A stretch of DNA of 64,000 nucleotides from an uncultured Candidatus Peregrinibacteria bacterium (GTDB taxonomy: Bacteria > Patescibacteriota > Gracilibacteria > Peribacterales > Peribacteraceae). The position numbers and the translations under genes were made by a program. The notes below the pieces were generated by a model. The model had not been told where the DNA came from. It searched no databases and saw only the letters and a list, made by a program, of their open reading frames with translations. This document shows, in pieces, positions 1 through 64,000 of this stretch; positions within the stretch are counted from its first letter, which is position 1; every line of letters starts with the position of its first letter. The DNA is taken from positions 372,001 to 436,000 of the forward strand of contig CAIKAD010000001.1 in the NCBI GenBank assembly GCA_903825315.1. Reading direction: 5' to 3'.

Positions 1-1
1 G

Positions 2-199
2 GAGGCGGATCGTATCCTCAAACGAGGCGAGCAGCAGCTCAAGGAGGAGCGCGAGCGTGTGCTCGGCGAAGTGCAGGGCAATGTGGCGCAGATGATTGTC
101 CGCATGACGGAAAAGATCCTGGAGCGCGAGTGGTCACCGGCTGACCAAAAGAAGCGCATTGCCGACCTTACCAAAGAACTTTCCTCTTCGATGCAATGA
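2..199 (+). CDS. atpF: ATP synthase Fo subunit b, C-terminal part (partial)
   Basis: The reading frame enters from the left edge and ends in TGA at 197-199, leaving the last 65 residues. They are highly charged and helical, rich in Glu, Arg and Lys (for example LKRGEQQLKEERERVLGEVQ), as expected for the peripheral-stalk part of subunit b that links the membrane a/c part to F1. The assignment leans on context: the stop overlaps the start of the delta gene by four bases (ATGA), and alpha and gamma follow. The membrane-anchoring N-terminus lies outside the window. A b' paralogue cannot be excluded. Confidence 0.8.
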   Translation, partial: EADRILKRGEQQLKEERERVLGEVQGNVAQMIVRMTEKILEREWSPADQKKRIADLTKELSSSMQ

Positions 200-594
200 A
201 GATTTCCGCAGAAGACATTGCGCGCGCGCTTATTGAGACCTGCCAAGGGCTCACCGAGAAGCAATGCGCAGAAGCTGCGGATGCGGCGCTGGAGGCGCTC
301 CGGAAGAACGGGCTAACCCGAGCAGTTCGGACATTCCCGCGCGTTGTCAGACGGGAGATGGAGCGCCAGGGAACCGTTTTCGCGGAACTCACGACGCCTT
401 CCCATGACAGTGAAGCAGAAGGAATCCGTGCAGCTCTCGAGTCCGCCCTCAAGAAAAAAGTATCACTTTCCTGCAGGCACGATTCTTCCATTCTTGGCGG
501 CGCTATTCTGCAAGTTCGCGATGATCGCTATGACGCATCCGTGCGCGGATCCCTGTCTCGCCTTCGTCAAACACTTTCCTCATCAGTGCATTGA
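196..594 (+). CDS. atpH: ATP synthase F1 delta subunit (short)
   Basis: This 132-residue protein has the C-terminal signature of the delta/OSCP family: DSSILGGAILQVRDDRYDAS followed by VRGSLSRLRQTL, matching the family pattern of a conserved Gly-Gly strand then a basic helix. Delta joins the top of F1 to the b stalk. Usual family length is about 175-185 residues, so the N-terminal helical domain is reduced. The start overlaps the atpF stop by four bases, implying translational coupling. atpA follows after 50 bases. Order F-H-A-G is the standard bacterial one. Confidence 0.85.
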   Translation: MKISAEDIARALIETCQGLTEKQCAEAADAALEALRKNGLTRAVRTFPRVVRREMERQGTVFAELTTPSHDSEAEGIRAALESALKKKVSLSCRHDSSILGGAILQVRDDRYDASVRGSLSRLRQTLSSSVH

Positions 595-644
595 ATGCAG
601 TCTCAAGATGACTGCCCCCTCAGCATTCTATTCCCCTAACTGTT

Positions 645-2171
645 ATGTCGCTCAGTCAGTCCTTGATTAAGACGCTCGAAGATCGCATCAGTTCGTTCAA
701 GAAAGATGTGGGGCACGAGCATGTGGGCACTGTCACCGAAGTGGGTGACGGAATCGCCAAAGTCCACGGCCTCTCCCGCGTGGGATCGGCGGAAATGCTT
801 GACTTCGGCAACGGGGTCATGGGAAGCGCCTTGAACCTGGGTGAGGATGAAGTGGGGGCCATCATTCTGGGCGACTTTACCAAGATCAAGGAAGGCGACA
901 CCGTTAAAGCAACAGGTCAGATTCTCTCCGTTCCCGTGGGCGATGCACTCGTGGGACGCGTGGTGGATCCCCTCGGTGTGCCCAAGGACGGCGGACCGGC
1001 TATTCCGCATAAGCAGATGAATCCGGTGGAGAAGATCGCCCCGCGCGTCATCGAGCGCCAGGGTGTCAACACACCGCTCCAGACAGGGCTCGTAGCCATC
1101 GACTCCATGATTCCTATCGGGCGCGGACAGCGAGAACTTATCATCGGCGACCGCCAGACGGGAAAAACAGCCGTCGCCATTGATGCGATCATCAACCAGA
1201 AGGAGACGCAAAAAACCGACCGTCCCGTTACCTGTATCTACGTGGCGATCGGCCAGAAGGAATCCAAAGTTGCCAAAATTGTCGATACCCTTCGCAAGCA
1301 CGGTGCCATGGACTACACCATCGTGGTCTCGGCCGGTGCGGCGGAGCCCGCATCTCTTTCGTACATTGCCCCCTTTGCGGGGACGGCGATGGGCGAGTAT
1401 TTCCTCGACAAGGGGAAAGACGTTCTCATCGTCTACGATGACCTCTCCAAGCATGCCTGGGCGTACCGTCAAATTTCGCTGCTTTTGCGCCGTCCGCCCG
1501 GACGCGAGGCATACCCCGGCGACGTCTTCTACCTCCACTCCCGTCTCCTCGAGCGTGCGGTGTGTCTGAGCAAGGAGCGCGGCGGCGGTACCATTACGTC
1601 CCTGCCTATTATTGAGACGCAGGCAGGCGATGTGTCCGCGTACATTCCCACCAACGTCATTTCCATCACGGATGGGCAGATCTACCTGGAGTCCGATCTT
1701 TTCTATAAGGGCATTCGTCCTGCTCTCAACGTGGGCATTTCCGTATCCCGCGTCGGCTCTGCAGCCCAGCGCAAGTCTATGAAGAAAGTGGCGGGCAAGC
1801 TCAAGCTGGATCTGGCGCAGTACCGGGAACTCGCCGTGTTCGCGCAGTTCGGGTCCGACCTTGACGCAGCAACCAAGGCACAGCTGGAACGGGGCGCACG
1901 CCTGACTGAAATTCTCAAGCAGCGTCAGTTCGAACCGCTCTCAGTGGGCGAACAAGTTGCCATGATCTACGCCGGAACCAACGGGTATCTCGATAGTATT
2001 CCTGTCGTCGATATCAAGAAGTTCCAGAGCGAATTCCAGTCCTTCCTCCGTTCCAAGCACTACACGCTTCTCGAACAGCTTGGTAAGGAGCTAACGAAGG
2101 ATGCTGAGGAAGAATTGAAGAGACTACTTACGTCTTTCAAGGATGATAAGGGTTACTCTTCCTCGAAGTAG
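645..2171 (+). CDS. atpA: ATP synthase F1 alpha subunit
   Basis: This 508-residue protein has the normal alpha length. The N-terminal beta-barrel carries [17 protein letters not shown]. The P-loop is [13 protein letters not shown] at about residue 168. The Walker B region reads [18 protein letters not shown] and the family signature [17 protein letters not shown] appears as [17 protein letters not shown]. Alpha forms the non-catalytic nucleotide sites of the alpha3beta3 ring. The chosen ATG gives the usual N-terminus with an amphipathic helix ([15 protein letters not shown]). It sits in the atpFHAG operon; a 105-base gap with an inverted repeat separates it from atpG. Confidence 0.97.
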
Positions 2172-2184
2172 AATTTAGAATTTG

Positions 2185-2235
2185 GTATTTGGAATTTTGG
2201 ATATCTGTAGCCTCATCATACGTAATTCCAAATAC
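2185..2235. repeat. 12-bp inverted repeat between atpA and atpG
   Basis: GTATTTGGAATT at 2185-2196 is the exact reverse complement of AATTCCAAATAC at 2224-2235, with a 27-base loop. No T-tract follows, so it is unlikely to be a simple intrinsic terminator. It could stabilise or process mRNA inside the operon and change the alpha:gamma ratio. A similar ATTTGG/CCAAAT arrangement lies at 30453-30502. Confidence 0.6.
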
Positions 2236-2276
2236 AGTATTCCAGATACTTCTCAGATTCTCTCATTACCCCCACT

Positions 2277-3203
2277 ATGGCCCGAAGTCTCCGCGATCTC
2301 AGGCGAAAGATGAAAGCCGTCTCCTCCACGCGGCAGGTGACGAAGGCCATGGAACTGATTTCTGCATCCAAGATGCGTCGGGCCGTGCAGAATGCGCAGA
2401 CGCTTCGCTACTACGCCGTCACGTCTTGGAAGATTTTGCAGCGTCTGGCCAAGATTCATCCCGAAGTCCATCCCTTCCTCAGGCCCAAGCCGGTGGAAAA
2501 GGTCCTCGCCATCCTGTTCTCCTCTGACCGTGGACAGTGCGGGAGCCTCAATGCGCAGATGTTTCGCACCGTTACGCAGTATGTGAACGGTTTGAAGTCG
2601 GTCAAAGGTTTTCAGAAGGTTGACTTCGTTGTCACCGGACGGCGCGGGCAGCAGTATTTGTCACGGACCGGCCAGAATGTTGTCGCGGCGTTCCCCGCGC
2701 TCAGCAGCCATCCTACATTCAAAGATGTTCTCCCCATCGCACGCATGGCGACGAAGGGATTCCTTGATAATACCTACGATCACGTCGTCCTTCTCTATCC
2801 GGATTTCGTTTCTCCGCTCGTCCAGGATCCCACGGTTAAAGTACTTCTCCCGTTCACGCGCACGCAGCTCAAGGACATGATCGATACTCTGGGGATGCGT
2901 CGCCGCGGGAAGGCAATTACGGAGGAAACGTCTGAGTCGGAAGTGATGGAATACAAGTTTGAACCGTCGCAGGATGAGGTGCTGGCGACGATCTTGCCGC
3001 AGCTTACGGAGATGCAGGTCTATCAGGGGGTTTTGGAAGCCGCGGCGTCCGAACATTCTGCCCGCATGGTGGCGATGCGCAACGCGACGGACAATGCAAC
3101 CTCGATCCTTGACGACCTCACGTTGACATATAACCAGACGCGACAGGAGAAAATTACGGCGGAGTTATCGGAATTGAGCGCTGCGAAGGCGGCGTTGGAT
3201 TAA
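2277..3203 (+). CDS. atpG: ATP synthase F1 gamma subunit
   Basis: This 308-residue protein forms the central rotary shaft. The N-terminal helix reads RSLRDLRRKMKAVSSTRQVT followed by KAMELISASKMRRA, the family signature. The C-terminal helix contains SEHSARMVAMRNATDNATSI, equally diagnostic. The middle is somewhat longer than in E. coli (about 287 residues). It is the last gene of the local ATP synthase group: the expected atpD (beta) and atpC (epsilon) do not follow, and a separate promoter for an unrelated gene starts within 50 bases of its stop. Confidence 0.96.
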   Translation: MARSLRDLRRKMKAVSSTRQVTKAMELISASKMRRAVQNAQTLRYYAVTSWKILQRLAKIHPEVHPFLRPKPVEKVLAILFSSDRGQCGSLNAQMFRTVTQYVNGLKSVKGFQKVDFVVTGRRGQQYLSRTGQNVVAAFPALSSHPTFKDVLPIARMATKGFLDNTYDHVVLLYPDFVSPLVQDPTVKVLLPFTRTQLKDMIDTLGMRRRGKAITEETSESEVMEYKFEPSQDEVLATILPQLTEMQVYQGVLEAAASEHSARMVAMRNATDNATSILDDLTLTYNQTRQEKITAELSELSAAKAALD

Positions 3204-3251
3204 GAGTGGAGAAATGGCTAATAAACCGAATATTTGTGTACGAATGACAAA

Positions 3252-3280
3252 TTGACGTGCAATGTAACAAATGATATACA
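3252..3280 (+). promoter_or_regulatory. sigma70-type promoter for the 3304 gene
   Basis: TTGACG at 3252-3257 is followed by a 17-base spacer and TATACA at 3275-3280, with a TG one base before the -10 (extended -10). This places the transcript start near 3287, about 17 bases before the ATG. It separates this gene from the ATP synthase operon. Confidence 0.75.
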
Positions 3281-3303
3281 TACGTCACTTTTCGTGAATA
3301 GTT

Positions 3304-3834
3304 ATGGAAAGAGAACTCCAATCATCCGGCGTTTCTGACATTGTCCTCGATCAGGTGAAAAGACCTGCTCTTGAGAAGAAGAAAGCGGAATATGCTCAGC
3401 GCATTGATCACTTTCAGGGAATGGTCCAGAACAATGTCGAGAACCTTGTAGTGCATTCACAGAATGCGGTTGATGCATTTGGCGGGAGGCAAGAGATTCC
3501 GAGAGAATTCTTGGGAGAGCATTACAATGCAGAGAATCAAAAACTCCCCACGAATAGTGTTCTCCTTGAACGATTCCAACGGCTCATGGAGGAGCGCTCC
3601 GCCGCGGCAAATGCACAGGTCGATAAGAAGTTTCAGCGCGATGCGATGTACAAGCATCTCGCTGTTACGTTACTTCTTCAAAATGGGAGGATTAGCTATG
3701 AAGAGTTGATTCAGAAATTGGTAGCCGAAGGGGAAGAAGTGGATGAAGAGACAGCGGCCAACGCTTTTCTTGTTGTGCGGAGTTACAACAACGGGGATGG
3801 TCGCTTAACTGGCGGGACGGGGCTGCCTCGATGA
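3304..3834 (+). CDS. unknown, mostly helical cytoplasmic protein
   Basis: A 176-residue protein I do not recognise. It has no signal peptide or membrane segment, few Cys, and long charged stretches (PALEKKKAEYAQRIDHFQGM, LLERFQRLMEERSAAANAQV) that suggest helices or a coiled coil. The C-terminal 60 residues (ISYEELIQKLVAEGEEVDEE) could be a small winged or helical domain. It has its own good promoter and lies in a locally AT-richer stretch after atpG. The reading frame is clean and uses codons like its neighbours, so I take it as real. Confidence 0.7.
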   Translation: MERELQSSGVSDIVLDQVKRPALEKKKAEYAQRIDHFQGMVQNNVENLVVHSQNAVDAFGGRQEIPREFLGEHYNAENQKLPTNSVLLERFQRLMEERSAAANAQVDKKFQRDAMYKHLAVTLLLQNGRISYEELIQKLVAEGEEVDEETAANAFLVVRSYNNGDGRLTGGTGLPR

Positions 3835-3888
3835 ACAGGGTGCTTTCATAGGCTCATCGAAAGACGGTGCAGTATTGATGGGGGAACA

Positions 3889-4158
3889 TCACGCCTGGTT
3901 CTTCCGTTCCTCTTCAAGAAGGACGGAATAGATTCCCCATGCAAGGCGGGTGTCTGAGCTTGCAGCGGGATCAGAGCACGTCTCCAGGATTTGGTGCATG
4001 CCTTTCCCTAGGAAGTGGCTTATCGGTGTTCCGTGCAACACCAGCTCACGGATGCGGTTTGCCATCTCAGTGACAACAGCAGGTGCCGTTTCGTAAGGAA
4101 ATAACTTCCGTTGCCGCTGCTCTGCGCGCGTCGTAAAGTCTTCGGAGAGGTGAGCCAT
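3889..4158 (-). CDS. unknown small protein
   Basis: I start this 89-residue protein at the ATG at 4156-4158 (MAHLSEDFTTRAEQRQ). An upstream in-frame TTG at 4192-4194 would add 12 residues, but that TTG is part of a TTGAAA -35 box, and the -10 TAGAAT at 4167-4172 ends eight bases before the ATG, so the ATG is almost certainly the start of a leaderless message. The protein is soluble and helix-rich (VTEMANRIRELVLHGTPISH). No family recognised. It is convergent with the 3304 gene, 55 bases apart. Confidence 0.65.
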   Translation of the reverse strand: MAHLSEDFTTRAEQRQRKLFPYETAPAVVTEMANRIRELVLHGTPISHFLGKGMHQILETCSDPAASSDTRLAWGIYSVLLEEERKNQA

Positions 4159-4166
4159 AGATGTAT

Positions 4167-4194
4167 ATTCTACTAGAGTGATGATTGGTTTCAA
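4167..4194 (-). promoter_or_regulatory. leaderless-type promoter of the 3889-4158 gene
   Basis: On the minus strand, TTGAAA (4189-4194), 16-base spacer, TAGAAT (4167-4172), then eight bases to the ATG. The predicted transcript begins at or within a base or two of the start codon. Confidence 0.7.
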
Positions 4195-4270
4195 GAATGA
4201 CTCAAAACTAGATAGTGATGCCAGGTGAGTGGTGAATCACAAGGCATTCTTCATGAATGCCGTGGTAGCG

Positions 4271-4305
4271 CAAAATAAAACCCCCTCGCACGATGGTGAG
4301 GGGGT
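4271..4305 (-). terminator. intrinsic terminator after the STAS gene
   Basis: Read on the minus strand: CCCCCTC (4281-4287 complement pair) and GAGGGGG (4298-4304) form a 7-bp GC stem with a 10-base loop, extended by an outer A-T pair, followed directly by TTTTATTTT. It lies about 120 bases downstream of the STAS gene stop. Confidence 0.8.
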
Positions 4306-4425
4306 GGAAGACAGTGCAGGGTATATTCCTGCTGGTAATCGGAGGCCAATGTGCATTCTTGGTCATCGAACATCCTTTACTTTGTTCAGGATAGTAACAG
4401 ACAGTACCACCGCTTGTGTCAGGGG

Positions 4426-4782
4426 CTACGAGATGCAAGCCAAGGTTTCTTCATCGTCGAAACGAATGTTGAAAACCTCGTCGAGCTTGGTGATGGTGAA
4501 CACCGTGTGAATTTGCTGACACATGCTACTCAATACCAATACCCCATTTGCCTTACGCACCTTTCTTTCCAGGATGATGAGCCTGTTTAAGGCTGCCGTT
4601 GAAAGGAATTCCACACCATGGAACGAGAGTACGATCTTCAAGATGCCTCTCTTTTCTATGAGTGCATACAACTCCTGCGCCAAATCCTCGACGATTGATC
4701 GATCGATGATTCGCCGACACGTGAAGTGTACCAGTACCCCTTCTTCCTGCTGCTCAATTTCGATGTACTTGTGACTGCTCAT
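4426..4782 (-). CDS. STAS-domain protein (anti-sigma-factor antagonist type)
   Basis: This 118-residue protein is a single STAS domain like SpoIIAA/RsbV. Visible are the early strand YIEIEQQEEGVLVHFT, the central strand-turn GILKIVLSFHGVEFLSTAAL (the turn that carries the phosphorylatable Ser in RsbV-type proteins), and the later strand GVLVLSSMCQQIHTVFTITK followed by LDEVFNI. Family members switch partner anti-sigma kinases by phosphorylation. Here the loop reads F-L-S-T-A-A, so S or T could accept phosphate. No kinase or phosphatase gene is adjacent. A textbook Shine-Dalgarno AAAGGAGG lies six bases before the ATG, unlike the leaderless neighbours. Confidence 0.8.
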   Translation of the reverse strand: MSSHKYIEIEQQEEGVLVHFTCRRIIDRSIVEDLAQELYALIEKRGILKIVLSFHGVEFLSTAALNRLIILERKVRKANGVLVLSSMCQQIHTVFTITKLDEVFNIRFDDEETLACIS

Positions 4783-4917
4783 ACAGTGCCTCCTTTGCTC
4801 AAGCCGGCGACGCCAAAGAACGTAAGCCCTACACCAGCGTCAATGATGATCTACCACCGGAAAACGTCAAGAACCACGAATGTGATCTGATAGTCTTGGC
4901 TTCATAAGGCCACAAAA

Positions 4918-5133
4918 TCACATATTGCTGTAAAACTGCTTCTTGCGGTTCTCCAACCGGAACTGTTCGCGCTTGAGGGCACGAATGCGTTGGAGGCGGC
5001 GCGTGAGGGGCTTTTTGCGCGTCGAACGATCGCGCAAAAGACGAGCCAGTCCCGTCTTTTGGAACTGTTTCTTGAACCGCTGTTGGAGGCGGTCACCGGA
5101 TTCGTCGCCGTGTTTAATTGCGTAAACTGCCAT
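4918..5133 (-). CDS. rpsU: 30S ribosomal protein bS21
   Basis: A 71-residue, very basic protein starting MAVYAIKHGDESGDRLQQRF and containing KKPLTRRLQRIRALKREQF, consistent with bS21. bS21 binds the 30S subunit near the 3' end of 16S rRNA, close to the anti-Shine-Dalgarno. I chose the ATG at 5131-5133 because the homologous N-terminus begins there; an upstream in-frame ATG would add 13 non-matching residues. A -10-like TACAAT lies about 23 bases upstream. No clear Shine-Dalgarno. It is a single gene divergent from gyrB. Confidence 0.85.
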   Translation of the reverse strand: MAVYAIKHGDESGDRLQQRFKKQFQKTGLARLLRDRSTRKKPLTRRLQRIRALKREQFRLENRKKQFYSNM

Positions 5134-5348
5134 GAGCTGAGGGAAAGTACAGGAATATTGTAGTGATAGCAAGAGTCCCTAGGCAGAATTCTGAATGGAG
5201 AATTATGCATGGAGACTATCCTGTCTTTCCTCAGCTCTTTCGGGCTGGGCAATTTGCTTATTATTCCTCATTCTTGGTGCTGGTTTCTCCAGAAACTGAA
5301 CAAAAAATGTGAACAATAAGATTCTTATCTGAAAGCCTAATACTTCCA

Positions 5349-7448
<2,100 letters not shown>

Positions 7449-7548
7449 TAAGAAGAACGTGGCAATTATTGCGTAGAGAGTTGGACGTGTTGTGTAGTTT
7501 CGCAAGTCTGCGTTCTTATTAATGTGTCAAACATGATACGATTGTCAC

Positions 7549-7842
7549 ATGACCACCCCCAAGATTCTTCTCGGTATAGCAGACATTGCCGTTCCCCTTG
7601 GATTCATCTTGTCGATCGTAGGATTAGCATTGAAAGGAAAGTGGAAATGGACAGCGGCAGCGGGTGTAATTTTGTTTCTGGTGAGCGTGATTATTGTGCT
7701 GCTGTGTCCCATTTGCATCAGTTGTACGGGGACGGGCTCTAACGGATCCGGGTGGGAAGGGACGTGCTGTGCTCGGTCGTGGAAACCCACCAAGAAGGTG
7801 CCGTGGTGGGATCTGGTGACCGAACCATGGCTTTGGAAATAA
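7549..7842 (+). CDS. unknown small membrane protein
   Basis: A 97-residue protein with two hydrophobic segments, about residues 6-27 (LLGIADIAVPLGFILSIVGL) and 36-56 (AAGVILFLVSVIIVLLCPIC). These form a hairpin with a short basic loop (KGKWKW). The C-terminal 40 residues are Cys- and Trp-rich (CPICISC, CC, several W), possibly metal-binding or disulfide-bonded. No family recognised. A weak TACGAT -10 lies six bases before the ATG. Confidence 0.6.
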   Translation: MTTPKILLGIADIAVPLGFILSIVGLALKGKWKWTAAAGVILFLVSVIIVLLCPICISCTGTGSNGSGWEGTCCARSWKPTKKVPWWDLVTEPWLWK

Positions 7843-8002
7843 TTCTAAGAAAGGATATGAACGCGGTCGGGTAAGGGGGGGCACTATCTGAATATTCTTG
7901 CTGTGCGAATGTCGCACTCGACAGAGGTTATGCAGAAGTCAGGAAGCCCATGGGCAGTGCGGGGTTGCCGTCCCGTGATACCGTCCGACGTCTCTACCAG
8001 GC
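7843..8002. other. non-coding gap between convergent genes
   Basis: This 160-base interval separates the 3' ends of the small membrane protein and hisS. I see no convincing gene, terminator with a T-tract, or repeat in it. Confidence 0.5.
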
Positions 8003-9352
8003 TTAGTCCTCGTCCACTTCCGCTTCTCCCATGTGGTCTTGGAGGACGTAGGTGTCCAGGTTCTTTGTGCCAAGGAGTTTAGTGACTTGCGGAATAGCCT
8101 GCTCATATTTGATTTGCTTCTGCTTGCCCGCCTTCATGTCGCGCAGAATGACGGTCCCTTCCTTCACTTCCATTTTTCCTAGGAGCAGCGTGTAGCGCGC
8201 CTCAAACTTATCCGCGAGTCTCATCTGGCTTTTGAGGCTGGCTTCGCCAAGCGCCCCGATGGTGTGCACGCCGAGCTGACGAAGTTCGGAGATGAGGGAG
8301 AGGCATTTCTTCTTAGCTTCCGGTCCCAGCTGCGCCACGAACACGTCCACCTGGTCCTTATTGGGGACAGTGACGCCTGCCTCTTTCATGTGCCAGATCA
8401 TGCGCTCCACGCCTCCTGCAAATCCCACACCGGGCGTTGGCTTACCGCCAAGGAGCTCGATCAGCCCGTCGTACCGTCCTCCGCCGCCCACGGCGTTCTG
8501 TGCGCCGGTGGACTGGTCCCAGAACTCAAACACCGTCTGGCAGTAGTAGTCCAGACCGCGCACGAGCCGGGGATTGAGAACATACTTGATGCCGAGTTCC
8601 TCCAGGTACTCCAGAAGCGTCTCGTGGAACTGCCTGCTCTCATCGCCGATGAACTGGTCGAGCGTGGGGGCGGTCTTCAGGAGGATCTGTGTGTCCTCGT
8701 TCTTGGAGTCCAGCACGCGCATGGGGTTGGTTTGCAGGCGCCTCCGGTCCTCCTCGGGAAGCTGGTGCTCTTTGCCAATGAAGAAGTCCTTCACTGCTTC
8801 GGCGTACGCTTTGCGGTTATCCGCAGTGCCGATGTTGTTCACTTGGAGCGTGAGGCGATCCAAAATCTTCACATCCTGCAGGATATTGGTGACCACATGG
8901 ATGAGCTGTGCGTCCAGGCTCGGATCCTTGAGCCCGATGATCTCCAGGTCGAACTGGTGGAACTGGCGGTAGCGGCCCTTTTGCGGACGGTCGTGACGGA
9001 AACACTGGCCGATGGCATACAGTTCTACGGGCTGCGGGAGCTGCTGCATGCCATTCTCGATGTAGGAGCGGCAAATGCCTGCGGTGAACTCCGGTCGCAG
9101 CGCGAACTCTGCTTCTTCCCCCTCCTTTTTGCTGCCTCTGACGGTGAAGAGCTCCTTTTCCACAATATCCGTATGTTCGCCGATGCCGCGCTCAAACACG
9201 CCGCGGTACTCGAACATTGGCGTATCGATGCGCTTGTATCCTGCCTGGCGGCAGCGGTGGCGCACCGCTTTTTTGATGTACGTCATGTACATGTGGTCTT
9301 CCGGCAGCACATCGTGCGTGCCTTTCGGAGTTCTAAACATGGGTTCTGCCAT
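8003..9352 (-). CDS. hisS: histidyl-tRNA synthetase
   Basis: A class II aminoacyl-tRNA synthetase of 449 residues that charges tRNA-His. Motif 1 region: FRTPKGTHDVLPEDH. Motif 2: FRHDRPQKGRYRQFHQFDLE. The His-specific signature RGLDYYCQTVFEFWD and motif 3 GGGRYDGLIELLGGKPTPGV with VERMIW are present. The C-terminal anticodon-binding domain follows. I start at the ATG at 9350-9352 because the homologous N-terminus begins there and a GAGG Shine-Dalgarno lies upstream; a longer in-frame start exists 60 bases up. The cognate tRNA-His gene is about 6 kb away at 15244. Confidence 0.95.
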   Translation of the reverse strand: MAEPMFRTPKGTHDVLPEDHMYMTYIKKAVRHRCRQAGYKRIDTPMFEYRGVFERGIGEHTDIVEKELFTVRGSKKEGEEAEFALRPEFTAGICRSYIENGMQQLPQPVELYAIGQCFRHDRPQKGRYRQFHQFDLEIIGLKDPSLDAQLIHVVTNILQDVKILDRLTLQVNNIGTADNRKAYAEAVKDFFIGKEHQLPEEDRRRLQTNPMRVLDSKNEDTQILLKTAPTLDQFIGDESRQFHETLLEYLEELGIKYVLNPRLVRGLDYYCQTVFEFWDQSTGAQNAVGGGGRYDGLIELLGGKPTPGVGFAGGVERMIWHMKEAGVTVPNKDQVDVFVAQLGPEAKKKCLSLISELRQLGVHTIGALGEASLKSQMRLADKFEARYTLLLGKMEVKEGTVILRDMKAGKQKQIKYEQAIPQVTKLLGTKNLDTYVLQDHMGEAEVDED

Positions 9353-9487
9353 AGAAACCTCATAGGGAGGCTCAAGGGAACCTAGCAGAGCAAAGGGAAT
9401 CTGACAAGACACTGATTACGGTATTTTGACGAGCGGATGCCGAGGAGAAGGTTGTAATGTTCAGTTTTTTGTACCGTCATACTGTCA

Positions 9488-10438
9488 ATGCACGCTTCTA
9501 TGAGATACGCGGTTATCGGTTTTGCAGGGCTTGGCATTGCTGCGGCGGTTCCGTTCCTTCTACAGACATGGAATAACGCACGCACTACACCCGCTTCCGC
9601 CACCCTCATCACTGCCGCTCTTGCCGATGCCAGCACGCGGAAGCAATCTGCTTTTGTGCAATGGGGGGCGTACGCCGGTGATACTCCATCGGACAGTACA
9701 AATTTTGAGGCTGCTGTTGGCAAGAAGATGGATTTGGTGGCTGTATTTATGGCAGACAGTGATCCTTTTCCGTCCCAGTTTGGTCCTACGGTACGCGATG
9801 AAGGGAAGACGCTCATAGTGTTCTGGGAACCCACCGGAAAGTCCCTGGATGACATAAATGCCAAGAAATCAGATGCCGACTTACGGAAATTTGCCACTGC
9901 GGCAAAGTCATACGGTGGTCCGGTGATTTTTGCGCCTTTCCATGAGATGAACGGCAATTGGTCATCTTGGGGAGGCACAGTGGGCAAGAACACTCCCAGA
10001 AAATTCATTACTGCATGGCGTCATGTGCATGCGTTTGTGGACAAGGTGCCCAATGTGCGGGTCGGGTGGGTCGTGAACAATCGATCGATCCCCCTACGGC
10101 GCGGGAACTCGATCGAGCTCTACTACCCGGGTGATGCCTACGTGGATTATGTGGGTGTGGATGGGTTTAACGAGGGTTCCACGTGGGAAACGTTTGATCA
10201 GACGTTCAGCGCGGCGCTTACGGCAATTCGGGTCTATCACAAGCCTGTGTACATTTTCTCCATGGCCAGCGCGGAGGGGCCGCAGAAAGCGGCATGGATT
10301 ACCGATGCGCTGGCTGTTCAAATTCCCAGCCATCCGGAGATCGTCGGATGGGTATGGTTTAATCAGGATAAAGAGAAAGACTGGCGTGTGTGGTCGGAAA
10401 AAGCGTCCCTCAGGGCGTTCCAGAAAGCAATACAATGA
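9488..10438 (+). CDS. GH26-like glycoside hydrolase, exported or membrane-anchored; nucleophile probably missing
   Basis: A 316-residue protein with an N-terminal hydrophobic anchor or signal (VIGFAGLGIAAAVPFLL, residues 9-25) and a GH26 (beta-mannanase-like) barrel. The acid/base motif is intact: VIFAPFHEMNGNWSSWGG with Glu153. The second catalytic region reads KPVYIFSMASAEGPQKAAW; in the GH26 proteins I recall, the strand ends I-A/G-E with the nucleophile Glu, but here the aligned position is Ser258. Glu263 is five residues on. It may therefore be inactive, sugar-binding only, or use another residue. Context with a deacetylase and a glycosyltransferase suggests exopolysaccharide handling. 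Confidence 0.75.
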   Translation: MHASMRYAVIGFAGLGIAAAVPFLLQTWNNARTTPASATLITAALADASTRKQSAFVQWGAYAGDTPSDSTNFEAAVGKKMDLVAVFMADSDPFPSQFGPTVRDEGKTLIVFWEPTGKSLDDINAKKSDADLRKFATAAKSYGGPVIFAPFHEMNGNWSSWGGTVGKNTPRKFITAWRHVHAFVDKVPNVRVGWVVNNRSIPLRRGNSIELYYPGDAYVDYVGVDGFNEGSTWETFDQTFSAALTAIRVYHKPVYIFSMASAEGPQKAAWITDALAVQIPSHPEIVGWVWFNQDKEKDWRVWSEKASLRAFQKAIQ

Positions 10439-10628
10439 ATGGAGTGCCATGTACAGATCAGTACTATCACTCCTATGTACGTAGATAGCGCTGATCAGCC
10501 CCTCACGATAATTCATCGTATAACACTACGCATTCAATCAAAAAAGATTACAGTACTCCCGATCTTTGGCTCCATCGGTGTTCGTGGAGAGTCTTAAGAT
10601 ATCAATCCTACATGTCAGGAGTATGCGT

Positions 10629-11000
10629 ATGAAGAGAATACTTGCGCGCGTTGTCTGTTACTTTACGGAACACAGGTTCGAATACAGCTCTGATCAACAG
10701 AGACGAACCTGTAACAGATGTGCCTTCTCGCAGCGTACATGTGCTGTGTGCGAGGGACAGGGGAGGCGCTTGGATCTTCCGATGATTCTATGTTCAGACT
10801 GTGATGGGAATGGGAGAACGTACTCGAAATGCCGACACGATGCGGCGACGATCTTCTGTCCGGATTGTGAAAGTACAGATGGGAAATCTGAAGGGATCTG
10901 TCCGGTCTGCATAGGGTCTGGAATGGTTCGTCCGCGTTGCGTAGCTTGCAAAGGGCAAGGATGGATTCGTTTGGGGGCAACTCAGCATACTGGAGAATAG
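10629..11000 (+). CDS. free-standing DnaJ-type zinc-finger protein
   Basis: A 123-residue protein made almost entirely of Cys motifs. Four copies of CxxCxGxG occur (CAVCEGQG, CSDCDGNG, CPVCIGSG, CVACKGQG), plus CNRC and CPDC pairs. In DnaJ/Hsp40, four such repeats bind two zinc ions, but here there is no J domain or C-terminal substrate domain. It could be a thiol/zinc chaperone accessory. I start at ATG 10629 because AGGAG lies seven bases upstream; an ATG six bases earlier is too close to it. A strong terminator follows. Confidence 0.75.
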   Translation: MKRILARVVCYFTEHRFEYSSDQQRRTCNRCAFSQRTCAVCEGQGRRLDLPMILCSDCDGNGRTYSKCRHDAATIFCPDCESTDGKSEGICPVCIGSGMVRPRCVACKGQGWIRLGATQHTGE

Positions 11001-11045
11001 TATGCGTATAGTTCCGATCGTCCGCGAATGCCTTGCCAAAGATGT

Positions 11046-11076
11046 GCCCAGAGTGGAGTACTCTGGGCTTTTCCTT
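11046..11076 (+). terminator. intrinsic terminator after the zinc-finger gene
   Basis: GCCCAGAGT (11046-11054) and ACTCTGGGC (11060-11068) form a perfect 9-bp stem with a 5-base loop, followed by TTTTCCTT. Confidence 0.9.
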
Positions 11077-11113
11077 GAGCGTTCCAATTCCGTATCTCTA
11101 GGCATCGTTCGGA

Positions 11114-13900
11114 TTACGGCATCATCTGCAACCCCTGATGGACGGTGATCACCGGCGTGCTTTGCGCTTTGAGGTAGTTCACGGTGTCCTGCAGCGTGGC
11201 CGGCGACGTGTCGTACTGGCCGGGGTTATTGATCACCTGGTGGATGACAAGGATGAGCCACGTTTTGTCGCGCGTTGCCGTATCGATCCACTGCCTGATT
11301 TGCGCCGGTGTAGTGGTGTTGAGGACGTTCTGGACTTTGAGGGTGAATGTATTGTCCGTCCGCTGGTTATAGCCCTCGTCGACGGTTCGCGCTCCGGCGA
11401 AGTTTGCGTTCTTTGTGAGCGTAATGATCGCATCATTGTATTCGCCGTAGGTATAGGCAAGCGAGTCCACGGGCGAGAACCCATGGTCGAGGAGGTCTTT
11501 GCGCGATCCCTGGATTTCATCCCGGGCCTTGGCCGTGGTGAGCTGCGTGAGGTGCGGATGCGTCTGTGTATGAGCATCAATCTCATGTCCGGCTTGTTGG
11601 AGTGCGAGGACTTGTGCGGTGCTTGCGTAGGACGAGGGATCGTTGAGGTCGCCCGCGGCCGGGTTAAGCATCTCGTTGGTGATAATGTAGAAGCTCGCTT
11701 TGAGGCTGGATTGGTCGAGGATGGGACGCACTGTGGTGTAGTGGGAAATCCAGCCATCATCGAAGGTAAGGCTTACATATCCTTTGTCGAATGAGTCCGG
11801 TCCAGGCCCCCCGCTGAAGAGTGTGAGAGAGAAATTATCCACGCTCAACGTTCCCGCAGCGGCAAGGAGATGGAATACCGTGAGCGATGCGGCGTTCGCC
11901 GGCGCCGTGAAGGTAGTGCTGAACTGGCGGAAGTCCGTGCTGGGGCCAACTTGGCCGATTTCCACGTACTGCTGTGCAGTATCCTGCATCGTGTACTGCA
12001 CGACGAGGGAGCTGGGCGCGGTGCTCTTGTACCAGTCCGAGAAACTATATTGCTGTCCGGGAGTGACGGGAACATTGTCAAAGTACCACTTGGCATCCCC
12101 ATTTGTGTACTGCGTGATGGTCAGTGCCGCACCGCGGCTCCCATCCTCCGCTTCTCCCGGATAGGTGTATTGCACCGTGTTCGTTCCCCATCCGCCACGA
12201 TGCCAGTGCGCCGGGTCGCCGTTCCCTCCGTCCGTTTCCACAGAGGGGTTGGGAATGAGGTTGCCGCCTGGATCTGGCGATGATGAGTTTGAGCTGCTGG
12301 AACTTGAGGATGCTCCGGTTTCCGTGTTGTCCTGTGCGCCGGTGCAGCCGGGGTCAGCCGGATAATCCACGAGACCGTTCCCGTCGTTATCTATCCCGTC
12401 CTGGCACTGTGATTTGGGATTCGCTTCGTTAGTGCTCAGGGCACTCGTACAACTGAAGTCAGCAGGGAAGTCCGTGGCGCCGTCATTATCGTCATCGATG
12501 CCGTTGGAGCATTGTGGCAGGATGGAAGAACTGCTGGAGGAACTGGAATTGGATGAAGAGCTGGTTCCTGCTGCCAGGGCGGTACAGAAACCGAGCGTGA
12601 GGTCCGCGTTCTGGTTTCCGAGGTACGTCACCTGGTCGTCCGGCGCCCCGAGCGCGCGAGACGCGTATCCCAGGTTGGTGATGTAGAGGTTGGAGAGTCC
12701 CGTTCCGAGCTGGACGTTGGAGACGCGGTCGGCTGTGGCCGAGGTGCCATTGGAAAAATGGAGTGTGATGGCATCGATGTTGTTCCCCGCCCCCTGATCG
12801 GGAACGTTTTCGTTACGGTAATCCAGGATGTTGATGTAGCTTCCCTGGGGATCAGCGTGCCCACCGGCATCGCTGATGAATATGGTGTATTGCTCATGTG
12901 CACTGGTGGAGAACGTCGCCGACATGGTCTGGAGTTGGCCGAGAGTGAAGGAGTATTCGGTGAAGTCGGTAGTGAGCTCCCGTATTGTCGCGGAGGTAAG
13001 GCCCGCTTGTTCCAGTGACCGCACGGGGTACTGACATGCCCCATCCCCTCCGGAGACGGGAACGGAACTGGACGAAGAGTTGTTGGAACTGGAACTCATG
13101 GAAGCGCCCATTTCGGTGCTGTCCTGAGCGCTTGTGCATCCAGGATCAGCAGGAAAATCCACGAGGCCGTTCCCGTCGTTATCCATACCGTCTTGGCACT
13201 GTGCTTTAGGATTAGCCTCGTCGGTATCCAATACAGTCGTACAACTGAAATCGTACGGAAAATCGGTGGCACCGTCACGGTCGTCATCGATGCCGTTGGA
13301 GCATTGTGGATTCTCTGACGGGGAAAGCGAACTGATGTTCGATGATGCCGAGGAGGAACCGTCGGAGAAGGGATCTGCACAGGTGATGGAAGCGACCCAT
13401 GTACTACCGTACTTGGGGAGCGCTGCTACAGTGTTAAAGTTGGAAGAAGAGTAGCGCGTCAGCTTGTTGTTACGGGGTGTGTGGAAGTTACATTTCCCGT
13501 TGGGATACAGAGAGCTGCGTTCCTCATCCTGGCAAGTGCTCGATACGTAGGTTCTGTATCCCAGGGTGTCACAGATTTTGAAGAGCGTAGCAGTATCCTG
13601 TGTCCCGTTGTCGTTCCATCTCAATCCTTTTCCGGTACCCTCTCTTGAGCGGAGGAAGGGATTTGTCGGAACAGTCAGCGGAAGTCCCTGTGTCCGTATG
13701 GCGTCCGCTACGGCTTGAAGTACGAGCTGGGGGCGGTTGCGGCCATCGCTCCCCTTCCCAAATGTCATGGTGGTTGTGGTGGCGCTCACAGGCGTTGCGA
13801 GAAGTGTTTGTGAGGTAGAGGAAGGAATGAGCGGGATAAACATGGCTGCCAGGGTGATGAAGAGCATCAGAGCTCTCATCCGGTCGTAGAAGGAACGCAT
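11114..13900 (-). CDS. large secreted polysaccharide deacetylase with Asp-rich repeats
   Basis: A 928-residue exported protein. Signal peptide at about residues 8-30. Two copies of a Cys/Asp-rich module (about 199-263 and 463-527: QCSNGIDDD.DGATDFP then QCQDG.DNDGNGLVD.PADPGC) resemble calcium-binding thrombospondin-type repeats. Ser-rich linkers flank them. A beta-rich domain (about 546-695) looks like a carbohydrate-binding module. The C-terminus (about 707-928) is a NodB deacetylase: TFDDG at 712-716 gives the catalytic and metal Asp, and HTQTH at 777-781 the two metal His. It would remove acetyl groups from an amino-sugar polymer at the surface. The adjacent glycosyltransferase reads the same way, 55 bases upstream. 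Confidence 0.88.
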   Translation of the reverse strand: MRSFYDRMRALMLFITLAAMFIPLIPSSTSQTLLATPVSATTTTMTFGKGSDGRNRPQLVLQAVADAIRTQGLPLTVPTNPFLRSREGTGKGLRWNDNGTQDTATLFKICDTLGYRTYVSSTCQDEERSSLYPNGKCNFHTPRNNKLTRYSSSNFNTVAALPKYGSTWVASITCADPFSDGSSSASSNISSLSPSENPQCSNGIDDDRDGATDFPYDFSCTTVLDTDEANPKAQCQDGMDNDGNGLVDFPADPGCTSAQDSTEMGASMSSSSNNSSSSSVPVSGGDGACQYPVRSLEQAGLTSATIRELTTDFTEYSFTLGQLQTMSATFSTSAHEQYTIFISDAGGHADPQGSYINILDYRNENVPDQGAGNNIDAITLHFSNGTSATADRVSNVQLGTGLSNLYITNLGYASRALGAPDDQVTYLGNQNADLTLGFCTALAAGTSSSSNSSSSSSSSILPQCSNGIDDDNDGATDFPADFSCTSALSTNEANPKSQCQDGIDNDGNGLVDYPADPGCTGAQDNTETGASSSSSSSNSSSPDPGGNLIPNPSVETDGGNGDPAHWHRGGWGTNTVQYTYPGEAEDGSRGAALTITQYTNGDAKWYFDNVPVTPGQQYSFSDWYKSTAPSSLVVQYTMQDTAQQYVEIGQVGPSTDFRQFSTTFTAPANAASLTVFHLLAAAGTLSVDNFSLTLFSGGPGPDSFDKGYVSLTFDDGWISHYTTVRPILDQSSLKASFYIITNEMLNPAAGDLNDPSSYASTAQVLALQQAGHEIDAHTQTHPHLTQLTTAKARDEIQGSRKDLLDHGFSPVDSLAYTYGEYNDAIITLTKNANFAGARTVDEGYNQRTDNTFTLKVQNVLNTTTPAQIRQWIDTATRDKTWLILVIHQVINNPGQYDTSPATLQDTVNYLKAQSTPVITVHQGLQMMP

Positions 13901-13954
13901 AACGGGAGAAGGGAGGTGAGCGATTATTGTTGATGGAGCACGTGATCCTGTTTA

Positions 13955-14977
13955 TCAGGCCAGTGTCAGACGCTTGGGGGAAATCCAGACGTTTTGTCGT
14001 TTATGGAAAATAAATTCCTTCACAAACTGTTCCAGGAAGACGTAGGCGTTAACGTAGAGGAGAAACAGGTAGGGAAAGGGAACCAGTAGCATATCCAGCC
14101 GCTTCTCACGGATGGCGGCGAAGACGCTGAGTACGGATGCGGTGGAGAAGATGAGGAGTAAGATGTTTCCTGCGAGGCGGATATTGAGGATCGGTATGAG
14201 GAATGCGAGCACGGAATAGACGACGCCTTCGATGTACATGAGTGAAAGTTCCAACGCCTGCGGGGGAAACGATGCAATGGAGTAGTGCTTGCGAAGGTTC
14301 TGCCACCCGCCACCGAACCAGCGCTGCATCTGGAGAAAATAGCACCGGATGGTTGCGGGATCCTGGGTGTAGACGATAGCGTTACGGTCGAAGAGGATTT
14401 TGAAGCCGTTCTTGTGCAGCTTGTAGGTGAAGTCGAGATCCTCGGTGATTGTGTCATGGTCAAAGGAGAGGTACTCGCGGAACACGTGCGTGCGGAATGC
14501 GCCCGCGGCGCCGGGAATGACAAACATGAATCCCAGGTAGCTCTGTGCGAGCTTGTGGAGGTTTTGCCCGATGGAGTACTCAAAGGCACGGTGCCGGGTA
14601 AGCCAGTTGTACTTGAGGCTCTTCACGTATCCGCCGACGGCAGCGACCGTGGGATTCTCAAAATCCTTTTCGATGCGTTCGATGAAGTCTGGAGCAAGGA
14701 GGGTGTCTCCGTCTGAGGTCACAAAAATGTCCCCCGTGACAAACTGCAGGCCGAATTCCTGTGCGTGGCTCTTGTTCCCCAAATTCCGTGGTGTGCGAAC
14801 TACGGTGATTTTTCCCGCGAACTCCGGTTCACGGAGGATCAGCGGTGTGGCATCCGTGCTGGAGTCATCTACCACAATGATCTCGTCCGCAGGTCGGGTT
14901 TGATTCAGCCAGGAGCGGGCGCTCTGCCGGATAGCCTGTGCCTCGTTATGACAGGGGATAAAGAGTGTGATGCGCAT
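13955..14977 (-). CDS. processive family 2 glycosyltransferase, membrane-bound
   Basis: A 340-residue GT2 enzyme. The GT-A fold starts LFIPCHNEAQAIRQSARSWL, with EIIVVDDSSTDAT, the DxD-like VTSDGDTLL, the acceptor/base motif ITEDLDF and the processivity motif QMQRW (residues near 217-221). Two or three transmembrane segments follow (GVVYSVLAFLIPILNIRLAG, ILLLIFSTASVLSVFAAI, LVPFPYLFLLYVNAYVFLEQ). This layout matches PgaC/hyaluronan/chitin-synthase-like enzymes that polymerise and export beta-linked sugars. The downstream deacetylase supports a poly-N-acetylglucosamine-like product, which is inference. Confidence 0.88.
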   Translation of the reverse strand: MRITLFIPCHNEAQAIRQSARSWLNQTRPADEIIVVDDSSTDATPLILREPEFAGKITVVRTPRNLGNKSHAQEFGLQFVTGDIFVTSDGDTLLAPDFIERIEKDFENPTVAAVGGYVKSLKYNWLTRHRAFEYSIGQNLHKLAQSYLGFMFVIPGAAGAFRTHVFREYLSFDHDTITEDLDFTYKLHKNGFKILFDRNAIVYTQDPATIRCYFLQMQRWFGGGWQNLRKHYSIASFPPQALELSLMYIEGVVYSVLAFLIPILNIRLAGNILLLIFSTASVLSVFAAIREKRLDMLLVPFPYLFLLYVNAYVFLEQFVKEFIFHKRQNVWISPKRLTLA

Positions 14978-15089
14978 GCCAACGGCGTTAATCCTCTTTG
15001 AAGACGCCGTTTTAGCCTCTTTCTTACAACGAGTTCTCCGGCAAGGAGATATTCACACGGAAGAATTATTCTGTACAATAATCGAGCTT

Positions 15090-15120
15090 GTGGCGGGCGT
15101 AGCTTCCACCTTCGCCCCAT
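15090..15120 (+). pseudogene. remnant of a tRNA-His gene
   Basis: GTGGCGGGCGTAGCT at 15090-15104 is identical to the 5' end of the tRNA-His region (15242-15256), and TCGCCCCAT at 15112-15120 is identical to its 3' end (15314-15322). The D-arm end, anticodon arm and T-arm are missing between them. It looks like an internally deleted copy, leaving only acceptor-stem halves that can still pair. Confidence 0.55.
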
Positions 15121-15189
15121 GCTTAAATCCTCCGCGTCATTCCCTTTGTTGAAGCAGAGGACAGGGAGGGCTACGGTGGGCAGGCAGTT

Positions 15190-15217
15190 GGTTCCGCCCT
15201 TCGGGCGGATTTGGAAC
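15190..15217. repeat. GC-rich hairpin upstream of tRNA-His
   Basis: TCCGCCC-TTC-GGGCGGA forms a 7-bp stem with a three-base loop, inside a GGTTCC/GGAACC pair. No T-tract follows. It lies 27 bases before the tRNA and may be a processing or transcription signal. Confidence 0.4.
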
Positions 15218-15238
15218 CATTGTGGTAGCATTTCTTCA

Positions 15239-15334
<96 letters not shown>

Positions 15335-15374
15335 TTAAGAGTTCTACCTATTCGATAAGCAGGAAATAGATGGG

Positions 15375-15812
15375 TTACTTCGAAATAATGCCACTCGTTT
15401 GAGATCTATGTTTACCTTTTGGGTGGATACGCCAATCAAAGTATTGCTTCTGAGGGAACTTTTGGTGAGCGATCTGTTCAAATCCCTGTTTAATCGTTGC
15501 TCCCAAGTGCCCTTTGGATATTCCGTAGAGCGAAATGAGCGGGTATCCATTGTGTTCAATCAACATTCGCTTGTTCCAAGCGTTCTTCCTGTAATTCCTT
15601 TCGTTCATTCCGAAATATTCAATGTAAATATTATAATCATCCAAGAAGAAATCAGGACGCCAACGATAGCCAACAAGGCTTATGGGAGGCTCGTACGTGA
15701 AACGAATGCCTTGATCTTCCAGAAAGTTTGCAATCTCCAGCTCGCCCGGACTGCGAACAGGTAGTCCGTTCTTTGAACAGAACTTCCTCTGACGAGAATA
15801 TCTTTTGGGCAT
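15375..15812 (-). CDS. PD-(D/E)XK nuclease-like protein
   Basis: A 145-residue protein with a Vsr/DUF559-like nuclease core: Glu in SPGELEIANFLEDQGI, then YRWRPDFFLDDYNIYIEYFG, that is P-D-F with the metal Asp and a following E-Y-F-G strand, and later KRMLIEHNGYPLISLY. Such folds occur in repair (Vsr), restriction and helicase-linked nucleases; the exact role is unknown. It starts at the ATG 15810-15812; the GTG just before it falls between the -10 box and the start. It is in an AT-richer patch beside tRNA-His, a common insertion neighbourhood, so it may be acquired. Confidence 0.72.
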   Translation of the reverse strand: MPKRYSRQRKFCSKNGLPVRSPGELEIANFLEDQGIRFTYEPPISLVGYRWRPDFFLDDYNIYIEYFGMNERNYRKNAWNKRMLIEHNGYPLISLYGISKGHLGATIKQGFEQIAHQKFPQKQYFDWRIHPKGKHRSQTSGIISK

Positions 15813-15820
15813 CACATTAT

Positions 15821-15849
15821 ATTATACATCTTTTATATATTGATGTCAT
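15821..15849 (-). promoter_or_regulatory. strong leaderless promoter of the nuclease-like gene
   Basis: On the minus strand, ATGACA (15844-15849), 17-base spacer ending in TG, TATAAT (15821-15826), then eight bases to the ATG. This is the best consensus promoter in the window. Confidence 0.8.
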
Positions 15850-15984
15850 TGTCAGGATCTGCGAGATAGAACGCACCTCTCCCGATCCATCACGTTCATC
15901 CCCGCCCTCCACGGATTATTCCCGTTCGGTTGGAGGCGCACTTTTAGTCCGAATAAATAGTAACCTACCGACGTACACTACCCA

Positions 15985-16012
15985 TTGACAACAATTAAAA
16001 AAAAGATATAAA
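15985..16012 (+). promoter_or_regulatory. promoter of the 16020 gene
   Basis: TTGACA (15985-15990), 16-base A-rich spacer, TATAAA (16007-16012), then seven bases to the ATG. AAAGG just before the ATG could also act as a weak ribosome site. Confidence 0.75.
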
Positions 16013-16019
16013 GGTAATT

Positions 16020-16355
16020 ATGAATCGCCAATCTGTTCGAGAATTGTATGTGGCGTCGTTTGAAAACCCCGAAAAATTTAAAGGAGATGTTTTAGAAAGA
16101 TTGCTAGAACTTCATGAGCGTGAAACTGAAGAAGAAATTCGAAAAAGATTAAGCAGGCTATCACGTGATACAGCAGCAGTACTTTTGCTCCTGCTGGAAG
16201 ACAGCTCGAGAGCCAGATTCCCAGGTAGTGAAATTGCCAAGACATATCATGCAAAAATTGGGAGCAGAGCAATGCTCTTAGAACGTGTGTTGAACCTTAT
16301 TGAATCATTTTCAAGCACTCCAGCAGACAGTACTCCTCCAGGGGACTTGCAGTAG
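16020..16355 (+). CDS. unknown small helical protein
   Basis: A 111-residue protein with a charged first half (FKGDVLERLLELHERETEEE, IRKRLSRLSRDTAAVLLLLL) that looks like amphipathic helices; the Leu run is probably a buried helix rather than a membrane span because it is flanked closely by charges. No family recognised. Its base composition is AT-richer than the flanks, like the divergent nuclease-like gene 200 bases away. Strong promoter and leaderless spacing support a real gene. Confidence 0.6.
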   Translation: MNRQSVRELYVASFENPEKFKGDVLERLLELHERETEEEIRKRLSRLSRDTAAVLLLLLEDSSRARFPGSEIAKTYHAKIGSRAMLLERVLNLIESFSSTPADSTPPGDLQ

Positions 16356-16457
16356 TTTGGTACTGGTTATTTATCCTCGAAAATCACAACCCCAGTACGT
16401 AGCATGCACGGAATATGGAAAGAAGCCGGTAGGACAACGGTCACTCGTCAGGTTCTT

Positions 16458-18896
16458 CTATTTCGGGGGTTCTTTCTGTATCCCTTCCGCTTCCACTACA
16501 AATACCACATCGCTGTCACCTGCCTGTGGGGCAGGGGACTCGTTCTTTTCCGTTGCCGGTTGTGGCTGCGGCGGAGGAGGGGGAGGTGACGGTTGTTGCG
16601 CCTGCTGTTCCGTTTGAACTGGTGTCGGTTGCATCGGAGGCGGAGGAGGCTGTTCCGTTGGTGCCGGATTTGGTTCTACTGGCGGCGTAGGAAACGGCGT
16701 CGGTGCAGTTATTCGTTCTGACCGCTCATTACTGGCGACGGAAAGTGTCTCATCGTTCTTTCGCTTCTTGAGGTTCTCTCGGTACCGCTGGCGCTTGCGA
16801 CGCTTCCGCTCGCGTTCGCGCTCCGCGCGTTCCTTTTCCTGCGGGGACAGTTCGGCGGGAGGTGTTGCACGGGGGGGAGGAAGTGTGGAACTCGGTTGAT
16901 CGGGGGCGGTGGTCGATGCGGGTTGCGGAGGCGGGGAAAGAGGTTCCGGAGTAGGAGCGGGGATGAGCGGTTCCGGCTGTGGGGGAATTACCTGTGGTTC
17001 CGTGACCGGAGGCGGCGAGGAAATTGCGAATGGCGATGCTTCTTCGGGTGTCGGTTGCCGTATAGCTTCCTGTTCGTTGGGGCTCAGGAAGGAAGGTGGA
17101 AGCACAGGAGGCTGTTCTGTTTCGAATGCGGTGAAATCAGTCGGTTTGGTTTCCTCAGGGGAGGACGGCGGGGCGGGAGGTTGCAGGTCCGGTACAGGTG
17201 GCGTTACCGCGGGAGGAGGCGTCGGTTCGAGTGGCGTTAGTGTCGACGGCTGTTCCGTTGACGCGGCACTTTGCATCCCTCGCTGCAACCAGGGCGGTGC
17301 TGTATCCAGGTCAACGGCGGGTTCCTGCGTCGGGGTTGCCGGAGGTTGAGTGGAGGGTTCCGATGCGGGCGTTGGTGACGATTCCGTGGGAGGAGTGGGA
17401 AGCGGAGTTTCACCTGCCGGAGATGGCGATGCAGCTTGCTTCAGACCTTTCCTCAGCCAAGCCGGCGCATTATCCGTCTGGATCACCGGCTCAGACGGGG
17501 GAAGGGCGGGTGCTGCTTCTTCTGTTTTCGTCTTTTCCGCAGGAGAGAGCTTTCCCTGTGTGCGCTTGATTTCCATGGGAGGCGGAATATCCACGACGTT
17601 CGTTTCCTTTTTGCCCACGAGACGTGATTCCATATCTTCAAGATGACGCTGCAAACCTCCTCCGTCCCGCCGGAGAATCTTACCGATTACCCATACTCCC
17701 GCCGCGCCCAACGTGATGGAACCGAGGATGACGAGGATGATCTTGATAACGAGAGCAATTGTTCCGGGCGGGAGAAACGGTTGCGTTCCGCCTGCGGATG
17801 AGGATGATGCGGCAGAAGAAGACACAGCGACGCTGGAGACGGAGGATGTGTCTGCAGGCAACGCGGAAACCGATAGGGAGCGGTCGGTCTCGTACACCAC
17901 TTCGCCCGTTTGGAGATTGCGAACGGAGACGTGAACGGTATATGTCCCGCTCCGGAGATAGCGGTGTGTGGGGGTATTGAGCATGCTCTCTCCGCCATCC
18001 CCGAACGACCACCGGAAGAGGAACGGCAGAGAAGTATTCTGGAGGTGCGGCAGGGAAAACGACAAGCTGCCATCCGGCATGGTGGATACGCTTACGGCAC
18101 TCTCCTGCGGGGGAGGGGATAATTGTTCCGCTCCGCTCCGGGCGACTTTAATCGTCTGAGATTCAGCTTCAGCATCCCCCTCTATGGCGCTCAGGCGTAA
18201 CTCGCGTACCGGGCGTTCCGAAGAAAGCCAGACGAAGAGCGGAACGCGTCCCAGGCGAAAAAACGTTCCGGCTGCATCGTCATCATCCGTTGTATTGGCG
18301 TCATTGTTGGAGTCCACCGAGGTATCGAGGTCGAGTCTATAGATCCGGCCCGTTAGCCCCGCAGGCGCAAGTTTTAAAATCTGACGGTTGTCCGGCAGCG
18401 AGATAGTTCCGTTGGCGAGTAATGGATCGGTTTCCAGGAACATTTTGTTGAGGGGCTCCGCCTGTGTGTTGGTGGAAGACGATTGTGCGTCTTCGCGGGC
18501 CTGCACGTCGAGCAGTATAAAGCGCTCTCCCAGCGGTGCACCGTCCGTGGCATTGGCAGTTGCAGAGAGACGGTACCGGCCGGGTTCCGAAAGGCGCACG
18601 CGGAACACAGTGGATCGCGATGCTTGGAGGAACGTTCCTTCATGTTCTAGTACCCACGCAAATTGTGCGTTCGCATCATCGTTCGTGCCCAGGATTTCGA
18701 AGATATCTCCCGTGGAAAGCGCAAACGCTTCATCGACTGGTGCGTAGTTCGTGGAATCCTGGGCGTACAGGCGGGGTGTTGCGACAAGCGCTCCAAGGAA
18801 GAGTGCGGAAGCCAGCAGGAACACAGAGAAGGTCCGGCGATGCGTAGTCGTCCGCGGACGACTCCAGACCTGCCGGAGGCTGGGCGTTCCATTCAT
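16458..18896 (-). CDS. PKD-domain membrane protein with long proline-rich tail
   Basis: An 812-residue protein. Signal or anchor at about residues 22-46 (TFSVFLLASALFLGALVATP). The extracellular part has beta-rich stretches and a PKD domain (LPFLFRWSFGDGGESMLNTP, then HRYLRSGTYTVHVSVRNL). One transmembrane segment lies near residue 380 (IALVIKIILVILGSITLGAA). About 400 residues after it are Pro/Glu/Thr/Gln-rich, with a basic cluster (ERERKRRKRQRYRENLKKRK) near residue 690. If the PKD part is outside, the tail is cytoplasmic. It overlaps the upstream VirB2-like pilin gene by four bases (ATGA), so the two are co-translated. Confidence 0.8.
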   Translation of the reverse strand: MNGTPSLRQVWSRPRTTTHRRTFSVFLLASALFLGALVATPRLYAQDSTNYAPVDEAFALSTGDIFEILGTNDDANAQFAWVLEHEGTFLQASRSTVFRVRLSEPGRYRLSATANATDGAPLGERFILLDVQAREDAQSSSTNTQAEPLNKMFLETDPLLANGTISLPDNRQILKLAPAGLTGRIYRLDLDTSVDSNNDANTTDDDDAAGTFFRLGRVPLFVWLSSERPVRELRLSAIEGDAEAESQTIKVARSGAEQLSPPPQESAVSVSTMPDGSLSFSLPHLQNTSLPFLFRWSFGDGGESMLNTPTHRYLRSGTYTVHVSVRNLQTGEVVYETDRSLSVSALPADTSSVSSVAVSSSAASSSSAGGTQPFLPPGTIALVIKIILVILGSITLGAAGVWVIGKILRRDGGGLQRHLEDMESRLVGKKETNVVDIPPPMEIKRTQGKLSPAEKTKTEEAAPALPPSEPVIQTDNAPAWLRKGLKQAASPSPAGETPLPTPPTESSPTPASEPSTQPPATPTQEPAVDLDTAPPWLQRGMQSAASTEQPSTLTPLEPTPPPAVTPPVPDLQPPAPPSSPEETKPTDFTAFETEQPPVLPPSFLSPNEQEAIRQPTPEEASPFAISSPPPVTEPQVIPPQPEPLIPAPTPEPLSPPPQPASTTAPDQPSSTLPPPRATPPAELSPQEKERAERERERKRRKRQRYRENLKKRKNDETLSVASNERSERITAPTPFPTPPVEPNPAPTEQPPPPPMQPTPVQTEQQAQQPSPPPPPPQPQPATEKNESPAPQAGDSDVVFVVEAEGIQKEPPK

Positions 18897-19291
18897 GGCG
18901 TGCCATTAAAAATATTGACTACGAAAAGCACGATGATGCGAGAAAGGATAATGACCGCGAGTCCGATGACCATATAGATGATAGATTTTTTTGCCTTGTC
19001 CTTTTGTTCATCGTTCCCCATGGACACAATGAGGCGGATACCGGCTACAATCACAACAATCACAGCAACAAGCGTGACGAAGTCCAGCACTCTTGTGATA
19101 ATGGAAATCACGAAGTCCATCAGATTACTTTGGTGGGAGATGCCGGGGATGCTCGCTACCTCATTCGCTGATTCATCAATACTCGGTCCACCATCGAACA
19201 CCGCTGCACCAGCGGATGGTGCAAGGGAGTGTAAATATGCTGCGATACGAGCGGATGCCTTGAAGGAAAGGGTGGCGAGCGTGTATCCCAT
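18893..19291 (-). CDS. VirB2/TrbC-like type IV secretion pilin
   Basis: A 132-residue protein with two transmembrane segments: DFVTLVAVIVVIVAGIRLIV (about residues 69-88) and SIIYMVIGLAVIILSRIIVL (about 103-122). Between them is a short basic cytoplasmic loop (SMGNDEQKDKAKK). This two-helix hairpin with the GIRLI...GND pattern matches the T4SS pilin-like family that is common in CPR genomes. The N-terminal 50 residues may be a leader removed on maturation. It is the first gene of a two-gene operon with the PKD protein. The rest of a T4SS is not adjacent. Confidence 0.8.
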   Translation of the reverse strand: MGYTLATLSFKASARIAAYLHSLAPSAGAAVFDGGPSIDESANEVASIPGISHQSNLMDFVISIITRVLDFVTLVAVIVVIVAGIRLIVSMGNDEQKDKAKKSIIYMVIGLAVIILSRIIVLFVVNIFNGTP

Positions 19292-19314
19292 GGGAGGTGT
19301 ATTTATTCTCTTTT

Positions 19315-19343
19315 ATGATATCATAATTTAGCACTTTTAGCAA
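19315..19343 (-). promoter_or_regulatory. promoter of the pilin-PKD operon, with a palindromic -10
   Basis: On the minus strand, TTGCTA (19338-19343), 17-base spacer, TATCAT (19315-19320). The -10 lies in the perfect palindrome ATGATATCAT (19315-19324), so the same bases could seed transcription toward the divergent peptidase gene. Confidence 0.6.
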
Positions 19344-19347
19344 TTCT

Positions 19348-20340
19348 ATGCGTCCTACCTGCTCTGCACTTCTTCGCCAGTCTAAAACCCCTGCATTCCT
19401 TGTTACGGAGCCCCTAAACATACGCTATTTGACGGGAATTTACCGGGATGCAGGTGTCCTTCTGGCGACACCAAGCAAGTTACTATTGTTTGCGGATCCA
19501 CGCTTTCACAGTGGGGTGGAGCGACAAGTGCGTAAAGGAATAGTTGTGCGGGATGCAGCGGAGTTGCCGAGATTTCTCAGAAAAGTCAGACGGTGCGGGT
19601 TTGAGGCGAACCGTGTGGATGTTGGGCGGCTGGAATCATGGGAGCGTAGTTTTCCATCTGTGACATTTGTCCCTCGAATGGATGTGGTGGAGTCTTTCCG
19701 TCGGCAGAAGGAAGCGGATGAACTCGCGGCACTCCGGCGTGCGCGGCGTATCACCAAGATTATCCTGCAGCGCGTACCGTCAGCGCTTTATCCTGGTGTG
19801 CGCGAACGGGACCTGGCGCGCACGATGAAAGTGTGGGCGCTGGAGCTGGGAGCGGACGATCTTTCTTTTGATCCCATTGTGGCGTTCGGGTCCAATACGA
19901 GTTCGCCGCACCACGTTCCCACGTTACGTGCGCTGCGCCGTGGCCATCTCGTGCAGATTGACGTGGGAGCGCGTGTCGATGGTTACTGCGGGGACATGAG
20001 TGCGGTGTATTGTACGGGAACGCTTACGGCGGAACAGCGTCGTGTTCTGGCTGTTCTCAAGAGCGTGCAAAGACGCGCGATGCACGCCGCGCATGCGGGT
20101 GTCACTACACACGCGCTTGACCGATTGGCTCGTGACCTGTTGCGCGAGAAGGGGATTGAGGAAGCCTTCTGTCATTCCTTGGGTCACGGTGTCGGTTTGG
20201 AAATCCATGAGGGAGTCACGCTCTCGCAGAAGAGGAAGGAGGAACAGCTTCTCAGGAACGAAGTAATCACCATTGAGCCGGGAGTCTACTTCCCTGGAAA
20301 ATGGGGAATGCGCGTGGAGGATATGGTGTTTGTTCGGTGA
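19348..20340 (+). CDS. pepP: Xaa-Pro aminopeptidase (M24 family)
   Basis: A 330-residue metallopeptidase that removes an N-terminal residue ahead of proline. The N-terminal creatinase-like domain (about 1-110) includes FLVTEPLNIRYLTGIYRDAG. The catalytic pita-bread fold carries the five metal ligands: Asp in VQIDVGARVD, Asp in GYCGDMSAVY, His in HSLGHGVGLEIHEGV, Glu in VITIEPGVYF and Glu in GMRVEDMVF. Length is typical of short bacterial PepQ/PepP-like enzymes, so prolidase is an alternative. It is divergent from the pilin operon. Confidence 0.9.
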   Translation: MRPTCSALLRQSKTPAFLVTEPLNIRYLTGIYRDAGVLLATPSKLLLFADPRFHSGVERQVRKGIVVRDAAELPRFLRKVRRCGFEANRVDVGRLESWERSFPSVTFVPRMDVVESFRRQKEADELAALRRARRITKIILQRVPSALYPGVRERDLARTMKVWALELGADDLSFDPIVAFGSNTSSPHHVPTLRALRRGHLVQIDVGARVDGYCGDMSAVYCTGTLTAEQRRVLAVLKSVQRRAMHAAHAGVTTHALDRLARDLLREKGIEEAFCHSLGHGVGLEIHEGVTLSQKRKEEQLLRNEVITIEPGVYFPGKWGMRVEDMVFVR

Positions 20341-20385
20341 CGCCAAAATCTATAATGGATGGCTAGGGTAAGCCAAGAGCGAGAC

Positions 20386-20414
20386 TTGACAAATATGCAA
20401 AATATTTATAGGTT
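20386..20414 (+). promoter_or_regulatory. promoter of the 20421 gene
   Basis: TTGACA (20386-20391), 17-base AT-rich spacer, TAGGTT (20409-20414), then six bases to the ATG. The -10 is weak but the -35 is perfect. Confidence 0.65.
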
Positions 20415-20420
20415 ATAAAC

Positions 20421-20978
20421 ATGACCAAGGGACTTTCTCGCGTCTTTGTCTGGCTCATCCTTCCCATCTGTGCGGTAACGGTGTGGGCGATTGCACGTCA
20501 TCCCGTGCAGGCAGAAATGTCGTGCGTCCAGTACGGGAGGATCGGATGGAATCACGTGCAGTTGGAAGATGATTATTGTTGTGCGGGTCTCCAAAAATTA
20601 TCGCTCGCCACTCCAACCGGCAGGTGGAAGTCCTGTGTCGTCGAAGACCATTGGGTGGATGCATTCGTCTGCTCGCAGTGTGGTGACGGCATCTGCAGCG
20701 ACGGGGAGAACGTTTGTAATTGCAAGAAGGATTGCAAGCCAGCCAAGACTTGTGGGAACAAGAGGCTGGACATTGGAGAATCGTGCGACGACGGGAACCG
20801 CAAGAACGGCGATGGGTGCAATGAGCGGTGCGTGACGGAAGAAGGATGGACATGCCGTGGCTCGCCAAGCACTTGCAAGTCGCGCTGTGGCGATGGGGTT
20901 GAGACAGGTAAAGAACAGTGTGACGACGGTAACCTCCGGAACGGGGACGGTTGTTCGGTCTTCTGTCAGTGGGAGTAG
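20421..20978 (+). CDS. secreted cysteine-rich protein with DUF4215 repeats
   Basis: A 185-residue exported protein. Signal peptide at about residues 8-28 (VFVWLILPICAVTVWAIA). The C-terminal half has two Myxococcus-type Cys-rich repeats (DUF4215): CGNKRLDIGESCDDGNRKNG with DGCNERC, and CGDGVETGKEQCDDGNLRNG with DGCSVFC. A preceding CGDGICSDGENVCNCKKDC segment resembles them. About 20 Cys imply many disulfides, so it should be a stable surface or released protein. Function unknown; the family often sits on adhesins and proteases as an accessory domain. Confidence 0.82.
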   Translation: MTKGLSRVFVWLILPICAVTVWAIARHPVQAEMSCVQYGRIGWNHVQLEDDYCCAGLQKLSLATPTGRWKSCVVEDHWVDAFVCSQCGDGICSDGENVCNCKKDCKPAKTCGNKRLDIGESCDDGNRKNGDGCNERCVTEEGWTCRGSPSTCKSRCGDGVETGKEQCDDGNLRNGDGCSVFCQWE

Positions 20979-21045
20979 GTGCCAGCAGTCAGGTGATGAC
21001 GTCCTGGGCGTGGATTTGAGCCTGGCAGGATAGCGAATATTCTGC

Positions 21046-21051
21046 TACAAT
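21046..21051 (+). promoter_or_regulatory. extended -10 promoter of the 21062 gene
   Basis: TGC-TACAAT (TG at 21043-21044, TACAAT at 21046-21051), 10 bases before the ATG. No good -35 is needed with an extended -10. Confidence 0.6.
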
Positions 21052-21061
21052 ATGAGGAAAC

Positions 21062-22423
21062 ATGCACATCAAGAAACCTTTCCTGGCAGCGGCAGTTCTG
21101 CTGTCCATACTCATGCCGTCTGTGGCATACAGTGCGGACGCGCACCAACCCTATCGGCAAGAGTTTGTCATCACCGCGTACTACTCGCCTAAACAGGGGC
21201 AGTGCTGCTATGTGCGCGGTTCATACGAAGCAGATATTGTTCTCAATGGAAACGGGACCAACGGAGCGAGCGGAAAGGAGGTTCATCCTGGCATGGCGGC
21301 TGCTCCCAAGCTCTATCCCTTCGGAACGCGCATCACTCTTCCCGGCATCGGGACGGTGACCGTACAGGATCGTGGTGGTGCCATTAATACACAGAGCGAT
21401 GGGACGCATCGCTTGGATCTGTGGATGGGGGAAGGAGAGGAGGGGTTGGCACGTGCTCTGGCGTTTGGTGTGCAGCGCATGACGGGTACCGTTTTTCTGC
21501 CCGGGACAAATCAGCCGCCGGAATCCTTCGCGCTTGCAAATCATGATGCCCCGTGGAACAAGTTGTCGACGTTCCTTGAAGGCCGGGAAATTCTGCTCTC
21601 AGTCCGCCCCAAAAAAGGAGATCGGAGCCAGTCTACTTTGCTTCTTCAGCAGGATCTGCATGATGCGGGATTCCTCCGCCGTGAGCCGACGGGATTCTAC
21701 GGACCGGAGACGGAAATTGCACTCAAGGGATTTGCGAAGGAATTCCACATAAACGGAGCCGTAACAGAACTCACGCGGGAAACGGCTGCGACACTTCTCG
21801 CTGCAGTGGACGTGAAGGAGCCGGATCTCCTGCCACGCAATGTAAACATCGGCAGCGCCGCTGCAGACGTTCGTAACCTCCAACGATTGCTCCGCTACCT
21901 TGGTTTCTACAAGGGGCGTACGGATGGCATATTCGATGTGGACGTCCGCCGCGCCGTTCTTGAATTCCAGCTCAATCAGAATGTTATCGCGTCGCGCGGG
22001 GCGAGCGGAGCGGGGACGGCGGGACCGCGCACGCGCATGGCGATCAATACGGTTCTCCGTGAGAAGCGTGTAGCGCAGAGGGCGAAGGAGTATCTTCTTC
22101 TGGCGCGGATCGACGACCTGCTCCGGGACCGCGACGCGGTGCCCAGCCGCTTTTTGGCAAAGGGCGAGACGAGTGACCAGGTACGTCTTCTCCAGAGGCT
22201 TCTGGCGGAGCGTGGATTCCTCCCGGCGAACCGGGCGACCGGATTTTTTGGAGACGAGACGCGCAAAGCACTTCTGGCCTATCAACTGAGCGCGGGGATC
22301 ATCAAAAAAACAACGGATCCCGGGGCGGGATTTGCGGGCCCTGCAACACGGCATGCGTTTCTCACCGAGATACGGTCACACGTGCTTTCAGTAGTGCGCG
22401 CAAGCGGATGGGGAGCAATATGA
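21062..22423 (+). CDS. secreted 3D-type barrel protein with three peptidoglycan-binding domains
   Basis: A 453-residue exported protein. Signal peptide MHIKKPFLAAAVLLSILMPS. An N-terminal domain (about 30-160) has VITAYYSPKQGQ, AAAPKLYPFGTRITLPGIGT, VTVQDRGGAI and HRLDLWMGEGEE, matching a 3D/double-psi beta-barrel as in MltA- and Sps-type murein enzymes (conserved D-R-G and L-D-x-W). Three PG_binding_1 repeats follow: about 181-225 (LLLQQDLHDAGFL), 262-305 (LQRLLRYLGFYKGRTDGIFD) and 380-425 (VRLLQRLLAERGFL). It probably binds and cuts or modifies cell-wall glycan. A second barrel protein follows at once. Confidence 0.85.
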   Translation: MHIKKPFLAAAVLLSILMPSVAYSADAHQPYRQEFVITAYYSPKQGQCCYVRGSYEADIVLNGNGTNGASGKEVHPGMAAAPKLYPFGTRITLPGIGTVTVQDRGGAINTQSDGTHRLDLWMGEGEEGLARALAFGVQRMTGTVFLPGTNQPPESFALANHDAPWNKLSTFLEGREILLSVRPKKGDRSQSTLLLQQDLHDAGFLRREPTGFYGPETEIALKGFAKEFHINGAVTELTRETAATLLAAVDVKEPDLLPRNVNIGSAAADVRNLQRLLRYLGFYKGRTDGIFDVDVRRAVLEFQLNQNVIASRGASGAGTAGPRTRMAINTVLREKRVAQRAKEYLLLARIDDLLRDRDAVPSRFLAKGETSDQVRLLQRLLAERGFLPANRATGFFGDETRKALLAYQLSAGIIKKTTDPGAGFAGPATRHAFLTEIRSHVLSVVRASGWGAI

Positions 22424-22514
22424 GAGCAACGGAATTATCTTCCCGTTTCCCTTTGTACGGACATTCTCAGGCTCTTTGACGTGTCGGCATTCCCGTGTAA
22501 AAAACCAAAGACCC

Positions 22515-22543
22515 TTGCCTTCCGTGAATCCTCTTTCTACAAC
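22515..22543 (+). promoter_or_regulatory. leaderless promoter of the RlpA-like gene
   Basis: TTGCCT (22515-22520), 17-base spacer, TACAAC (22538-22543), then six bases to the ATG at 22550. It supports this start over an in-frame one 69 bases upstream. Confidence 0.6.
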
Positions 22544-22549
22544 GTCTGC

Positions 22550-23644
22550 ATGCGTACCTTCCTTTCATCGATCACGATCTTGTCTATTCTCGCCTCGTCT
22601 TCTCTGCCGGCGTTTGCCGCAGCGCCGATGACGCGACGCGATGGGTACCTGGAGATGTGGAACAGTCTTCGTAGGCCGCTCGGAACCGTCACGCGTAAAA
22701 CGTATGACGATGTGGAACTCACTGACCGCGGTGGTACAGAGATTACGTACGGCGTGGACCGCGGCCTTCTTCCGGAGGAAGAGACGTTCCGGCCTGGTGA
22801 CCCTCTCACGCTCGAAGATGCCCTTCTCTGGCTCTTCCGCACGCGCAGTGTGGAAGTGTGGGGGAAGAAGCTCAATGAGGTGTCCAAAGATGACTTGTCG
22901 GGGTTGCTCGCTCGCTACCCGATTGCGCAGACGGAAGGATCGGGAACGGGAGCCGCTCTCGTCAACGGGGCGTCGACGGTCACGGAGGAGAAGCTGCTCG
23001 ATGTGATGCGCAGCCTAGATCAGGACCTGCGGGACGAACAGCATGAGATCAGCCTTTATGGAGAGAATTTTCACGGGCAGGGCACGGCGTTCGGCGAGAC
23101 TTTTGACATGGAGGCAATGACAGCCGCGCACCGCACGTATCCCGCCAACACGCTCGTCAAAGTCACTAATCTCGACAATGGAAAAAGCGTCACGGTGCGC
23201 ATCAACGATCGAGGTCCCTATGTCAAAGGGAGAGACATGGACCTCAGTCTCGCCGCCTTCCTGCAGCTCGCACCGCGCTCCGCCGGCGTGCTCCGTCACG
23301 TCACGTTCCAGCGGATGGGCGATGCCAATCTTGTCGGTGTCTGCGCAGCCGAGCCGCGCTATCAGACGCGCATCACCAAGAATGTCCGGCTCCTTCCCGG
23401 CATTCCACAGGTTCTCAAGCTGGGAGAGTCACTAATCATCCATGGATCACAATCCTTCGTCGTCCGGAATGTCACATATCCCGATGGCAATGTGTCCGAT
23501 GTTCAGGATTGGATTCTCGCAGGGGATGAATATCGCTTCGTTCCTTCTGTAGTAGGGGATTACGTCTTCAAGGTTGCAACAAAGACAGGACGGAGCCGGG
23601 AAATGGAGATGCGGGTGGTGCAGTGCGATGCACAGGGAAATTGA
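22550..23644 (+). CDS. RlpA-like double-psi beta-barrel protein, exported
   Basis: A 364-residue protein. Signal peptide at residues 1-24 (FLSSITILSILASSSLPAFA). The central domain (about 163-265) is RlpA-like: SLYGENFHGQGTAFGETFDM, TAAHRTYPANTLVKVTNLDN and GKSVTVRINDRGPYVKGRDM followed by DLS. RlpA proteins bind or cleave naked glycan strands at division sites. N-terminal 140 residues resemble an SLH/S-layer-like or unknown helical region; the C-terminal 100 residues are beta-rich. A longer in-frame start at 22481 would bury the signal peptide, so I reject it. Confidence 0.85.
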   Translation: MRTFLSSITILSILASSSLPAFAAAPMTRRDGYLEMWNSLRRPLGTVTRKTYDDVELTDRGGTEITYGVDRGLLPEEETFRPGDPLTLEDALLWLFRTRSVEVWGKKLNEVSKDDLSGLLARYPIAQTEGSGTGAALVNGASTVTEEKLLDVMRSLDQDLRDEQHEISLYGENFHGQGTAFGETFDMEAMTAAHRTYPANTLVKVTNLDNGKSVTVRINDRGPYVKGRDMDLSLAAFLQLAPRSAGVLRHVTFQRMGDANLVGVCAAEPRYQTRITKNVRLLPGIPQVLKLGESLIIHGSQSFVVRNVTYPDGNVSDVQDWILAGDEYRFVPSVVGDYVFKVATKTGRSREMEMRVVQCDAQGN

Positions 23645-23712
23645 CGATCCTATCAAATTATGAAACTATAACAGAGGTGTTCCTTGTGAGCATCGGCAAG
23701 GTTTTTGGAGTT

Positions 23713-23761
23713 ATGAGGCAAGCCTTTAGGGCATTGTAGGTGCTTTGAATGCTTGCCTCAT
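23713..23761. repeat. 11-bp perfect inverted repeat before the 23821 gene
   Basis: ATGAGGCAAGC (23713-23723) is the exact reverse complement of GCTTGCCTCAT (23751-23761), with a 27-base loop. TTTCG follows, so weak termination of the RlpA-like gene or a 5'-UTR element of the next gene are both possible. Confidence 0.6.
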
Positions 23762-23820
23762 TTCGAGCGCAAGACGCCTGAGTACCAGGTGCAATGTAAC
23801 TCTAGAGAGGTGAGGTACCT

Positions 23821-24672
23821 ATGACTACGACGGCTAATCCTGTCGTAACGGAAGAACGAGAAGAGTTGTCCCGCGCACAGCAAGTGCTTTCGTGGGGGCA
23901 GAGGGCGATTAAGCAGGGGCTGCGTCTCGGCGGACACGGTGAGCCGAATGATCTGCGTCCGTACATTGACTGTCCGGAGCGTATGCAACGGCTTGTCCGT
24001 TACATACAAGCCGGAGTGCCGGACATGTGCACCGCGGTGCAAGTTCGTTCTTCCTTCGAGGAACCCGAGAGCCATGCGAAGGCCCGGGAGATCCTCGGCG
24101 AACGAAACTTCCACGGAGTTGTGGCTGCCCAGACGCGCTTTGGCGCCTACTCCGAGGAGGAGCTCATGGCCCGCCAAACGATCCCATTCTCCGAGGAGAC
24201 GCTGCGGGAGTGTGCGAAGGATTTCTTCCTTTGCGCCACCCATCCGCTCGACCTCCTCGGTGTCCAGAGTGCGTTCCCCGAACGCTTCACAGCTGACGTC
24301 GGGGGCTCGTGGTTTGGCCGGGAGGAGCAGCGGCGGCTTTGGTCGTCCGTTACGCTCACCCATCCGTGGCTCCTCATTCGCAAGGGGCCAGTTCCCGCCT
24401 CTGGGAAGAAGTTGAGCAAGGTGCAAGAGGAGCACATGAAGCACTTCCCCAAGGAGCGTTTGCTCCTGCCCGTCGAGTTTGTCTACGGTGCCCTGTTGCA
24501 TGTTCTCGAGACGGGAGAAAGGATTTGTGAGGGCTATGTGATCCGCTTTGCAGTGCAGTCGGCAGAGGGCAATAAGGTCCACGTGTACTGGTGCAGTGGC
24601 AAGCTCCGCTTAAGCATTTGGGGCGACAGCACAGGCAGCAACCTCATCTCTGCCTCTGCTCGGGACTCCTAA
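23821..24672 (+). CDS. unknown soluble protein
   Basis: A 283-residue protein I do not recognise. It has no signal peptide or membrane segment. Features: ERMQRLVRYIQAGVPDMCTA, a Phe/Trp-rich central part (LLGVQSAFPERFTADVGGSW), and a beta-rich end (EGYVIRFAVQSAEGNKVHVY, WCSGKLRLSIWG). A Shine-Dalgarno GGTGAGG lies five bases before the ATG. It sits alone between the cell-wall proteins and the coupling ATPase, with an inverted repeat upstream and a hairpin after it. Real gene by frame length and start signals; function open. Confidence 0.7.
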   Translation: MTTTANPVVTEEREELSRAQQVLSWGQRAIKQGLRLGGHGEPNDLRPYIDCPERMQRLVRYIQAGVPDMCTAVQVRSSFEEPESHAKAREILGERNFHGVVAAQTRFGAYSEEELMARQTIPFSEETLRECAKDFFLCATHPLDLLGVQSAFPERFTADVGGSWFGREEQRRLWSSVTLTHPWLLIRKGPVPASGKKLSKVQEEHMKHFPKERLLLPVEFVYGALLHVLETGERICEGYVIRFAVQSAEGNKVHVYWCSGKLRLSIWGDSTGSNLISASARDS

Positions 24673-24722
24673 ACCTTGTAAGTCGAGGACTGTGAATCTA
24701 TTGGATTCTTGATCCTTGATCT

Positions 24723-24756
24723 GACGGCGCATCTCTTTGAGATGTGCCGTCTTCGT
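24723..24756 (+). terminator. hairpin after the 23821 gene
   Basis: GACGGCGCATCTC (24723-24735) pairs with GAGATGTGCCGTC (24739-24751) over 13 bp with one G-T pair and a three-base loop. The following TTCGT is a poor T-tract, so it may be a weak or factor-aided terminator. Confidence 0.6.
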
Positions 24757-24839
24757 ATGCCTCCATTGGAGGACACGTATGCAGTGTGATTGTTCCTAAT
24801 CCCCTATCATATCTTGGACTACCTAAAAGACCGATTTTG

Positions 24840-24848
24840 TGCTATAAT
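24840..24848 (+). promoter_or_regulatory. extended -10 promoter of the coupling-type ATPase gene
   Basis: TGC-TATAAT, a perfect extended -10 (TATAAT at 24843-24848). The start near 24855 would give a leader of about 28 bases to the ATG at 24883 and lies downstream of an in-frame TTG at 24790, which is therefore not the start. Confidence 0.75.
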
Positions 24849-24882
24849 TAGCAGAAAATTCTCTATCCTTATATACCGGCTG

Positions 24883-27552
24883 ATGGTTGCATTTCTACGC
24901 ATCTTCTTCTGGCCGATTCTGTGGGTCCTCATCTGGCTCATCGGGGAGGCGGGGGCGCATGTTAATTTGCTGTTGGTTGTTTGGGATTGGTGGAGGGCGG
25001 ATCCGTTGGAGAACACCCTCATCATTCTCACCGCGTACTTTGTCTGGCGCTACCTCAAGTATACGGTGCGGTTTACGTATGCGTGGACACAGGGGCATAA
25101 GCTCGTGAGCATGAAGGTTCTCCTCCCCCGGTCGGACAGCAAGATCGATCAGGAAAAGCGGACCGAGAAGGATTTCAAGGAGAAGGTCGCTGTAATGGAG
25201 CAGCTCTACCGCGCGCTCTGGGAAGTGAAGAGCCTTACGTTCTGGCAGTTCGTCCACTTTTGGATTTTCCGGTATGCCACCATTAGTTTTGAGCTTTTCG
25301 TGGAGAACGGTGAACTCACCTTCTATGTCCTCACGCAGCCATCACTCGCTTCCATCGTAGAAAAACAGATCACGGCGTTCTATTCCGATGCCGAAGTGAC
25401 ACTGCAGAAGACGCCGGAGTTGAGACGGAAGGGATACAAGCTTGTGGGATATAACATGATAACCAGGAAGAATTATTACTTCCCCATCCGCTTCTACGAC
25501 GAGATGCAGGACGACCCGCTCAATGATGTGTCGAATGTCCTCAGTAAGCTCGAGACGGATGAAATGGCGGCCGTGCAGGTGATTATCACGCCGGTGTTTT
25601 CCGATTCCTGGGCCAATCGCACCAAGAACTTCGCTTCCCTCAAGTTCAAGGGGAAGGAAGACCGCTGGGTATCGCGCATTCCGTTACTGTCCACGTTCAT
25701 CAACGTGGTGGGGGGCGTGGCGTCCGGCACCCAGGGGACGACTTTCGCGCCCGGAGCGGACAAGGGCGATAGCTTCGTTCGTATGATCCAGCCGGAGGAG
25801 GACCTCTACAAGCGCATGGGACAGAAGGCGGGGATGAGCGGTTTTCACACGTCCATCCGCATCTTTGGATCGGCCAAAACGTGGCGACGCGCACTGGATA
25901 TCACTAATAACATCCAGGTGGCGTTTAACATTTTTAAAGATGTGTACGGCAACTGGTTCCAGAACCGGCGCATCCTGGTGGATTTCTTTCCGCTCGTCCT
26001 CAACGCGCCCATTATCCACTGGCTCTGGAAGTACCGTATCAACGGGTACTGGCACAGGCGCGACCTGCTTGTGGAGAAGGAGCTCGCCGGCCTCTATCAC
26101 TTCCCGGACAGTCGCTATAACAAGATTCCTCTCATTCAATGGATTACGTACAAGGTTCTTCCGCCTCCGCCTAACGCGCCCAGAGAAGGCATCCTTCTCG
26201 GACTCAACCGTTATCGCGCTGTGGATACGCCTGTCAGGTTTTTAGATTCGGATCGCACACGTCATCAGTACATCATCGGAAAGTCCGGCTGCGGCAAATC
26301 CGCGCTTCTCAATTATCAGGCGCGGCAGGACGTGGCGGCGGGCTCTGGCTTGTGCGTGGTGGATCCGCACGGTGATCTCATTGAGGACGTGCTGGCGCAT
26401 GTACCCAAGGAGCGTGCAAAGGATGTCATAGTCTTCGATCCTGCGGATACAGAGCGGCCCATGGGCCTCAATCTGCTCGAAGCGAAGACGGACGAGGAGA
26501 AAGACCGCGCATCACTTGATGCCATGGAGATTTTTATCAAACTCTTCGGCAACGAGATATTCGGCCCGCGCATCCAGCACTACTTCCGCAATGGCTGTCT
26601 CACGCTCATGGACGATGAAGAAGAAGGTGCAACCCTCATCGATGTGCCGCGTCTTTTCGTGGATGACGAGTTCCAGCGCTACAAGGTGAGCAAGTGCAAG
26701 AACGTGGTGGTTCGATCGTTCTGGGAGCATGAGATAGCCAAGACCGGTGCGCGCGAAAAGGAAGAAATGATCCCGTACTTTTCCGCCAAGTTTGGTCCCT
26801 TTGTGACCAATTCGACGATGCGCAACATCATCGGGCAGCCGAAGAGCGCGTTTAACATCCGCGAGATCATGGACACGGGCAAAGTTCTCCTGGTCAACCT
26901 GAGCAAGGGGAAGATCGGCGATGTCAACGCGCAGCTTCTTGGTCTCATCTTTGTTAATAAGGTGAACATGGCGGCACTTTCCCGTGCCGATGTACCGCAA
27001 AGGGACCGGCGCCGGTTTTACCTGTACGTTGATGAGTTCCAGAACTTCATCACGGACGCGTTTGCCACCATCCTCTCCGAGGCGCGCAAGTATGAGCTGG
27101 GCCTCATCATGGCGCACCAGTACATTGGGCAGCTCGTGGGCAAGACGGAGGAGTACGGCCAGGCCAGCACTAAAATGCGCGACGCGGTGTTCGGTAACGT
27201 GGGCACCATCCTCAGCTTTAAGATCGGCGCGGAGGACGCGGAGTACATGGCCAAGGAAATGGCACCGGTGCTCTCCGAGCAGGACGTGATCGGCATCCCC
27301 AACTTCCATTGCTATACGAAGTTGAACATCAACAATACCACCTCGCGCCCGTTTTCCATGGCGACGATATGGGACGAACATGACCGCAACGAAAAACTCG
27401 CGGCGCTCATCAAGGAGTACAGCCGGATGAAGTACGGGCGCAAAAAGATTTTCGTGGACCAGGAAATTGAGGATCGCATCGGTATTGGGCATGCGGAACC
27501 GCCTGCCGAATCCGCCCCCACACCTTCTATGAACGCAGGTACGGCTCAGTAG
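24883..27552 (+). CDS. TraD/VirD4-VirB4-like membrane ATPase
   Basis: An 889-residue protein with an N-terminal membrane region (FLRIFFWPILWVLIWLIGEA and LLLVVWDWWRADPLENTLII). A large middle domain has YADAE-like mixed structure. The motor domain starts near residue 455: Walker A YIIGKSGCGKSALLNYQ, VVDPHGDLIEDVLAHVP, Walker B FYLYVDEFQNFITDAFATIL and sensor GLIMAHQYIGQL. The combination VDPHG with DEFQ and AHQ is typical of TraD/TraG-type coupling proteins and HerA-FtsK relatives that pump DNA or protein. With the VirB2-like pilin nearby it may energise a transfer or pilus system. Relaxase genes are absent. Confidence 0.85.
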   Translation: MVAFLRIFFWPILWVLIWLIGEAGAHVNLLLVVWDWWRADPLENTLIILTAYFVWRYLKYTVRFTYAWTQGHKLVSMKVLLPRSDSKIDQEKRTEKDFKEKVAVMEQLYRALWEVKSLTFWQFVHFWIFRYATISFELFVENGELTFYVLTQPSLASIVEKQITAFYSDAEVTLQKTPELRRKGYKLVGYNMITRKNYYFPIRFYDEMQDDPLNDVSNVLSKLETDEMAAVQVIITPVFSDSWANRTKNFASLKFKGKEDRWVSRIPLLSTFINVVGGVASGTQGTTFAPGADKGDSFVRMIQPEEDLYKRMGQKAGMSGFHTSIRIFGSAKTWRRALDITNNIQVAFNIFKDVYGNWFQNRRILVDFFPLVLNAPIIHWLWKYRINGYWHRRDLLVEKELAGLYHFPDSRYNKIPLIQWITYKVLPPPPNAPREGILLGLNRYRAVDTPVRFLDSDRTRHQYIIGKSGCGKSALLNYQARQDVAAGSGLCVVDPHGDLIEDVLAHVPKERAKDVIVFDPADTERPMGLNLLEAKTDEEKDRASLDAMEIFIKLFGNEIFGPRIQHYFRNGCLTLMDDEEEGATLIDVPRLFVDDEFQRYKVSKCKNVVVRSFWEHEIAKTGAREKEEMIPYFSAKFGPFVTNSTMRNIIGQPKSAFNIREIMDTGKVLLVNLSKGKIGDVNAQLLGLIFVNKVNMAALSRADVPQRDRRRFYLYVDEFQNFITDAFATILSEARKYELGLIMAHQYIGQLVGKTEEYGQASTKMRDAVFGNVGTILSFKIGAEDAEYMAKEMAPVLSEQDVIGIPNFHCYTKLNINNTTSRPFSMATIWDEHDRNEKLAALIKEYSRMKYGRKKIFVDQEIEDRIGIGHAEPPAESAPTPSMNAGTAQ

Positions 27553-27604
27553 GAGTACAGATTCATCAGCGTACGGAGAGACATGAGGTGCATTTCCAAT
27601 ATTT

Positions 27605-27622
27605 GCATCGGCCCTCCGATGC
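27605..27622. promoter_or_regulatory. palindrome inside the ybaB promoter spacer
   Basis: GCATCGG-CCCT-CCGATGC, a perfect 7-bp inverted repeat, fills the spacer between TTGCAT (27603-27608) and the -10 TATTAT (27625-27630), which ends six bases before the ATG. Placement fits an operator; the binding protein is unknown. Confidence 0.6.
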
Positions 27623-27636
27623 TCTATTATTGAGCC

Positions 27637-27927
27637 ATGGTCTCATTCTCCCAAGCACGCGACATGTTTCGCATCCAGAAGGAGGCGAAACGGGTTAAAA
27701 AGGAACTTAGGAATATCCATGTGGAAGCAGAGTCTTCTGGCGTCAAAGTGGTGATCACAGCGGAGATGGAAATGGTTACTGTAGAGATCGCAGACGACGT
27801 TCCGCGCGACCAAATCGGCCCGCGTATTATTGATGCCACCAACCGTGCCATGAAGAAGGCACAAGTTGTGTCTGCGGAGAAGATGCAGGGAATTATGGGA
27901 GAAATGGGAATGCCGACGGGACAGTAA
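27637..27927 (+). CDS. YbaB/EbfC nucleoid-associated protein
   Basis: A 96-residue protein with the YbaB fold: an N-terminal helix (ARDMFRIQKEAKRVKKELRN), a short sheet (VEAESSGVKVVITAEMEMVT), then ISPE-like V-P-R-D followed by helices (IIDATNRAMKKAQVVSAEKM, QGIMGEMGMP). YbaB dimers bind DNA without much sequence preference and often sit beside dnaX/recR, which is not so here. Leaderless spacing and a palindromic promoter suggest tight control. Confidence 0.85.
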   Translation: MVSFSQARDMFRIQKEAKRVKKELRNIHVEAESSGVKVVITAEMEMVTVEIADDVPRDQIGPRIIDATNRAMKKAQVVSAEKMQGIMGEMGMPTGQ

Positions 27928-27970
27928 ATGCGTCAAGGTTTGTTGGTATTTTTTTGCGCGTGAAGAATCC

Positions 27971-28029
27971 GAGGAAACCGAGGGTATACTGTAAAAACAT
28001 TCCTCAGCTTCCTCGGTTTCCTCTATCAT
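27971..28029 (+). promoter_or_regulatory. 13-bp inverted repeat and promoter region of mltG
   Basis: GAGGAAACCGAGG (27971-27983) is the exact reverse complement of CCTCGGTTTCCTC (28011-28023). A -10-like TATACT (27985-27990) lies in the loop, and a second -10-like TATCAT (28024-28029) lies just after the right arm, six bases before the mltG ATG. It could be an operator pair or a terminator of the ybaB transcript. Confidence 0.6.
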
Positions 28030-28035
28030 GTCTCC

Positions 28036-29049
28036 ATGAAGCTCACAAAGATTATCATCGTTGTCGCTGCTGCAGCCTTTGGTATCACTCCATTCTGGTA
28101 CATCCACGCGCTGAGTGCGGTCGATGCGTCGGACAATGCGCGGCAGATGGTCACGATCCCGAAGGGATCTACCGTTTCGTCCATTGCGAAGGCTCTCGCA
28201 GAGAAAGAAGTCATCCGCTCACCGCTGGCGTTTAGACTCTACGCGCGCTTCCATGGCATCGCCGAGAAAATGAAAGCAGGAGGTTTTGTGTTTAAAAAGT
28301 CCCAAGACGTAGCCCAGATTGCAGATGTCCTCACGCGCGGGTACGGCGACGAGGTTACCGTTACGATTCCGGAGGGCTACACCGTTGAAGATATTGACGC
28401 GCTCCTCACGGAGCAGGGGCTCATCCAGAGCGGCGAACTTGTTGCCTGTGCAAAGACCTGCGATTTCTCCGCGTATGATTTTTTGCCCAAGGGCAGCGGC
28501 GCATCCTCCCGGGGCGGGCGGTTGGAGGGATATTTGTTCCCGGATACCTACTTCGTTCTCCAGGGCGAGTTTGAGCCCAAAGCATTCCTCGAGCGCCTTC
28601 TCACCACTTTCCGTAGACGTGTACCCGATGCACTGGGAGCGGACATGCAAGCTTCCGGGCATTCGCTGCACGACGTTCTCGTAATGGCGTCGTTGGTGGA
28701 GAAGGAAACGAAGACCGACGAGGAGAGGCCTGTTGTCGCGGAGATTCTTTGGAAGAGGCTCGATGCGGGGATGTACTTAGGCGTGGATGCCGCCCTGCGG
28801 TATGGGCTTGGTAAGCCCACAGATACCATCACTAAGGATGATTTGGAGAGTGTATCCGTCTACAACCTGCGAAAGGTGAAGGGGCTGCCGCCCGGCGCCA
28901 TCTGTAATCCCGGTCTGGAGAGCATTAAGGCCGCGCTCCATCCCAAAGGCACGGAATACTGGTATTACCTTCACGACCGCAACGGACGCATCCATTATGC
29001 GGTAACAAACGACGAGCATAATCTGAATAGGGCGAAATATCTGCAGTAA
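28036..29049 (+). CDS. mltG: endolytic murein transglycosylase MltG
   Basis: A 337-residue YceG-like protein. N-terminal membrane anchor (IIIVVAAAAFGITPFWYIHA). A LysM-like part follows (VTIPKGSTVSSIAKALAEKE), then the catalytic domain with LEGYLFPDTYFV, the conserved Glu in MASLVEKETKTDEERPVVAE, SVYNLRKVKGLPPGAICNPG and WYYLHDRNGRIHYAVTNDEH. MltG cuts nascent peptidoglycan strands and so sets glycan length. It is next to other wall-active genes. Confidence 0.95.
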   Translation: MKLTKIIIVVAAAAFGITPFWYIHALSAVDASDNARQMVTIPKGSTVSSIAKALAEKEVIRSPLAFRLYARFHGIAEKMKAGGFVFKKSQDVAQIADVLTRGYGDEVTVTIPEGYTVEDIDALLTEQGLIQSGELVACAKTCDFSAYDFLPKGSGASSRGGRLEGYLFPDTYFVLQGEFEPKAFLERLLTTFRRRVPDALGADMQASGHSLHDVLVMASLVEKETKTDEERPVVAEILWKRLDAGMYLGVDAALRYGLGKPTDTITKDDLESVSVYNLRKVKGLPPGAICNPGLESIKAALHPKGTEYWYYLHDRNGRIHYAVTNDEHNLNRAKYLQ

Positions 29050-29214
29050 AGAGAGTGTTTGCGTAAAGGTTGGGGTTTGGTGATACGTGGGTGAAGAAAA
29101 CTATGAAATTATTTGTAACTGTAGCAATAGGGTCTATCCTGAAGAATTGGTGTTCTTTGACACCATGGGAACATACGTCTGGTTCATTCTCCGGAAAACG
29201 AAAGGAGGGATAGG

Positions 29215-29610
29215 ATGTGTCGAAAAGAATACGTGCGGCAGGAGGTAAGTGCGGCGTACGCTGCATTCTCCGACAGACTAGTAAAGGAAGGTCTGGATGA
29301 TGACCTTTGCCGCCTGATCGTTCGTGTTCCCAGGGATCTTCTGGGTTTTTGGCTGTCTTGGGGGGAGCACATGATGCGATCTGGCAGTCCACTGCCTCCC
29401 ATTCCGAGTCTCAATAACAAGGAGATGAAAGAGGGCATACTGTTGCAATTCATTCTTGCGCTGCATGTAGCGGGTCTGGACGATCGGCTAGCGTGGAAAA
29501 TAGCCCATGCGTCGCCGATGCAGATTGCAAAGTGGATGAGATTTGCACGACTGACATGGGATCGGTTCCGTAAGACTGAACTACTGCACGTTCCCAATGA
29601 TTGCGCCTGA
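29215..29610 (+). CDS. unknown small protein
   Basis: A 131-residue soluble protein, rich in Leu, Trp and Arg (VPRDLLGFWLSWGEHMMRSG, LLQFILALHVAGLDDRLAWK). Probably all-helical. No family recognised. A very strong Shine-Dalgarno AAAGGAGGG sits five bases before the ATG. TTGACA at 29158-29163 might be a -35, but no good -10 follows. Real gene on start signal and frame length. Confidence 0.65.
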   Translation: MCRKEYVRQEVSAAYAAFSDRLVKEGLDDDLCRLIVRVPRDLLGFWLSWGEHMMRSGSPLPPIPSLNNKEMKEGILLQFILALHVAGLDDRLAWKIAHASPMQIAKWMRFARLTWDRFRKTELLHVPNDCA

Positions 29611-29706
29611 CAGCTTTGTCGTCAGGACACGCGCATTCGGCTTCCCGACAGCCGGGTGCGCATCTTTCAACGTGCGCAAGGTGTAGCGAAAATCATTGAG
29701 TTCTGG

Positions 29707-29712
29707 TATACT
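29707..29712 (+). promoter_or_regulatory. extended -10 promoter upstream of the LOG-like gene
   Basis: TGG-TATACT with TATACT at 29707-29712. The leader to the ATG at 29794 would be about 75 bases, longer than most promoters here. Confidence 0.55.
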
Positions 29713-29793
29713 GTAGAGAACGGTATGGTGACAGTCGCGGTATACTTCTTTCCGTAGGTCATAGGCCCGCACTATCCGCTCTTCCAGACTCTT

Positions 29794-30411
29794 ATGTCCC
29801 TCGAGCACATCGAACACAAATTGAAGATCGGCGTCATGGGTTCCGCGAGCGGGCCGCAGACGGAGGATCCTCTTGCGCGTGAGAAGGCGCATAAGCTTGG
29901 CTACGAGATTGGTAAACGCGGTCACATCTTCATCAATGGGGCATGCCCCGGGCTTCCTAACGATGCCCTTCTGGGGGCACAGGAGGCTGGCGGATTTGCC
30001 GTAGGTATTTCCCCGGCATTTTCGGAGCACCAGCACATCAGCGAGTACCAGTCGCCGCACACACATGACATGATCATTTACACGGGGATGGGGTTTATGG
30101 AGCGCGATGTCATAAACATCCGGTCCGCAGATGCCATTGTCATCATCGGAGGCGGCATAGGCACGCTCAACGAATTCACCATCGCCTACGACGAGGGGCG
30201 ACCCATCGGTGTGCTCACAGATACGGGCGGAATTAGTAATTCCATCGAACATATAGTTGTGCAGCTTTGTTCACGCGAAATGCCGCCCAACCTTATTATG
30301 GACAAAGATCCCGTGAGGCTTTTGGACAAGCTGGAAATCGCCATCAAGGCGTTCCCGCTGCCGGTCCAGGAGGATATGAGAGTGAGGAAGTTGAAGAGAG
30401 GACGTGGCTAA
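29794..30411 (+). CDS. SLOG/TIGR00725-like nucleotide-binding protein
   Basis: A 205-residue Rossmann-like protein of the LOG/DprA superfamily. IGVMGSASGPQTEDPLAREK gives the first glycine loop; INGACPGLPNDALLGAQEAG and VIIGGGIGTLNEFTIAYDEG are the family motifs. Classical LOG enzymes (cytokinin phosphoribohydrolase) have PGGxGTxxE; here it is GGGIGTLNE, closer to the TIGR00725 branch, whose substrate is not established. No signal peptide. The neighbour der is convergent. Confidence 0.82.
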   Translation: MSLEHIEHKLKIGVMGSASGPQTEDPLAREKAHKLGYEIGKRGHIFINGACPGLPNDALLGAQEAGGFAVGISPAFSEHQHISEYQSPHTHDMIIYTGMGFMERDVINIRSADAIVIIGGGIGTLNEFTIAYDEGRPIGVLTDTGGISNSIEHIVVQLCSREMPPNLIMDKDPVRLLDKLEIAIKAFPLPVQEDMRVRKLKRGRG

Positions 30412-30452
30412 TTCGGTGGAGACTCTTCTTCGTATGTGCGGTTTGTTACTTT

Positions 30453-30502
30453 GTTATTTGGTTACTTGGTCGAAAGCAAGTCCGAGCAGTATTCCAAATA
30501 AC
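30453..30502. repeat. 9-bp inverted repeat between convergent genes
   Basis: GTTATTTGG (30453-30461) pairs exactly with CCAAATAAC (30494-30502). It lies between the 3' ends of the LOG-like gene and der and may terminate or protect both transcripts; no T-tract. Confidence 0.5.
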
Positions 30503-30524
30503 CAATCAGTACCACCATCAGTAA

Positions 30525-31883
30525 TCACTCACTCCGATCCCCCGGACCTTTCGTGACCCACCGGATTGGCACCCCCGCGAAGTCGTACGTCTTGCGCATG
30601 CGGTTTTCCAGATACCGTAATTGGCTTACTTTTACTTCTTTCGGATTCTTAACGAAAAGGGCGAACGTAGGCGGTACGTCCTTGGTCTGCGTGATGTGCT
30701 TGGCCGTGGTCACGGCGCCGAGCGGCTTGCCGTAGAGCTGGTCCTTGAGCCATTCCTGGAGCTCATGGGTCGGCAGGCGACGGTACAGATTGCGGTGCGC
30801 CATGTCGATGACACTGAATAGTTTGGGAAGGTTCTCGCGCGTTTCGGCGGATGTTCCGAAGAGTGGTGCATACTGGCAGAAGGGGAAGGCGCGGTTGATT
30901 TCCATCACTTTCTCTTCCCGTTGGCTGGTTGTGAGTAGGTCAATCTTATTGAGGAGGAGAATGACGCCCTTCCCTTCTTCGATGGCAAGCCCGGTAATAT
31001 TCTTATCTTGGCGTGACATAGGCTCTGACGCATCGAGCACGATGACGGCGATTTCTGCGTCCTCAATGGCTTGGATCGTTCGCAATACCGCGAAGCCTTC
31101 CAGTCCGCGTTCGGATTTCGCGTGACGTTTGAGTCCGGCGGTATCCACGAAAAGGTATTCCTTATCTTCATGGCGGATCACGGTGTCTGTTGTGTCCCGC
31201 GTGGTGCCGGGAATGTCCGAAACGAGGCGCGGAGACTCTTCCCGCTGTACGTCGCTCATCAGAGCGTTTATGAGCGAGCTTTTTCCAACGTTTGGCTTGC
31301 CGACAATGGCGATGCGTGGAATGGCGGATGGAGCGGTATTGTCTTCGGTATGCTCAAAGTGAAGCTTACGGAGGTGGCGGGCAATAGCGCTGCGGATTTC
31401 CGGCGTGCCGACGTTGCTGATGGCGCTTACGGGAAGGATGTCGTCGCCCATGCCGAGCTCATGGAATTGGGCGAGCGCTTCTTCTGCCATGTCCTCATTG
31501 TCGCATTTGGTGATGATGAGCAGTACGGGGACATGCCGCTTGGCCTGCCTTCTTAGGAGCTGTGTGATCTCGCGGTCGTTCTTCGTGATGTCCTCGCGCC
31601 CGTTGACAGTAAAGAGGATGAGGTCTGCGTGCCGCAGGGCGATGAGGGACTGTTCATGGACGTCCTCTTCAAACTCTTTGTCTGCCGTGCCGCCTCCCAT
31701 GCCGCCGGTATCGAGCAAAAGAAAATCAATGTCTTCCGTTTCCACCTTACTTGCAATGTGGTCGCGCGTCGTACCCGGAATGTCGCTTACAATCGCCACG
31801 CGCTTACGCACGAGGCTATTGAAGAGCGTGGACTTTCCGGTATTCGGGCGGCCAATGATCGCGACAATAGGCAGTTTTGCCAT
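30525..31883 (-). CDS. der: ribosome-assembly GTPase Der (EngA)
   Basis: A 452-residue protein with two tandem GTPase domains and a C-terminal KH-like domain. Domain 1: P-loop IGRPNTGKSTLFN, DTGGMGGG, G4 as ITKCD. Domain 2: VGKPNVGKSSLINAL, DTAGLKRH, G4 LLNKIDLL. KH-like end: KNPKEVKVSQLRYLENRMRK. Der helps 50S assembly. The G4 of domain 1 is T-K-C-D instead of N-K-x-D, an unusual base-recognition motif. I start at the ATG at 31881-31883, directly before AKLPIVAIIGRPN; an in-frame TTG 45 bases up is unlikely. Confidence 0.95.
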   Translation of the reverse strand: MAKLPIVAIIGRPNTGKSTLFNSLVRKRVAIVSDIPGTTRDHIASKVETEDIDFLLLDTGGMGGGTADKEFEEDVHEQSLIALRHADLILFTVNGREDITKNDREITQLLRRQAKRHVPVLLIITKCDNEDMAEEALAQFHELGMGDDILPVSAISNVGTPEIRSAIARHLRKLHFEHTEDNTAPSAIPRIAIVGKPNVGKSSLINALMSDVQREESPRLVSDIPGTTRDTTDTVIRHEDKEYLFVDTAGLKRHAKSERGLEGFAVLRTIQAIEDAEIAVIVLDASEPMSRQDKNITGLAIEEGKGVILLLNKIDLLTTSQREEKVMEINRAFPFCQYAPLFGTSAETRENLPKLFSVIDMAHRNLYRRLPTHELQEWLKDQLYGKPLGAVTTAKHITQTKDVPPTFALFVKNPKEVKVSQLRYLENRMRKTYDFAGVPIRWVTKGPGDRSE

Positions 31884-31924
31884 GAGGAGTATGCAAGCAG
31901 GAGAGCCGGACTGCCCAGGGCGAG

Positions 31925-31965
31925 CCAAAAAAAGGGCAAACCGAAAGAACTATGCCCTTATTATA
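31925..31965 (-). terminator. intrinsic terminator upstream of der, overlapping a -10-like box
   Basis: On the minus strand AAGGGCA (31953-31959) pairs with TGCCCTT (31932-31938), and is followed by seven T. It could end the 32110-32604 gene. Directly before it is TATAAT (31960-31965); a transcript from there would start at the hairpin and meet the terminator after about 30 bases, like an attenuator for der. Confidence 0.7.
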
Positions 31966-32109
31966 GCGGAAAAGACGCTCTCAAGCCCCTAAAAAAGCAG
32001 ATAGGTATACGCATTCGTAGCTCTGCATTACTGCATTGGCAGGAAGAGTACTGTTGTTATTGGGCACAGTGTTCCTTGCTCTCGGGAAAGCGAATGGTAA
32101 TTCCCTGTA

Positions 32110-32604
32110 TTACTCGTCCCTGAGGTGGCAGATACCTTCCCCGTCTACACGGCTGAACTCCTGGGCAATATCTTCATATTCGTCATCGTCTGGGGCGGCG
32201 GTATTCCGTGTTGGACGAATCCCATCGATGGCTTTTTGAAGCTGATCACAGATGTTAGCGCATCCGGGGAGCGTTTCGATGACACTCGTGTGTGTCGTAT
32301 TGCCTACAATTGCAATTCCCCTAACGACATTGTTGTCGGTTGTCGCAACAACACACGAAAAGGAGGGTATGAGTATTCCCACTTTGTCCCACAATTCCTG
32401 TGCGATTACATGACGTTTTTGCAGCCATTCAGTTCTGACGGAATCTGGTCTGGCCCCCGGGAACGGGTTTTCCATTCGAGACGTAGCGGAAGGGAGTTCC
32501 GCGGGTACGGTTGCCATAGGACTCATCGAATCACTTCTTTCTTTTGGGTGCAACTTCCCCGAGCCGGAAACAGGGCAAACGTTGTCTGGAAAAGGAAAAA
32601 ACAT
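32110..32604 (-). CDS. unknown small protein
   Basis: Up to 164 residues; a shorter start at 32526 (MSPMATVPAELPSATSRMEN) is equally possible because neither has a good Shine-Dalgarno or a clear promoter. The core (LIPSFSCVVATTDNNVVRGI, AIVGNTTHTSVIETLPGCAN, ICDQLQKAIDGI) looks like a real mixed alpha/beta protein, and the acidic end (APDDDEYEDIAQEFSR) is plausible. No family recognised. An opposing frame of similar length reads as a poorer protein. A terminator lies 150 bases downstream. It fills the 800-base gap between der and leuS. Confidence 0.5.
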   Translation of the reverse strand: MFFPFPDNVCPVSGSGKLHPKERSDSMSPMATVPAELPSATSRMENPFPGARPDSVRTEWLQKRHVIAQELWDKVGILIPSFSCVVATTDNNVVRGIAIVGNTTHTSVIETLPGCANICDQLQKAIDGIRPTRNTAAPDDDEYEDIAQEFSRVDGEGICHLRDE

Positions 32605-32658
32605 CGTCTGCCCAGGAGCAGCTTACCTGCGTAATCATCAAGCTACTCTATGCCGAAT

Positions 32659-32687
32659 TTGTGTTTCCGACGCGGAAATCGTATATT
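32659..32687 (+). promoter_or_regulatory. leuS promoter
   Basis: TTGTGT (32659-32664), 17-base spacer, TATATT (32682-32687), then six bases to the leuS ATG. Confidence 0.65.
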
Positions 32688-32693
32688 TCGGCT

Positions 32694-35126
32694 ATGTTCA
32701 AGCCCTACAACCCCACGGAAATCGAAGCCAAATGGCGCAAGCGCTGGGAAGAGAAGAAGGCCTACAACGCTGATCTCAAGAAGGGGAAGAATCCATACTA
32801 TGGTCTCGTGATGTTCCCGTATCCGAGTGGAGATAAATTGCACGTGGGGCACTGGTACAACTTTGCGCCGGCGGACAGTTACTTCCGTTACCAGCGCATG
32901 CTCGGCAACGACACCTTTACGCCCATGGGCTTTGACGCGTTTGGGCTCCCCGCGGAGAACTATGCAATCAAGACGGGAATCCATCCCGATGCATCGACCA
33001 AGAAGAACACTGCTACCATGATTGAGCAGCTCAAGCGCATGGGTTGCATGTATGACTGGGAGAAGATGGTCAATACCTCGCAGCCCGAATACTACAGGTG
33101 GACACAGTGGCTGTTTTTGCAAATGTTCGCGCATAAGCTCGCCTATAAGAAGGAGGCGCTCGTAAACTGGTGCCCGAAGGACCAGACTGTGTTGGCAAAT
33201 GAGCAGGTACAAAATGGTCATTGCGAGCGATGCGGGTCGGAAGTGATTCAAAAGCCTCTTGCCCAATGGTTCTGGAAGATTACGGACTACGCCGATCGAC
33301 TTTTGGATGGATTGGAGAAACTGGAATGGCCGGAAAAAACGAAGTTGATGCAGAACCACTGGATCGGCAGGAAGAAGGGGATCAACCTCACCTATCACGT
33401 TGCGGAGACGCAGGAGACTATTGTGTGTTTTACGACGCGTCCGGATACGAATTTTGGTGCGACGTTCCTCGTGGTGGCGCCGGAACATCCTTTTGTGAGG
33501 AAGATCATGGACGGGGAGCTTGTTCCCAAAGACGGTTCATTGGCAGAACACGTGAAGAAGTATGTTGAATATGCAATGTCCAAGACGGAGCTGGAGCGTC
33601 AGGAAGAGGGGAGGAAGAAAACAGGCGTCTTTACGGGTTTCTATGCCATCAATCCATTGACGAACCGTTCCATGCCTATCTGGGTGTCCGACTTTGTTCT
33701 GGGCGGATTTGGGACTGGTGCCGTCGTCGGTGTGCCAGGGCACGATAAGCGCGATTTTGAGTTTGCAAAGGAATTCAATATTCCCATCGTCCGTGTCGTT
33801 CAGGCGAGTGATGGTGATCTCTCTCCCATTGAGCGTATAGAGCAGGTACAGGAAGATGAAGGAACGATGGTCAATTCAGAGTTTCTCAATGGCATGCCGA
33901 TCATGGAAGCAAAGGAGAAGGTCATGGATTACATTGTCGGACAGGGTTGGGGTGAGCGAGTGGTCACGTACCGCCTCCGCGACTGGCTCATTTCGCGTCA
34001 ACGGTACTGGGGCGCGCCCATTCCTGTCGTGTACGACCCGGAAGGCAATCCTCATCCGGTTCCCGAAAAACACCTGCCGTGGCTGCTTCCGACCGATGTG
34101 GAATTCAAGCCGACAGGCAAGTCACCGCTTACGGATTCCAAGGAGTTTATCGAGAGAACAGAGAAGCTGTTTGGGAAGGGCTGGACGCCGGAGTTTGACA
34201 CCATGGATACGTTCGTCTGCTCCAGCTTCTACTATCTGCGGTACTTGATGGAGGGCAACCAGAAGACATTTGTGGAGAAGAAGCTGGAAGACAAGTGGAT
34301 GCCGGTTGATATGTACATTGGCGGGCCGGAGCACGCCACAATGCATTTGATTTACGCACGCTTCGTGATGATGGCACTGCATGATTTTGGCGTTGTAGCC
34401 CATGAGGAGCCCTTCAAGCGACTGATTCATCAGGGTTTGATCACCAACCAGGGTGCAAAGATGAGCAAGAGCAAGGGGAACGTGGTGAGCCCCGATGCAT
34501 TCGTAGAGCGCCATGGCTCTGACGTGTTTCGCATGTTTTTGATGTTCATGGGGCCGTTCACCGATGGGGGCGATTGGAGCGACACGGGCATAAAAGGGGT
34601 CGACCGTTTCGTGCAGCGTGCGTGGGCCATTCTCACGGAGAAGTCCGGTGATGATGTTACAGAAAGTGCCGGATTTGAGTCGTTGCTGCATCGCACGATC
34701 AAGCGCGTCACAGACTCCATTTCCTCGTTCCATTTCAACACGGCGATTAGTGCGTTGATGGAATTGCTCAATGCCGCAGAAACAGCCGGTCAACTCTCCC
34801 GGGAAACAGCGATGATCTGTATCCGATTGCTTGCTCCGCTTGCGCCGCACCTCGCGGAGGAGCTATGGGAGACGCTTGGAGGCGAGGGCTTTGTTATGGA
34901 CCAGGAGTGGCCTACGTATGATCCCGCACAACTCGTGTCGGACACCATGACGATTGTGGTTCAAGTTAACGGCAAGCTCCGTGCCAATATTGAAGTATCG
35001 AGGGATATGGACGAGGCCGAGATTATTGCCAAGGCGAAGGAGGAGGAGAACGTGAAGAAGTTCCTCACAGGTACGATCAGGAAGGAGGTGTATGTTAAGG
35101 GAAGGCTGGTGAACCTGGTTGTGTGA
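32694..35126 (+). CDS. leuS: leucyl-tRNA synthetase
   Basis: An 810-residue class I synthetase. Rossmann start: MFPYPSGDKLHVGHWYNFAP, where HVGH is the HIGH motif. The CP1 editing domain (about 220-400) has TRPDTNFGATFLVVAPEHP and GTGAVVGVPGHDKRDFEFAK, which removes mischarged amino acids. The zinc-like WCPKDQTVLANEQV/C-E-R-C pair and the KMSKS loop (AKMSKSKGNVVSPDAFVERH) are present, then the anticodon-binding helices and a short C-terminal domain. The ATG at 32694 matches the family N-terminus (FKPYNPTEIEAKWRKRWEE) and the promoter; a longer in-frame start is not needed. Confidence 0.97.
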   Translation: MFKPYNPTEIEAKWRKRWEEKKAYNADLKKGKNPYYGLVMFPYPSGDKLHVGHWYNFAPADSYFRYQRMLGNDTFTPMGFDAFGLPAENYAIKTGIHPDASTKKNTATMIEQLKRMGCMYDWEKMVNTSQPEYYRWTQWLFLQMFAHKLAYKKEALVNWCPKDQTVLANEQVQNGHCERCGSEVIQKPLAQWFWKITDYADRLLDGLEKLEWPEKTKLMQNHWIGRKKGINLTYHVAETQETIVCFTTRPDTNFGATFLVVAPEHPFVRKIMDGELVPKDGSLAEHVKKYVEYAMSKTELERQEEGRKKTGVFTGFYAINPLTNRSMPIWVSDFVLGGFGTGAVVGVPGHDKRDFEFAKEFNIPIVRVVQASDGDLSPIERIEQVQEDEGTMVNSEFLNGMPIMEAKEKVMDYIVGQGWGERVVTYRLRDWLISRQRYWGAPIPVVYDPEGNPHPVPEKHLPWLLPTDVEFKPTGKSPLTDSKEFIERTEKLFGKGWTPEFDTMDTFVCSSFYYLRYLMEGNQKTFVEKKLEDKWMPVDMYIGGPEHATMHLIYARFVMMALHDFGVVAHEEPFKRLIHQGLITNQGAKMSKSKGNVVSPDAFVERHGSDVFRMFLMFMGPFTDGGDWSDTGIKGVDRFVQRAWAILTEKSGDDVTESAGFESLLHRTIKRVTDSISSFHFNTAISALMELLNAAETAGQLSRETAMICIRLLAPLAPHLAEELWETLGGEGFVMDQEWPTYDPAQLVSDTMTIVVQVNGKLRANIEVSRDMDEAEIIAKAKEEENVKKFLTGTIRKEVYVKGRLVNLVV

Positions 35127-35203
35127 AGGATGCTGAAGAACGGACTGGAGGCAACTTCCGGAAAGAACACTGTTCTTAGAAGTGAATGAGCGTTGAGGTA
35201 TTC

Positions 35204-35863
35204 TTAAGCAGGAACACGCACTCCAGAAAGGGGAACACGATTGAGGGGAGCCTCATCTAAAAGATTACACGCATTGAGCATTGCCGCATGCAACGGGGAT
35301 AGAACTTCAAAATCCAAATAGGCTTGGTACGTAATGAGCCCTCTGGTTTCCTCACTTTCAAAAAAACCGATATCTCTTCCGACTCTATTCATTAAATTCA
35401 CAGCACGATCATTATCTTTATCAACGTAGGCGGTGAGGATTCGTGCATGAAAATAGTCACGTGCCATTTCGACAAGATGTCGCATGTTTTTGCAGATCAG
35501 ACCGCGACGGAGCAAATGTGCGAGGCCGGCATTGCTACGGGAGTAGGATTCGCTCGCAAGAAAGGCAACTTCGTGCTGGTCATCAGGGCCGGGATACAGT
35601 TCTCCAATGCCTACGAGACGCTGTCGTGTCTCGCTCCAGATAGCGCTGATGTATGCGGCTCTCGAATAGATCGATGACAAATACGATGCCTCAGGTGCCG
35701 GTGCATTAAATCGTCGCTGTAATTCAGATGGTTCAAACTTCTGAGTTTCTTCAATGATCCGGGGAATCAACGAAGCGTCCTCCAATGGAAATACCTGCCA
35801 GTGCTGACAGTTCGTTCGTTGCAAGAGAGGGCCAAAGTCCTTCCCTTCTGATGCGCATTTCAT
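35204..35863 (-). CDS. GNAT-like acetyltransferase domain protein
   Basis: A 219-residue protein whose middle resembles a GNAT fold: RLVGIGELYPGPDDQHEVAF (strand with conserved turn), AGLAHLLRRGLICKNMRHLV in the position of the acetyl-CoA-binding helix, and ILTAYVDKDNDRAVNLMNRV with GRDIGF, the typical N-x-x-A-x-x-x-x-x-x-x-G-F end of the fold. The pyrophosphate loop is not the usual Q/RxxGxG/A, so activity is uncertain. Substrate unknown. It is divergent from the methyltransferase gene 62 bases away. Confidence 0.65.
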   Translation of the reverse strand: MKCASEGKDFGPLLQRTNCQHWQVFPLEDASLIPRIIEETQKFEPSELQRRFNAPAPEASYLSSIYSRAAYISAIWSETRQRLVGIGELYPGPDDQHEVAFLASESYSRSNAGLAHLLRRGLICKNMRHLVEMARDYFHARILTAYVDKDNDRAVNLMNRVGRDIGFFESEETRGLITYQAYLDFEVLSPLHAAMLNACNLLDEAPLNRVPLSGVRVPA

Positions 35864-35896
35864 AGTACGTAGAGTAGTGTATTTGATGCCTGAAGG

Positions 35897-35905
35897 TGAT
35901 ATAAT
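35897..35905 (+). promoter_or_regulatory. extended -10 promoter of the methyltransferase gene
   Basis: TGA-TATAAT, TATAAT at 35900-35905, 20 bases before the ATG at 35926. Confidence 0.65.
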
Positions 35906-35925
35906 TTCTTCCTCTCGGGTATTTC

Positions 35926-37353
35926 ATGCAACATCCGTTTGATCGCTACGGCACTTTTACTGACGTGGCAGCCCTTAAAGCTGCTACGGATAAACCACTT
36001 CGTAAGTCCAAGCGTGTTAACACGCTCAAAGGTTCCGTAACGGAGTTTATGGCATGGGCGAAGAATAAATCGTGGACGGTAGAGCAGGTTCCCTGGTGCC
36101 CCGAAGGGTTCTTTATTGACCGTGAGGACCGTGAATCGGCGCTTGGAAAGGATCTCCTGCACCTTCTTGGTCATACGTACATGCAGGAATCTGCGAGCAT
36201 GCTGCCGGTAGAGCTTCTCGATGTTCAACCCGGTCACGTTGTTCTCGACATGGCTGCGGCGCCGGGAAGTAAATCGACCCAGATTGCGGCTAAGTTAGGA
36301 TCGAAGGACGCGGCTGCCCGCGGTATTCTTATTGCAAATGATGTGCAGGAGAAAAGACTTTGGACACTCAAGGCTGCGCTGCATCGCTGTGGCAATACGA
36401 ACGTGATCGTCACGAAAAAAGTGGGACAGTGGTTTATGAAGCAGATGACAGAGCGGTTCGACCGCGTTCTTTGTGATGCGCCTTGTACCGCACAGGGAAC
36501 GGCTCGCAAAGACAGTGATGCGCTGCTCTACAGCTCCGCGGAGAACGCGGGAAAGATGGCTCGTTTGCAGAAGGAGATGCTCGAGGCGGCCATTCATGCC
36601 GTAAAGGTAGGCGGTCGCATTGTCTACTCCACCTGTACGCTCACACCCGAGGAGAATGAAGGGGTGATAGCCCATGTATTGAATAAATTTAGTGAACAGA
36701 TAGAAGTACTAGAGCCAGAGCTCGTTCCAAATTCAGGGTTACAGAAATCAGTGGAAGATTCTCATCGTGTTCAGGCGCATGTAGGGGTCGGCCCCTTTCC
36801 CGCAGTTCGTCTGTGGCCCCAGACGTACGACACGGAGGGATTCTTTAGCGCTGTTATCCGGAAGAAAGCACCCACGCGCCAGCCGGAACGACTCCCGTCC
36901 TATCGTTACCAGGAGGATCCGGTTCCCCGCGCGCGGCAAAAGGAGCTCGCGGCGCGACTTGAGGAGTATTACGGTACGTCCTTTCTTTTCCCGGGAGAGA
37001 CGCTCTTCCAGCGCGGGACGCAACTTATTCTCTCTACGGAGGAAGTACTGGATTATGCGCTCCCAGTGCAGGACTATGCGCTCGGGATGCCGTTCGGCAG
37101 GCGATTGGACGATGGGCGTGTCCGTATAGATCATGAGATTGCGACACTGCGTGGTCACCTTGCAACACAGAACGTCATGCACATTACCGGGGAGATACTG
37201 TCCGTACTTCTTGATGGGCGCGATGTTTCCTGCGAGCCGTCGCTTCGGGGTGACATCCTGCTCATATTTGACGGAAAGGTCGTCGGATTCGGGCTGGCGA
37301 AGGAGGGTAAGCTCCGCAACAGGCTGCCGCGGTGGGTCATCCAAAAATCATAA
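35926..37353 (+). CDS. RNA m5C methyltransferase of the RsmB/RsmF type
   Basis: A 475-residue NOL1/NOP2/Sun-family enzyme that puts a methyl on C5 of cytosine in rRNA (or tRNA). SAM site: VVLDMAAAPGSKSTQIAAKL. Catalytic cysteines: DAPCTAQGTARKDSDAL and GGRIVYSTCTLTPEENEGVI (motifs IV and VI). The N-terminal YMQESASMLPVELLDVQPGH is typical of RsmF-like proteins. The C-terminal 160 residues (FPGETLFQRGTQLILSTEEV and on) resemble the RsmF PUA-like tail. The exact base cannot be told from sequence. Confidence 0.9.
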   Translation: MQHPFDRYGTFTDVAALKAATDKPLRKSKRVNTLKGSVTEFMAWAKNKSWTVEQVPWCPEGFFIDREDRESALGKDLLHLLGHTYMQESASMLPVELLDVQPGHVVLDMAAAPGSKSTQIAAKLGSKDAAARGILIANDVQEKRLWTLKAALHRCGNTNVIVTKKVGQWFMKQMTERFDRVLCDAPCTAQGTARKDSDALLYSSAENAGKMARLQKEMLEAAIHAVKVGGRIVYSTCTLTPEENEGVIAHVLNKFSEQIEVLEPELVPNSGLQKSVEDSHRVQAHVGVGPFPAVRLWPQTYDTEGFFSAVIRKKAPTRQPERLPSYRYQEDPVPRARQKELAARLEEYYGTSFLFPGETLFQRGTQLILSTEEVLDYALPVQDYALGMPFGRRLDDGRVRIDHEIATLRGHLATQNVMHITGEILSVLLDGRDVSCEPSLRGDILLIFDGKVVGFGLAKEGKLRNRLPRWVIQKS

Positions 37354-37379
37354 GACAGAATGTGCTACACTGGGAGCCG

Positions 37380-38204
37380 ATGATGACACGCCTCAAGCTC
37401 GGGTTCGTGCTGTTCCTCCTTGGAATGGTAGGTGCCGTGGCGGTGGTTCCCTACGCATTTACTACCATCGGTGTGGCGAGTATGCATCTTCCCTACTCGT
37501 TGCAGACGCTCATGATGGTGCAGATCGCTTTTTCCGCGGTCATCCTCATGTTCTGTATTACGCTCGGGATGTTCTTCGCCGGGCGCGTCGGATTGGATTC
37601 AGTGTTCCTCGCGAGCGCATTCAATGGTGAACTGTCTTCCTTGTACAAGATGTCCGGTCCCACGCAGGAGGGACTTCCCAGATTCCGGTTTATTCCCACT
37701 GTTGCTCTCGCGTCTTCTCTGGGGATCAGTTGCGCTGTTCTTTGTCTCGTCGTGGACATACTCGTATTTGGTACTTCTCTTAAGCTCGCATTGGGGTGGG
37801 ACATGATTGCTTCGCTCAATGATCGTGCGCTGGCAGTGCTCTATAGCGCCTTTGATGAGGAGATACTACTGCGGTTGTTCCTTCTCTCTGCTGTGGCATG
37901 GCTGTTTAAGGTTGCGGAACGACGCAAGGATCCGGGCCTTTCGGGGTTTGGTGCAACCATGGCAGTGCTCATCACTGCCGCCCTTTCCAGTATTATTCCC
38001 ATGCTGTTTCTGGAGGTGACGGTGGGGATGAGCATGCTGGAAGTAGCGCGTGCGCTTCTCATCAATTTCGGGGCGGGAGTAGTGTATGGGTGGATGTATT
38101 GGCAACGCGGATTGGTGGCGTCCATGGTGACGCACGGCGTAGCGGAGCTGATGCTGGCCGTGGGCTTTCCGCTCATCCTCGGTAGCGTGATTACGGGAAG
38201 CTGA
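37380..38204 (+). CDS. CPBP/CAAX-type intramembrane protease
   Basis: A 274-residue membrane protein with about seven hydrophobic spans. The abortive-infection/CAAX motifs are present: SAFDEEILLRLFLLSAVAWL (E-E-x-x-x-R, two catalytic Glu), and MVTHGVAELMLAVGFPLILG with the conserved His. Family members cleave prenylated or other membrane-bound substrates, or act in immunity; substrate unknown. -10 TACACT (37366-37371) with TG one base before it lies eight bases from the ATG, and a GGGAG lies three to six bases before this or the next ATG, so either ATG may be used. Confidence 0.8.
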   Translation: MMTRLKLGFVLFLLGMVGAVAVVPYAFTTIGVASMHLPYSLQTLMMVQIAFSAVILMFCITLGMFFAGRVGLDSVFLASAFNGELSSLYKMSGPTQEGLPRFRFIPTVALASSLGISCAVLCLVVDILVFGTSLKLALGWDMIASLNDRALAVLYSAFDEEILLRLFLLSAVAWLFKVAERRKDPGLSGFGATMAVLITAALSSIIPMLFLEVTVGMSMLEVARALLINFGAGVVYGWMYWQRGLVASMVTHGVAELMLAVGFPLILGSVITGS

Positions 38205-38220
38205 GCAGCAATCTACCGCA

Positions 38221-39075
38221 TTAACGCTGTTGTTGCAGTTGGGCCGTTTCCTTCTGCATCGCTTTTTTCTGACGGATGTGAATGACGACGAGGAGTGTCG
38301 TGAAGAAAACCCCCAACGCCAGGGCGGCCATTTGCGGGAAAGAAAGAGTGAGGCTGAAAATGCCAAAGAGAAGTTTTTCTTCCTGGATTGGTGGAGTGGT
38401 GCCGGTATCCGGAGGGATGTCTGTAGCAGGTGAGGTGGGAGGAGGGGTTACGGTTCCTGTCTCCGAGGAAGAAGTGGCAGAAACCGTGGCGCCTGTACTC
38501 GAGCTTTCCGGGTCCGACGATGTACCGGCTGCCACGGCAACGCGCGGGCTCAAGGCAGGTTGGATGCTTGAAAGGGCGGAGAGGAGGAGGCTCTCGGCCA
38601 AGGTGGATTTTGGGGCAAAGACGAGGAGGTCGCCCTGACCGGGGTGGATATCCACGGCGTAGACGGGGCCGCGGGAGAGGATGCGCTCCGATGTTGGGGT
38701 GGCATCGGTGTAGTAAAAACGGGCAATGGCAAGGCCGGGAGCAACCCATAATTCCGTTGTGCGCGATTCGGATATCGAGCACGTACCGTTGCAGGAAGGA
38801 ATGCTTTCTGGCCCCAGTGCCGGGAAGGCTTTGGGGGCGCCGCTACCTGAAAAGGGAAGAAATGTAGCGATGAGAGCGACTTTGCCGTCCTGTCCGGCGA
38901 ATTTGATTTCCTCACGCCCGTTCTCCTCTGTCACCGTTTTTTCGTATGTGGGGGAATAGGCAAAAGAGAAGTCGTGTGCAGAAGATGCGTACAAGCCAGG
39001 CAATGCGTCCTGGGCGGTTACCGTGCCCGTGAACGCGAGGGCGAGGAGGGGCAGGAGGGGGGACAGGCGCTTCAT
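38221..39075 (-). CDS. exported protein with single C-terminal membrane anchor
   Basis: A 284-residue protein. Signal peptide at residues 1-21 (LSPLLPLLALAFTGTVTA). A globular part follows (FSFAYSPTYEKTVTEENGRE, IARFYYTDATPTSERILSRG), which looks beta-rich and may be a PsbP/DUF-like domain. A Ser/Thr/Pro linker (about 190-235) leads to a transmembrane segment (MAALALGVFFTTLLVVIHI) and a short basic-Gln tail. Topology: most of the protein outside. No family recognised. Divergent from dnaG across 27 bases. Confidence 0.7.
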   Translation of the reverse strand: MKRLSPLLPLLALAFTGTVTAQDALPGLYASSAHDFSFAYSPTYEKTVTEENGREEIKFAGQDGKVALIATFLPFSGSGAPKAFPALGPESIPSCNGTCSISESRTTELWVAPGLAIARFYYTDATPTSERILSRGPVYAVDIHPGQGDLLVFAPKSTLAESLLLSALSSIQPALSPRVAVAAGTSSDPESSSTGATVSATSSSETGTVTPPPTSPATDIPPDTGTTPPIQEEKLLFGIFSLTLSFPQMAALALGVFFTTLLVVIHIRQKKAMQKETAQLQQQR

Positions 39076-39084
39076 GATTCTGCA

Positions 39085-39093
39085 TGGTACACT
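39085..39093 (+). promoter_or_regulatory. extended -10 promoter of dnaG
   Basis: TGG-TACACT with TACACT at 39088-39093, nine bases before the dnaG ATG, in the 27-base gap to the divergent gene. Confidence 0.6.
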
Positions 39094-39102
39094 GCCCTCC
39101 CC

Positions 39103-40851
39103 ATGGACGCCACGCAGGACATCAAGGCTCGCCTACCCATCGAAGAGCTTGTGGGGCAGTACTGCCAGCTCAAGAAAAAGGGGCGCAATTTTGTGGCGCT
39201 CTGTCCATTTCATAAAGACGGGCACCCCAGCCTACTCGTTTCGCCAGACAAGGGCATCGCATACTGCTTTGCGTGCCAGTCGGGTGGTGACATCTTTAGT
39301 TTCTACCAGGCTATTGAGGGTGTGGACTTTCGCCAGGCGCTGAAAGACTTGGGTGAGCGGACAGGTGTGCGTGTGGAAGACCGCAAGGAACCGGTGGTGA
39401 AGAAGGACGAAAAGGACCGCATACGCGAGACGCTCACAGCAGCTCTCCAGTTTTACAGCGAACAGCTCAAAGGGTCCGAGGGCGCCCAGAAGTACCTCGC
39501 CGACCGTTCTGTTCCTGCGGAACAGATTGCGCAGTTCGAACTCGGATATGCCCCCGATTCTTTTACTGCAACGTACGAGCACTTGCTCAAGAGAGGGTTT
39601 TCCCGCAGGGAGATACTGGCGGCTGGTCTTGGCATTCAAAAGGAACTTAAAGAAGAGCGCATCTACGACCGCTTCCGACACCGACTCATGTTTCCCATCC
39701 ATGACCACCAGGGGCAGGTGGTGGGGTTCGGCGGTCGGACGCTGGGTCAGGACGACGCAAAGTATGTCAATTCTTCCGAAGGCATTCTGTACCACAAGTC
39801 CTCCGTCCTGTTTGGTCTCCATCATGCACGTGAAGCGATGCGGGAAAAGCGCGCAGTCATTCTTGTAGAGGGGTACTTTGACTTGCTGGCGTGCCATCGC
39901 GTTGGTGTCATGAATGTGGTTGCTACGAGCGGTACGGCGCTCACGGAACAACATGTCAAACTCCTTCGGCGATACGTCGACAGTGTGAGCATTTGTCTCG
40001 ATTCTGATCGCGCAGGGCAGGATGCTGCTGAGCGCGCTTACCATCTCTTGTCTGCCCAGGGCATTGCCGCGCGATCCCTCCTTCTGCCGCAGAAGGATGC
40101 CAGTGAACTCCTCCAAAAAGAGCCAGAGCTTCTCAAGTCCATTCTGGAGAGCGGAGGCATTCCGTATATCGATCGCGTTCTGGAGCAGTTGCGGTTGCAG
40201 GACCTGTCGGATGCCTTTGTCCGGCGTGATGCCCTGAAGAGGATTATTGAACTGCTGCGTTCCGTTCCTTTTGCCGTGGAGCGGGAAGACTACACGCGCC
40301 GTGCTGCTTCTATCTTTGGTACCACCGTTTCAGCGATGGAGGAGGACCTTTTTCGTGCTGCTGCCGCTCCAGTGCGCGTTAATGCTCAAGAGGAAAAAAC
40401 AATAGAAGGCAGCCTTTCATTTACCAAGACCGAAATTGCATTGGCGCTTTTTGTGCTCTACCCAAAGCTTCGCAATCCACTTCTCGCTGAACTTATTCCT
40501 CCTGAGGCAGACGAGCCCTTTGCAGCCGCTCTCCACGCAGCAATCTCACAGGCTCCTGACGTAAACACTTTCACGGTGGAAGCATTGCAGCTGCCGCCCG
40601 AACATCAGGAACGGGGCGGACTCATCATGCTGTACTGCGAGGAGCACGGTCTGGCGGATTGGTCGGAATCCCTTGCCGTACGCGAAATCCGCAAGAACTG
40701 CGTTGCCGCCAACCGAGCCGTGCTCCATCGCAAGCAGGAGGAGTTAGCGAAAAAGCTCATAGCCGCCCGTGCGGCAAATAATGCCACGGAGGAAGCGCTC
40801 ATCACCACGCAGTACCAGCAAGTGCTTAAATTGAGGAAAATGGCCGGATGA
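39103..40851 (+). CDS. dnaG: DNA primase
   Basis: A 582-residue primase that makes RNA primers at the fork. The N-terminal zinc domain has CPFHKDGHPSLLVSPDKGIA with CFACQSGGD (C-x2-H...C-x2-C). The catalytic core includes GFGGRTLGQDDAKYVNS and the TOPRIM domain with VILVEGYFDLLACHRVGV and CLDSDRAGQDAAER. The C-terminal helicase-interaction domain is present as a divergent helical part. The ATG at 39103 gives the normal N-terminus (DATQDIKARLPIEELV); a longer in-frame start overlaps the divergent gene. rpoD follows 187 bases later, as in the classic macromolecular-synthesis order without rpsU. Confidence 0.96.
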   Translation: MDATQDIKARLPIEELVGQYCQLKKKGRNFVALCPFHKDGHPSLLVSPDKGIAYCFACQSGGDIFSFYQAIEGVDFRQALKDLGERTGVRVEDRKEPVVKKDEKDRIRETLTAALQFYSEQLKGSEGAQKYLADRSVPAEQIAQFELGYAPDSFTATYEHLLKRGFSRREILAAGLGIQKELKEERIYDRFRHRLMFPIHDHQGQVVGFGGRTLGQDDAKYVNSSEGILYHKSSVLFGLHHAREAMREKRAVILVEGYFDLLACHRVGVMNVVATSGTALTEQHVKLLRRYVDSVSICLDSDRAGQDAAERAYHLLSAQGIAARSLLLPQKDASELLQKEPELLKSILESGGIPYIDRVLEQLRLQDLSDAFVRRDALKRIIELLRSVPFAVEREDYTRRAASIFGTTVSAMEEDLFRAAAAPVRVNAQEEKTIEGSLSFTKTEIALALFVLYPKLRNPLLAELIPPEADEPFAAALHAAISQAPDVNTFTVEALQLPPEHQERGGLIMLYCEEHGLADWSESLAVREIRKNCVAANRAVLHRKQEELAKKLIAARAANNATEEALITTQYQQVLKLRKMAG

Positions 40852-40914
40852 GCTGAAATTTCTTCTAAAATGTCCTAAAAACCAGGTATAGCTATCCAAA
40901 AGATGACAAAATAC

Positions 40915-40943
40915 TCGACATTTACGTCATAGAATTGTAAAGT
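40915..40943 (+). promoter_or_regulatory. candidate rpoD promoter and leader
   Basis: TCGACA (40915-40920), 17-base spacer, TAAAGT (40938-40943). The leader to the ATG at 41039 is about 90 bases and contains a TGCTCT-TCCCTC-AGAGCA hairpin, an exception to the short leaders seen elsewhere. Confidence 0.55.
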
Positions 40944-41038
40944 ACGTTGTTAAATCTTTCTGCTCTTCCCTCAGAGCAATTTGTTCTCTACCCTAGACGG
41001 GCTCCTCGCCGCGGGAACCCTTCCTAAAGAATTTTTCT

Positions 41039-42523
41039 ATGGCCTCCCATCCCCGAAAGTTCATCGCACAGCCAACCGACGAAGATCTTAAGAAGTTCCC
41101 GGACAAAGTGAAGCACCTCATTAAGAAGGGGCGCGAACAGCGGTACGTGACACATCAGGAGATTATTGCAGCCATTCCCAACGCAGAGGAAAACGTGGAC
41201 ATGCTCGATGAGATCTACACGCTCCTTGTGGAGCTTGGGATACAGGTGATTGACGTGAAGGATGCGCTCATCTGGGAAAAGAAGGGCAAGCTGCCGGCGG
41301 AGGTTACGGCCCCTGAGACCGCGGAGGATTTGACGAAAATCACTGAATCTTCAGAAGAACCAGTAGAAGGTGCGGATGACGAGGAAGGCGATGAAAAGGA
41401 AGAAAAGGTGGAGACAATGGATGAGGATGTGGGGGATGACGCCATGAAGATGATTGCCATGGCGGGCATTGCTGTGGACAGCGATAAGGATCTCTCCGAT
41501 GACGAGCGCAAAAAGCGTCGACGTGAGCGGGAGATTGATTTGCTCGAGATTTCCAATGACTCCGTCCGCATGTATTTGAGCGAGATTGGACGGGTGCCGC
41601 TCATTGACGCTAAGAAGGAAGTGGAGCTGGCGCGACGCATTCGCAAGGGTGATGCGGGCGCCAAGCAGCAGCTTGCAGAGGCTAACCTGCGCCTTGTCGT
41701 TTCCATCGCCAAAAAGTATATCGGGCGTGGGCTCTCTTTTCTCGATCTGATTCAGGAGGGGAATATAGGTCTCTTTCGGGCGGTGGAAAAGTTTGATCCG
41801 GAGCGCGGCTTTAAGTTCTCCACATACGCGACATGGTGGATCCGCCAGGCCATTACCCGCGCCATTGCCGATCAGGCGCGCACCATTCGCATTCCTGTGC
41901 ACATGGTGGAGACCATCAACAAGCTTACACACACGCAGCGCCGTCTCGTGCAGGAGCTCGGCCGTGAACCGACACTGGAGGAGCTTGCGGTGGAGATGGA
42001 GATGGATATCAAGAAGGTCGCTCACATTCAGAAGATTTCACAGGACATTATTTCACTCGAGTCGCCTGTCGGGTCCGAGGAAGATTCCAAGCTAGGTGAC
42101 TTCATCGAGGACGAAGAGGCGGTCAACCCGTTTGAGGCGACGAACCGTCAGCTTCGAAAGGAGAATGTCCATGCCATGCTTGAGTTCCTCACGCCGCGCG
42201 AGCGCAAGATTATTGAGATGCGCTTCGGTCTTAAGGACGGCATTGGCCATACACTGGAAGAAGTGGGCAAGGAATTCGGCGTTACTCGGGAGCGCATTCG
42301 CCAGATTGAGGCCAAGGTGCTCCAGAAGATGCGCGACCATCCCCGGTCCCTCACGATCCGGGAGTTTGGGGGCATTCCCAAGCGCATTGGCTTTAACCAG
42401 GTCCATTCCTTCACGCAGGGCCGTCCATGCCCTCACTGCGGGCAGGGGTCTCTTGTGGACATCATTAAGGATGGTGTGCAGATCGAGAAGTGTGACCATT
42501 GTGCCAAGGAGTTCAGGGAATAA
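41039..42523 (+). CDS. rpoD: primary sigma factor sigma70 with a C-terminal zinc-ribbon tail
   Basis: A 494-residue RpoD. Region 1.1 at about 1-90, an acidic linker ([20 protein letters not shown]), region 1.2 ([20 protein letters not shown]), region 2 with [20 protein letters not shown] and [20 protein letters not shown], region 3, and region 4 with the helix-turn-helix [20 protein letters not shown]. Normal sigmas end soon after the next helix ([14 protein letters not shown]). This one goes on for about 45 residues with C464-x2-C467 ([10 protein letters not shown]) and C485-x2-C488 (KCDHCAKEF), a zinc-ribbon pattern. Regions 2 and 4 look canonical, matching the consensus-like promoters seen here. 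Confidence 0.95.
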
Positions 42524-42652
42524 TGTGATCGGTCAGCGGATGATGCGAAGGGCGAATAATGCGCGAAAGAATTTCGAGATTTATGTATTTCTACGTTCGG
42601 TTCGCCGTTTCTCGAAACTTGCGGTACTGTGAACGGTGTAATTTACATTCCT

Positions 42653-42811
42653 ATGCCGGGTTCCACATCCCAAGTCCCCGAAGAAAGCACACTGGCAGCC
42701 AGTGACCCCAGGAAGCCCAAGCCCATGCCTCTGCCCTATATTCCCACATTGAACCCTTCCGATGATACGGAGAAGACCCAGAAGCGGCTTGTACAGGGGA
42801 AGAAGAGATGA
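42653..42811 (+). CDS. possible small Pro-rich protein
   Basis: A 52-residue frame, MPGSTSQVPEESTLAASDPR then KPKPMPLPYIPTLN. It is Pro-rich, hydrophilic and without cysteines or membrane segments. It lies between rpoD and the helicase gene. An AT-rich box (TAATTT) lies eight bases before the ATG. The opposing frame reads less naturally. Short length keeps confidence low. Confidence 0.4.
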   Translation: MPGSTSQVPEESTLAASDPRKPKPMPLPYIPTLNPSDDTEKTQKRLVQGKKR

Positions 42812-42820
42812 GTTTGATGC

Positions 42821-42850
42821 TTGAGGCATTGAGCGGCCTTCCGCTAGGCT
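42821..42850 (+). promoter_or_regulatory. promoter of the helicase-nuclease gene
   Basis: TTGAGG (42821-42826), 18-base spacer, TAGGCT (42845-42850), then seven bases to the ATG at 42858, supporting that start. Confidence 0.5.
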
Positions 42851-42857
42851 CGTACAT

Positions 42858-45800
42858 ATGCCGGCTACGCCATCTACAGTTCCGGGGCGCATCCCTTCCA
42901 GGATGCAGAAGCAAGATGTGGCGCCGGCTCTGAAAATATTTGAGAGTGAATTTCATAAACTCAACAAGGAGCAGCGCCAGGCGGTTGAGACTGTGGAGGG
43001 GCCGGTGATGGTGATTGCCGGCCCGGGGACGGGCAAAACGCAGACGCTGGCATTGCGCGTGGCGCATATTCTCCGGAAGACGCATGCCAAACCTGCCAAC
43101 GTTCTTTGCCTGACGTTTTCGGTGAGCGGCGCAGTATCCATGCGGGAGCGGCTTCGCTTGCTGATCGGTCCCGATGCGTACGGCGTTACCGTTTCCACAA
43201 TTCACGGCTTCTGCCAGAGCATCATTTCCGATCATCCATCGCTTTTCGATGAGTGGTCGGCGTTGGAGCAGATCAGTGATATCGAGCGGTTCCGTGAGAT
43301 GAACAAGATTATCGACCAGCTACTGCCCGATGTGGCGCTCCTCAATCCCAAGTACCCGTATGGGAGGACGAAGGAGATTATCGGGAGGATCAGCGAGGTG
43401 AAGCGTGAGGGAAAGTCTATTGAGGAACTTCGGAACGTCGCGGCGGCGTTTGAGCAGGTGATGGCGGACAAGAGCAAGCCGGGGACAAAAGTGCACGAAA
43501 AGAATCTGCTGTCTGCGCGGAAGTTCAAGGAGTTCGTAGAAATCTTCGACCGCTACCAGCAGATGCTGCAGGCGACCGGACGCTACGACTATGAGGACAT
43601 GATCTTGTACGTCATCCAGGCGTTGGAGCAGGAAGAATGGCTTCTGGCTGGGCTTCAGGAACGGTTTCAGTACATCCTTGTAGATGAGTTTCAGGATACG
43701 AACGGTGCGCAATGGAAGCTCGTGGATCTCCTCACGCGGCCGGTTTCGCCCGAGGATAATCCCAACCTGTTTGTCGTCGGCGACGATGACCAGGCGATTT
43801 ACCGGTTCCAGGGTGCGAATCTCAGTAATATCCTCTCTTTCCGCGAGAGGTTCCCTTCCGCCGCGGTGATTACGCTCACAACGAGCTACCGAGCCACCCA
43901 GGCGATTCTGGACGCCGCGGGTCGGCTCATCAGTCATAATACCGAGCGACTTGTCGGCAAGATTCCCGGGCTCCAGAAGCAGCTTTCGGCGGCATCCGGA
44001 GAGCAGGGGAGCCCCCCCATAATGCTTCGTCCGCCGAGCGACAAGGCGGAGGCATGGATGATCGCCGATCTCGTTTCGGCACGATTGGCTGTAGGCCTCA
44101 AGCCCAAGGATATTGCCGTCATTGTTCAGACAAACAATGAACTGCGGCCCATTTTTGACGTTCTTACAGGGAAGGGGATTCCCGTGCGCATCACGGGAAA
44201 ATCAAATCTTCTTCATCATCCTCTTATCCTGCAGGCTATCGCTATTCTCAAGGCTGTCAGGAAACCGACGGATACTGCCCTGTTGGGAGCAGCTCTTGGT
44301 GCCGCATGCTTTGGCTGCCATCCGGTGGACCTTGCTCACGTATTCCGTATCAAGCGCGAGATGGATAAACCGCTTATCGACGTCCTTTCGATGTTTGATC
44401 AGGACAACTCGCCGGCTAAGGAGATTCGTTTTGTTGGCCCGGAGAAGATCATTGCGGCACGGAACCTGATTCTGAATCTCCACTATGCGTTGGCGACCAG
44501 GACGGTTGTGGAAACCGTTGAGCGCGTTTTCCATGAGTCCGGCCTCTTACCGGATGGCGGCAGAATACATCCGCTCGATCTCGCGGCGTTGCAGGAGTTT
44601 TTTGACCGTGCGCGGCAGCGGATGATTGAGATGCCAGGAGTCACGTTCGATACGTTTATGGGTGACCTGGAACTGTACCTCAATCCTGAATACGGTCTCC
44701 GGATGATGTTCGAGGTTCCGCATCTGGTGACGGAAGGTGTGCAGCTCGTGACGGCGCATCAGAGCAAAGGGCTGGAGTTCGCTACGGTGATTCTCACGAA
44801 CTTCCGTGAGGGTCACTGGGACAAGCGCCGCAACCCCGCCTCCATCTCCATTCCTGAGGATCTGCTCTTCGGTTGGGAGAAGGAGCAGAAGGCCTATGAG
44901 CGGAATCAGGACGAGCGAAGGGTGGCATTTGTGGCTATGACAAGGGCTAAACGCGAATTGATACTCAGCTGCCCCATGGAGCTTACCGCTGGCGACAAGA
45001 CGAAGGCTGTTGCACCGTCGGCATTCTTTGTGGAAGCGGGACCGCTTCTCGAAGAGCAACGGGGAATAAGCGATCCCGAACACGCAGCGACGCTTCTCCT
45101 CACGCCGCAGCAGGACCTGGATGCGGAATTGAGAGACTTCCTCTCAGATCGGTTAAAGACATTCGCTCTCTCCGCAAGTGCACTCAACCGCTTCCTAGAT
45201 GATCCCATTGAATTTCTCCGCATCGATCTGCTCCAGGTTCCACAGTTGAGCGACTATGCGCTTGCATACGGGAACGCTGTGCATTGGGCGCTCAGGCAAT
45301 GGGGACTGGGGCACAAGAATGGCAAGCCAATATCCAGGGAAGATTTTCTCGGATACTTCCGGAACTACCTTCAGGAACGGGAATTCCTCAAGGAAAATGA
45401 GCTGCAGCTCCTTCTTCATCTTGGCGAGGGCTCGTTGCCGCGTTACTACGAGCAGCGGCTCGCGGGTTCTGCACCCGTTATTGATCAGGTGGAGAAGACG
45501 TTTACAGGGAGGCTGGGAGACATTCCGCTTAAAGGTCTCATTGATCGTATTGATCGTGACCATCCAGAGGGCGCCATTGGTGTTGTTATCGATTACAAGA
45601 CCGGGCGGCCGCAGTCGGAAGCGCAGATCAGGGAAGGGGGATATTTCCGTCAGTTGCAGTTCTATGCTGTTCTGCTCGAGCTTGCCTATCCGTCGCTTGA
45701 CCCACGTGCTTTCATCCTGGAATTTGTCGGGGAGCGCGAGGAGCATCCCGTGAGTCGCATCTTCCAGATCACAGATCAGGATAAGAACGAGATGAAACGG

Positions 45801-45878
45801 CTCATTCGCGGCGTTTGGGGGAAGATTATGTCGTTGGATTTCACGCCACTGACGAAGGAGAATGTCCTTACGGTGTAA
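42858..45878 (+). CDS. UvrD/PcrA-type helicase fused to a PD-(D/E)XK nuclease
   Basis: A 1006-residue SF1A helicase. Motifs: LNKEQRQAVETVEGPVMVIA and GPGTGKTQTLALRVAHIL (Q and I), VSTIHGFCQ (Ib region), YILVDEFQDTNGAQWKLVDL (II), VVGDDDQAIYRFQGANLSNI (III), TLTTSYRATQAILDAA (IV), TAHQSKGLEFATVILTNF (V) and VAFVAMTRAKRELILSCP (VI). From about residue 770 a RecB/AddB-like nuclease follows: SASALNRFLDDPIEFLRIDL, IPLKGLIDRIDRD and VVIDYKTGRPQSEAQ with QLQFYAVLLEL. Single-protein helicase-nucleases of this type may replace RecBCD/AddAB for end processing. Flanked by rpoD and rdgB. Confidence 0.92.
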   Translation: MPATPSTVPGRIPSRMQKQDVAPALKIFESEFHKLNKEQRQAVETVEGPVMVIAGPGTGKTQTLALRVAHILRKTHAKPANVLCLTFSVSGAVSMRERLRLLIGPDAYGVTVSTIHGFCQSIISDHPSLFDEWSALEQISDIERFREMNKIIDQLLPDVALLNPKYPYGRTKEIIGRISEVKREGKSIEELRNVAAAFEQVMADKSKPGTKVHEKNLLSARKFKEFVEIFDRYQQMLQATGRYDYEDMILYVIQALEQEEWLLAGLQERFQYILVDEFQDTNGAQWKLVDLLTRPVSPEDNPNLFVVGDDDQAIYRFQGANLSNILSFRERFPSAAVITLTTSYRATQAILDAAGRLISHNTERLVGKIPGLQKQLSAASGEQGSPPIMLRPPSDKAEAWMIADLVSARLAVGLKPKDIAVIVQTNNELRPIFDVLTGKGIPVRITGKSNLLHHPLILQAIAILKAVRKPTDTALLGAALGAACFGCHPVDLAHVFRIKREMDKPLIDVLSMFDQDNSPAKEIRFVGPEKIIAARNLILNLHYALATRTVVETVERVFHESGLLPDGGRIHPLDLAALQEFFDRARQRMIEMPGVTFDTFMGDLELYLNPEYGLRMMFEVPHLVTEGVQLVTAHQSKGLEFATVILTNFREGHWDKRRNPASISIPEDLLFGWEKEQKAYERNQDERRVAFVAMTRAKRELILSCPMELTAGDKTKAVAPSAFFVEAGPLLEEQRGISDPEHAATLLLTPQQDLDAELRDFLSDRLKTFALSASALNRFLDDPIEFLRIDLLQVPQLSDYALAYGNAVHWALRQWGLGHKNGKPISREDFLGYFRNYLQEREFLKENELQLLLHLGEGSLPRYYEQRLAGSAPVIDQVEKTFTGRLGDIPLKGLIDRIDRDHPEGAIGVVIDYKTGRPQSEAQIREGGYFRQLQFYAVLLELAYPSLDPRAFILEFVGEREEHPVSRIFQITDQDKNEMKRLIRGVWGKIMSLDFTPLTKENVLTV

Positions 45879-45973
45879 TCCTTCTGACTGGTATTGCTCA
45901 TGAACGGAGAACCCCCACTCACAGGCAGTGTGACATGAGTCTGGCCTCCTGCGGCAGCGATGACCGCGTCGAG

Positions 45974-46300
45974 TTACGGAGTAGCGCCCTGTTCCACCTT
46001 GCTGATAATACCGGGCATTGCCGCTGCGAACTGCTCTCGGATTGCCTGAATTTCCTCTCCATGCCAGAGGCCCCGTACGATGACGTTGTGCCCCAGGCGT
46101 GCGATGATCAGTTCTTCCTGCTCCGTTATCGATGTGGGTAGTGCGGGGAATTGGATGATTTCCATGTGTCCGTCTCTCATAATTCCCGTTTGCCATTCCT
46201 GGCAACCGTCACCCCTAACAAACTTCGTTCCGATAAAAGCGGCCAAACGGTTTTCCGTTGGGTCAATATTGCTTTGGATCATTTCCCTAGTCTGCTTCAT
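45974..46300 (-). CDS. unknown small protein
   Basis: A 108-residue protein (MKQTREMIQSNIDPTENRLA; core MEIIQFPALPTSITEQEELI, IARLGHNVIVRGLWHGEEIQ). Possibly an alpha/beta domain; no family recognised. I start at the ATG 46298-46300. An in-frame TTG at 46334-46336 is the first triplet of a TTGACG -35 box; the matching (weak) -10 TACCGT at 46308-46313 ends seven bases before the ATG. It follows rdgB on the same strand, 44 bases after its stop, but may have its own promoter inside the rdgB 3' region boundary. Confidence 0.6.
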   Translation of the reverse strand: MKQTREMIQSNIDPTENRLAAFIGTKFVRGDGCQEWQTGIMRDGHMEIIQFPALPTSITEQEELIIARLGHNVIVRGLWHGEEIQAIREQFAAAMPGIISKVEQGATP

Positions 46301-46344
46301 GAAGAATACGGTAGGCAGGCAGGAGTCGTTCGTCAATCTGTCTC

Positions 46345-46959
46345 TTATGCGGAGATAGTATCAAAATGCATCTTTCCTCTGAGGAAACGCGCAAACTTCT
46401 GCGAAGCCTGTCCTCTGTGGCTTACAGTGTTTTTCTGGTCGACCGTCAATGCGGAGAAGACGAAGCTGTGTCCGTCCGGACGAAAGCAAGCTGAGATAGG
46501 GAGACCCGGTAGGTAGTCCGCCTCCAGTTCGTCTGTAATCGTCCCCTCACAGGTGCCCTCAAAGATGTGAAGCTTTCCTTCGTCATCGATGTGCGCGAGC
46601 GAACAGATGAAGCGCGCGCGTTTGTTCTCCTCCGCCTTCATCCGGTCCAGGAAGGTGCGGATCCATTCCTCATCCGATGCGGCGGGACCCGCGCCCCAGC
46701 GTCGCGTGTGGAGGCCTAATTCACCTTTGAGTGCGTCAATTACAATGCCGGAATCATCCGCAAGCGTCGGCATTCTGGACTTCTCGAAATAGTAGATTGC
46801 TTTCTGTGAGGCGTTCTCCGCGAACGTCGTCCCCGTTTCCTCAATATCGCCACGGATGCCCAGGGCGTCCGGTGTCATGATGGTCACAGGGAGGCCTCGG
46901 AGGACTTCGCCGATTTCGATCACTTTGCCCTTGTTGTTCGTGCCGAGGAGTAATTTCAT
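46345..46959 (-). CDS. rdgB: XTP/dITP pyrophosphatase (RdgB/HAM1)
   Basis: A 204-residue house-cleaning enzyme that hydrolyses non-canonical purine NTPs such as XTP and dITP. N-terminus KLLLGTNNKGKVIEIGEVLR, substrate loop GTTFAENASQKAIYYFEK, metal site LADDSGIVIDALKGELGLHT (D-D-S-G), RARFICSLAHID, and C-terminal SHRGQASQKF (S-H-R) are all present. Length is normal. No Shine-Dalgarno; it may be read from the promoter at 47281 together with the small upstream gene. Confidence 0.95.
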   Translation of the reverse strand: MKLLLGTNNKGKVIEIGEVLRGLPVTIMTPDALGIRGDIEETGTTFAENASQKAIYYFEKSRMPTLADDSGIVIDALKGELGLHTRRWGAGPAASDEEWIRTFLDRMKAEENKRARFICSLAHIDDEGKLHIFEGTCEGTITDELEADYLPGLPISACFRPDGHSFVFSALTVDQKNTVSHRGQASQKFARFLRGKMHFDTISA

Positions 46960-47108
46960 TGGGTGAAGTATCGAGGATCAAGAGACAAGTTTCAAACAAG
47001 AATCAGGAACGATGGGATTTTGCGTGAGAAATTGATGCAGAAAACATGAGAAAACAGACCACTCTTGTTCCTGTTACGACTTCTCAAGTCTTCTTGTGCT
47101 GAATATTC

Positions 47109-47258
47109 TTATTCCAAGTCATGGAGGTCATCCCCCAAGAGGTCCATGAGTCTCATCAGCGCCTCTTCCTCAATGGGTGTTAGTTCGTCATGGAGGCCGG
47201 GAATGGAGAAGGCAGATGAATGCGAGAGCAAATCGTCGTTATTGTGAGGATGATGCAT
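47109..47258 (-). CDS. possible small acidic protein
   Basis: A 49-residue frame, MHHPHNNDDLLSHSSAFSIP then LHDELTPIEEEALMRLMDLL. The second half is a likely acidic amphipathic helix. It lies downstream of a clear extended -10 promoter (TGC-TATACT, 47281-47289) on the same strand, 22 bases before the ATG, and upstream of rdgB. The frame could begin at other codons, so both reality and start are uncertain. Confidence 0.45.
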   Translation of the reverse strand: MHHPHNNDDLLSHSSAFSIPGLHDELTPIEEEALMRLMDLLGDDLHDLE

Positions 47259-47280
47259 GTGAGAATGTGGGTATCGGGAT

Positions 47281-47289
47281 AGTATAGCA
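47281..47289 (-). promoter_or_regulatory. extended -10 promoter before the small acidic gene and rdgB
   Basis: On the minus strand TGC-TATACT, with TATACT at 47281-47286. It lies just past the ftsK stop and faces away from it. Confidence 0.6.
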
Positions 47290-47347
47290 AAATTGACATG
47301 TCTTGGCGATGCTGATTCGTCGCTTTGGGACAACAAAAAAACAACTG

Positions 47348-49612
47348 TTAAATTTGCACGCTCGATCCCATGAAGACCTTCCGCGGCTTGGCGCCGTCCG
47401 GCGGACCGATCAATCCTTTCTCCTCCATAATGTCGAGCAGGCGGGCAGCGCGGGCATACCCGACCTTCAGCTGGCGCTGCAGGAGAGAGGCAGAAGCTTT
47501 GCCTGTGTCCTGCACCACGCGGACAGCTTCGAAGAAGAGATCGTCGCCGCCGTTATCGTCAGCATCGAGATTAATAGTCGCGGTAGTGGCCGTGACACCC
47601 TCGTCATTATTTGCCGCCGTTGAGCCCTCTTCCCCGTCATCACTGAATCCGATCTGCTCCGTAATTTTGCCGCCGCCTGCAATCTTGACCGCATTGATGA
47701 CTTTTTCCATTTCCTTTGTTGAGGTGTAGATGCCCTGGATGCGGACGGGGTTGGGCGTGCGCGCGTCCATGAAGAGCAGGTCGCCCTGGCCGAGCAGATC
47801 CTCTGCGCCGATGCCGTCCAAAATCGTGCGCGAGTCCACGGAGCTCACAGTACGGAAGGCGATGCGCGTGGGAATGTTGGCTTTTATGAGACCCGTGATG
47901 ACATCTACGGATGGACGCTGCGTAGCGATTATCAAGTGCATACCTACGGCGCGGGCCATCTGGGCGATGCGGGCGATCATAGTTTCTGTGTCGCGCCTGA
48001 ACTGCCGCATCATGAGGTCGGCAAGTTCATCTATGACCACCACGATGCGCGGCAGCATGTCCTGTTCATCCTTCTGTTTGGCGTTGTACTCTTCGATGTT
48101 GCGTGCACCCTGCTCAGAGAAGCGATGGAGGCGGCGGCCGACCTCCGCAACAGCCCATCGCAGAGCCTGCAGTGCACGCTCTGCTTCCGTGATGACCGGT
48201 GTGAGCAGATGCGGGATTCCGTCGTACGGCGAGAGCTCCACGCGTTTGGGGTCGATGAGGATGAATTTGAGTTCATGAGGGGCGTTCTGGTAGAGGAGGG
48301 CGGTGAGGAACGTGTTCATGCACACCGATTTCCCCGAGCCGGTAGCGCCGGCAATAAGCAGGTGGGGCATGGTTTCTAAACCGGAGACCAGCGCCTCTCC
48401 CGAGACGTCACGGCCGAGAGGCAGGGTAAGGGCGGATTCACTTTGCACAAAGGCAGGGCTCTCCAGGATTTCGCGCAGGTGCACCGTGGAGCGCGTAATA
48501 TTGGGCATTTCGATTCCTACGAGGGATTTGCCGGGGATGGGCGCTTCGATACGCAGGCTGGGCGCAGCGAGAGCGAGAGCGAGGTCATCCTTGAGGGCAC
48601 CGATACGGCTCAATTTCACTCCTTCAGCAGGTTGAAGCGTGAATTGTGTCACCGTCGGTCCCGGTCGCGCATCGCGCATCGTTACTTCGACTTCGAATTC
48701 CCGCAATTTCTCCTCGATCTGCTGTGCTTGCTTTTTGAGATCCTCGTCCTTCACGGTTAATTGGCTGGTAGCGTCGTCGAGGAGCTCGTAGCTGGGGAAC
48801 GTCCATTCCTCAAAGCGCGTGTCTTTCATCTGGATGGCGTGCGAATGCTTCTTCATCTTCTCCTTGATCATCTTATTTGCCTTATGGGAGAGTGCCGCGC
48901 GCGCAAAAGCCGGGCGTACGATATTGAGTTCCGGAACGGGCCCGTCCTCCTCTATTAAATCCTCTTCCTTATCGTCCATTTCCTCCTTGCGGCGGCGCGG
49001 CTTGGTTTTCTCTTCCTCCTGTTCCTGATCCAAGTATTCGTCGAGGCTGACGGGGGCGCTGCGACGCAGTTCCTCCTTGCGGCCGAACATCCATTCCTTG
49101 AGCAAGGTGAAGAGCGCCCCCAGATCCGGCTCGAAGGTGATGAGGAGCCCGATCATGAAGGCGGCGCCCAGCACGGTGTACCCGGCAGGACGGCTGAGGA
49201 ACGTGAGGAAGGGGAGGCTGACCATAAAGCCGATAGCGCCGGCAAGTTGGTCCCTCCGTGCCCCGATTTCCTCCAGCGGCGCGCCGATGTGCATGAGGCC
49301 CAGGAAAGCGAGGAGGCAAAGGACGAGGCCCGTGGACCGTTTGAACTCTATGCGTTTGCTGGGCGCAATCCAGTGGAGGAGGCCGGAAACCACGAGGAAT
49401 ACGGGGAAGATGATGCCCCATGATCCGAAGAGGAACGTGAGGACCTGCTGCACCACTTCGCCCACCCTGCCCGCGTTTCCTTTGAGCGCGAGAAAGAGGA
49501 GGATGCCCAAGCTGATCTGGATGAGGCCGCCCACGGCGGCGCGCGTCGTGGACTTGAGTTCCGTCCCTTCAATCATCACCTGCCGTTTCACTCTGCGGCG
49601 GGCTCGAGGCAT
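47348..49612 (-). CDS. ftsK: DNA translocase FtsK
   Basis: A 754-residue chromosome pump at the septum. About four transmembrane segments in the first 165 residues (IQISLGILLFLALKG, IIFPVFLVVSGLLHW, GLVLCLLAFLGLMHI, YTVLGAAFMIGLLI). A charged linker (EQEEEKTKPRRRKEEMDDKE) leads to the motor: LLIAGATGSGKSVCMNTFLT (Walker A), RIVVVIDELADLMMRQF (Walker B) and IIATQRPSVDVITGLIKANI. The gamma winged-helix domain closes the protein (ASASLLQRQLKVGYARAARL, LDIMEEKGLIGPPDG), which reads orienting DNA sites. A short acidic Asp/Asn insert precedes gamma. The start at 49612 keeps the basic N-terminus. Confidence 0.96.
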   Translation of the reverse strand: MPRARRRVKRQVMIEGTELKSTTRAAVGGLIQISLGILLFLALKGNAGRVGEVVQQVLTFLFGSWGIIFPVFLVVSGLLHWIAPSKRIEFKRSTGLVLCLLAFLGLMHIGAPLEEIGARRDQLAGAIGFMVSLPFLTFLSRPAGYTVLGAAFMIGLLITFEPDLGALFTLLKEWMFGRKEELRRSAPVSLDEYLDQEQEEEKTKPRRRKEEMDDKEEDLIEEDGPVPELNIVRPAFARAALSHKANKMIKEKMKKHSHAIQMKDTRFEEWTFPSYELLDDATSQLTVKDEDLKKQAQQIEEKLREFEVEVTMRDARPGPTVTQFTLQPAEGVKLSRIGALKDDLALALAAPSLRIEAPIPGKSLVGIEMPNITRSTVHLREILESPAFVQSESALTLPLGRDVSGEALVSGLETMPHLLIAGATGSGKSVCMNTFLTALLYQNAPHELKFILIDPKRVELSPYDGIPHLLTPVITEAERALQALRWAVAEVGRRLHRFSEQGARNIEEYNAKQKDEQDMLPRIVVVIDELADLMMRQFRRDTETMIARIAQMARAVGMHLIIATQRPSVDVITGLIKANIPTRIAFRTVSSVDSRTILDGIGAEDLLGQGDLLFMDARTPNPVRIQGIYTSTKEMEKVINAVKIAGGGKITEQIGFSDDGEEGSTAANNDEGVTATTATINLDADDNGGDDLFFEAVRVVQDTGKASASLLQRQLKVGYARAARLLDIMEEKGLIGPPDGAKPRKVFMGSSVQI

Positions 49613-49667
49613 CGGGTGTTAGTATAGACAGTTTCCGGGGCGGGTGGGAAGGTGAGATTATGGCAGG

Positions 49668-49780
49668 AGGATGCAGAAGAATCAGAAGATGCAGACGAAT
49701 CAGAAGAATGTGCAAGAAAATATTCGTACCGGTGTTACGTATCTTCTGCATCCTCTGTACCTCTGCATCTTCTGCATCCT
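49668..49780. repeat. tandem and inverted repeats upstream of the epimerase gene
   Basis: ATCTTCTGCATCCT occurs twice on the + strand (49741-49754 and 49767-49780). The left side has near-complements built from GCAGAAGAATCAGAAGATGC at 49673-49692, so a long imperfect hairpin can form. No gene is read through it convincingly. Confidence 0.55.
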
Positions 49781-49784
49781 CATG

Positions 49785-49790
49785 TATCAT
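49785..49790 (+). promoter_or_regulatory. -10 box of the epimerase gene
   Basis: TG directly before TATCAT (49785-49790), seven bases before the ATG at 49798; no clear -35. Confidence 0.45.
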
Positions 49791-49797
49791 ACTATTG

Positions 49798-50673
49798 ATG
49801 AAAGTACTCATTTTCGGTTCCAAAGGCTATCTCGGTTCCCAATTTGTCGGAATCTATCCGAACGCCATCGCTTCAACCGTTGATATTGCGGACCAGGCAG
49901 CTGTTGCGTCTGTTCTGGATCAGCACAAGCCGGATGTCGTCATCAATGCAGCCGGCAAGACAGGTCGGCCGAACGTGGATTGGTGCGAGATACATCGTGA
50001 GGAAACCTTTGCGAGCAATGTGATTGGTCCGAACGTGTTGCTGCAGGAATGCGGGAAGAGGGGATTGTACTGGGTACATCTCGGATCCGGTTGCATCTAC
50101 GAAGGAGACAATAACGGCAAAGGTTATTCGGAAGAGGATGTACCGAATTTCACGGGTTCGTTCTACTCGTGGACTAAAAATATCAGCGACCAGACGCTCA
50201 AACGGTTTGCATCCGGCTGGAACGGTCAGGGTGGAATTCTCAACCTGCGGTTGCGCATGCCTTTCGATGCAACGTCGAGTCCGCGTAACCTCATCAGCAA
50301 ACTCAAGGGGTACAAGCGCGTTCTCGACGTACCGAATTCCATCACTTGTATTCCGGAGTTGCTGGATGCAGCACAAAAGCTCATTGCCAAGCGGAAGACG
50401 GGTACCTTCAACATGGTCAACGGGGGAGGGATTTCCCCGTTCCGCATTATGCAAATGTATAAGGAGGTGGTGGATCCCACTCATCAGTTTGAACGACTGA
50501 CGCTCAGAGATCTTTCTGATGTCGTGAAGGCCGCGCGCAGCAATTGCATTCTCTCCAATCAAAAACTTGCGGAGGAGGGAATCGTACTCCGTTCTGCGGA
50601 AGAGGCAGTGCGGGAATCATTGCAGTCTCTACGGGGGGCTCTACAGATCAACGGAGCAAATACGCCGATTTGA
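49798..50673 (+). CDS. NAD(P)-dependent sugar epimerase/reductase (SDR)
   Basis: A 291-residue extended short-chain dehydrogenase. Glycine motif KVLIFGSKGYLGSQFVGIYP at the N-terminus; VVINAAGKTGRPNVDWCEIH is the typical RfbD-like N-A-A turn, and the catalytic Y-x-x-x-K would be FYSWTKNISDQTL (Y then T-K). Ser in HLGSGCIYEGDNNGKGYSEE. Closest in style to dTDP-4-dehydrorhamnose reductase (RfbD), but the rest of a rhamnose pathway is absent, so the substrate is open. I start at ATG 49798, because a longer frame would include low-complexity repeat sequence. Confidence 0.85.
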   Translation: MKVLIFGSKGYLGSQFVGIYPNAIASTVDIADQAAVASVLDQHKPDVVINAAGKTGRPNVDWCEIHREETFASNVIGPNVLLQECGKRGLYWVHLGSGCIYEGDNNGKGYSEEDVPNFTGSFYSWTKNISDQTLKRFASGWNGQGGILNLRLRMPFDATSSPRNLISKLKGYKRVLDVPNSITCIPELLDAAQKLIAKRKTGTFNMVNGGGISPFRIMQMYKEVVDPTHQFERLTLRDLSDVVKAARSNCILSNQKLAEEGIVLRSAEEAVRESLQSLRGALQINGANTPI

Positions 50674-50724
50674 TCGGGATTTCTGATGATTGGCTCTTGA
50701 CGGAACGGGCGGGAGGGTTAATAA

Positions 50725-50737
50725 TTAGACAATCTAA
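50725..50737. promoter_or_regulatory. candidate MarR operator
   Basis: TTAGA-CAA-TCTAA is a perfect 5-3-5 palindrome 15 bases before the marR start and just after a TTGACG (50698-50703) N16-17 TAATAA-like promoter. MarR proteins usually bind such palindromes in their own promoter. Confidence 0.5.
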
Positions 50738-50752
50738 GTATTCGTACACCTC

Positions 50753-51190
50753 ATGGAATCATCTCTCGATAGCATTATCGAACTTACGTTCGATCTCTCA
50801 CGCGTCATACGGCACATGATGGTGAACGTGTCGGAGCATGGTGCGCACGTCAACTTTCTCCAGATACATGCACTCGCACTCATCGAGCAGCATCCGGGCA
50901 TGACCATGAAGGAACTCGCTGATGCATTGCGTGTGGCGTCGCCATCCGCGACATCGTTCGTCAACCGTCTCGAAAAGCTGGGATGGATCATGCGGGAGCA
51001 TGACGCGCAGAACCGTCGCCTTGTCCGCCTGATGCTCACGAATGCCGGAAAGTCCATCATGCGCGAGAAGCGCGCTCTCCGTACTGCAACACTTAAGAAG
51101 TTCTTGGGCTTCCTTACGCCGGAGGATCAGCGACAACTCGTCCAGATACTGGAAAAGCTCCACCGCGCCTCTGGTGCTTCCCCATCCTGA
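50753..51190 (+). CDS. MarR-family transcription regulator
   Basis: A 145-residue winged-helix regulator. The dimer helix starts IIELTFDLSRVIRHMMVN; the helix-turn-helix is MTMKELADALRVASPSATSF with VNRLEKLGWI; the wing has REHDAQNRRLVRLMLTNAGK (D-x-R-R). Family members repress efflux genes and release DNA on binding drugs or phenolics. It is the first gene of a likely operon with the membrane-fusion protein (22-base gap), ABC ATPase and permeases. Confidence 0.9.
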   Translation: MESSLDSIIELTFDLSRVIRHMMVNVSEHGAHVNFLQIHALALIEQHPGMTMKELADALRVASPSATSFVNRLEKLGWIMREHDAQNRRLVRLMLTNAGKSIMREKRALRTATLKKFLGFLTPEDQRQLVQILEKLHRASGASPS

Positions 51191-51212
51191 TGTTATTCTT
51201 CCTTCCTTTCTC

Positions 51213-53030
51213 ATGACGACGCACTCCACCCACTCTCACACGTCCAACCACGCCGAAAGCGCACATGTTCCGCCATCTGGCCGATTGCATAGGATATGGC
51301 TTTTCATCCGTAAACACCGTGTCGCCTCCATTGTAACGGCGGTTATCGTCCTCTTGGTTGTTCTTCCCGTCGTATTGCTTCTCAGGCCAAAGGAGCCGCA
51401 ATATATCATCGCCGTTGCGCAGAAAGGCGATCTTCAGCAGACCGTGGAAGCGGTAGGCACTGTAACGTCCGAACGTGACCTGGAGCTCAAGTTCCCTCTG
51501 GGGGGAATTGTGGAAAGCGTTTCTGTAAAGGAGGGTGACCGCGTCCACGCGGGGCAGCAGCTCGCACAGCTCCGTTCCGGCAATCTGGGTGCGGCTGTCG
51601 CCATCCAGTCCGCTAACGTCCAGTCGGCTTTGGCTGATCTGCGTAAAATGGAGGAGGGGACGCGGCCGGAGGACATCGCGATTGCAGAAGCACAAGTTGC
51701 CAATAAGCAGGCGGCGCTCCAGGTAGCCCAGACGTCACTTCAGACGTCGGAGCAGAGCTATGCACAGGCACAGGAGCAATTGACGATTCTGGAACAGGAA
51801 GCGAGTACTACATTGATGGGGCAGGTGGAAACGTCCAAGAACACGTTGCTTTCCCAGTTGGTGGCAGCGGAGACCGCGCTTTCGTCCGTAGACGACGTGC
51901 TCAGTAAGACCATCGTGCAGGATGCCATTATCAAATCGCGACCGGGTAGTGATGCGGATATCCGTACGATGAAGCAAAGTTCACTTGCTTCCATCGCAGA
52001 CGTGCGGCGTCAGGTCAATGCCACGACGGATTACCACGATGCCTTGCGAATCCTGCAGGCGGGGCAGAACGCAGTAACTGTTTCGCAGAATACGGTGGAC
52101 CAGCTCTTTGCTCTCATCGGATCGCTCCCCGAGACGAGTTACTTTACGGCAACGCTCCGCGAACAGTACCGCACCAGTATCTCAACGCAACGTGGCCTGG
52201 TGCAAACGGCGGTTAGCGCGGTCACCACGGCTTACACCGGCCTGCAGTCTGCAGCCGCCGGGTTTGATACGCGCATTGCCACAGCGCAGGCAACTATCAC
52301 CGCAAGTGACGGTGCCCGGCAGAAGGCCAAGGTGGACATACTCACCTACCAGACTGCGCTTCAGGCACAGCAGGCGGATCTCGCATCCAAGAGGGCAGGA
52401 ACTCGCCAGGCAGATCTGGACGCTTCACGTGCACGGTTGCGGCAGGCGCAGGCGGCTTTGGCGCAAGCGCAGGCGAACTACGCGGATTCCATCCTTCGGT
52501 CTCCCGTAGAAGGCACAGTGTCCCATGTAAATATCAAGGTAGGGGAGGCCACCCCTGCCACCGAACCGGCTGTCACTGTCTTGGGTAATTCGCCTTTTCG
52601 CATCGAGATGAACGTTTCCGAAGTGGATGTGCCCAAGCTGCAGGAGACGCAATCCGGAACCATCACACTCGATGCGTTTCCGGAAAAGCCTTACCAGATC
52701 CGTGTGAGTGAGGTGGAAGCTGCCCCCACGTTGGTAGACGGGGTATCCAAGTACAAGATCAAGCTGGATTTTGTGTATCCGCACGATGAGCTCAAGATCG
52801 GCATGACAGGCGACGCGACGGTGATCACAGGCGAGAGGAAGAATGTCGTTTCTATTCCTGGGCGTTCTGTTGTAGAGAAGGATAGCAAGAAGTACGTGCG
52901 TGTCCTTGGCGCTGATGATGCTAAACCTGATGAACAGGAAGTAGTTCTCGGTATGGAAGGGCAGTCGGGTGATGTGGAGGTCATTTCCGGGTTGCGTGGG
53001 GGTGAGGCGATTGTTGTCTTGGAGAAGTAA
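51213..53030 (+). CDS. MacA/HlyD-type membrane-fusion protein
   Basis: A 605-residue periplasmic-adaptor-type protein. A single membrane anchor (about residues 39-58: IVTAVIVLLVVLPVVLLLRP) is followed by a lipoyl half-motif (VTSERDLELKFPLGGIVESV, SVKEGDRVHAGQQLAQLRSG). A very long Ala/Gln-rich coiled coil (about 110-430) leads to the second lipoyl half (ILRSPVEGTVSHVNIKVGEA), then beta-barrel and membrane-proximal domains. In Gram-negatives it links MacB to an outer-membrane channel; in single-membrane cells it works with the ABC pump alone. I start at ATG 51213. The coiled coil is longer than in E. coli MacA (371 residues in all). Confidence 0.9.
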   Translation: MTTHSTHSHTSNHAESAHVPPSGRLHRIWLFIRKHRVASIVTAVIVLLVVLPVVLLLRPKEPQYIIAVAQKGDLQQTVEAVGTVTSERDLELKFPLGGIVESVSVKEGDRVHAGQQLAQLRSGNLGAAVAIQSANVQSALADLRKMEEGTRPEDIAIAEAQVANKQAALQVAQTSLQTSEQSYAQAQEQLTILEQEASTTLMGQVETSKNTLLSQLVAAETALSSVDDVLSKTIVQDAIIKSRPGSDADIRTMKQSSLASIADVRRQVNATTDYHDALRILQAGQNAVTVSQNTVDQLFALIGSLPETSYFTATLREQYRTSISTQRGLVQTAVSAVTTAYTGLQSAAAGFDTRIATAQATITASDGARQKAKVDILTYQTALQAQQADLASKRAGTRQADLDASRARLRQAQAALAQAQANYADSILRSPVEGTVSHVNIKVGEATPATEPAVTVLGNSPFRIEMNVSEVDVPKLQETQSGTITLDAFPEKPYQIRVSEVEAAPTLVDGVSKYKIKLDFVYPHDELKIGMTGDATVITGERKNVVSIPGRSVVEKDSKKYVRVLGADDAKPDEQEVVLGMEGQSGDVEVISGLRGGEAIVVLEK

Positions 53031-53101
53031 GAATACGGATTTCTGAATTCCGAATCTCCCGCTCAGTAGGTATCATGATTCTTGATTCTTGATTCTCCCC
53101 C

Positions 53102-53845
53102 ATGACTCCTCCCCGCCACGACACCCCATTGATCGAAACTATCCACATGGATAAGTCGTATTTTAATGACGGGTTGGAAACGCCGGTGTTGCATGATATC
53201 AATCTCACGATCAACAAGGGGGAATTCGTCGCCATTATGGGGCCGTCGGGATCGGGAAAATCGACCCTCATGCATATTCTGGGATTTCTCGACCATCCGA
53301 CAGGCGGCAAATTTCTATTCCAGGGAGAGCCGACGGAGTCGATGGACGAGGATACACTGGCAAAGATTCGAGCTTCGAGCGTAAGTTTTGTGTTCCAGTC
53401 CTTCAATCTGCTTCCGCGAACTTCGGTCCTGGAGAATGTGACATTGCCGCTTCTCTACCATCCCACCATTCCCGTTTCTCAACGGCATCGCCGTGCGGTA
53501 ACCGCTATTGAGACCGTAGGTTTGATGGAGCGTATGAACTACATGAGCCACCAACTTTCTGGCGGTCAGAAGCAGCGCGTGGCGATAGCCCGGTCACTCG
53601 TAACGGAACCGGAAGTAATCTTTGCCGACGAACCTACGGGGAATCTCGATTCCCATTCCGGCATCCAGGTGATGGAAGCACTGCAGAAACTCCATCACAA
53701 AGGACACACTATTATTCTCGTGACACATGAGGCTATGACGGCGGAGCATGCGCAGCGGATCATTCAGATCCACGATGGACGCATAACGGCGGATCGGCGC
53801 GACTTCCGGCGCCGCATTGCCGGCAGGGAGTCAACACTTAAGTAG
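53102..53845 (+). CDS. ABC transporter ATPase, MacB/LolD type
   Basis: A 247-residue ATPase. Walker A IMGPSGSGKSTLMHILGFLD, Q-loop FVFQSFNLLPRTSVLENVTL, signature LSGGQKQRVAIARSLVTEP, Walker B EVIFADEPTGNLDSHSG, H-loop IILVTHEAMTAEHAQR. The N-L-L-P-R-T stretch and the D-E-P-T-G-N-L-D are typical of the MacB/LolD/FtsE group. It powers export with the two following permeases. Confidence 0.94.
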   Translation: MTPPRHDTPLIETIHMDKSYFNDGLETPVLHDINLTINKGEFVAIMGPSGSGKSTLMHILGFLDHPTGGKFLFQGEPTESMDEDTLAKIRASSVSFVFQSFNLLPRTSVLENVTLPLLYHPTIPVSQRHRRAVTAIETVGLMERMNYMSHQLSGGQKQRVAIARSLVTEPEVIFADEPTGNLDSHSGIQVMEALQKLHHKGHTIILVTHEAMTAEHAQRIIQIHDGRITADRRDFRRRIAGRESTLK

Positions 53846-53891
53846 TACTGTTTGTACGGACGCCGCATGGCGTTCATATGATGAACATCTC

Positions 53892-55127
53892 ATGATCTTC
53901 CGTGACACTCTCCGAATGGCGGTGCAGGACGTGCGGTCCCACGGGTCCCGCTCGCTCCTCACAGTGCTCGGCATCATCATCGGTGTTGCAGCGGTAGTGT
54001 TGATGACCGGTGTGGGGAAGAGCATGGAAGGTGTGATTCTCGGCCAGATTAACACGCTCGGACCTACAACCATCGCACTCTGGCCGGGTGCAAATGGTCC
54101 CGAGGGGGGTGGAGGTGCGTTTAATGCGGATTATAAGTCGATTACCATGCGCGACATCGATGCATTGAAGCAACTGCAGAGCGTCACGAGTGTCGCACCC
54201 ATCATAATTATCAGCGAGCCCGCTTCCTATGGGCGCGAGAAGGCAGATGCCTCCGTTACGGGGACGACGCCGGACTACTACAATAACGGATCCATCGAGG
54301 TGACGAGTGGCCGCTTCCATGATCAGTCTGATGAGCAGGGCGTACGTCCGGTGGCTGTCATCGGCTCGGACATCGAGCGCGATCTTTTTAACGGGCAGGA
54401 TCCTTTGGGCAAACGCATCGATATCGGCGGTCGCAGGTACACGGTGATCGGCGTGCTCAAATCCGTAGGGACGCAGTTCTTCCAGAATATGGATACGCGC
54501 ATCATCATACCCTTCGCAACTGCGAAGGCCGTTAAGCAGCGTGATTATGTGGACATGGCCACCATGCTTGCCACAGGAGACATCGATTTTAGCGTTGCCG
54601 ATGTTGAGTACCTTCTGCGCAAGCGGCACAATGTTGTTTCTCCTATCAGTGATCCGACGAAGAACGACGACTTCCTCGTACGCACGGCGCAGCAGGCGCA
54701 GGACATTCTAGGGACGGTATCGCTTGCACTTACCATCTTCATTACGATGATTGCGAGTGTGTCGCTCGTCGTGGGTGGCATCGGCATCATGAATATCATG
54801 CTCGTCTCTGTGACGGAGCGGACCCGGGAGATAGGCTTACGTAAGGCGCTGGGAGCGACGCAATGGAATATTCTGATGCAATTCTTAGTTGAGGCCGTGG
54901 TGGTCACGGTCCTCGGGGCGCTCATTGGCGTGGTAATTGGCATCCTCTTCGATGCCATTATCGTATTCGTAGCAAGCCGGTTCCTTTCCACCTATCACTT
55001 CGGCCTTAATCCCATAGCCATCACCATTTCTGTTCTCATGGCGATCGGCGTTGGTTTGGGTTTTGGCCTCTATCCTGCGCGGAAAGCTGCCATTCTCGAT
55101 CCCATTACCGCGCTGCGTTATGAATAG
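53892..55127 (+). CDS. MacB-type ABC permease, first copy
   Basis: A 411-residue permease. Four transmembrane helices: one N-terminal (LLTVLGIIIGVAAVVLMTGV) and three C-terminal (LGTVSLALTIFITMIASVSL, VLGALIGVVIGILFDAIIVF, AITISVLMAIGVGLGFGLYP). Between TM1 and TM2 is the large extracytoplasmic MacB_PCD domain. The FtsX signature GGIGIMNIMLVSVTERTREI with GLRKALGAT is present, and the end YPARKAAILDPITALRYE is typical. I start at ATG 53892 (MIFRDTLRMAVQDVRSHGSR). Confidence 0.92.
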   Translation: MIFRDTLRMAVQDVRSHGSRSLLTVLGIIIGVAAVVLMTGVGKSMEGVILGQINTLGPTTIALWPGANGPEGGGGAFNADYKSITMRDIDALKQLQSVTSVAPIIIISEPASYGREKADASVTGTTPDYYNNGSIEVTSGRFHDQSDEQGVRPVAVIGSDIERDLFNGQDPLGKRIDIGGRRYTVIGVLKSVGTQFFQNMDTRIIIPFATAKAVKQRDYVDMATMLATGDIDFSVADVEYLLRKRHNVVSPISDPTKNDDFLVRTAQQAQDILGTVSLALTIFITMIASVSLVVGGIGIMNIMLVSVTERTREIGLRKALGATQWNILMQFLVEAVVVTVLGALIGVVIGILFDAIIVFVASRFLSTYHFGLNPIAITISVLMAIGVGLGFGLYPARKAAILDPITALRYE

Positions 55128-55128
55128 C

Positions 55129-55155
55129 AGGACGCCACACGGGGACGTCCTTTCG
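55129..55155 (+). terminator. weak hairpin between the two permease genes
   Basis: AGGACG (55129-55134) pairs with CGTCCT (55146-55151), followed by TTTCG. Too weak for full termination; may tune the ratio of the two permeases. Confidence 0.35.
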
Positions 55156-55184
55156 ATGCCTGCTTCTGCCCGTCTATCACCTGT

Positions 55185-56402
55185 ATGAGATTCAGCGACG
55201 TCCTAACATCGGCATCCCGAGGGCTCACGCGTAACATTATGCGTTCGCTCCTTACCACGCTGGGAATCATTATTGGCGTAGGATCGGTGGTATTGATGGT
55301 TTCTGTAGGCTCCAGTTTTCAGTCCTTCATTCTGAGCCAGGTGAGCCAGTTCAGCGCAAATACGTTTGAAGTGCAGCCCAAAGGTTTGGAAAAGTTTGGA
55401 GGGAACATCGATACGATCACCAAGGACGATTTTGAAGCCATTGCAAAGCTTTCCACCGTTCAGAACGCCACTCCTGCCATCTTTGTACGGAGCCACGTGG
55501 ACTATGGCCGGGAAAGCATTACGCCTTTCGTGTTTGGAACTACCAAGGATATCTTTGCCAACCTGTCGCTGTCGATTGGGGAGGGTCGTCTCCTCACGGA
55601 TAGCGATGTGAAGGGTGCGAAGAGCGTGGTGGTCCTGGGGCCGAAGGCTGCGGAAGATCTCTTTGGCGAAGCGGATCCCCTTGGGAAGCGTGTAAGCGTG
55701 GGGACTACTACACTCACGGTCGTGGGCGTGCTCAAAAGTTTGGGGTCGGTACTGGGTCAGCAGATGGATACGTACGTGTACGTGCCATTCACGACGGCCC
55801 AGATGATTTCCGGCAACACATCCACGGTCAATTACATTTCCCTCCAGGCAAGGGAATCGCCCGAACTGACGCAGGTGGATGTGGAAACGCTTTTGCGCCA
55901 GCGCCATAAGATCAAAAATCCCGCCAATGATCCCGACAAGGATGACTTTGTCGTTCGCTCTTTTGCGCAGGCAACAAGCATCCTCAATACCGTCACTATG
56001 AGCATTACACTTTTCCTGGCACTCGTGGCGGGCATTTCGCTCCTCGTTGGCGGCATCGGCATTATGAATATCATGCTCGTCACCGTCACGGAGAGGACAG
56101 CGGAAATCGGCCTGCGTAAAGCGCTCGGTGCGCGTCAGCGCGATATCATGCTTCAGTTCCTCGTGGAGTCGGTCCTTCTCACGGTGTCCGGGGGTCTCAT
56201 TGGACTCATCGGTGGCATTGGAATCGGTTTGTTCATGGCGCTTGTCGCCTCGAAGTTCCTGGAAGGGTTCGCATATTCCTTGCCGATGAGCGCCATCTTT
56301 CTTTCTGTGGGTATGGCCGCGGGCGTAGGACTTCTCTTCGGTATCTACCCCGCACGACGTGCAGCGGTGCTCGATCCCATCGAAGCGATGCGTTACGAAT
56401 GA
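55185..56402 (+). CDS. MacB-type ABC permease, second copy
   Basis: A 405-residue paralogue of the preceding permease with the same layout: N-terminal SLLTTLGIIIGVGSVVLMVS, the extracytoplasmic PCD domain, LVGGIGIMNIMLVTVTERTA with EIGLRKALGAR, and the end GIYPARRAAVLDPIEAMRYE. The two copies differ widely in the PCD domain, so they probably form either two homodimeric pumps sharing one ATPase or one heterodimer. No second ATPase gene follows. A lipoprotein gene comes 24 bases later. Confidence 0.92.
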   Translation: MRFSDVLTSASRGLTRNIMRSLLTTLGIIIGVGSVVLMVSVGSSFQSFILSQVSQFSANTFEVQPKGLEKFGGNIDTITKDDFEAIAKLSTVQNATPAIFVRSHVDYGRESITPFVFGTTKDIFANLSLSIGEGRLLTDSDVKGAKSVVVLGPKAAEDLFGEADPLGKRVSVGTTTLTVVGVLKSLGSVLGQQMDTYVYVPFTTAQMISGNTSTVNYISLQARESPELTQVDVETLLRQRHKIKNPANDPDKDDFVVRSFAQATSILNTVTMSITLFLALVAGISLLVGGIGIMNIMLVTVTERTAEIGLRKALGARQRDIMLQFLVESVLLTVSGGLIGLIGGIGIGLFMALVASKFLEGFAYSLPMSAIFLSVGMAAGVGLLFGIYPARRAAVLDPIEAMRYE

Positions 56403-56426
56403 TATGGGGGAGAGTATGATGTCTGT

Positions 56427-56939
56427 ATGAAACGCCATTATGCCGCTCTTACAATGGTCTTTCTGTCTTTGAGTATCGTTTCCTGTGCACGGAATGGAGG
56501 GCCGGCAACGAATGCGTCAACGCCGGTCCGCAATGTTGTTCTGGAACCCGATAGGTCTTCATCTTCCTCATCGGCATCCATCGTACGGTCTCAGGGGCAG
56601 AATCAGCAGGTTCCGTTCCTTCCGCAGTCTGCCTGGGAGGATGTGCGGATCAATCAGCAAGCGTCACGTGGCGAGATATCGTCTCGTGCAGAATCTTCTA
56701 AAGCCTCGACTGGGCGCTCGGTGGAGAGGGGTGGAGTGTTGCCATCAGTTTGCGATGCGTCGATGTACACGTGTTCAGGCGACGCATGCGAAACATCCAG
56801 TCCGGACTGTACATTCGAAGATCTCGCGCGGACTCCCATGGGGGCTTTGTGCGGAGAAAACGGGGGCACGCTGTTTGCGGAAGGAACGACGGACAGCGGA
56901 GGAAGGCTGCGGCTTACGTGCAGAGTCGGGAGTGAGTGA
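56427..56939 (+). CDS. small secreted lipoprotein, Ser- and Cys-rich
   Basis: A 170-residue protein. Signal peptide with lipobox: MVFLSLSIVSCARNG, Cys at about residue 20. A Ser/Gln-rich linker (SSSSSSASIVRSQGQNQQVP) leads to a Cys-rich end with six Cys (SVCDASMYTCSGDACETSSP, DCTFEDLARTPMGALCGENG) that may form disulfides. No family recognised. It follows the second permease gene on the same strand and may be co-transcribed; a role with the export pump is a guess. Confidence 0.7.
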   Translation: MKRHYAALTMVFLSLSIVSCARNGGPATNASTPVRNVVLEPDRSSSSSSASIVRSQGQNQQVPFLPQSAWEDVRINQQASRGEISSRAESSKASTGRSVERGGVLPSVCDASMYTCSGDACETSSPDCTFEDLARTPMGALCGENGGTLFAEGTTDSGGRLRLTCRVGSE

Positions 56940-56954
56940 AACAATGAAGGATTC

Positions 56955-58175
56955 TCACATTGATGCCAGCAATTGGATTTGCTCAGTCATGCATTCATCT
57001 ACTGCATGCAAAATATTTTTGGCTCTCTCAGTATCCATGTCCTGAGTCGTGAGGAGCGACTGTACTTGCTCTCTCATTTCTTCACTGATCCGAATAACGA
57101 TGCTCATGTTGCGTTTCAGCTCGTTGATTTCCTGTCTCAATTCTTGATTGTATGCAGCTAGTTCCTGGTTTTCCCTGTTGCGCTTTGCCCAGATATCCAT
57201 GTCGGGATTTTCTATGGAACGCCTGAGCTTAAATGCCTGCTTATCAAATTGCTCCCCTAGTTCGGCAGACTTCTCTAGTGTATCGAAGATGGAAAGACGC
57301 GCGTCATAGAATGTATTACCAATAGCAGCAGGGGAAAGCTTTCCGTAGCTCTCTGCGGTACAGACGGCATCGGAAAGAAGCGCGCCACCGCCTGCCATCG
57401 AAGGCGTGAATGTATCTGGAAGCTTGATATTTCCGCACTTATCACGAACGGATGGATCTTTGAAGTTCACAAATGAGCTGAGCTCCTCAGAGGATGACAC
57501 TTCTGATTGGAAACGGATAACAGCCTCGTCCAGAACGTCTTGTGATAATGCTTGTTGGCTGCGGAGAAGAATTATGAATTCATCGCCGCCCGCGGTGAGT
57601 GGAGTCGCCAAAATGCCCTGTCCCGAAAGCCACTGTCGTGTGGTGCTTGTATCGCTCACAAACAACTGGGCAATGGTTCGCAGGAAATTTGTTCCATTCT
57701 CATGAGAAGTGCAATCGATAAGTGCTTTGAGGTCATTAACGTCAAAGAAGAGCATCCCGAAATTGCGGAAGTGCTCGACGGGTTTCCCCTGGGAAACCAG
57801 TGACCGGATATACTTATTAAGAAGATAACGTCCGAACTCTTTCACGTGAATCTTGGTGCCGGCTGTGGTGAGAGTGAGGTCGTGCAGATACTCGGCGTAG
57901 ATCACTTCAACCAGTTTGAGTTTGGTGGTCGGCCAGTCGTCCTCCGTGATGGGGAACGGTGTGGGCCCCTCGATAAGGTTCCGTAGAGTGGAGAGACAGG
58001 ACATCACCATATTTCGTGTGTTCTCACCTAATTGTTCCAACATACGGTGCGCAATCGCTTCTTCATCGGAATTCGGCGTTGCTTGAGCGTGCAGTGAACG
58101 CAGGTTGTGCATGGCACTCTCGAGGAGCGTTTGCTCCTCATCCAGGCCATCAGTGGGGCGTATGGTGTTGTGCAT
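56955..58175 (-). CDS. GGDEF-domain diguanylate cyclase
   Basis: A 406-residue protein. The N-terminal 110 residues are helical. The GGDEF domain (about 135-300) has GMLFFDVNDLKALIDCTSHE (metal Asp and conserved N/D-x-x-K) and LTAGGDEFIILLRSQQ with the full catalytic GGDEF. No RxxD inhibition site precedes the motif. A long coiled coil ends the protein (KRNRENQELAAYNQELRQEI). No membrane segment, so it is cytoplasmic. It should make c-di-GMP from GTP. The stop is 16 bases from the convergent lipoprotein gene stop. Confidence 0.85.
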   Translation of the reverse strand: MHNTIRPTDGLDEEQTLLESAMHNLRSLHAQATPNSDEEAIAHRMLEQLGENTRNMVMSCLSTLRNLIEGPTPFPITEDDWPTTKLKLVEVIYAEYLHDLTLTTAGTKIHVKEFGRYLLNKYIRSLVSQGKPVEHFRNFGMLFFDVNDLKALIDCTSHENGTNFLRTIAQLFVSDTSTTRQWLSGQGILATPLTAGGDEFIILLRSQQALSQDVLDEAVIRFQSEVSSSEELSSFVNFKDPSVRDKCGNIKLPDTFTPSMAGGGALLSDAVCTAESYGKLSPAAIGNTFYDARLSIFDTLEKSAELGEQFDKQAFKLRRSIENPDMDIWAKRNRENQELAAYNQELRQEINELKRNMSIVIRISEEMREQVQSLLTTQDMDTERAKNILHAVDECMTEQIQLLASM

Positions 58176-58229
58176 TATCTCTAGAATTTTGAGAATTGAT
58201 TAATGGATTTAGTTTAGACGGAGCAAGTA

Positions 58230-58258
58230 AATATGTTACATTATCATATAAATGTCAA
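58230..58258 (-). promoter_or_regulatory. promoter of the GGDEF gene
   Basis: On the minus strand, TTGACA (58253-58258), 17-base spacer, CATATT (58230-58235). Leader about 48 bases. The region 58176-58610 is AT-rich and otherwise holds no gene that I can support. Confidence 0.65.
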
Positions 58259-58522
58259 GCTTCTTTTTGATACAGTGCGGTTCACTGATATTGGGGGATG
58301 GTCAAACCGTAATGCATTGTGACATTTGTCGCTGCATGAAGCCAAGAATATGCCATCGTTATGCCGTTGTCGACTCGCAATTCCAAACTGAAGTATCGCC
58401 GCTACAAATAACAAGCCTCGCTACGTTTCCCGTCTGAATAGTTTTGAAGTGTCCTGTCTTGTGAAGAGCGGTACAACGAGGGAAAAATGATAAAACCTCT
58501 ATCCTTAGCCAAAAGCAAGACA

Positions 58523-58581
58523 TGGACAGGACATCAAAATAGTGTAAAGTATTAACTTCTGCAGGCATGTCGTCTGCAGAA
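58523..58581 (+). promoter_or_regulatory. promoter and start-site hairpin of the 58611 gene
   Basis: TGGACA (58523-58528), 16-base spacer, TAAAGT (58545-58550). The predicted start coincides with TTCTGCAG (58557-58564), which pairs with CTGCAGAA (58574-58581) across nine bases, so the mRNA would begin with a hairpin, followed by a GGAGG ribosome site. Confidence 0.55.
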
Positions 58582-58610
58582 ATCCGTTCCTTGTTTTGGA
58601 GGTTAGAGGG

Positions 58611-58931
58611 ATGAGAAGGAAGCTGTTGGGAATGGCCGCTCCGCCGAATGACATTCGGAAAGGATACGCGGTCACGGGCTTGATGTTGGGTCTCGTGTAT
58701 TCAGTAATGTTTTTCTGCTGGTGGTTCGACGCCGGGAAAAATATTGCGCTTATGCAGGAAGACCCGTGGACGATGCCCAAAATTGTTGGAGGAGTTGTGT
58801 GCGCAAGGATGCTCATCGACATGGTTACGAACAACCTGCGGAAGGCAATGTCGTTTAGTGTTTGCTTTCTCGGAGCCTTTGTCATCGGTTCGATTCCGGT
58901 GATGCTGGTCGTTCGTGGCGTTGTCTGGTGA
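58611..58931 (+). CDS. unknown small membrane protein
   Basis: A 106-residue protein with three hydrophobic segments: AVTGLMLGLVYSVMFFCWWF (about 20-39), a weaker KIVGGVVCARMLIDMV, and SFSVCFLGAFVIGSIPVMLV (about 81-100). No family recognised. Shine-Dalgarno GGAGG lies eight bases before the ATG; an in-frame TTG 15 bases earlier overlaps that site and is not the start. A strong terminator follows. Confidence 0.65.
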   Translation: MRRKLLGMAAPPNDIRKGYAVTGLMLGLVYSVMFFCWWFDAGKNIALMQEDPWTMPKIVGGVVCARMLIDMVTNNLRKAMSFSVCFLGAFVIGSIPVMLVVRGVVW

Positions 58932-58963
58932 GTGCGGGATGCGTGTTGCCGGGAACGGCAAAG

Positions 58964-58992
58964 CCCACGGTTCGCCGGCCGTGGGTTTTTTT
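58964..58992 (+). terminator. intrinsic terminator after the 58611 gene
   Basis: CCCACGG (58964-58970) pairs with CCGTGGG (58979-58985), 8-base loop, then seven T (58986-58992). The T-tract touches the stop codon of the convergent transporter gene. Confidence 0.92.
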
Positions 58993-59896
58993 ATGACGCA
59001 AATTTCAATCCCGTCACTCCCACGAGCACCAGCAGGATTGCCACCCATTGCATCCAATACAAGCGCTCACGATAGAAATACCAGCCGAGGAGTGACGTAA
59101 GGACGAGCGATCCACTTCCAATTGCTGTGACGATAGCGACGGGGCCCGAGTGCGTTGCCAAAGTAAAAAAGCCCGTTCCGATAAGTGTGGGGGCGGCGGC
59201 CAGCGCTATGCCGAAGAATGTTCGGCTGTCGATGCATTGCATGGGTTGCCGCAGAAGTACCCAGCGCAAGATGAGAAGGATGCCGGCGCCTGCCGCGATG
59301 GATACTTCCCAGAAGTAGCCGGAGACGAGCGGGTTGGTGATGCGGCTGAGTGCTGCCGGTACATAGTTGGTGGCAGTGAGCGGAATGGCGGAGGTGATGG
59401 CAAGGGTGATGCCAAGCGCGAGGCGGTTGCTCAAATGCTCGTGCGCAACCCCTTTCATAGCGAGAAAGAAGCTCCCCACAATGATCAGCACAACGAGCGC
59501 GATGGCAGAAGGTGGGAGGACGTCGCCCAGGAATACCCAGCCGATGGCTGAGAGAAGGATGGTCATCACCGCGCGGGCAAGCGCACCTGCAATGCCGACC
59601 GGGAGATAGCGGTACGAGGCGTAGAAGATCATCAGATAGATGCCGCCGGAGAGTCCACCAACAAGGAGAAGTTGCCACTGCGAAACGACGGCGAGTATTT
59701 CCGTCTGCGACGATCCGATGAGAAGCGGGAGGAGCGTGAGGACAAAGGAAAGGTTCCGGTAGAACGCCAGACTTAATCCATCCATCTTTCGGGCGTGGTG
59801 TGCCAGAAACACGTTTTGCATGGCGTATCCCGCCATGGAGCCGATAGCGTAGAGGTAGAACATGAGCAGGAGAAAGCCGTCTGTGCATTGAATCAT
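58991..59896 (-). CDS. EamA/DMT-family transporter
   Basis: A 301-residue membrane protein with ten hydrophobic segments in two EamA repeats. Examples: FLLLMFYLYAIGSMAGYAMQ, VLTLLPLLIGSS, ALVVLIIVGSFFLAMKG (end of repeat 1) and WVAILLVLVGVTGLKFAS (end of repeat 2). The family exports metabolites such as amino acids or sugars; substrate not readable. The stop at 58991-58993 overlaps the opposing terminator. I start at ATG 59894-59896; a longer frame upstream would run into the tRNA-Tyr region. Confidence 0.82.
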   Translation of the reverse strand: MIQCTDGFLLLMFYLYAIGSMAGYAMQNVFLAHHARKMDGLSLAFYRNLSFVLTLLPLLIGSSQTEILAVVSQWQLLLVGGLSGGIYLMIFYASYRYLPVGIAGALARAVMTILLSAIGWVFLGDVLPPSAIALVVLIIVGSFFLAMKGVAHEHLSNRLALGITLAITSAIPLTATNYVPAALSRITNPLVSGYFWEVSIAAGAGILLILRWVLLRQPMQCIDSRTFFGIALAAAPTLIGTGFFTLATHSGPVAIVTAIGSGSLVLTSLLGWYFYRERLYWMQWVAILLVLVGVTGLKFAS

Positions 59897-59970
59897 AGCG
59901 AATAATCCCGTAGAATAGGACGGTCTGGGAACGCTGTTTCTAGAACGGTAATTGATCTGTGGCAAAGCGT

Positions 59971-60056
59971 GGGTCGGTAGCGAAGTGGTCAAACGCGACG
60001 GACTGTAAATCCGTTGGCATACGCCTTCGAAGGTTCGAATCCTTCCCGGCCCACCA
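59971..60056 (+). tRNA. tRNA-Tyr (GTA)
   Basis: Type II tRNA with a long variable arm. Acceptor GGGTCGG/CCGGCCC, D-stem GCG/CGC, anticodon arm ACGGA-CTGTAAA-TCCGT with anticodon GTA at 60005-60007, T-arm GAAGG-TTCGAAT-CCTTC, discriminator A and encoded CCA. Confidence 0.97.
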
Positions 60057-60250
60057 TGAAAATGAGCTCATACATCAAAGTAGTATTATTGAGAGAAGTG
60101 ATGTTTGCTTATCCTGAAAACGGAAGATCCATTCGTGACCGACCCGGAGGAGAAAGGTTTGTTCCGTAACTTTATCGTTTCGTCATTCACGAGGCCGAAC
60201 CTTGCACGGACTCTGACAGAAACAAGGAGTGTGGAAGGGTTATGCATCGC

Positions 60251-60256
60251 TATACT
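60251..60256 (+). promoter_or_regulatory. -10 box of the GIY-YIG gene
   Basis: TATACT at 60251-60256, seven bases before a GTG at 60264 that begins the conserved domain. The tRNA-Tyr transcript could also read through. Confidence 0.45.
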
Positions 60257-60263
60257 CTGGACC

Positions 60264-60548
60264 GTGCCTCACTTCTTTTACCTCGCCCGTTGCGCCGATC
60301 ATGCATTGTACGCAGGGACCTGCGTGGATATTGAGGATCGTGAACAGAAGCACAATGACGGGAAGGGGGCGAAATACACGCGGAGCCGCCGGCCGGTAAA
60401 GATTATCTACTTTGAAACATTCCAGACGCTCAGCGAGGCGCGCAAGCGTGAGGCGGAGGTAAAGAAGTGGAAGAAAGGAGAGAAGGAAGCGCTGGTGAAA
60501 CGCAGTATCAGGCGAAGAATTTCTTCCCTTCATACCGGACGAGCGTAA
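60264..60548 (+). CDS. small GIY-YIG nuclease-like protein (YhbQ type)
   Basis: A 94-residue protein that is one GIY-YIG domain: HFFYLARCADHALYAGTCVD, EQKHNDGKGAKYTRSRRPVK, then IIYFETFQTLSEARKREAEV and a basic end. The usual Y-V-Y...Y-x-G pattern is F-F-Y...Y-A-G. YhbQ-like proteins are of unclear role, perhaps DNA repair. I start at GTG 60264 because the domain begins there; a TTG/ATG-led longer frame back to 60105 is possible but its extra 53 residues look non-native. The 3' end overlaps the convergent deaminase gene by 41 bases. Confidence 0.75.
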   Translation: MPHFFYLARCADHALYAGTCVDIEDREQKHNDGKGAKYTRSRRPVKIIYFETFQTLSEARKREAEVKKWKKGEKEALVKRSIRRRISSLHTGRA

Positions 60549-61536
60549 GGAGCTTCTGCTGTCCCAGGATCTCTTTGGAGAGTGCATCGTCATAGTCAGA
60601 GTCATAGACGACCGTCGTGATGCCCGCATTCAAAATCATCTTGGTGCAGATGACGCACGGAAAACAGTTGCAGTAGAGCGTGCCGCTCTCGATATTAATG
60701 CCGAACTTGGCTGCCTGCGTAATGGCGTTCTGCTCCGCATGCGTGCCGCGGCAGATTTCATGGCGCTGTCCCGATGGGATCCCTAATTTCTCACGGAGAC
60801 ACCCGCCCAGTTCCGCACAGTGCGGGACGCCGCGTGGCGCGCCGTTGTATCCCGATGTCAGCTGTTGCTTGTCCTTGGCAATCACGGCACCAACTTTCCG
60901 CCGGAGGCACGTTGCGCGTTTGGCCCACGTGTAGGCAATCTCCATAAATATCTCATGGAAGGAGGGACGCTCCGAACCGTCCAAAAGTCCCAGGAAGTGG
61001 TCAAGTTTGCATTCTAAATCTTTCAATGTCCCTTCGTTGATAATCAGGTAGTCGACGAGATCCAGACACTTCTTCACCTGCTGGCCGCCAGGCGGCTCGC
61101 CGATCCCTTTTTCGCGGTCGAGGCGTTCCAAAATCTGCTTCTTTGTTACTTTTTTTCCGTCCCGCCCGCGCTTGATGAGTCGCTGAACGATTACGTCGGG
61201 CTGTGCAGTGAGGCCGATCATCTGGAAATCGCTGATCTTCTTGAGTTCCGCGTATTCACCCGGGTTCCGGATACCGTCGATTACCCATTTCTTCTTCGGC
61301 TGCTTCTCCATCGTCTCGCGAACAATCTTGCCAAGCGCGCCGGGTCCAAAACACTTACGTAAGTCGTTCCCTACGTTTTGGAGATGCTCACGCGTGTGCG
61401 TCAGTTTTCTTCGTGTCGCTTCTGCCCGGACCATATCGGAGAGCGAGATAGGCGTGTAGCCGCGCTTCTCCAGGATCTTCATTACTTCTCCTTTTCCGCA
61501 TCCCATGTAACCCGTGAGGCCAATATGGTAAGACAT
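60508..61536 (-). CDS. fusion of a P-loop nucleotide kinase and dCMP deaminase
   Basis: A 342-residue protein. N-terminal domain (1-185): P-loop HIGLTGYMGCGKGEVMKILE with adenylate-kinase-like G-K-G, lid and base-binding parts (SLSDMVRAEATRRKL, KKWVIDGIRNPGEYAELKKI). C-terminal domain (about 190-342): cytidine/deoxycytidylate deaminase with GTHAEQNAITQAAKF (H-A-E zinc and proton shuttle) and NCFPCVICTKMILNAGI (P-C-x-x-C zinc). It could deaminate dCMP to dUMP for thymidylate while the kinase part phosphorylates or senses a nucleotide. The start at ATG 61534-61536 matches the kinase N-terminus; upstream in-frame residues are not credible. Confidence 0.88.
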   Translation of the reverse strand: MSYHIGLTGYMGCGKGEVMKILEKRGYTPISLSDMVRAEATRRKLTHTREHLQNVGNDLRKCFGPGALGKIVRETMEKQPKKKWVIDGIRNPGEYAELKKISDFQMIGLTAQPDVIVQRLIKRGRDGKKVTKKQILERLDREKGIGEPPGGQQVKKCLDLVDYLIINEGTLKDLECKLDHFLGLLDGSERPSFHEIFMEIAYTWAKRATCLRRKVGAVIAKDKQQLTSGYNGAPRGVPHCAELGGCLREKLGIPSGQRHEICRGTHAEQNAITQAAKFGINIESGTLYCNCFPCVICTKMILNAGITTVVYDSDYDDALSKEILGQQKLLTLVRYEGKKFFA

Positions 61537-61678
61537 ACGTCGTTGGAACTCGGTACAAGCAGACGCATTATTCCGCAGTTCCCCCCTTTTACAAGGGACA
61601 ATGGACTGCGAATTCATCAATCCCGGTGCGCAGTCGGCTGTTGCGCTTGTGGGAGCTGAACCTCTACGCTTCCCGGCA

Positions 61679-62956
61679 ATGAAGAAAAGATCATCATGGC
61701 TGCAGAAGACGGGCATGTTCTTTCGTGAACATATCGGCCCCGGCGTTATCACGGGTGCCTCGGATGACGATCCGAGCGGCATTGCGACGTACGCCCAGGC
61801 AGGAGCCAAGTTCGGTTTTGGAATGCTTTGGACGGCTCTCTTCACGTTCCCGCTCATGGGAGTGATTCAGGAGATATCCGGACGAATCGGGAGGGTGACG
61901 GGAAAGGGGATTGCCGCAAATCTCCGGCAGCACTATCCCCGGTGGATGCTCTATATTTGCGTCGGTCTCCTTCTTGCGGCGAACACGCTCAATATAGGGG
62001 CGGACCTTGGTGCGATGGGTGACGCGGTCACGCTGATCACAGGCATTCCGCCCTATCTTCCCGTTATCGCCTTTGCTGCCATTTGTGTCTATCTTGCGGT
62101 CTTCATTCCGTATAAGAAATACGTACCCATTTTGCAGTGGCTTGTTCTTGCGCTCTTTGCGTATGTCATCACCGCATTCGTGGTCAAAGTACCGTGGGGG
62201 GAGGCGCTCTATTCCACCGTGGTCCCCTCTCTCGCGCTCACAAAAGAGTCCTTTTCCATGTTGATTGCCATAATCGGTACCACGATTAGTCCGTATTTGT
62301 TTTTTTGGCAATCGTCGCAGGAAGTGGAGGAGATCCGCGCGCACCGATTCCTGCATGCGCTCATTCGTTTTCCGGCTGGCGCTAAACGTGAACTGTGGAA
62401 GTTGCGGGTGGACACGTTCGCGGGCATGGCATTCAGTAATATCATTACTTTTTTTATCATACTTACGACGGCAGCAACGCTTCATGCAAACGGGTTGACG
62501 GAGATCAAAACGGCTGCGGATGCGGCAGCGGCGCTTGAGCCCATTGCGGGGAAATTCGCTGCACTGCTCTTTTCTGTTGGCGTAATCGGCACAGGACTCC
62601 TCGCTGTTCCAGTGCTCGCTGCGTCCGCTGCGTTCGGTGTAGGAGAGGCTATGCACTGGCCCGTGGGGTTGGAACGGGATTTGATGAAGGCTAAAGGGTT
62701 CTACGCCGTCCTGGTGGCAGCGACTGTTATCGGTCTTATTATGAATTTCTTTGGTATCGATCCCATTAAAGCGCTCATCGGCGCGGCCGTAGTGAATGGC
62801 ATCGTATCTGTTCCGCTCATGATCGCTCTCATGCTGATGAGCTCGAACCGCGCAGTCATGGGGTCACTCAGGATTTCCCCGATGCTGCAGTGTTTCGGAT
62901 GGCTTACGACTGCTCTCGTTGCACTCGCGAGTATAGGTTTCTTCCTCACCATTTAG
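61679..62956 (+). CDS. Nramp-family divalent metal transporter (DPSG type)
   Basis: A 425-residue membrane protein with about 11 helices. The first helix motif is GPGVITGASDDDPSGIATYA; canonical Nramp has D-P-G-N there, so this belongs to a divergent branch. The sixth-helix region reads IIGTTISPYLFFWQSSQEVE where canonical Nramp has the M-P-H/Met motif. Loss of the metal-binding Met suggests a different ion (for example Mg2+ or a proton-uncoupled route), an inference. N-terminus is basic. No Shine-Dalgarno; TACGCT eight bases before the ATG is a weak -10. Confidence 0.85.
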   Translation: MKKRSSWLQKTGMFFREHIGPGVITGASDDDPSGIATYAQAGAKFGFGMLWTALFTFPLMGVIQEISGRIGRVTGKGIAANLRQHYPRWMLYICVGLLLAANTLNIGADLGAMGDAVTLITGIPPYLPVIAFAAICVYLAVFIPYKKYVPILQWLVLALFAYVITAFVVKVPWGEALYSTVVPSLALTKESFSMLIAIIGTTISPYLFFWQSSQEVEEIRAHRFLHALIRFPAGAKRELWKLRVDTFAGMAFSNIITFFIILTTAATLHANGLTEIKTAADAAAALEPIAGKFAALLFSVGVIGTGLLAVPVLAASAAFGVGEAMHWPVGLERDLMKAKGFYAVLVAATVIGLIMNFFGIDPIKALIGAAVVNGIVSVPLMIALMLMSSNRAVMGSLRISPMLQCFGWLTTALVALASIGFFLTI

Positions 62957-62988
62957 CACAAGGCGCAAGAGAAAGTCGAAATGGAGTC

Positions 62989-63018
62989 TTTACAGAGAAA
63001 GGTGTACGAACGTACACT
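62989..63018 (+). promoter_or_regulatory. promoter of the 63025 gene
   Basis: TTTACA (62989-62994), 18-base spacer, TACACT (63013-63018), six bases before the ATG. Confidence 0.65.
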
Positions 63019-63024
63019 CATCAC

Positions 63025-63279
63025 ATGCGCTCACTTACTTCTCTTACGCCCCGTCAGACCTCAGTCATTCTCGATTGCACAACTTTTCATGTAGGAGAAG
63101 AGAGTGGAGGGGAAATTGATACTATTATCGATTGGGTGCAGCAAGCACCTTCCAGCAGCGCAATACATGTATACTTGCGTTCGTTTGTAGGTGATCGTGT
63201 CGGGCGAAAGATCAAGAACACACTCCAGGCGATGGGATGTACAGTCACGCAAAAGACATCATTTACGTTTACTGCATGA
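63025..63279 (+). CDS. unknown small protein
   Basis: An 84-residue protein (MRSLTSLTPRQTSVILDCTT; EIDTIIDWVQQAPSSSAIHV; LRSFVGDRVGRKIKNTLQAM). Alternating strands and helices suggest a small alpha/beta fold. No family recognised. I start at ATG 63025 on the strength of the promoter; a longer frame overlapping the transporter gene is unlikely. Confidence 0.6.
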   Translation: MRSLTSLTPRQTSVILDCTTFHVGEESGGEIDTIIDWVQQAPSSSAIHVYLRSFVGDRVGRKIKNTLQAMGCTVTQKTSFTFTA

Positions 63280-63461
63280 TTAGGAGAGGGGATGGAATGA
63301 CCAGGGAGGTGTTCAGTACGTCGCTATACACAATCACTATTTGTGATTCCATCAAGTCTACGAGGTTTACGGAAGCCATGACTTCGGTAGACTCTGTTGC
63401 CAAGAGTCCCGTTGCGGGGATTTACCGCCGCGACGCTTACCACTTCCCCTCCCTTTCATCT

Positions 63462-63932
63462 ATGGAAAGCTTCCTCCGCCGACGAGGATTCACCCTCATC
63501 GAGCTCCTGCTCGTTATCGGCATTATTGCCATCCTGGCGTCCATTGTAATCATCGCCATCAACCCCAACAGACAGCTGGGGCAGGCGCGCGATGCACAGC
63601 GGCGTTCCGACGTGAACACCATTCTCAATGCTGTGTACCAGTACGCCATAGACAATAATGGAAACATACCCGGTAGCGGTTCCATTACAACAACGGATAA
63701 GAGCATTTGTATGAAAAACACTTCATATACAGACTGTAATTCAGCAGGTTTAGTTTACCTTGGTGTGCTTACGGGTGCGTACCTGCTCAATATCCCGCAG
63801 GATCCTTCACTGTCGTCAAGCCTCACGGGAACCGGGACACGTTACTTTATCAAGAAAGATGCAAACAATCGTATCACGGTCACAGCGAAGGGTGCGGAGC
63901 AATCTGCAACTGCAATCACGGTAACGCGGTAA
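63462..63932 (+). CDS. type IV pilin (prepilin)
   Basis: A 156-residue major-pilin-like protein. The prepilin leader is short (MESFLRRRG), cleaved before FTLIELLLVIGIIAILASIV; Glu5 of the mature protein is present. The helix continues IIAINPNRQLGQARDAQRRS with D-V-N-T-I-L-N-A-V-Y-Q-Y, a pattern common in CPR pilins. The C-terminal part is small, with two Cys (SICMKNTSYTDCN) that could close a D-loop. The mature protein builds a surface pilus for adhesion or DNA uptake. pilB/pilC/pilD are not in the window. The strong terminator after it shows the gene ends its transcript. Confidence 0.9.
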   Translation: MESFLRRRGFTLIELLLVIGIIAILASIVIIAINPNRQLGQARDAQRRSDVNTILNAVYQYAIDNNGNIPGSGSITTTDKSICMKNTSYTDCNSAGLVYLGVLTGAYLLNIPQDPSLSSSLTGTGTRYFIKKDANNRITVTAKGAEQSATAITVTR

Positions 63933-63954
63933 GTTCTTCCTTTGCATACGAGAG

Positions 63955-63981
63955 GCCCCTCTACGGAGGGGCTTTTCTTTT
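63955..63981 (+). terminator. intrinsic terminator after the pilin gene
   Basis: GCCCCTC (63955-63961), TACG loop, GAGGGGC (63966-63972), then TTTTCTTTT. Confidence 0.93.
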
Positions 63982-64000
63982 GGACAGAAGTCACTAGAAT

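What the first reader, a model, noticed from the sequence alone, without database searches (positions are those of the whole stretch)
9488..14977. Compact exopolysaccharide module resembling PgaB/PgaC
A processive GT2 with TED and QxxRW motifs and a secreted NodB deacetylase lie on the same strand, with a GH26-like protein just beyond. This is the logic of poly-N-acetylglucosamine synthesis and deacetylation. In an episymbiont it could serve attachment to the host. The deacetylase is far larger than PgaB and carries calcium-repeat-like modules that may hold it at the surface.
Basis: partly seen in the sequence, partly recalled or inferred. Interest (0 to 1): 0.55.

Follow-up and report, generated by a model that had tools for sequence, protein, structure and literature searches.

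The report
CPR exopolysaccharide module with altered hydrolase
A tiny-genome bacterium carries a compact gene set, found in scattered relatives, that probably makes and partly deacetylates a secreted sugar polymer, and its sugar-cutting partner protein has lost one of its two key catalytic residues.

Summary
13955-14977 (-) encodes a family-2 glycosyltransferase with DxD, TED and QxxRW motifs. 54 bases downstream starts a 928-aa secreted CE4/NodB deacetylase with a CBM_4_9 domain; a GH26-like protein faces them. They are not chance neighbours: in 379 genomes of the phylum, 14 of 49 listed GT2 relatives (window included) lie within 5 kb of a listed relative of the deacetylase, 4 of 49 within 5 kb of a GH26. 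The module sits in a variable slot between hisS and tRNA-His, empty in one family member.

The poly-GlcNAc analogy is reasonable, but membership is not met: the GT2 scores 127 bits against a PgaC/IcaA cut-off of 422, trees exclude it from the PgaC clade, and it lacks PgaC's N-terminal helices. It groups with polymerases rather than lipid glycosyltransferases. The deacetylase's size comes from lineage-specific acidic disulfide repeats.

New here: the GH26 proteins of this module clade (4 of 4) have Ser where 21 of 21 other GH26 aligned have the nucleophile Glu; the acid/base Glu stays. They are pseudoenzymes or, more boldly, use the substrate's own N-acetyl group. Polymer identity and host attachment are untested.

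The parts
13955..14977 (-). GT2, 340 aa, processive type: DxD (SDGD at residue 88), TED (178), QMQRW (216), hydrophobic stretches for about three C-terminal membrane helices, none at the N-terminus
11114..13900 (-). Secreted CE4/NodB deacetylase, 928 aa: signal-like N-terminal segment, lineage-specific N-terminal half, CBM_4_9, NodB domain
13115..13309 (-). First acidic double-disulfide repeat pair (about residues 198-262), EF-hand-like loops at residues 205 and 240
12323..12517 (-). Second acidic double-disulfide repeat pair (about residues 462-526), EF-hand-like loops at residues 469 and 504
11879..12259 (-). CBM_4_9 carbohydrate-binding domain (residues 548-674)
11126..11791 (-). NodB/CE4 catalytic domain (about residues 704-925): TFDDG at 712, HTQTH at 777, LAYTYG at 814, VIHQV at 885
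9488..10438 (+). GH26-like protein, 316 aa, N-terminal hydrophobic segment, closest to the lichenase CtLic26A; acid/base Glu153 kept, nucleophile position Ser258
10259..10261 (+). Codon TCC (Ser258) at the position of the GH26 catalytic nucleophile Glu
9944..9946 (+). Codon GAG (Glu153), conserved acid/base of GH26
9413..15244 (.). Variable slot between hisS (8003-9412 -) and tRNA-His (15245-15321 +) that holds the module; hisS and tRNA-His are adjacent without cargo in G007

Best explanation
A compact, horizontally moving synthase-dependent exopolysaccharide module. The membrane GT2 polymerises an activated sugar, most likely UDP-GlcNAc, at the inner face of the membrane and extrudes the chain. 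The secreted CE4 protein, held on the chain by its CBM and at the cell surface by its acidic disulfide repeats, removes acetyl groups, which would make the polymer cationic. The GH26-like partner binds the same polymer at the surface; with no nucleophile carboxylate it probably acts as a binder or chaperone rather than an ordinary retaining hydrolase. Shown: the domains, the motifs, the conserved linkage, the nucleophile replacement, the insertion slot. Inferred: processivity, the sugar, deacetylation of this particular polymer, surface retention, the role of GH26, horizontal gain.
For: GT2, CE4 and GH26 recur together: Staskawiczbacteria L084 (GT2, CBM-NodB, two GH26), Falkowbacteria L085 (GH26, GT2, CBM-NodB), G120 (GH26, GT2, CBM-NodB). 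14 of 49 GT2 places lie within 5 kb of a CBM/NodB place (about 0.5 expected) and 4 of 49 within 5 kb of GH26 (about 0.07 expected), window included. Control: 1 of 147 listed GT2 hits in close relatives lies within 5 kb of a listed NodB hit. The GT2 groups with polymerases in the tree, away from ArnC/YfdH. Orthologues G138 and G100 have a neighbour with DUF2334 over its gathering score and a Polysacc_deac_1 match (over that family's score in G100, just under it in G138), and G138 also a GH18 with DGIDLDFE, which points to an amino-sugar polymer. Best NCBIfam model of the GT2 is PgaC_IcaA. The fused GT2-CE4 protein MatB is required for PNAG in Streptomyces (PMC5972031, passages seen). MurA is over its cut-off in this genome, consistent with a UDP-GlcNAc supply.
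Against: The sugar is not fixed by sequence: the GH26 is closest to a family 26 lichenase, and a Deinococcus plasmid has GT2+GH26 near a GH16, which would fit a glucan. GlmU was found only below its cut-off (57 bits against 367). One of seven GT2 orthologues (G274) showed no CE4 or GH26 by phmmer over the ORFs of a 20-kb stretch, nor in five neighbours scanned with Pfam; another (L086) showed none in the 10 kb visible before its contig ends, three neighbours scanned with Pfam. 35 of 49 GT2 places have no listed CE4 place within 5 kb. The structure model of the GT2 failed (pLDDT 46.6), so the channel is untested.
Confidence: 0.6

Rival explanations
1. A beta-glucan (cellulose-like or mixed-linkage) synthase module. 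The GH26 lineage is the editing hydrolase of a glucan, and the CE4 protein acts on acetyl groups of that glucan or on another glycan.
For: GH26 is nearest to the lichenase CtLic26A by sequence and by fold; Deinococcus taeanensis carries GT2+GH26 near a GH16; other CPR GT2-GH26 pairs (G120, G322, G360) keep the Glu nucleophile.
Against: Best NCBIfam model is PgaC_IcaA (126.8 bits), with CelA far behind (25.2 bits); BcsA and the pSymB synthase sit apart in the trees; a GH18 lies beside the G138 orthologue where others have GH26; the nucleophile needed for ordinary glucan hydrolysis is lost here.
Confidence: 0.18
2. The GT2 is a single-transfer enzyme that modifies a lipid carrier or surface protein, and the deacetylase acts on the cell's own or a host's peptidoglycan; the genes share only a surface theme.
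For: A clade of the window group with ArnC, YfdH and two other GT2 of this genome is not rejected (p-AU 0.125); no N-terminal membrane helices; best PDB hit by sequence is a protein named only 'Glycosyl transferase, family 2'.
Against: TED and QxxRW at the spacing found in PgaC and BcsA, absent in ArnC, YfdH and the two other GT2 of this genome; a branch of 99/97 sets ArnC, YfdH and one of those two apart; a clade of the window group with ArnC/YfdH is rejected, p-AU 0.016; specific linkage to CBM-bearing CE4 and to GH26. My odds for this rival fell from 0.14 to 0.11 when one search replaced a faulty tree.
Confidence: 0.11
3. The GH26-like and NodB proteins are secreted enzymes aimed at a host cell's envelope, with the GT2 an unrelated neighbour.
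For: Both carry an N-terminal hydrophobic segment; an episymbiotic life style is usual for CPR (recalled).
Against: Linkage of GT2 to the CE4 across the phylum; the GH26 lacks its nucleophile, odd for a digestive enzyme.
Confidence: 0.08

Closest known systems
MatAB of Streptomyces (PNAG)
   Same: MatB joins a GT2 and a CE4 domain and is needed for PNAG in Streptomyces (PMC5972031, passages seen)
   Different: There the two domains are fused; here they are separate genes with a GH26-like partner. A bifunctional deacetylase-GT2 of Kocuria (L160) falls outside the clade of the window GT2; MatB itself was not in the tree
pgaABCD / icaADBC
   Same: GT2 + CE4 logic; PgaB also has a glycoside-hydrolase domain, GH153, whose probable catalytic acid is D474 and which lacks an equivalent of the second catalytic residue of dispersin B (PMC5933820, passages seen)
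   Different: GT2 below the PgaC/IcaA cut-off and outside the PgaC clade; no N-terminal helix pair; no PgaA or PgaD seen among nine window ORFs; GH26-like domain instead of GH153, as a separate gene
CtLic26A (Clostridium thermocellum GH26 lichenase)
   Same: Whole-domain sequence match (E 5e-43) and fold match (TM-score by target length up to 0.86); acid/base Glu kept
   Different: Nucleophile Glu replaced by Ser; sits in a biosynthetic gene set
wps-1 cluster of Actinoplanes missouriensis
   Same: An exopolysaccharide gene set that includes a GT2 and a GH26 (PMC13390465, passages seen)
   Different: Predicted Wzx/Wzy-dependent with more genes; not synthase-dependent

Membership tests
PgaC/IcaA poly-beta-1,6-GlcNAc synthase (TIGR03937) | score above the curated cut-off (422.3 bits) | tested here: not met
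   126.8 bits; 127.3 bits and no match over the cut-off in the whole genome
PgaC/IcaA poly-beta-1,6-GlcNAc synthase (TIGR03937) | falls in the PgaC clade | tested here: not met
   own 7-row clade 100/100; the two PgaC rows elsewhere; clade of the seven with them rejected, p-AU 1e-7; IcaA itself was not available
PgaC/IcaA poly-beta-1,6-GlcNAc synthase (TIGR03937) | two N-terminal plus three C-terminal membrane helices, as in E. coli PgaC | tested here: not met
   hydropathy: only the C-terminal block
Processive GT2 polymerases in general | DxD, TED and QxxRW motifs followed by membrane helices | tested here: met
Processive GT2 polymerases in general | groups with polymerases rather than lipid glycosyltransferases | tested here: met
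   ArnC, YfdH and own_L003c set apart by a 99/97 branch; clade with ArnC/YfdH rejected, p-AU 0.016; a clade with those plus two own-genome GT2 not rejected, p 0.125
Processive GT2 polymerases in general | makes a polymer | not testable with these tools
   needs an enzyme assay
pga/ica operon | accessory subunits PgaA, PgaD, IcaD, IcaC | tested here: inconclusive
   none seen among nine window ORFs scanned with Pfam, but no specific search was run, in the window or the rest of the genome; a 97-aa two-helix ORF at 7549-7842 was not tested further
CE4 / NodB deacetylase | NodB domain with TFDDG and HxxxH metal motifs | tested here: met
   Polysacc_deac_1 81.1 bits; TFDDG 712, HTQTH 777; motif meaning recalled
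PgaB (TIGR03938) | score above the curated cut-off (321.9 bits) | tested here: not met
   19.8 bits
GH26 | fold and sequence family | tested here: met
   46.4 bits against 20.2; fold match to CtLic26A
GH26 | two catalytic glutamates | tested here: not met
   acid/base Glu153 present; nucleophile position is Ser258; 4 of 25 rows aligned have Ser, 21 of 25 Glu

The most novel reading that the evidence does not exclude
This branch of GH26 has dropped its own nucleophile because its substrate supplies one: on a GlcNAc polymer the 2-acetamido group could attack the anomeric carbon, so that only the acid/base Glu is needed. It would be the split, GH26-fold counterpart of the hydrolase domain of PgaB and, to my knowledge, a first case of substrate-assisted catalysis in a family known for glucan, mannan and xylan hydrolysis. 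A GH18, a family that works that way (recalled), beside the orthologous GT2 in G138 is what this would predict.
Probability: 0.12. Interest if true: 0.75.

Novelty: new variant of a known kind. Interest (0 to 1): 0.5.

Why it matters
CPR bacteria have small genomes and are thought to live on other cells, and how they hold on is poorly known. A three-gene, apparently mobile module for a modified surface polysaccharide gives a direct, testable candidate. The conserved loss of a catalytic residue in a hydrolase tied to polymer synthesis also gives a clean test of whether a pseudoenzyme or a changed mechanism is used in exopolysaccharide export.

Tried and rejected
Structure of the GT2: the AlphaFold2 model from a four-row alignment had pLDDT 46.6 and was not used; a fold test against lipid glycosyltransferases was therefore not possible. 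Close relatives: in 96 genomes searched (the window's own and 95 others) the best GT2 match outside the own genome was E 1.6e-37, a longer protein of G088 that by eye also holds a NodB-like stretch, and no GH26 match at E <= 0.001 appeared except the window's own. The two-helix 97-aa ORF at 7549-7842 was considered as a PgaD-like subunit and set aside: it has no significant family match and lies beyond hisS. Base composition shows no clear jump at the module. GH26 on plasmids: 59 records matched; of five further neighbourhoods opened, one (the haloarchaeon Salinirubellus) has a GT2 directly before the GH26, but that GT2 gave no phmmer match to the window GT2.

A mistake mended: two rows called own_L002 and own_L003 were read from the wrong strand of their loci, and one search gave motifs for the same faulty rows. 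One search repeats the tree, the tests and the motif check with the right strand, and the report uses it in their place. The faulty tests gave p 3e-7 (PgaC) and 0.229 (ArnC/YfdH); the mended ones give 1e-7 and 0.016, and one search gives 0.125 for a clade with ArnC, YfdH and both own-genome rows. Deep joins of long rows stay uncertain (warning).

Literature: I saw search listings with starts of abstracts and passages of four papers, no paper as a whole. Of these searches, 56, 57, 60, 61, 82, 83, 95 and 96 listed no title on a GT2-CE4-GH26 set in CPR; several lists were cut (57: 15 of 16, 61: 12 of 156, 82: 10 of 12, 95: 8 of 84), and the library lacks most subscription journals and all bioRxiv preprints.

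Rows dropped before a count: the second half of the G360 GH26 (gene split by a stop) was left out of the tree and the count; the window's own rows were left out; own_L004 was left out of the later trees; the adjacency counts use only rows printed, of which 9 and 13 say that more matches exist. The control differs from the test in thresholds (weaker GT2 hits, a whole-protein NodB query) and in sample (close relatives); 62 of its 147 GT2 hits lie in genomes with a listed NodB hit.
Full report
What is there. The window is part of a 1.29-Mb genome in five contigs; the orthologues of its GT2 in named records are CPR bacteria (three of four hits; the fourth is a 46-residue match in a Gemmatimonadetes contig). 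Between hisS (8003-9412 -) and tRNA-His (15245-15321 +) lie a GH26-like gene (9488-10438 +), a Cys-rich ORF with a weak DnaJ zinc-finger match (10566-11000 +), a deacetylase gene (11114-13900 -) and a GT2 gene (13955-14977 -). The GT2 precedes the deacetylase by 54 bases on the same strand.

The GT2. It is 340 aa with DxD, TED and QxxRW in the order and spacing of PgaC and BcsA; ArnC, YfdH and two other GT2 of this genome lack TED and QxxRW. Hydropathy shows only a C-terminal block of about three helices, where PgaC has two more at the N-terminus. Its best NCBIfam model is PgaC_IcaA at 126.8 bits, far below the cut-off of 422. A clade of the seven with the two PgaC rows is rejected (p-AU 1e-7), and so is one with ArnC and YfdH (p 0.016). 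One with ArnC, YfdH and two own-genome GT2 is not (p 0.125). ArnC, YfdH and the own-genome L003 protein stand apart on a 99/97 branch.

The deacetylase. The catalytic NodB domain is ordinary (81.1 bits, TFDDG, HTQTH). In front of it stand a CBM_4_9 domain and about 540 residues of other sequence: a domain near residues 44-152 and two pairs of acidic double-disulfide repeats, with another region between them. These pieces recur in very long open frames of the same family (up to 5,662 aa), so they look like surface modules of this family, fused here to a CBM-NodB unit. The repeats hold four EF-hand-like loops, so calcium binding is plausible but untested. The homologues in Staskawiczbacteria and Falkowbacteria are 463 and 548 aa (the second reaches the end of its contig).

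The GH26-like protein. It matches the lichenase CtLic26A over the whole domain by sequence (E 5e-43) and by fold (model pLDDT 71, TM-score by target length up to 0.86). At the position of the catalytic nucleophile it has Ser258. That this is the catalytic position is supported by the chain of the Michaelis-complex entry 2cip, which carries Gln there; the residue roles themselves are recalled. In an alignment of 25 GH26 rows the acid/base Glu is present in 25 of 25; the nucleophile position is Glu in 21 and Ser in 4: the window, both Staskawiczbacteria copies and the Falkowbacteria protein, which form one clade (100/99). The simplest account is one change, kept in three lineages, each time near a GT2 of the same clade.

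Linkage. In 379 genomes of the phylum (own included) the GT2 query hits 43 genomes at E <= 1e-20 (49 places), the GH26 query 16 genomes at E <= 1e-6, and the CBM-NodB query 65 genomes at E <= 1e-12. 14 of 49 GT2 places lie within 5 kb of a CBM/NodB place and 4 of 49 within 5 kb of a GH26 place, window included; random placement in 1-Mb genomes predicts about 0.5 and 0.07. As a control, 1 of 147 listed GT2 hits in close relatives lies within 5 kb of a listed NodB hit; against 13 of 48 (window left out) Fisher's p is 3.5e-8. Rows are not independent and thresholds differ between the two samples, so that p is a guide only. Of the seven GT2 orthologues, three (window, L084, L085) have NodB and GH26; two (G138, G100) have a DUF2334 protein that also matches Polysacc_deac_1 (25.7 bits in G100, over the gathering score of 23.1; 21.1 bits in G138, below it), in G138 with a GH18. 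G274 showed none by phmmer in a 20-kb stretch and in five Pfam-scanned neighbours; L086 none in the 10 kb visible before its contig ends, three neighbours Pfam-scanned.

Mobility. hisS was sought in five relatives and found in four (not in G001). In the family member G007 hisS and tRNA-His are adjacent with no cargo, and the PKD and pilin genes follow. In the same genus, G002 has an L-fucose isomerase and an ORF of unknown kind in that slot, and G003 an ATPase, a marginal GNAT match, an IS1595 transposase and an ORF without match; in G030 no tRNA-His was found in the stretch, so the slot cannot be judged. The GT2 and GH26 have no close counterpart in the genus. This fits gain by horizontal transfer.

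How it most likely works. The GT2 makes and extrudes a polymer, the CE4 protein partly deacetylates it outside, and the GH26-like protein handles it. An amino-sugar polymer is favoured by the CE4 partner, the PgaC_IcaA model, the GH18 in G138 and the MatB precedent (PMC5972031, passages). A glucan is the main rival because of the GH26 ancestry and the Deinococcus GT2+GH26+GH16 arrangement. In PgaB the hydrolase domain also has a probable catalytic acid but no equivalent of dispersin B's second catalytic residue (PMC5933820, passages); that parallel is what makes the substrate-assisted reading worth testing. A survey of synthase-dependent operons contrasts pga and ica systems; the terms for CPR did not occur in its main text (PMC7112194, passages).

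Verdict. It is a distinct CPR variant of synthase-dependent exopolysaccharide systems, with a nucleophile-less GH26 partner as its most unusual part.

Noticed in passing
9413-15244: The interval between hisS and tRNA-His is a variable cargo slot: empty in G007, different genes in G002 and G003, the polysaccharide module here.
   Followed up: partly
L044 (G040), L036 (G030), L035 (G014) and others: Very long open frames (up to 5,662 aa) across the family carry the same acidic double-disulfide repeats as the deacetylase; others share its N-terminal domain.
   Followed up: partly
G000:C2:2-625 (-): A second protein of this genome, cut by a contig end, is 53% identical to residues 12-244 of the deacetylase.
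   Followed up: no
10566-11000 (+): A 144-aa Cys-rich ORF with a weak DnaJ zinc-finger match (19 bits, below cut-off) lies between the GH26 and the deacetylase.
   Followed up: no
7549-7842 (+): A 97-aa ORF with two predicted membrane helices and no significant family match.
   Followed up: no
15375-15815 (-): A 146-aa ORF without Pfam match that reads like a small restriction-type nuclease (impression from the letters, not tested).
   Followed up: no
L161 (Deinococcus taeanensis plasmid): A GT2 gene overlapping a GH26 gene, with a GH16 gene nearby: the GT2-GH26 pair exists outside CPR.
   Followed up: partly
L005 (G088), 28-2595: One 855-aa protein joins a GT2 (matched) to a NodB-like and a peptidoglycan-binding-like stretch, both read by eye from the letters and not scanned.
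   Followed up: no
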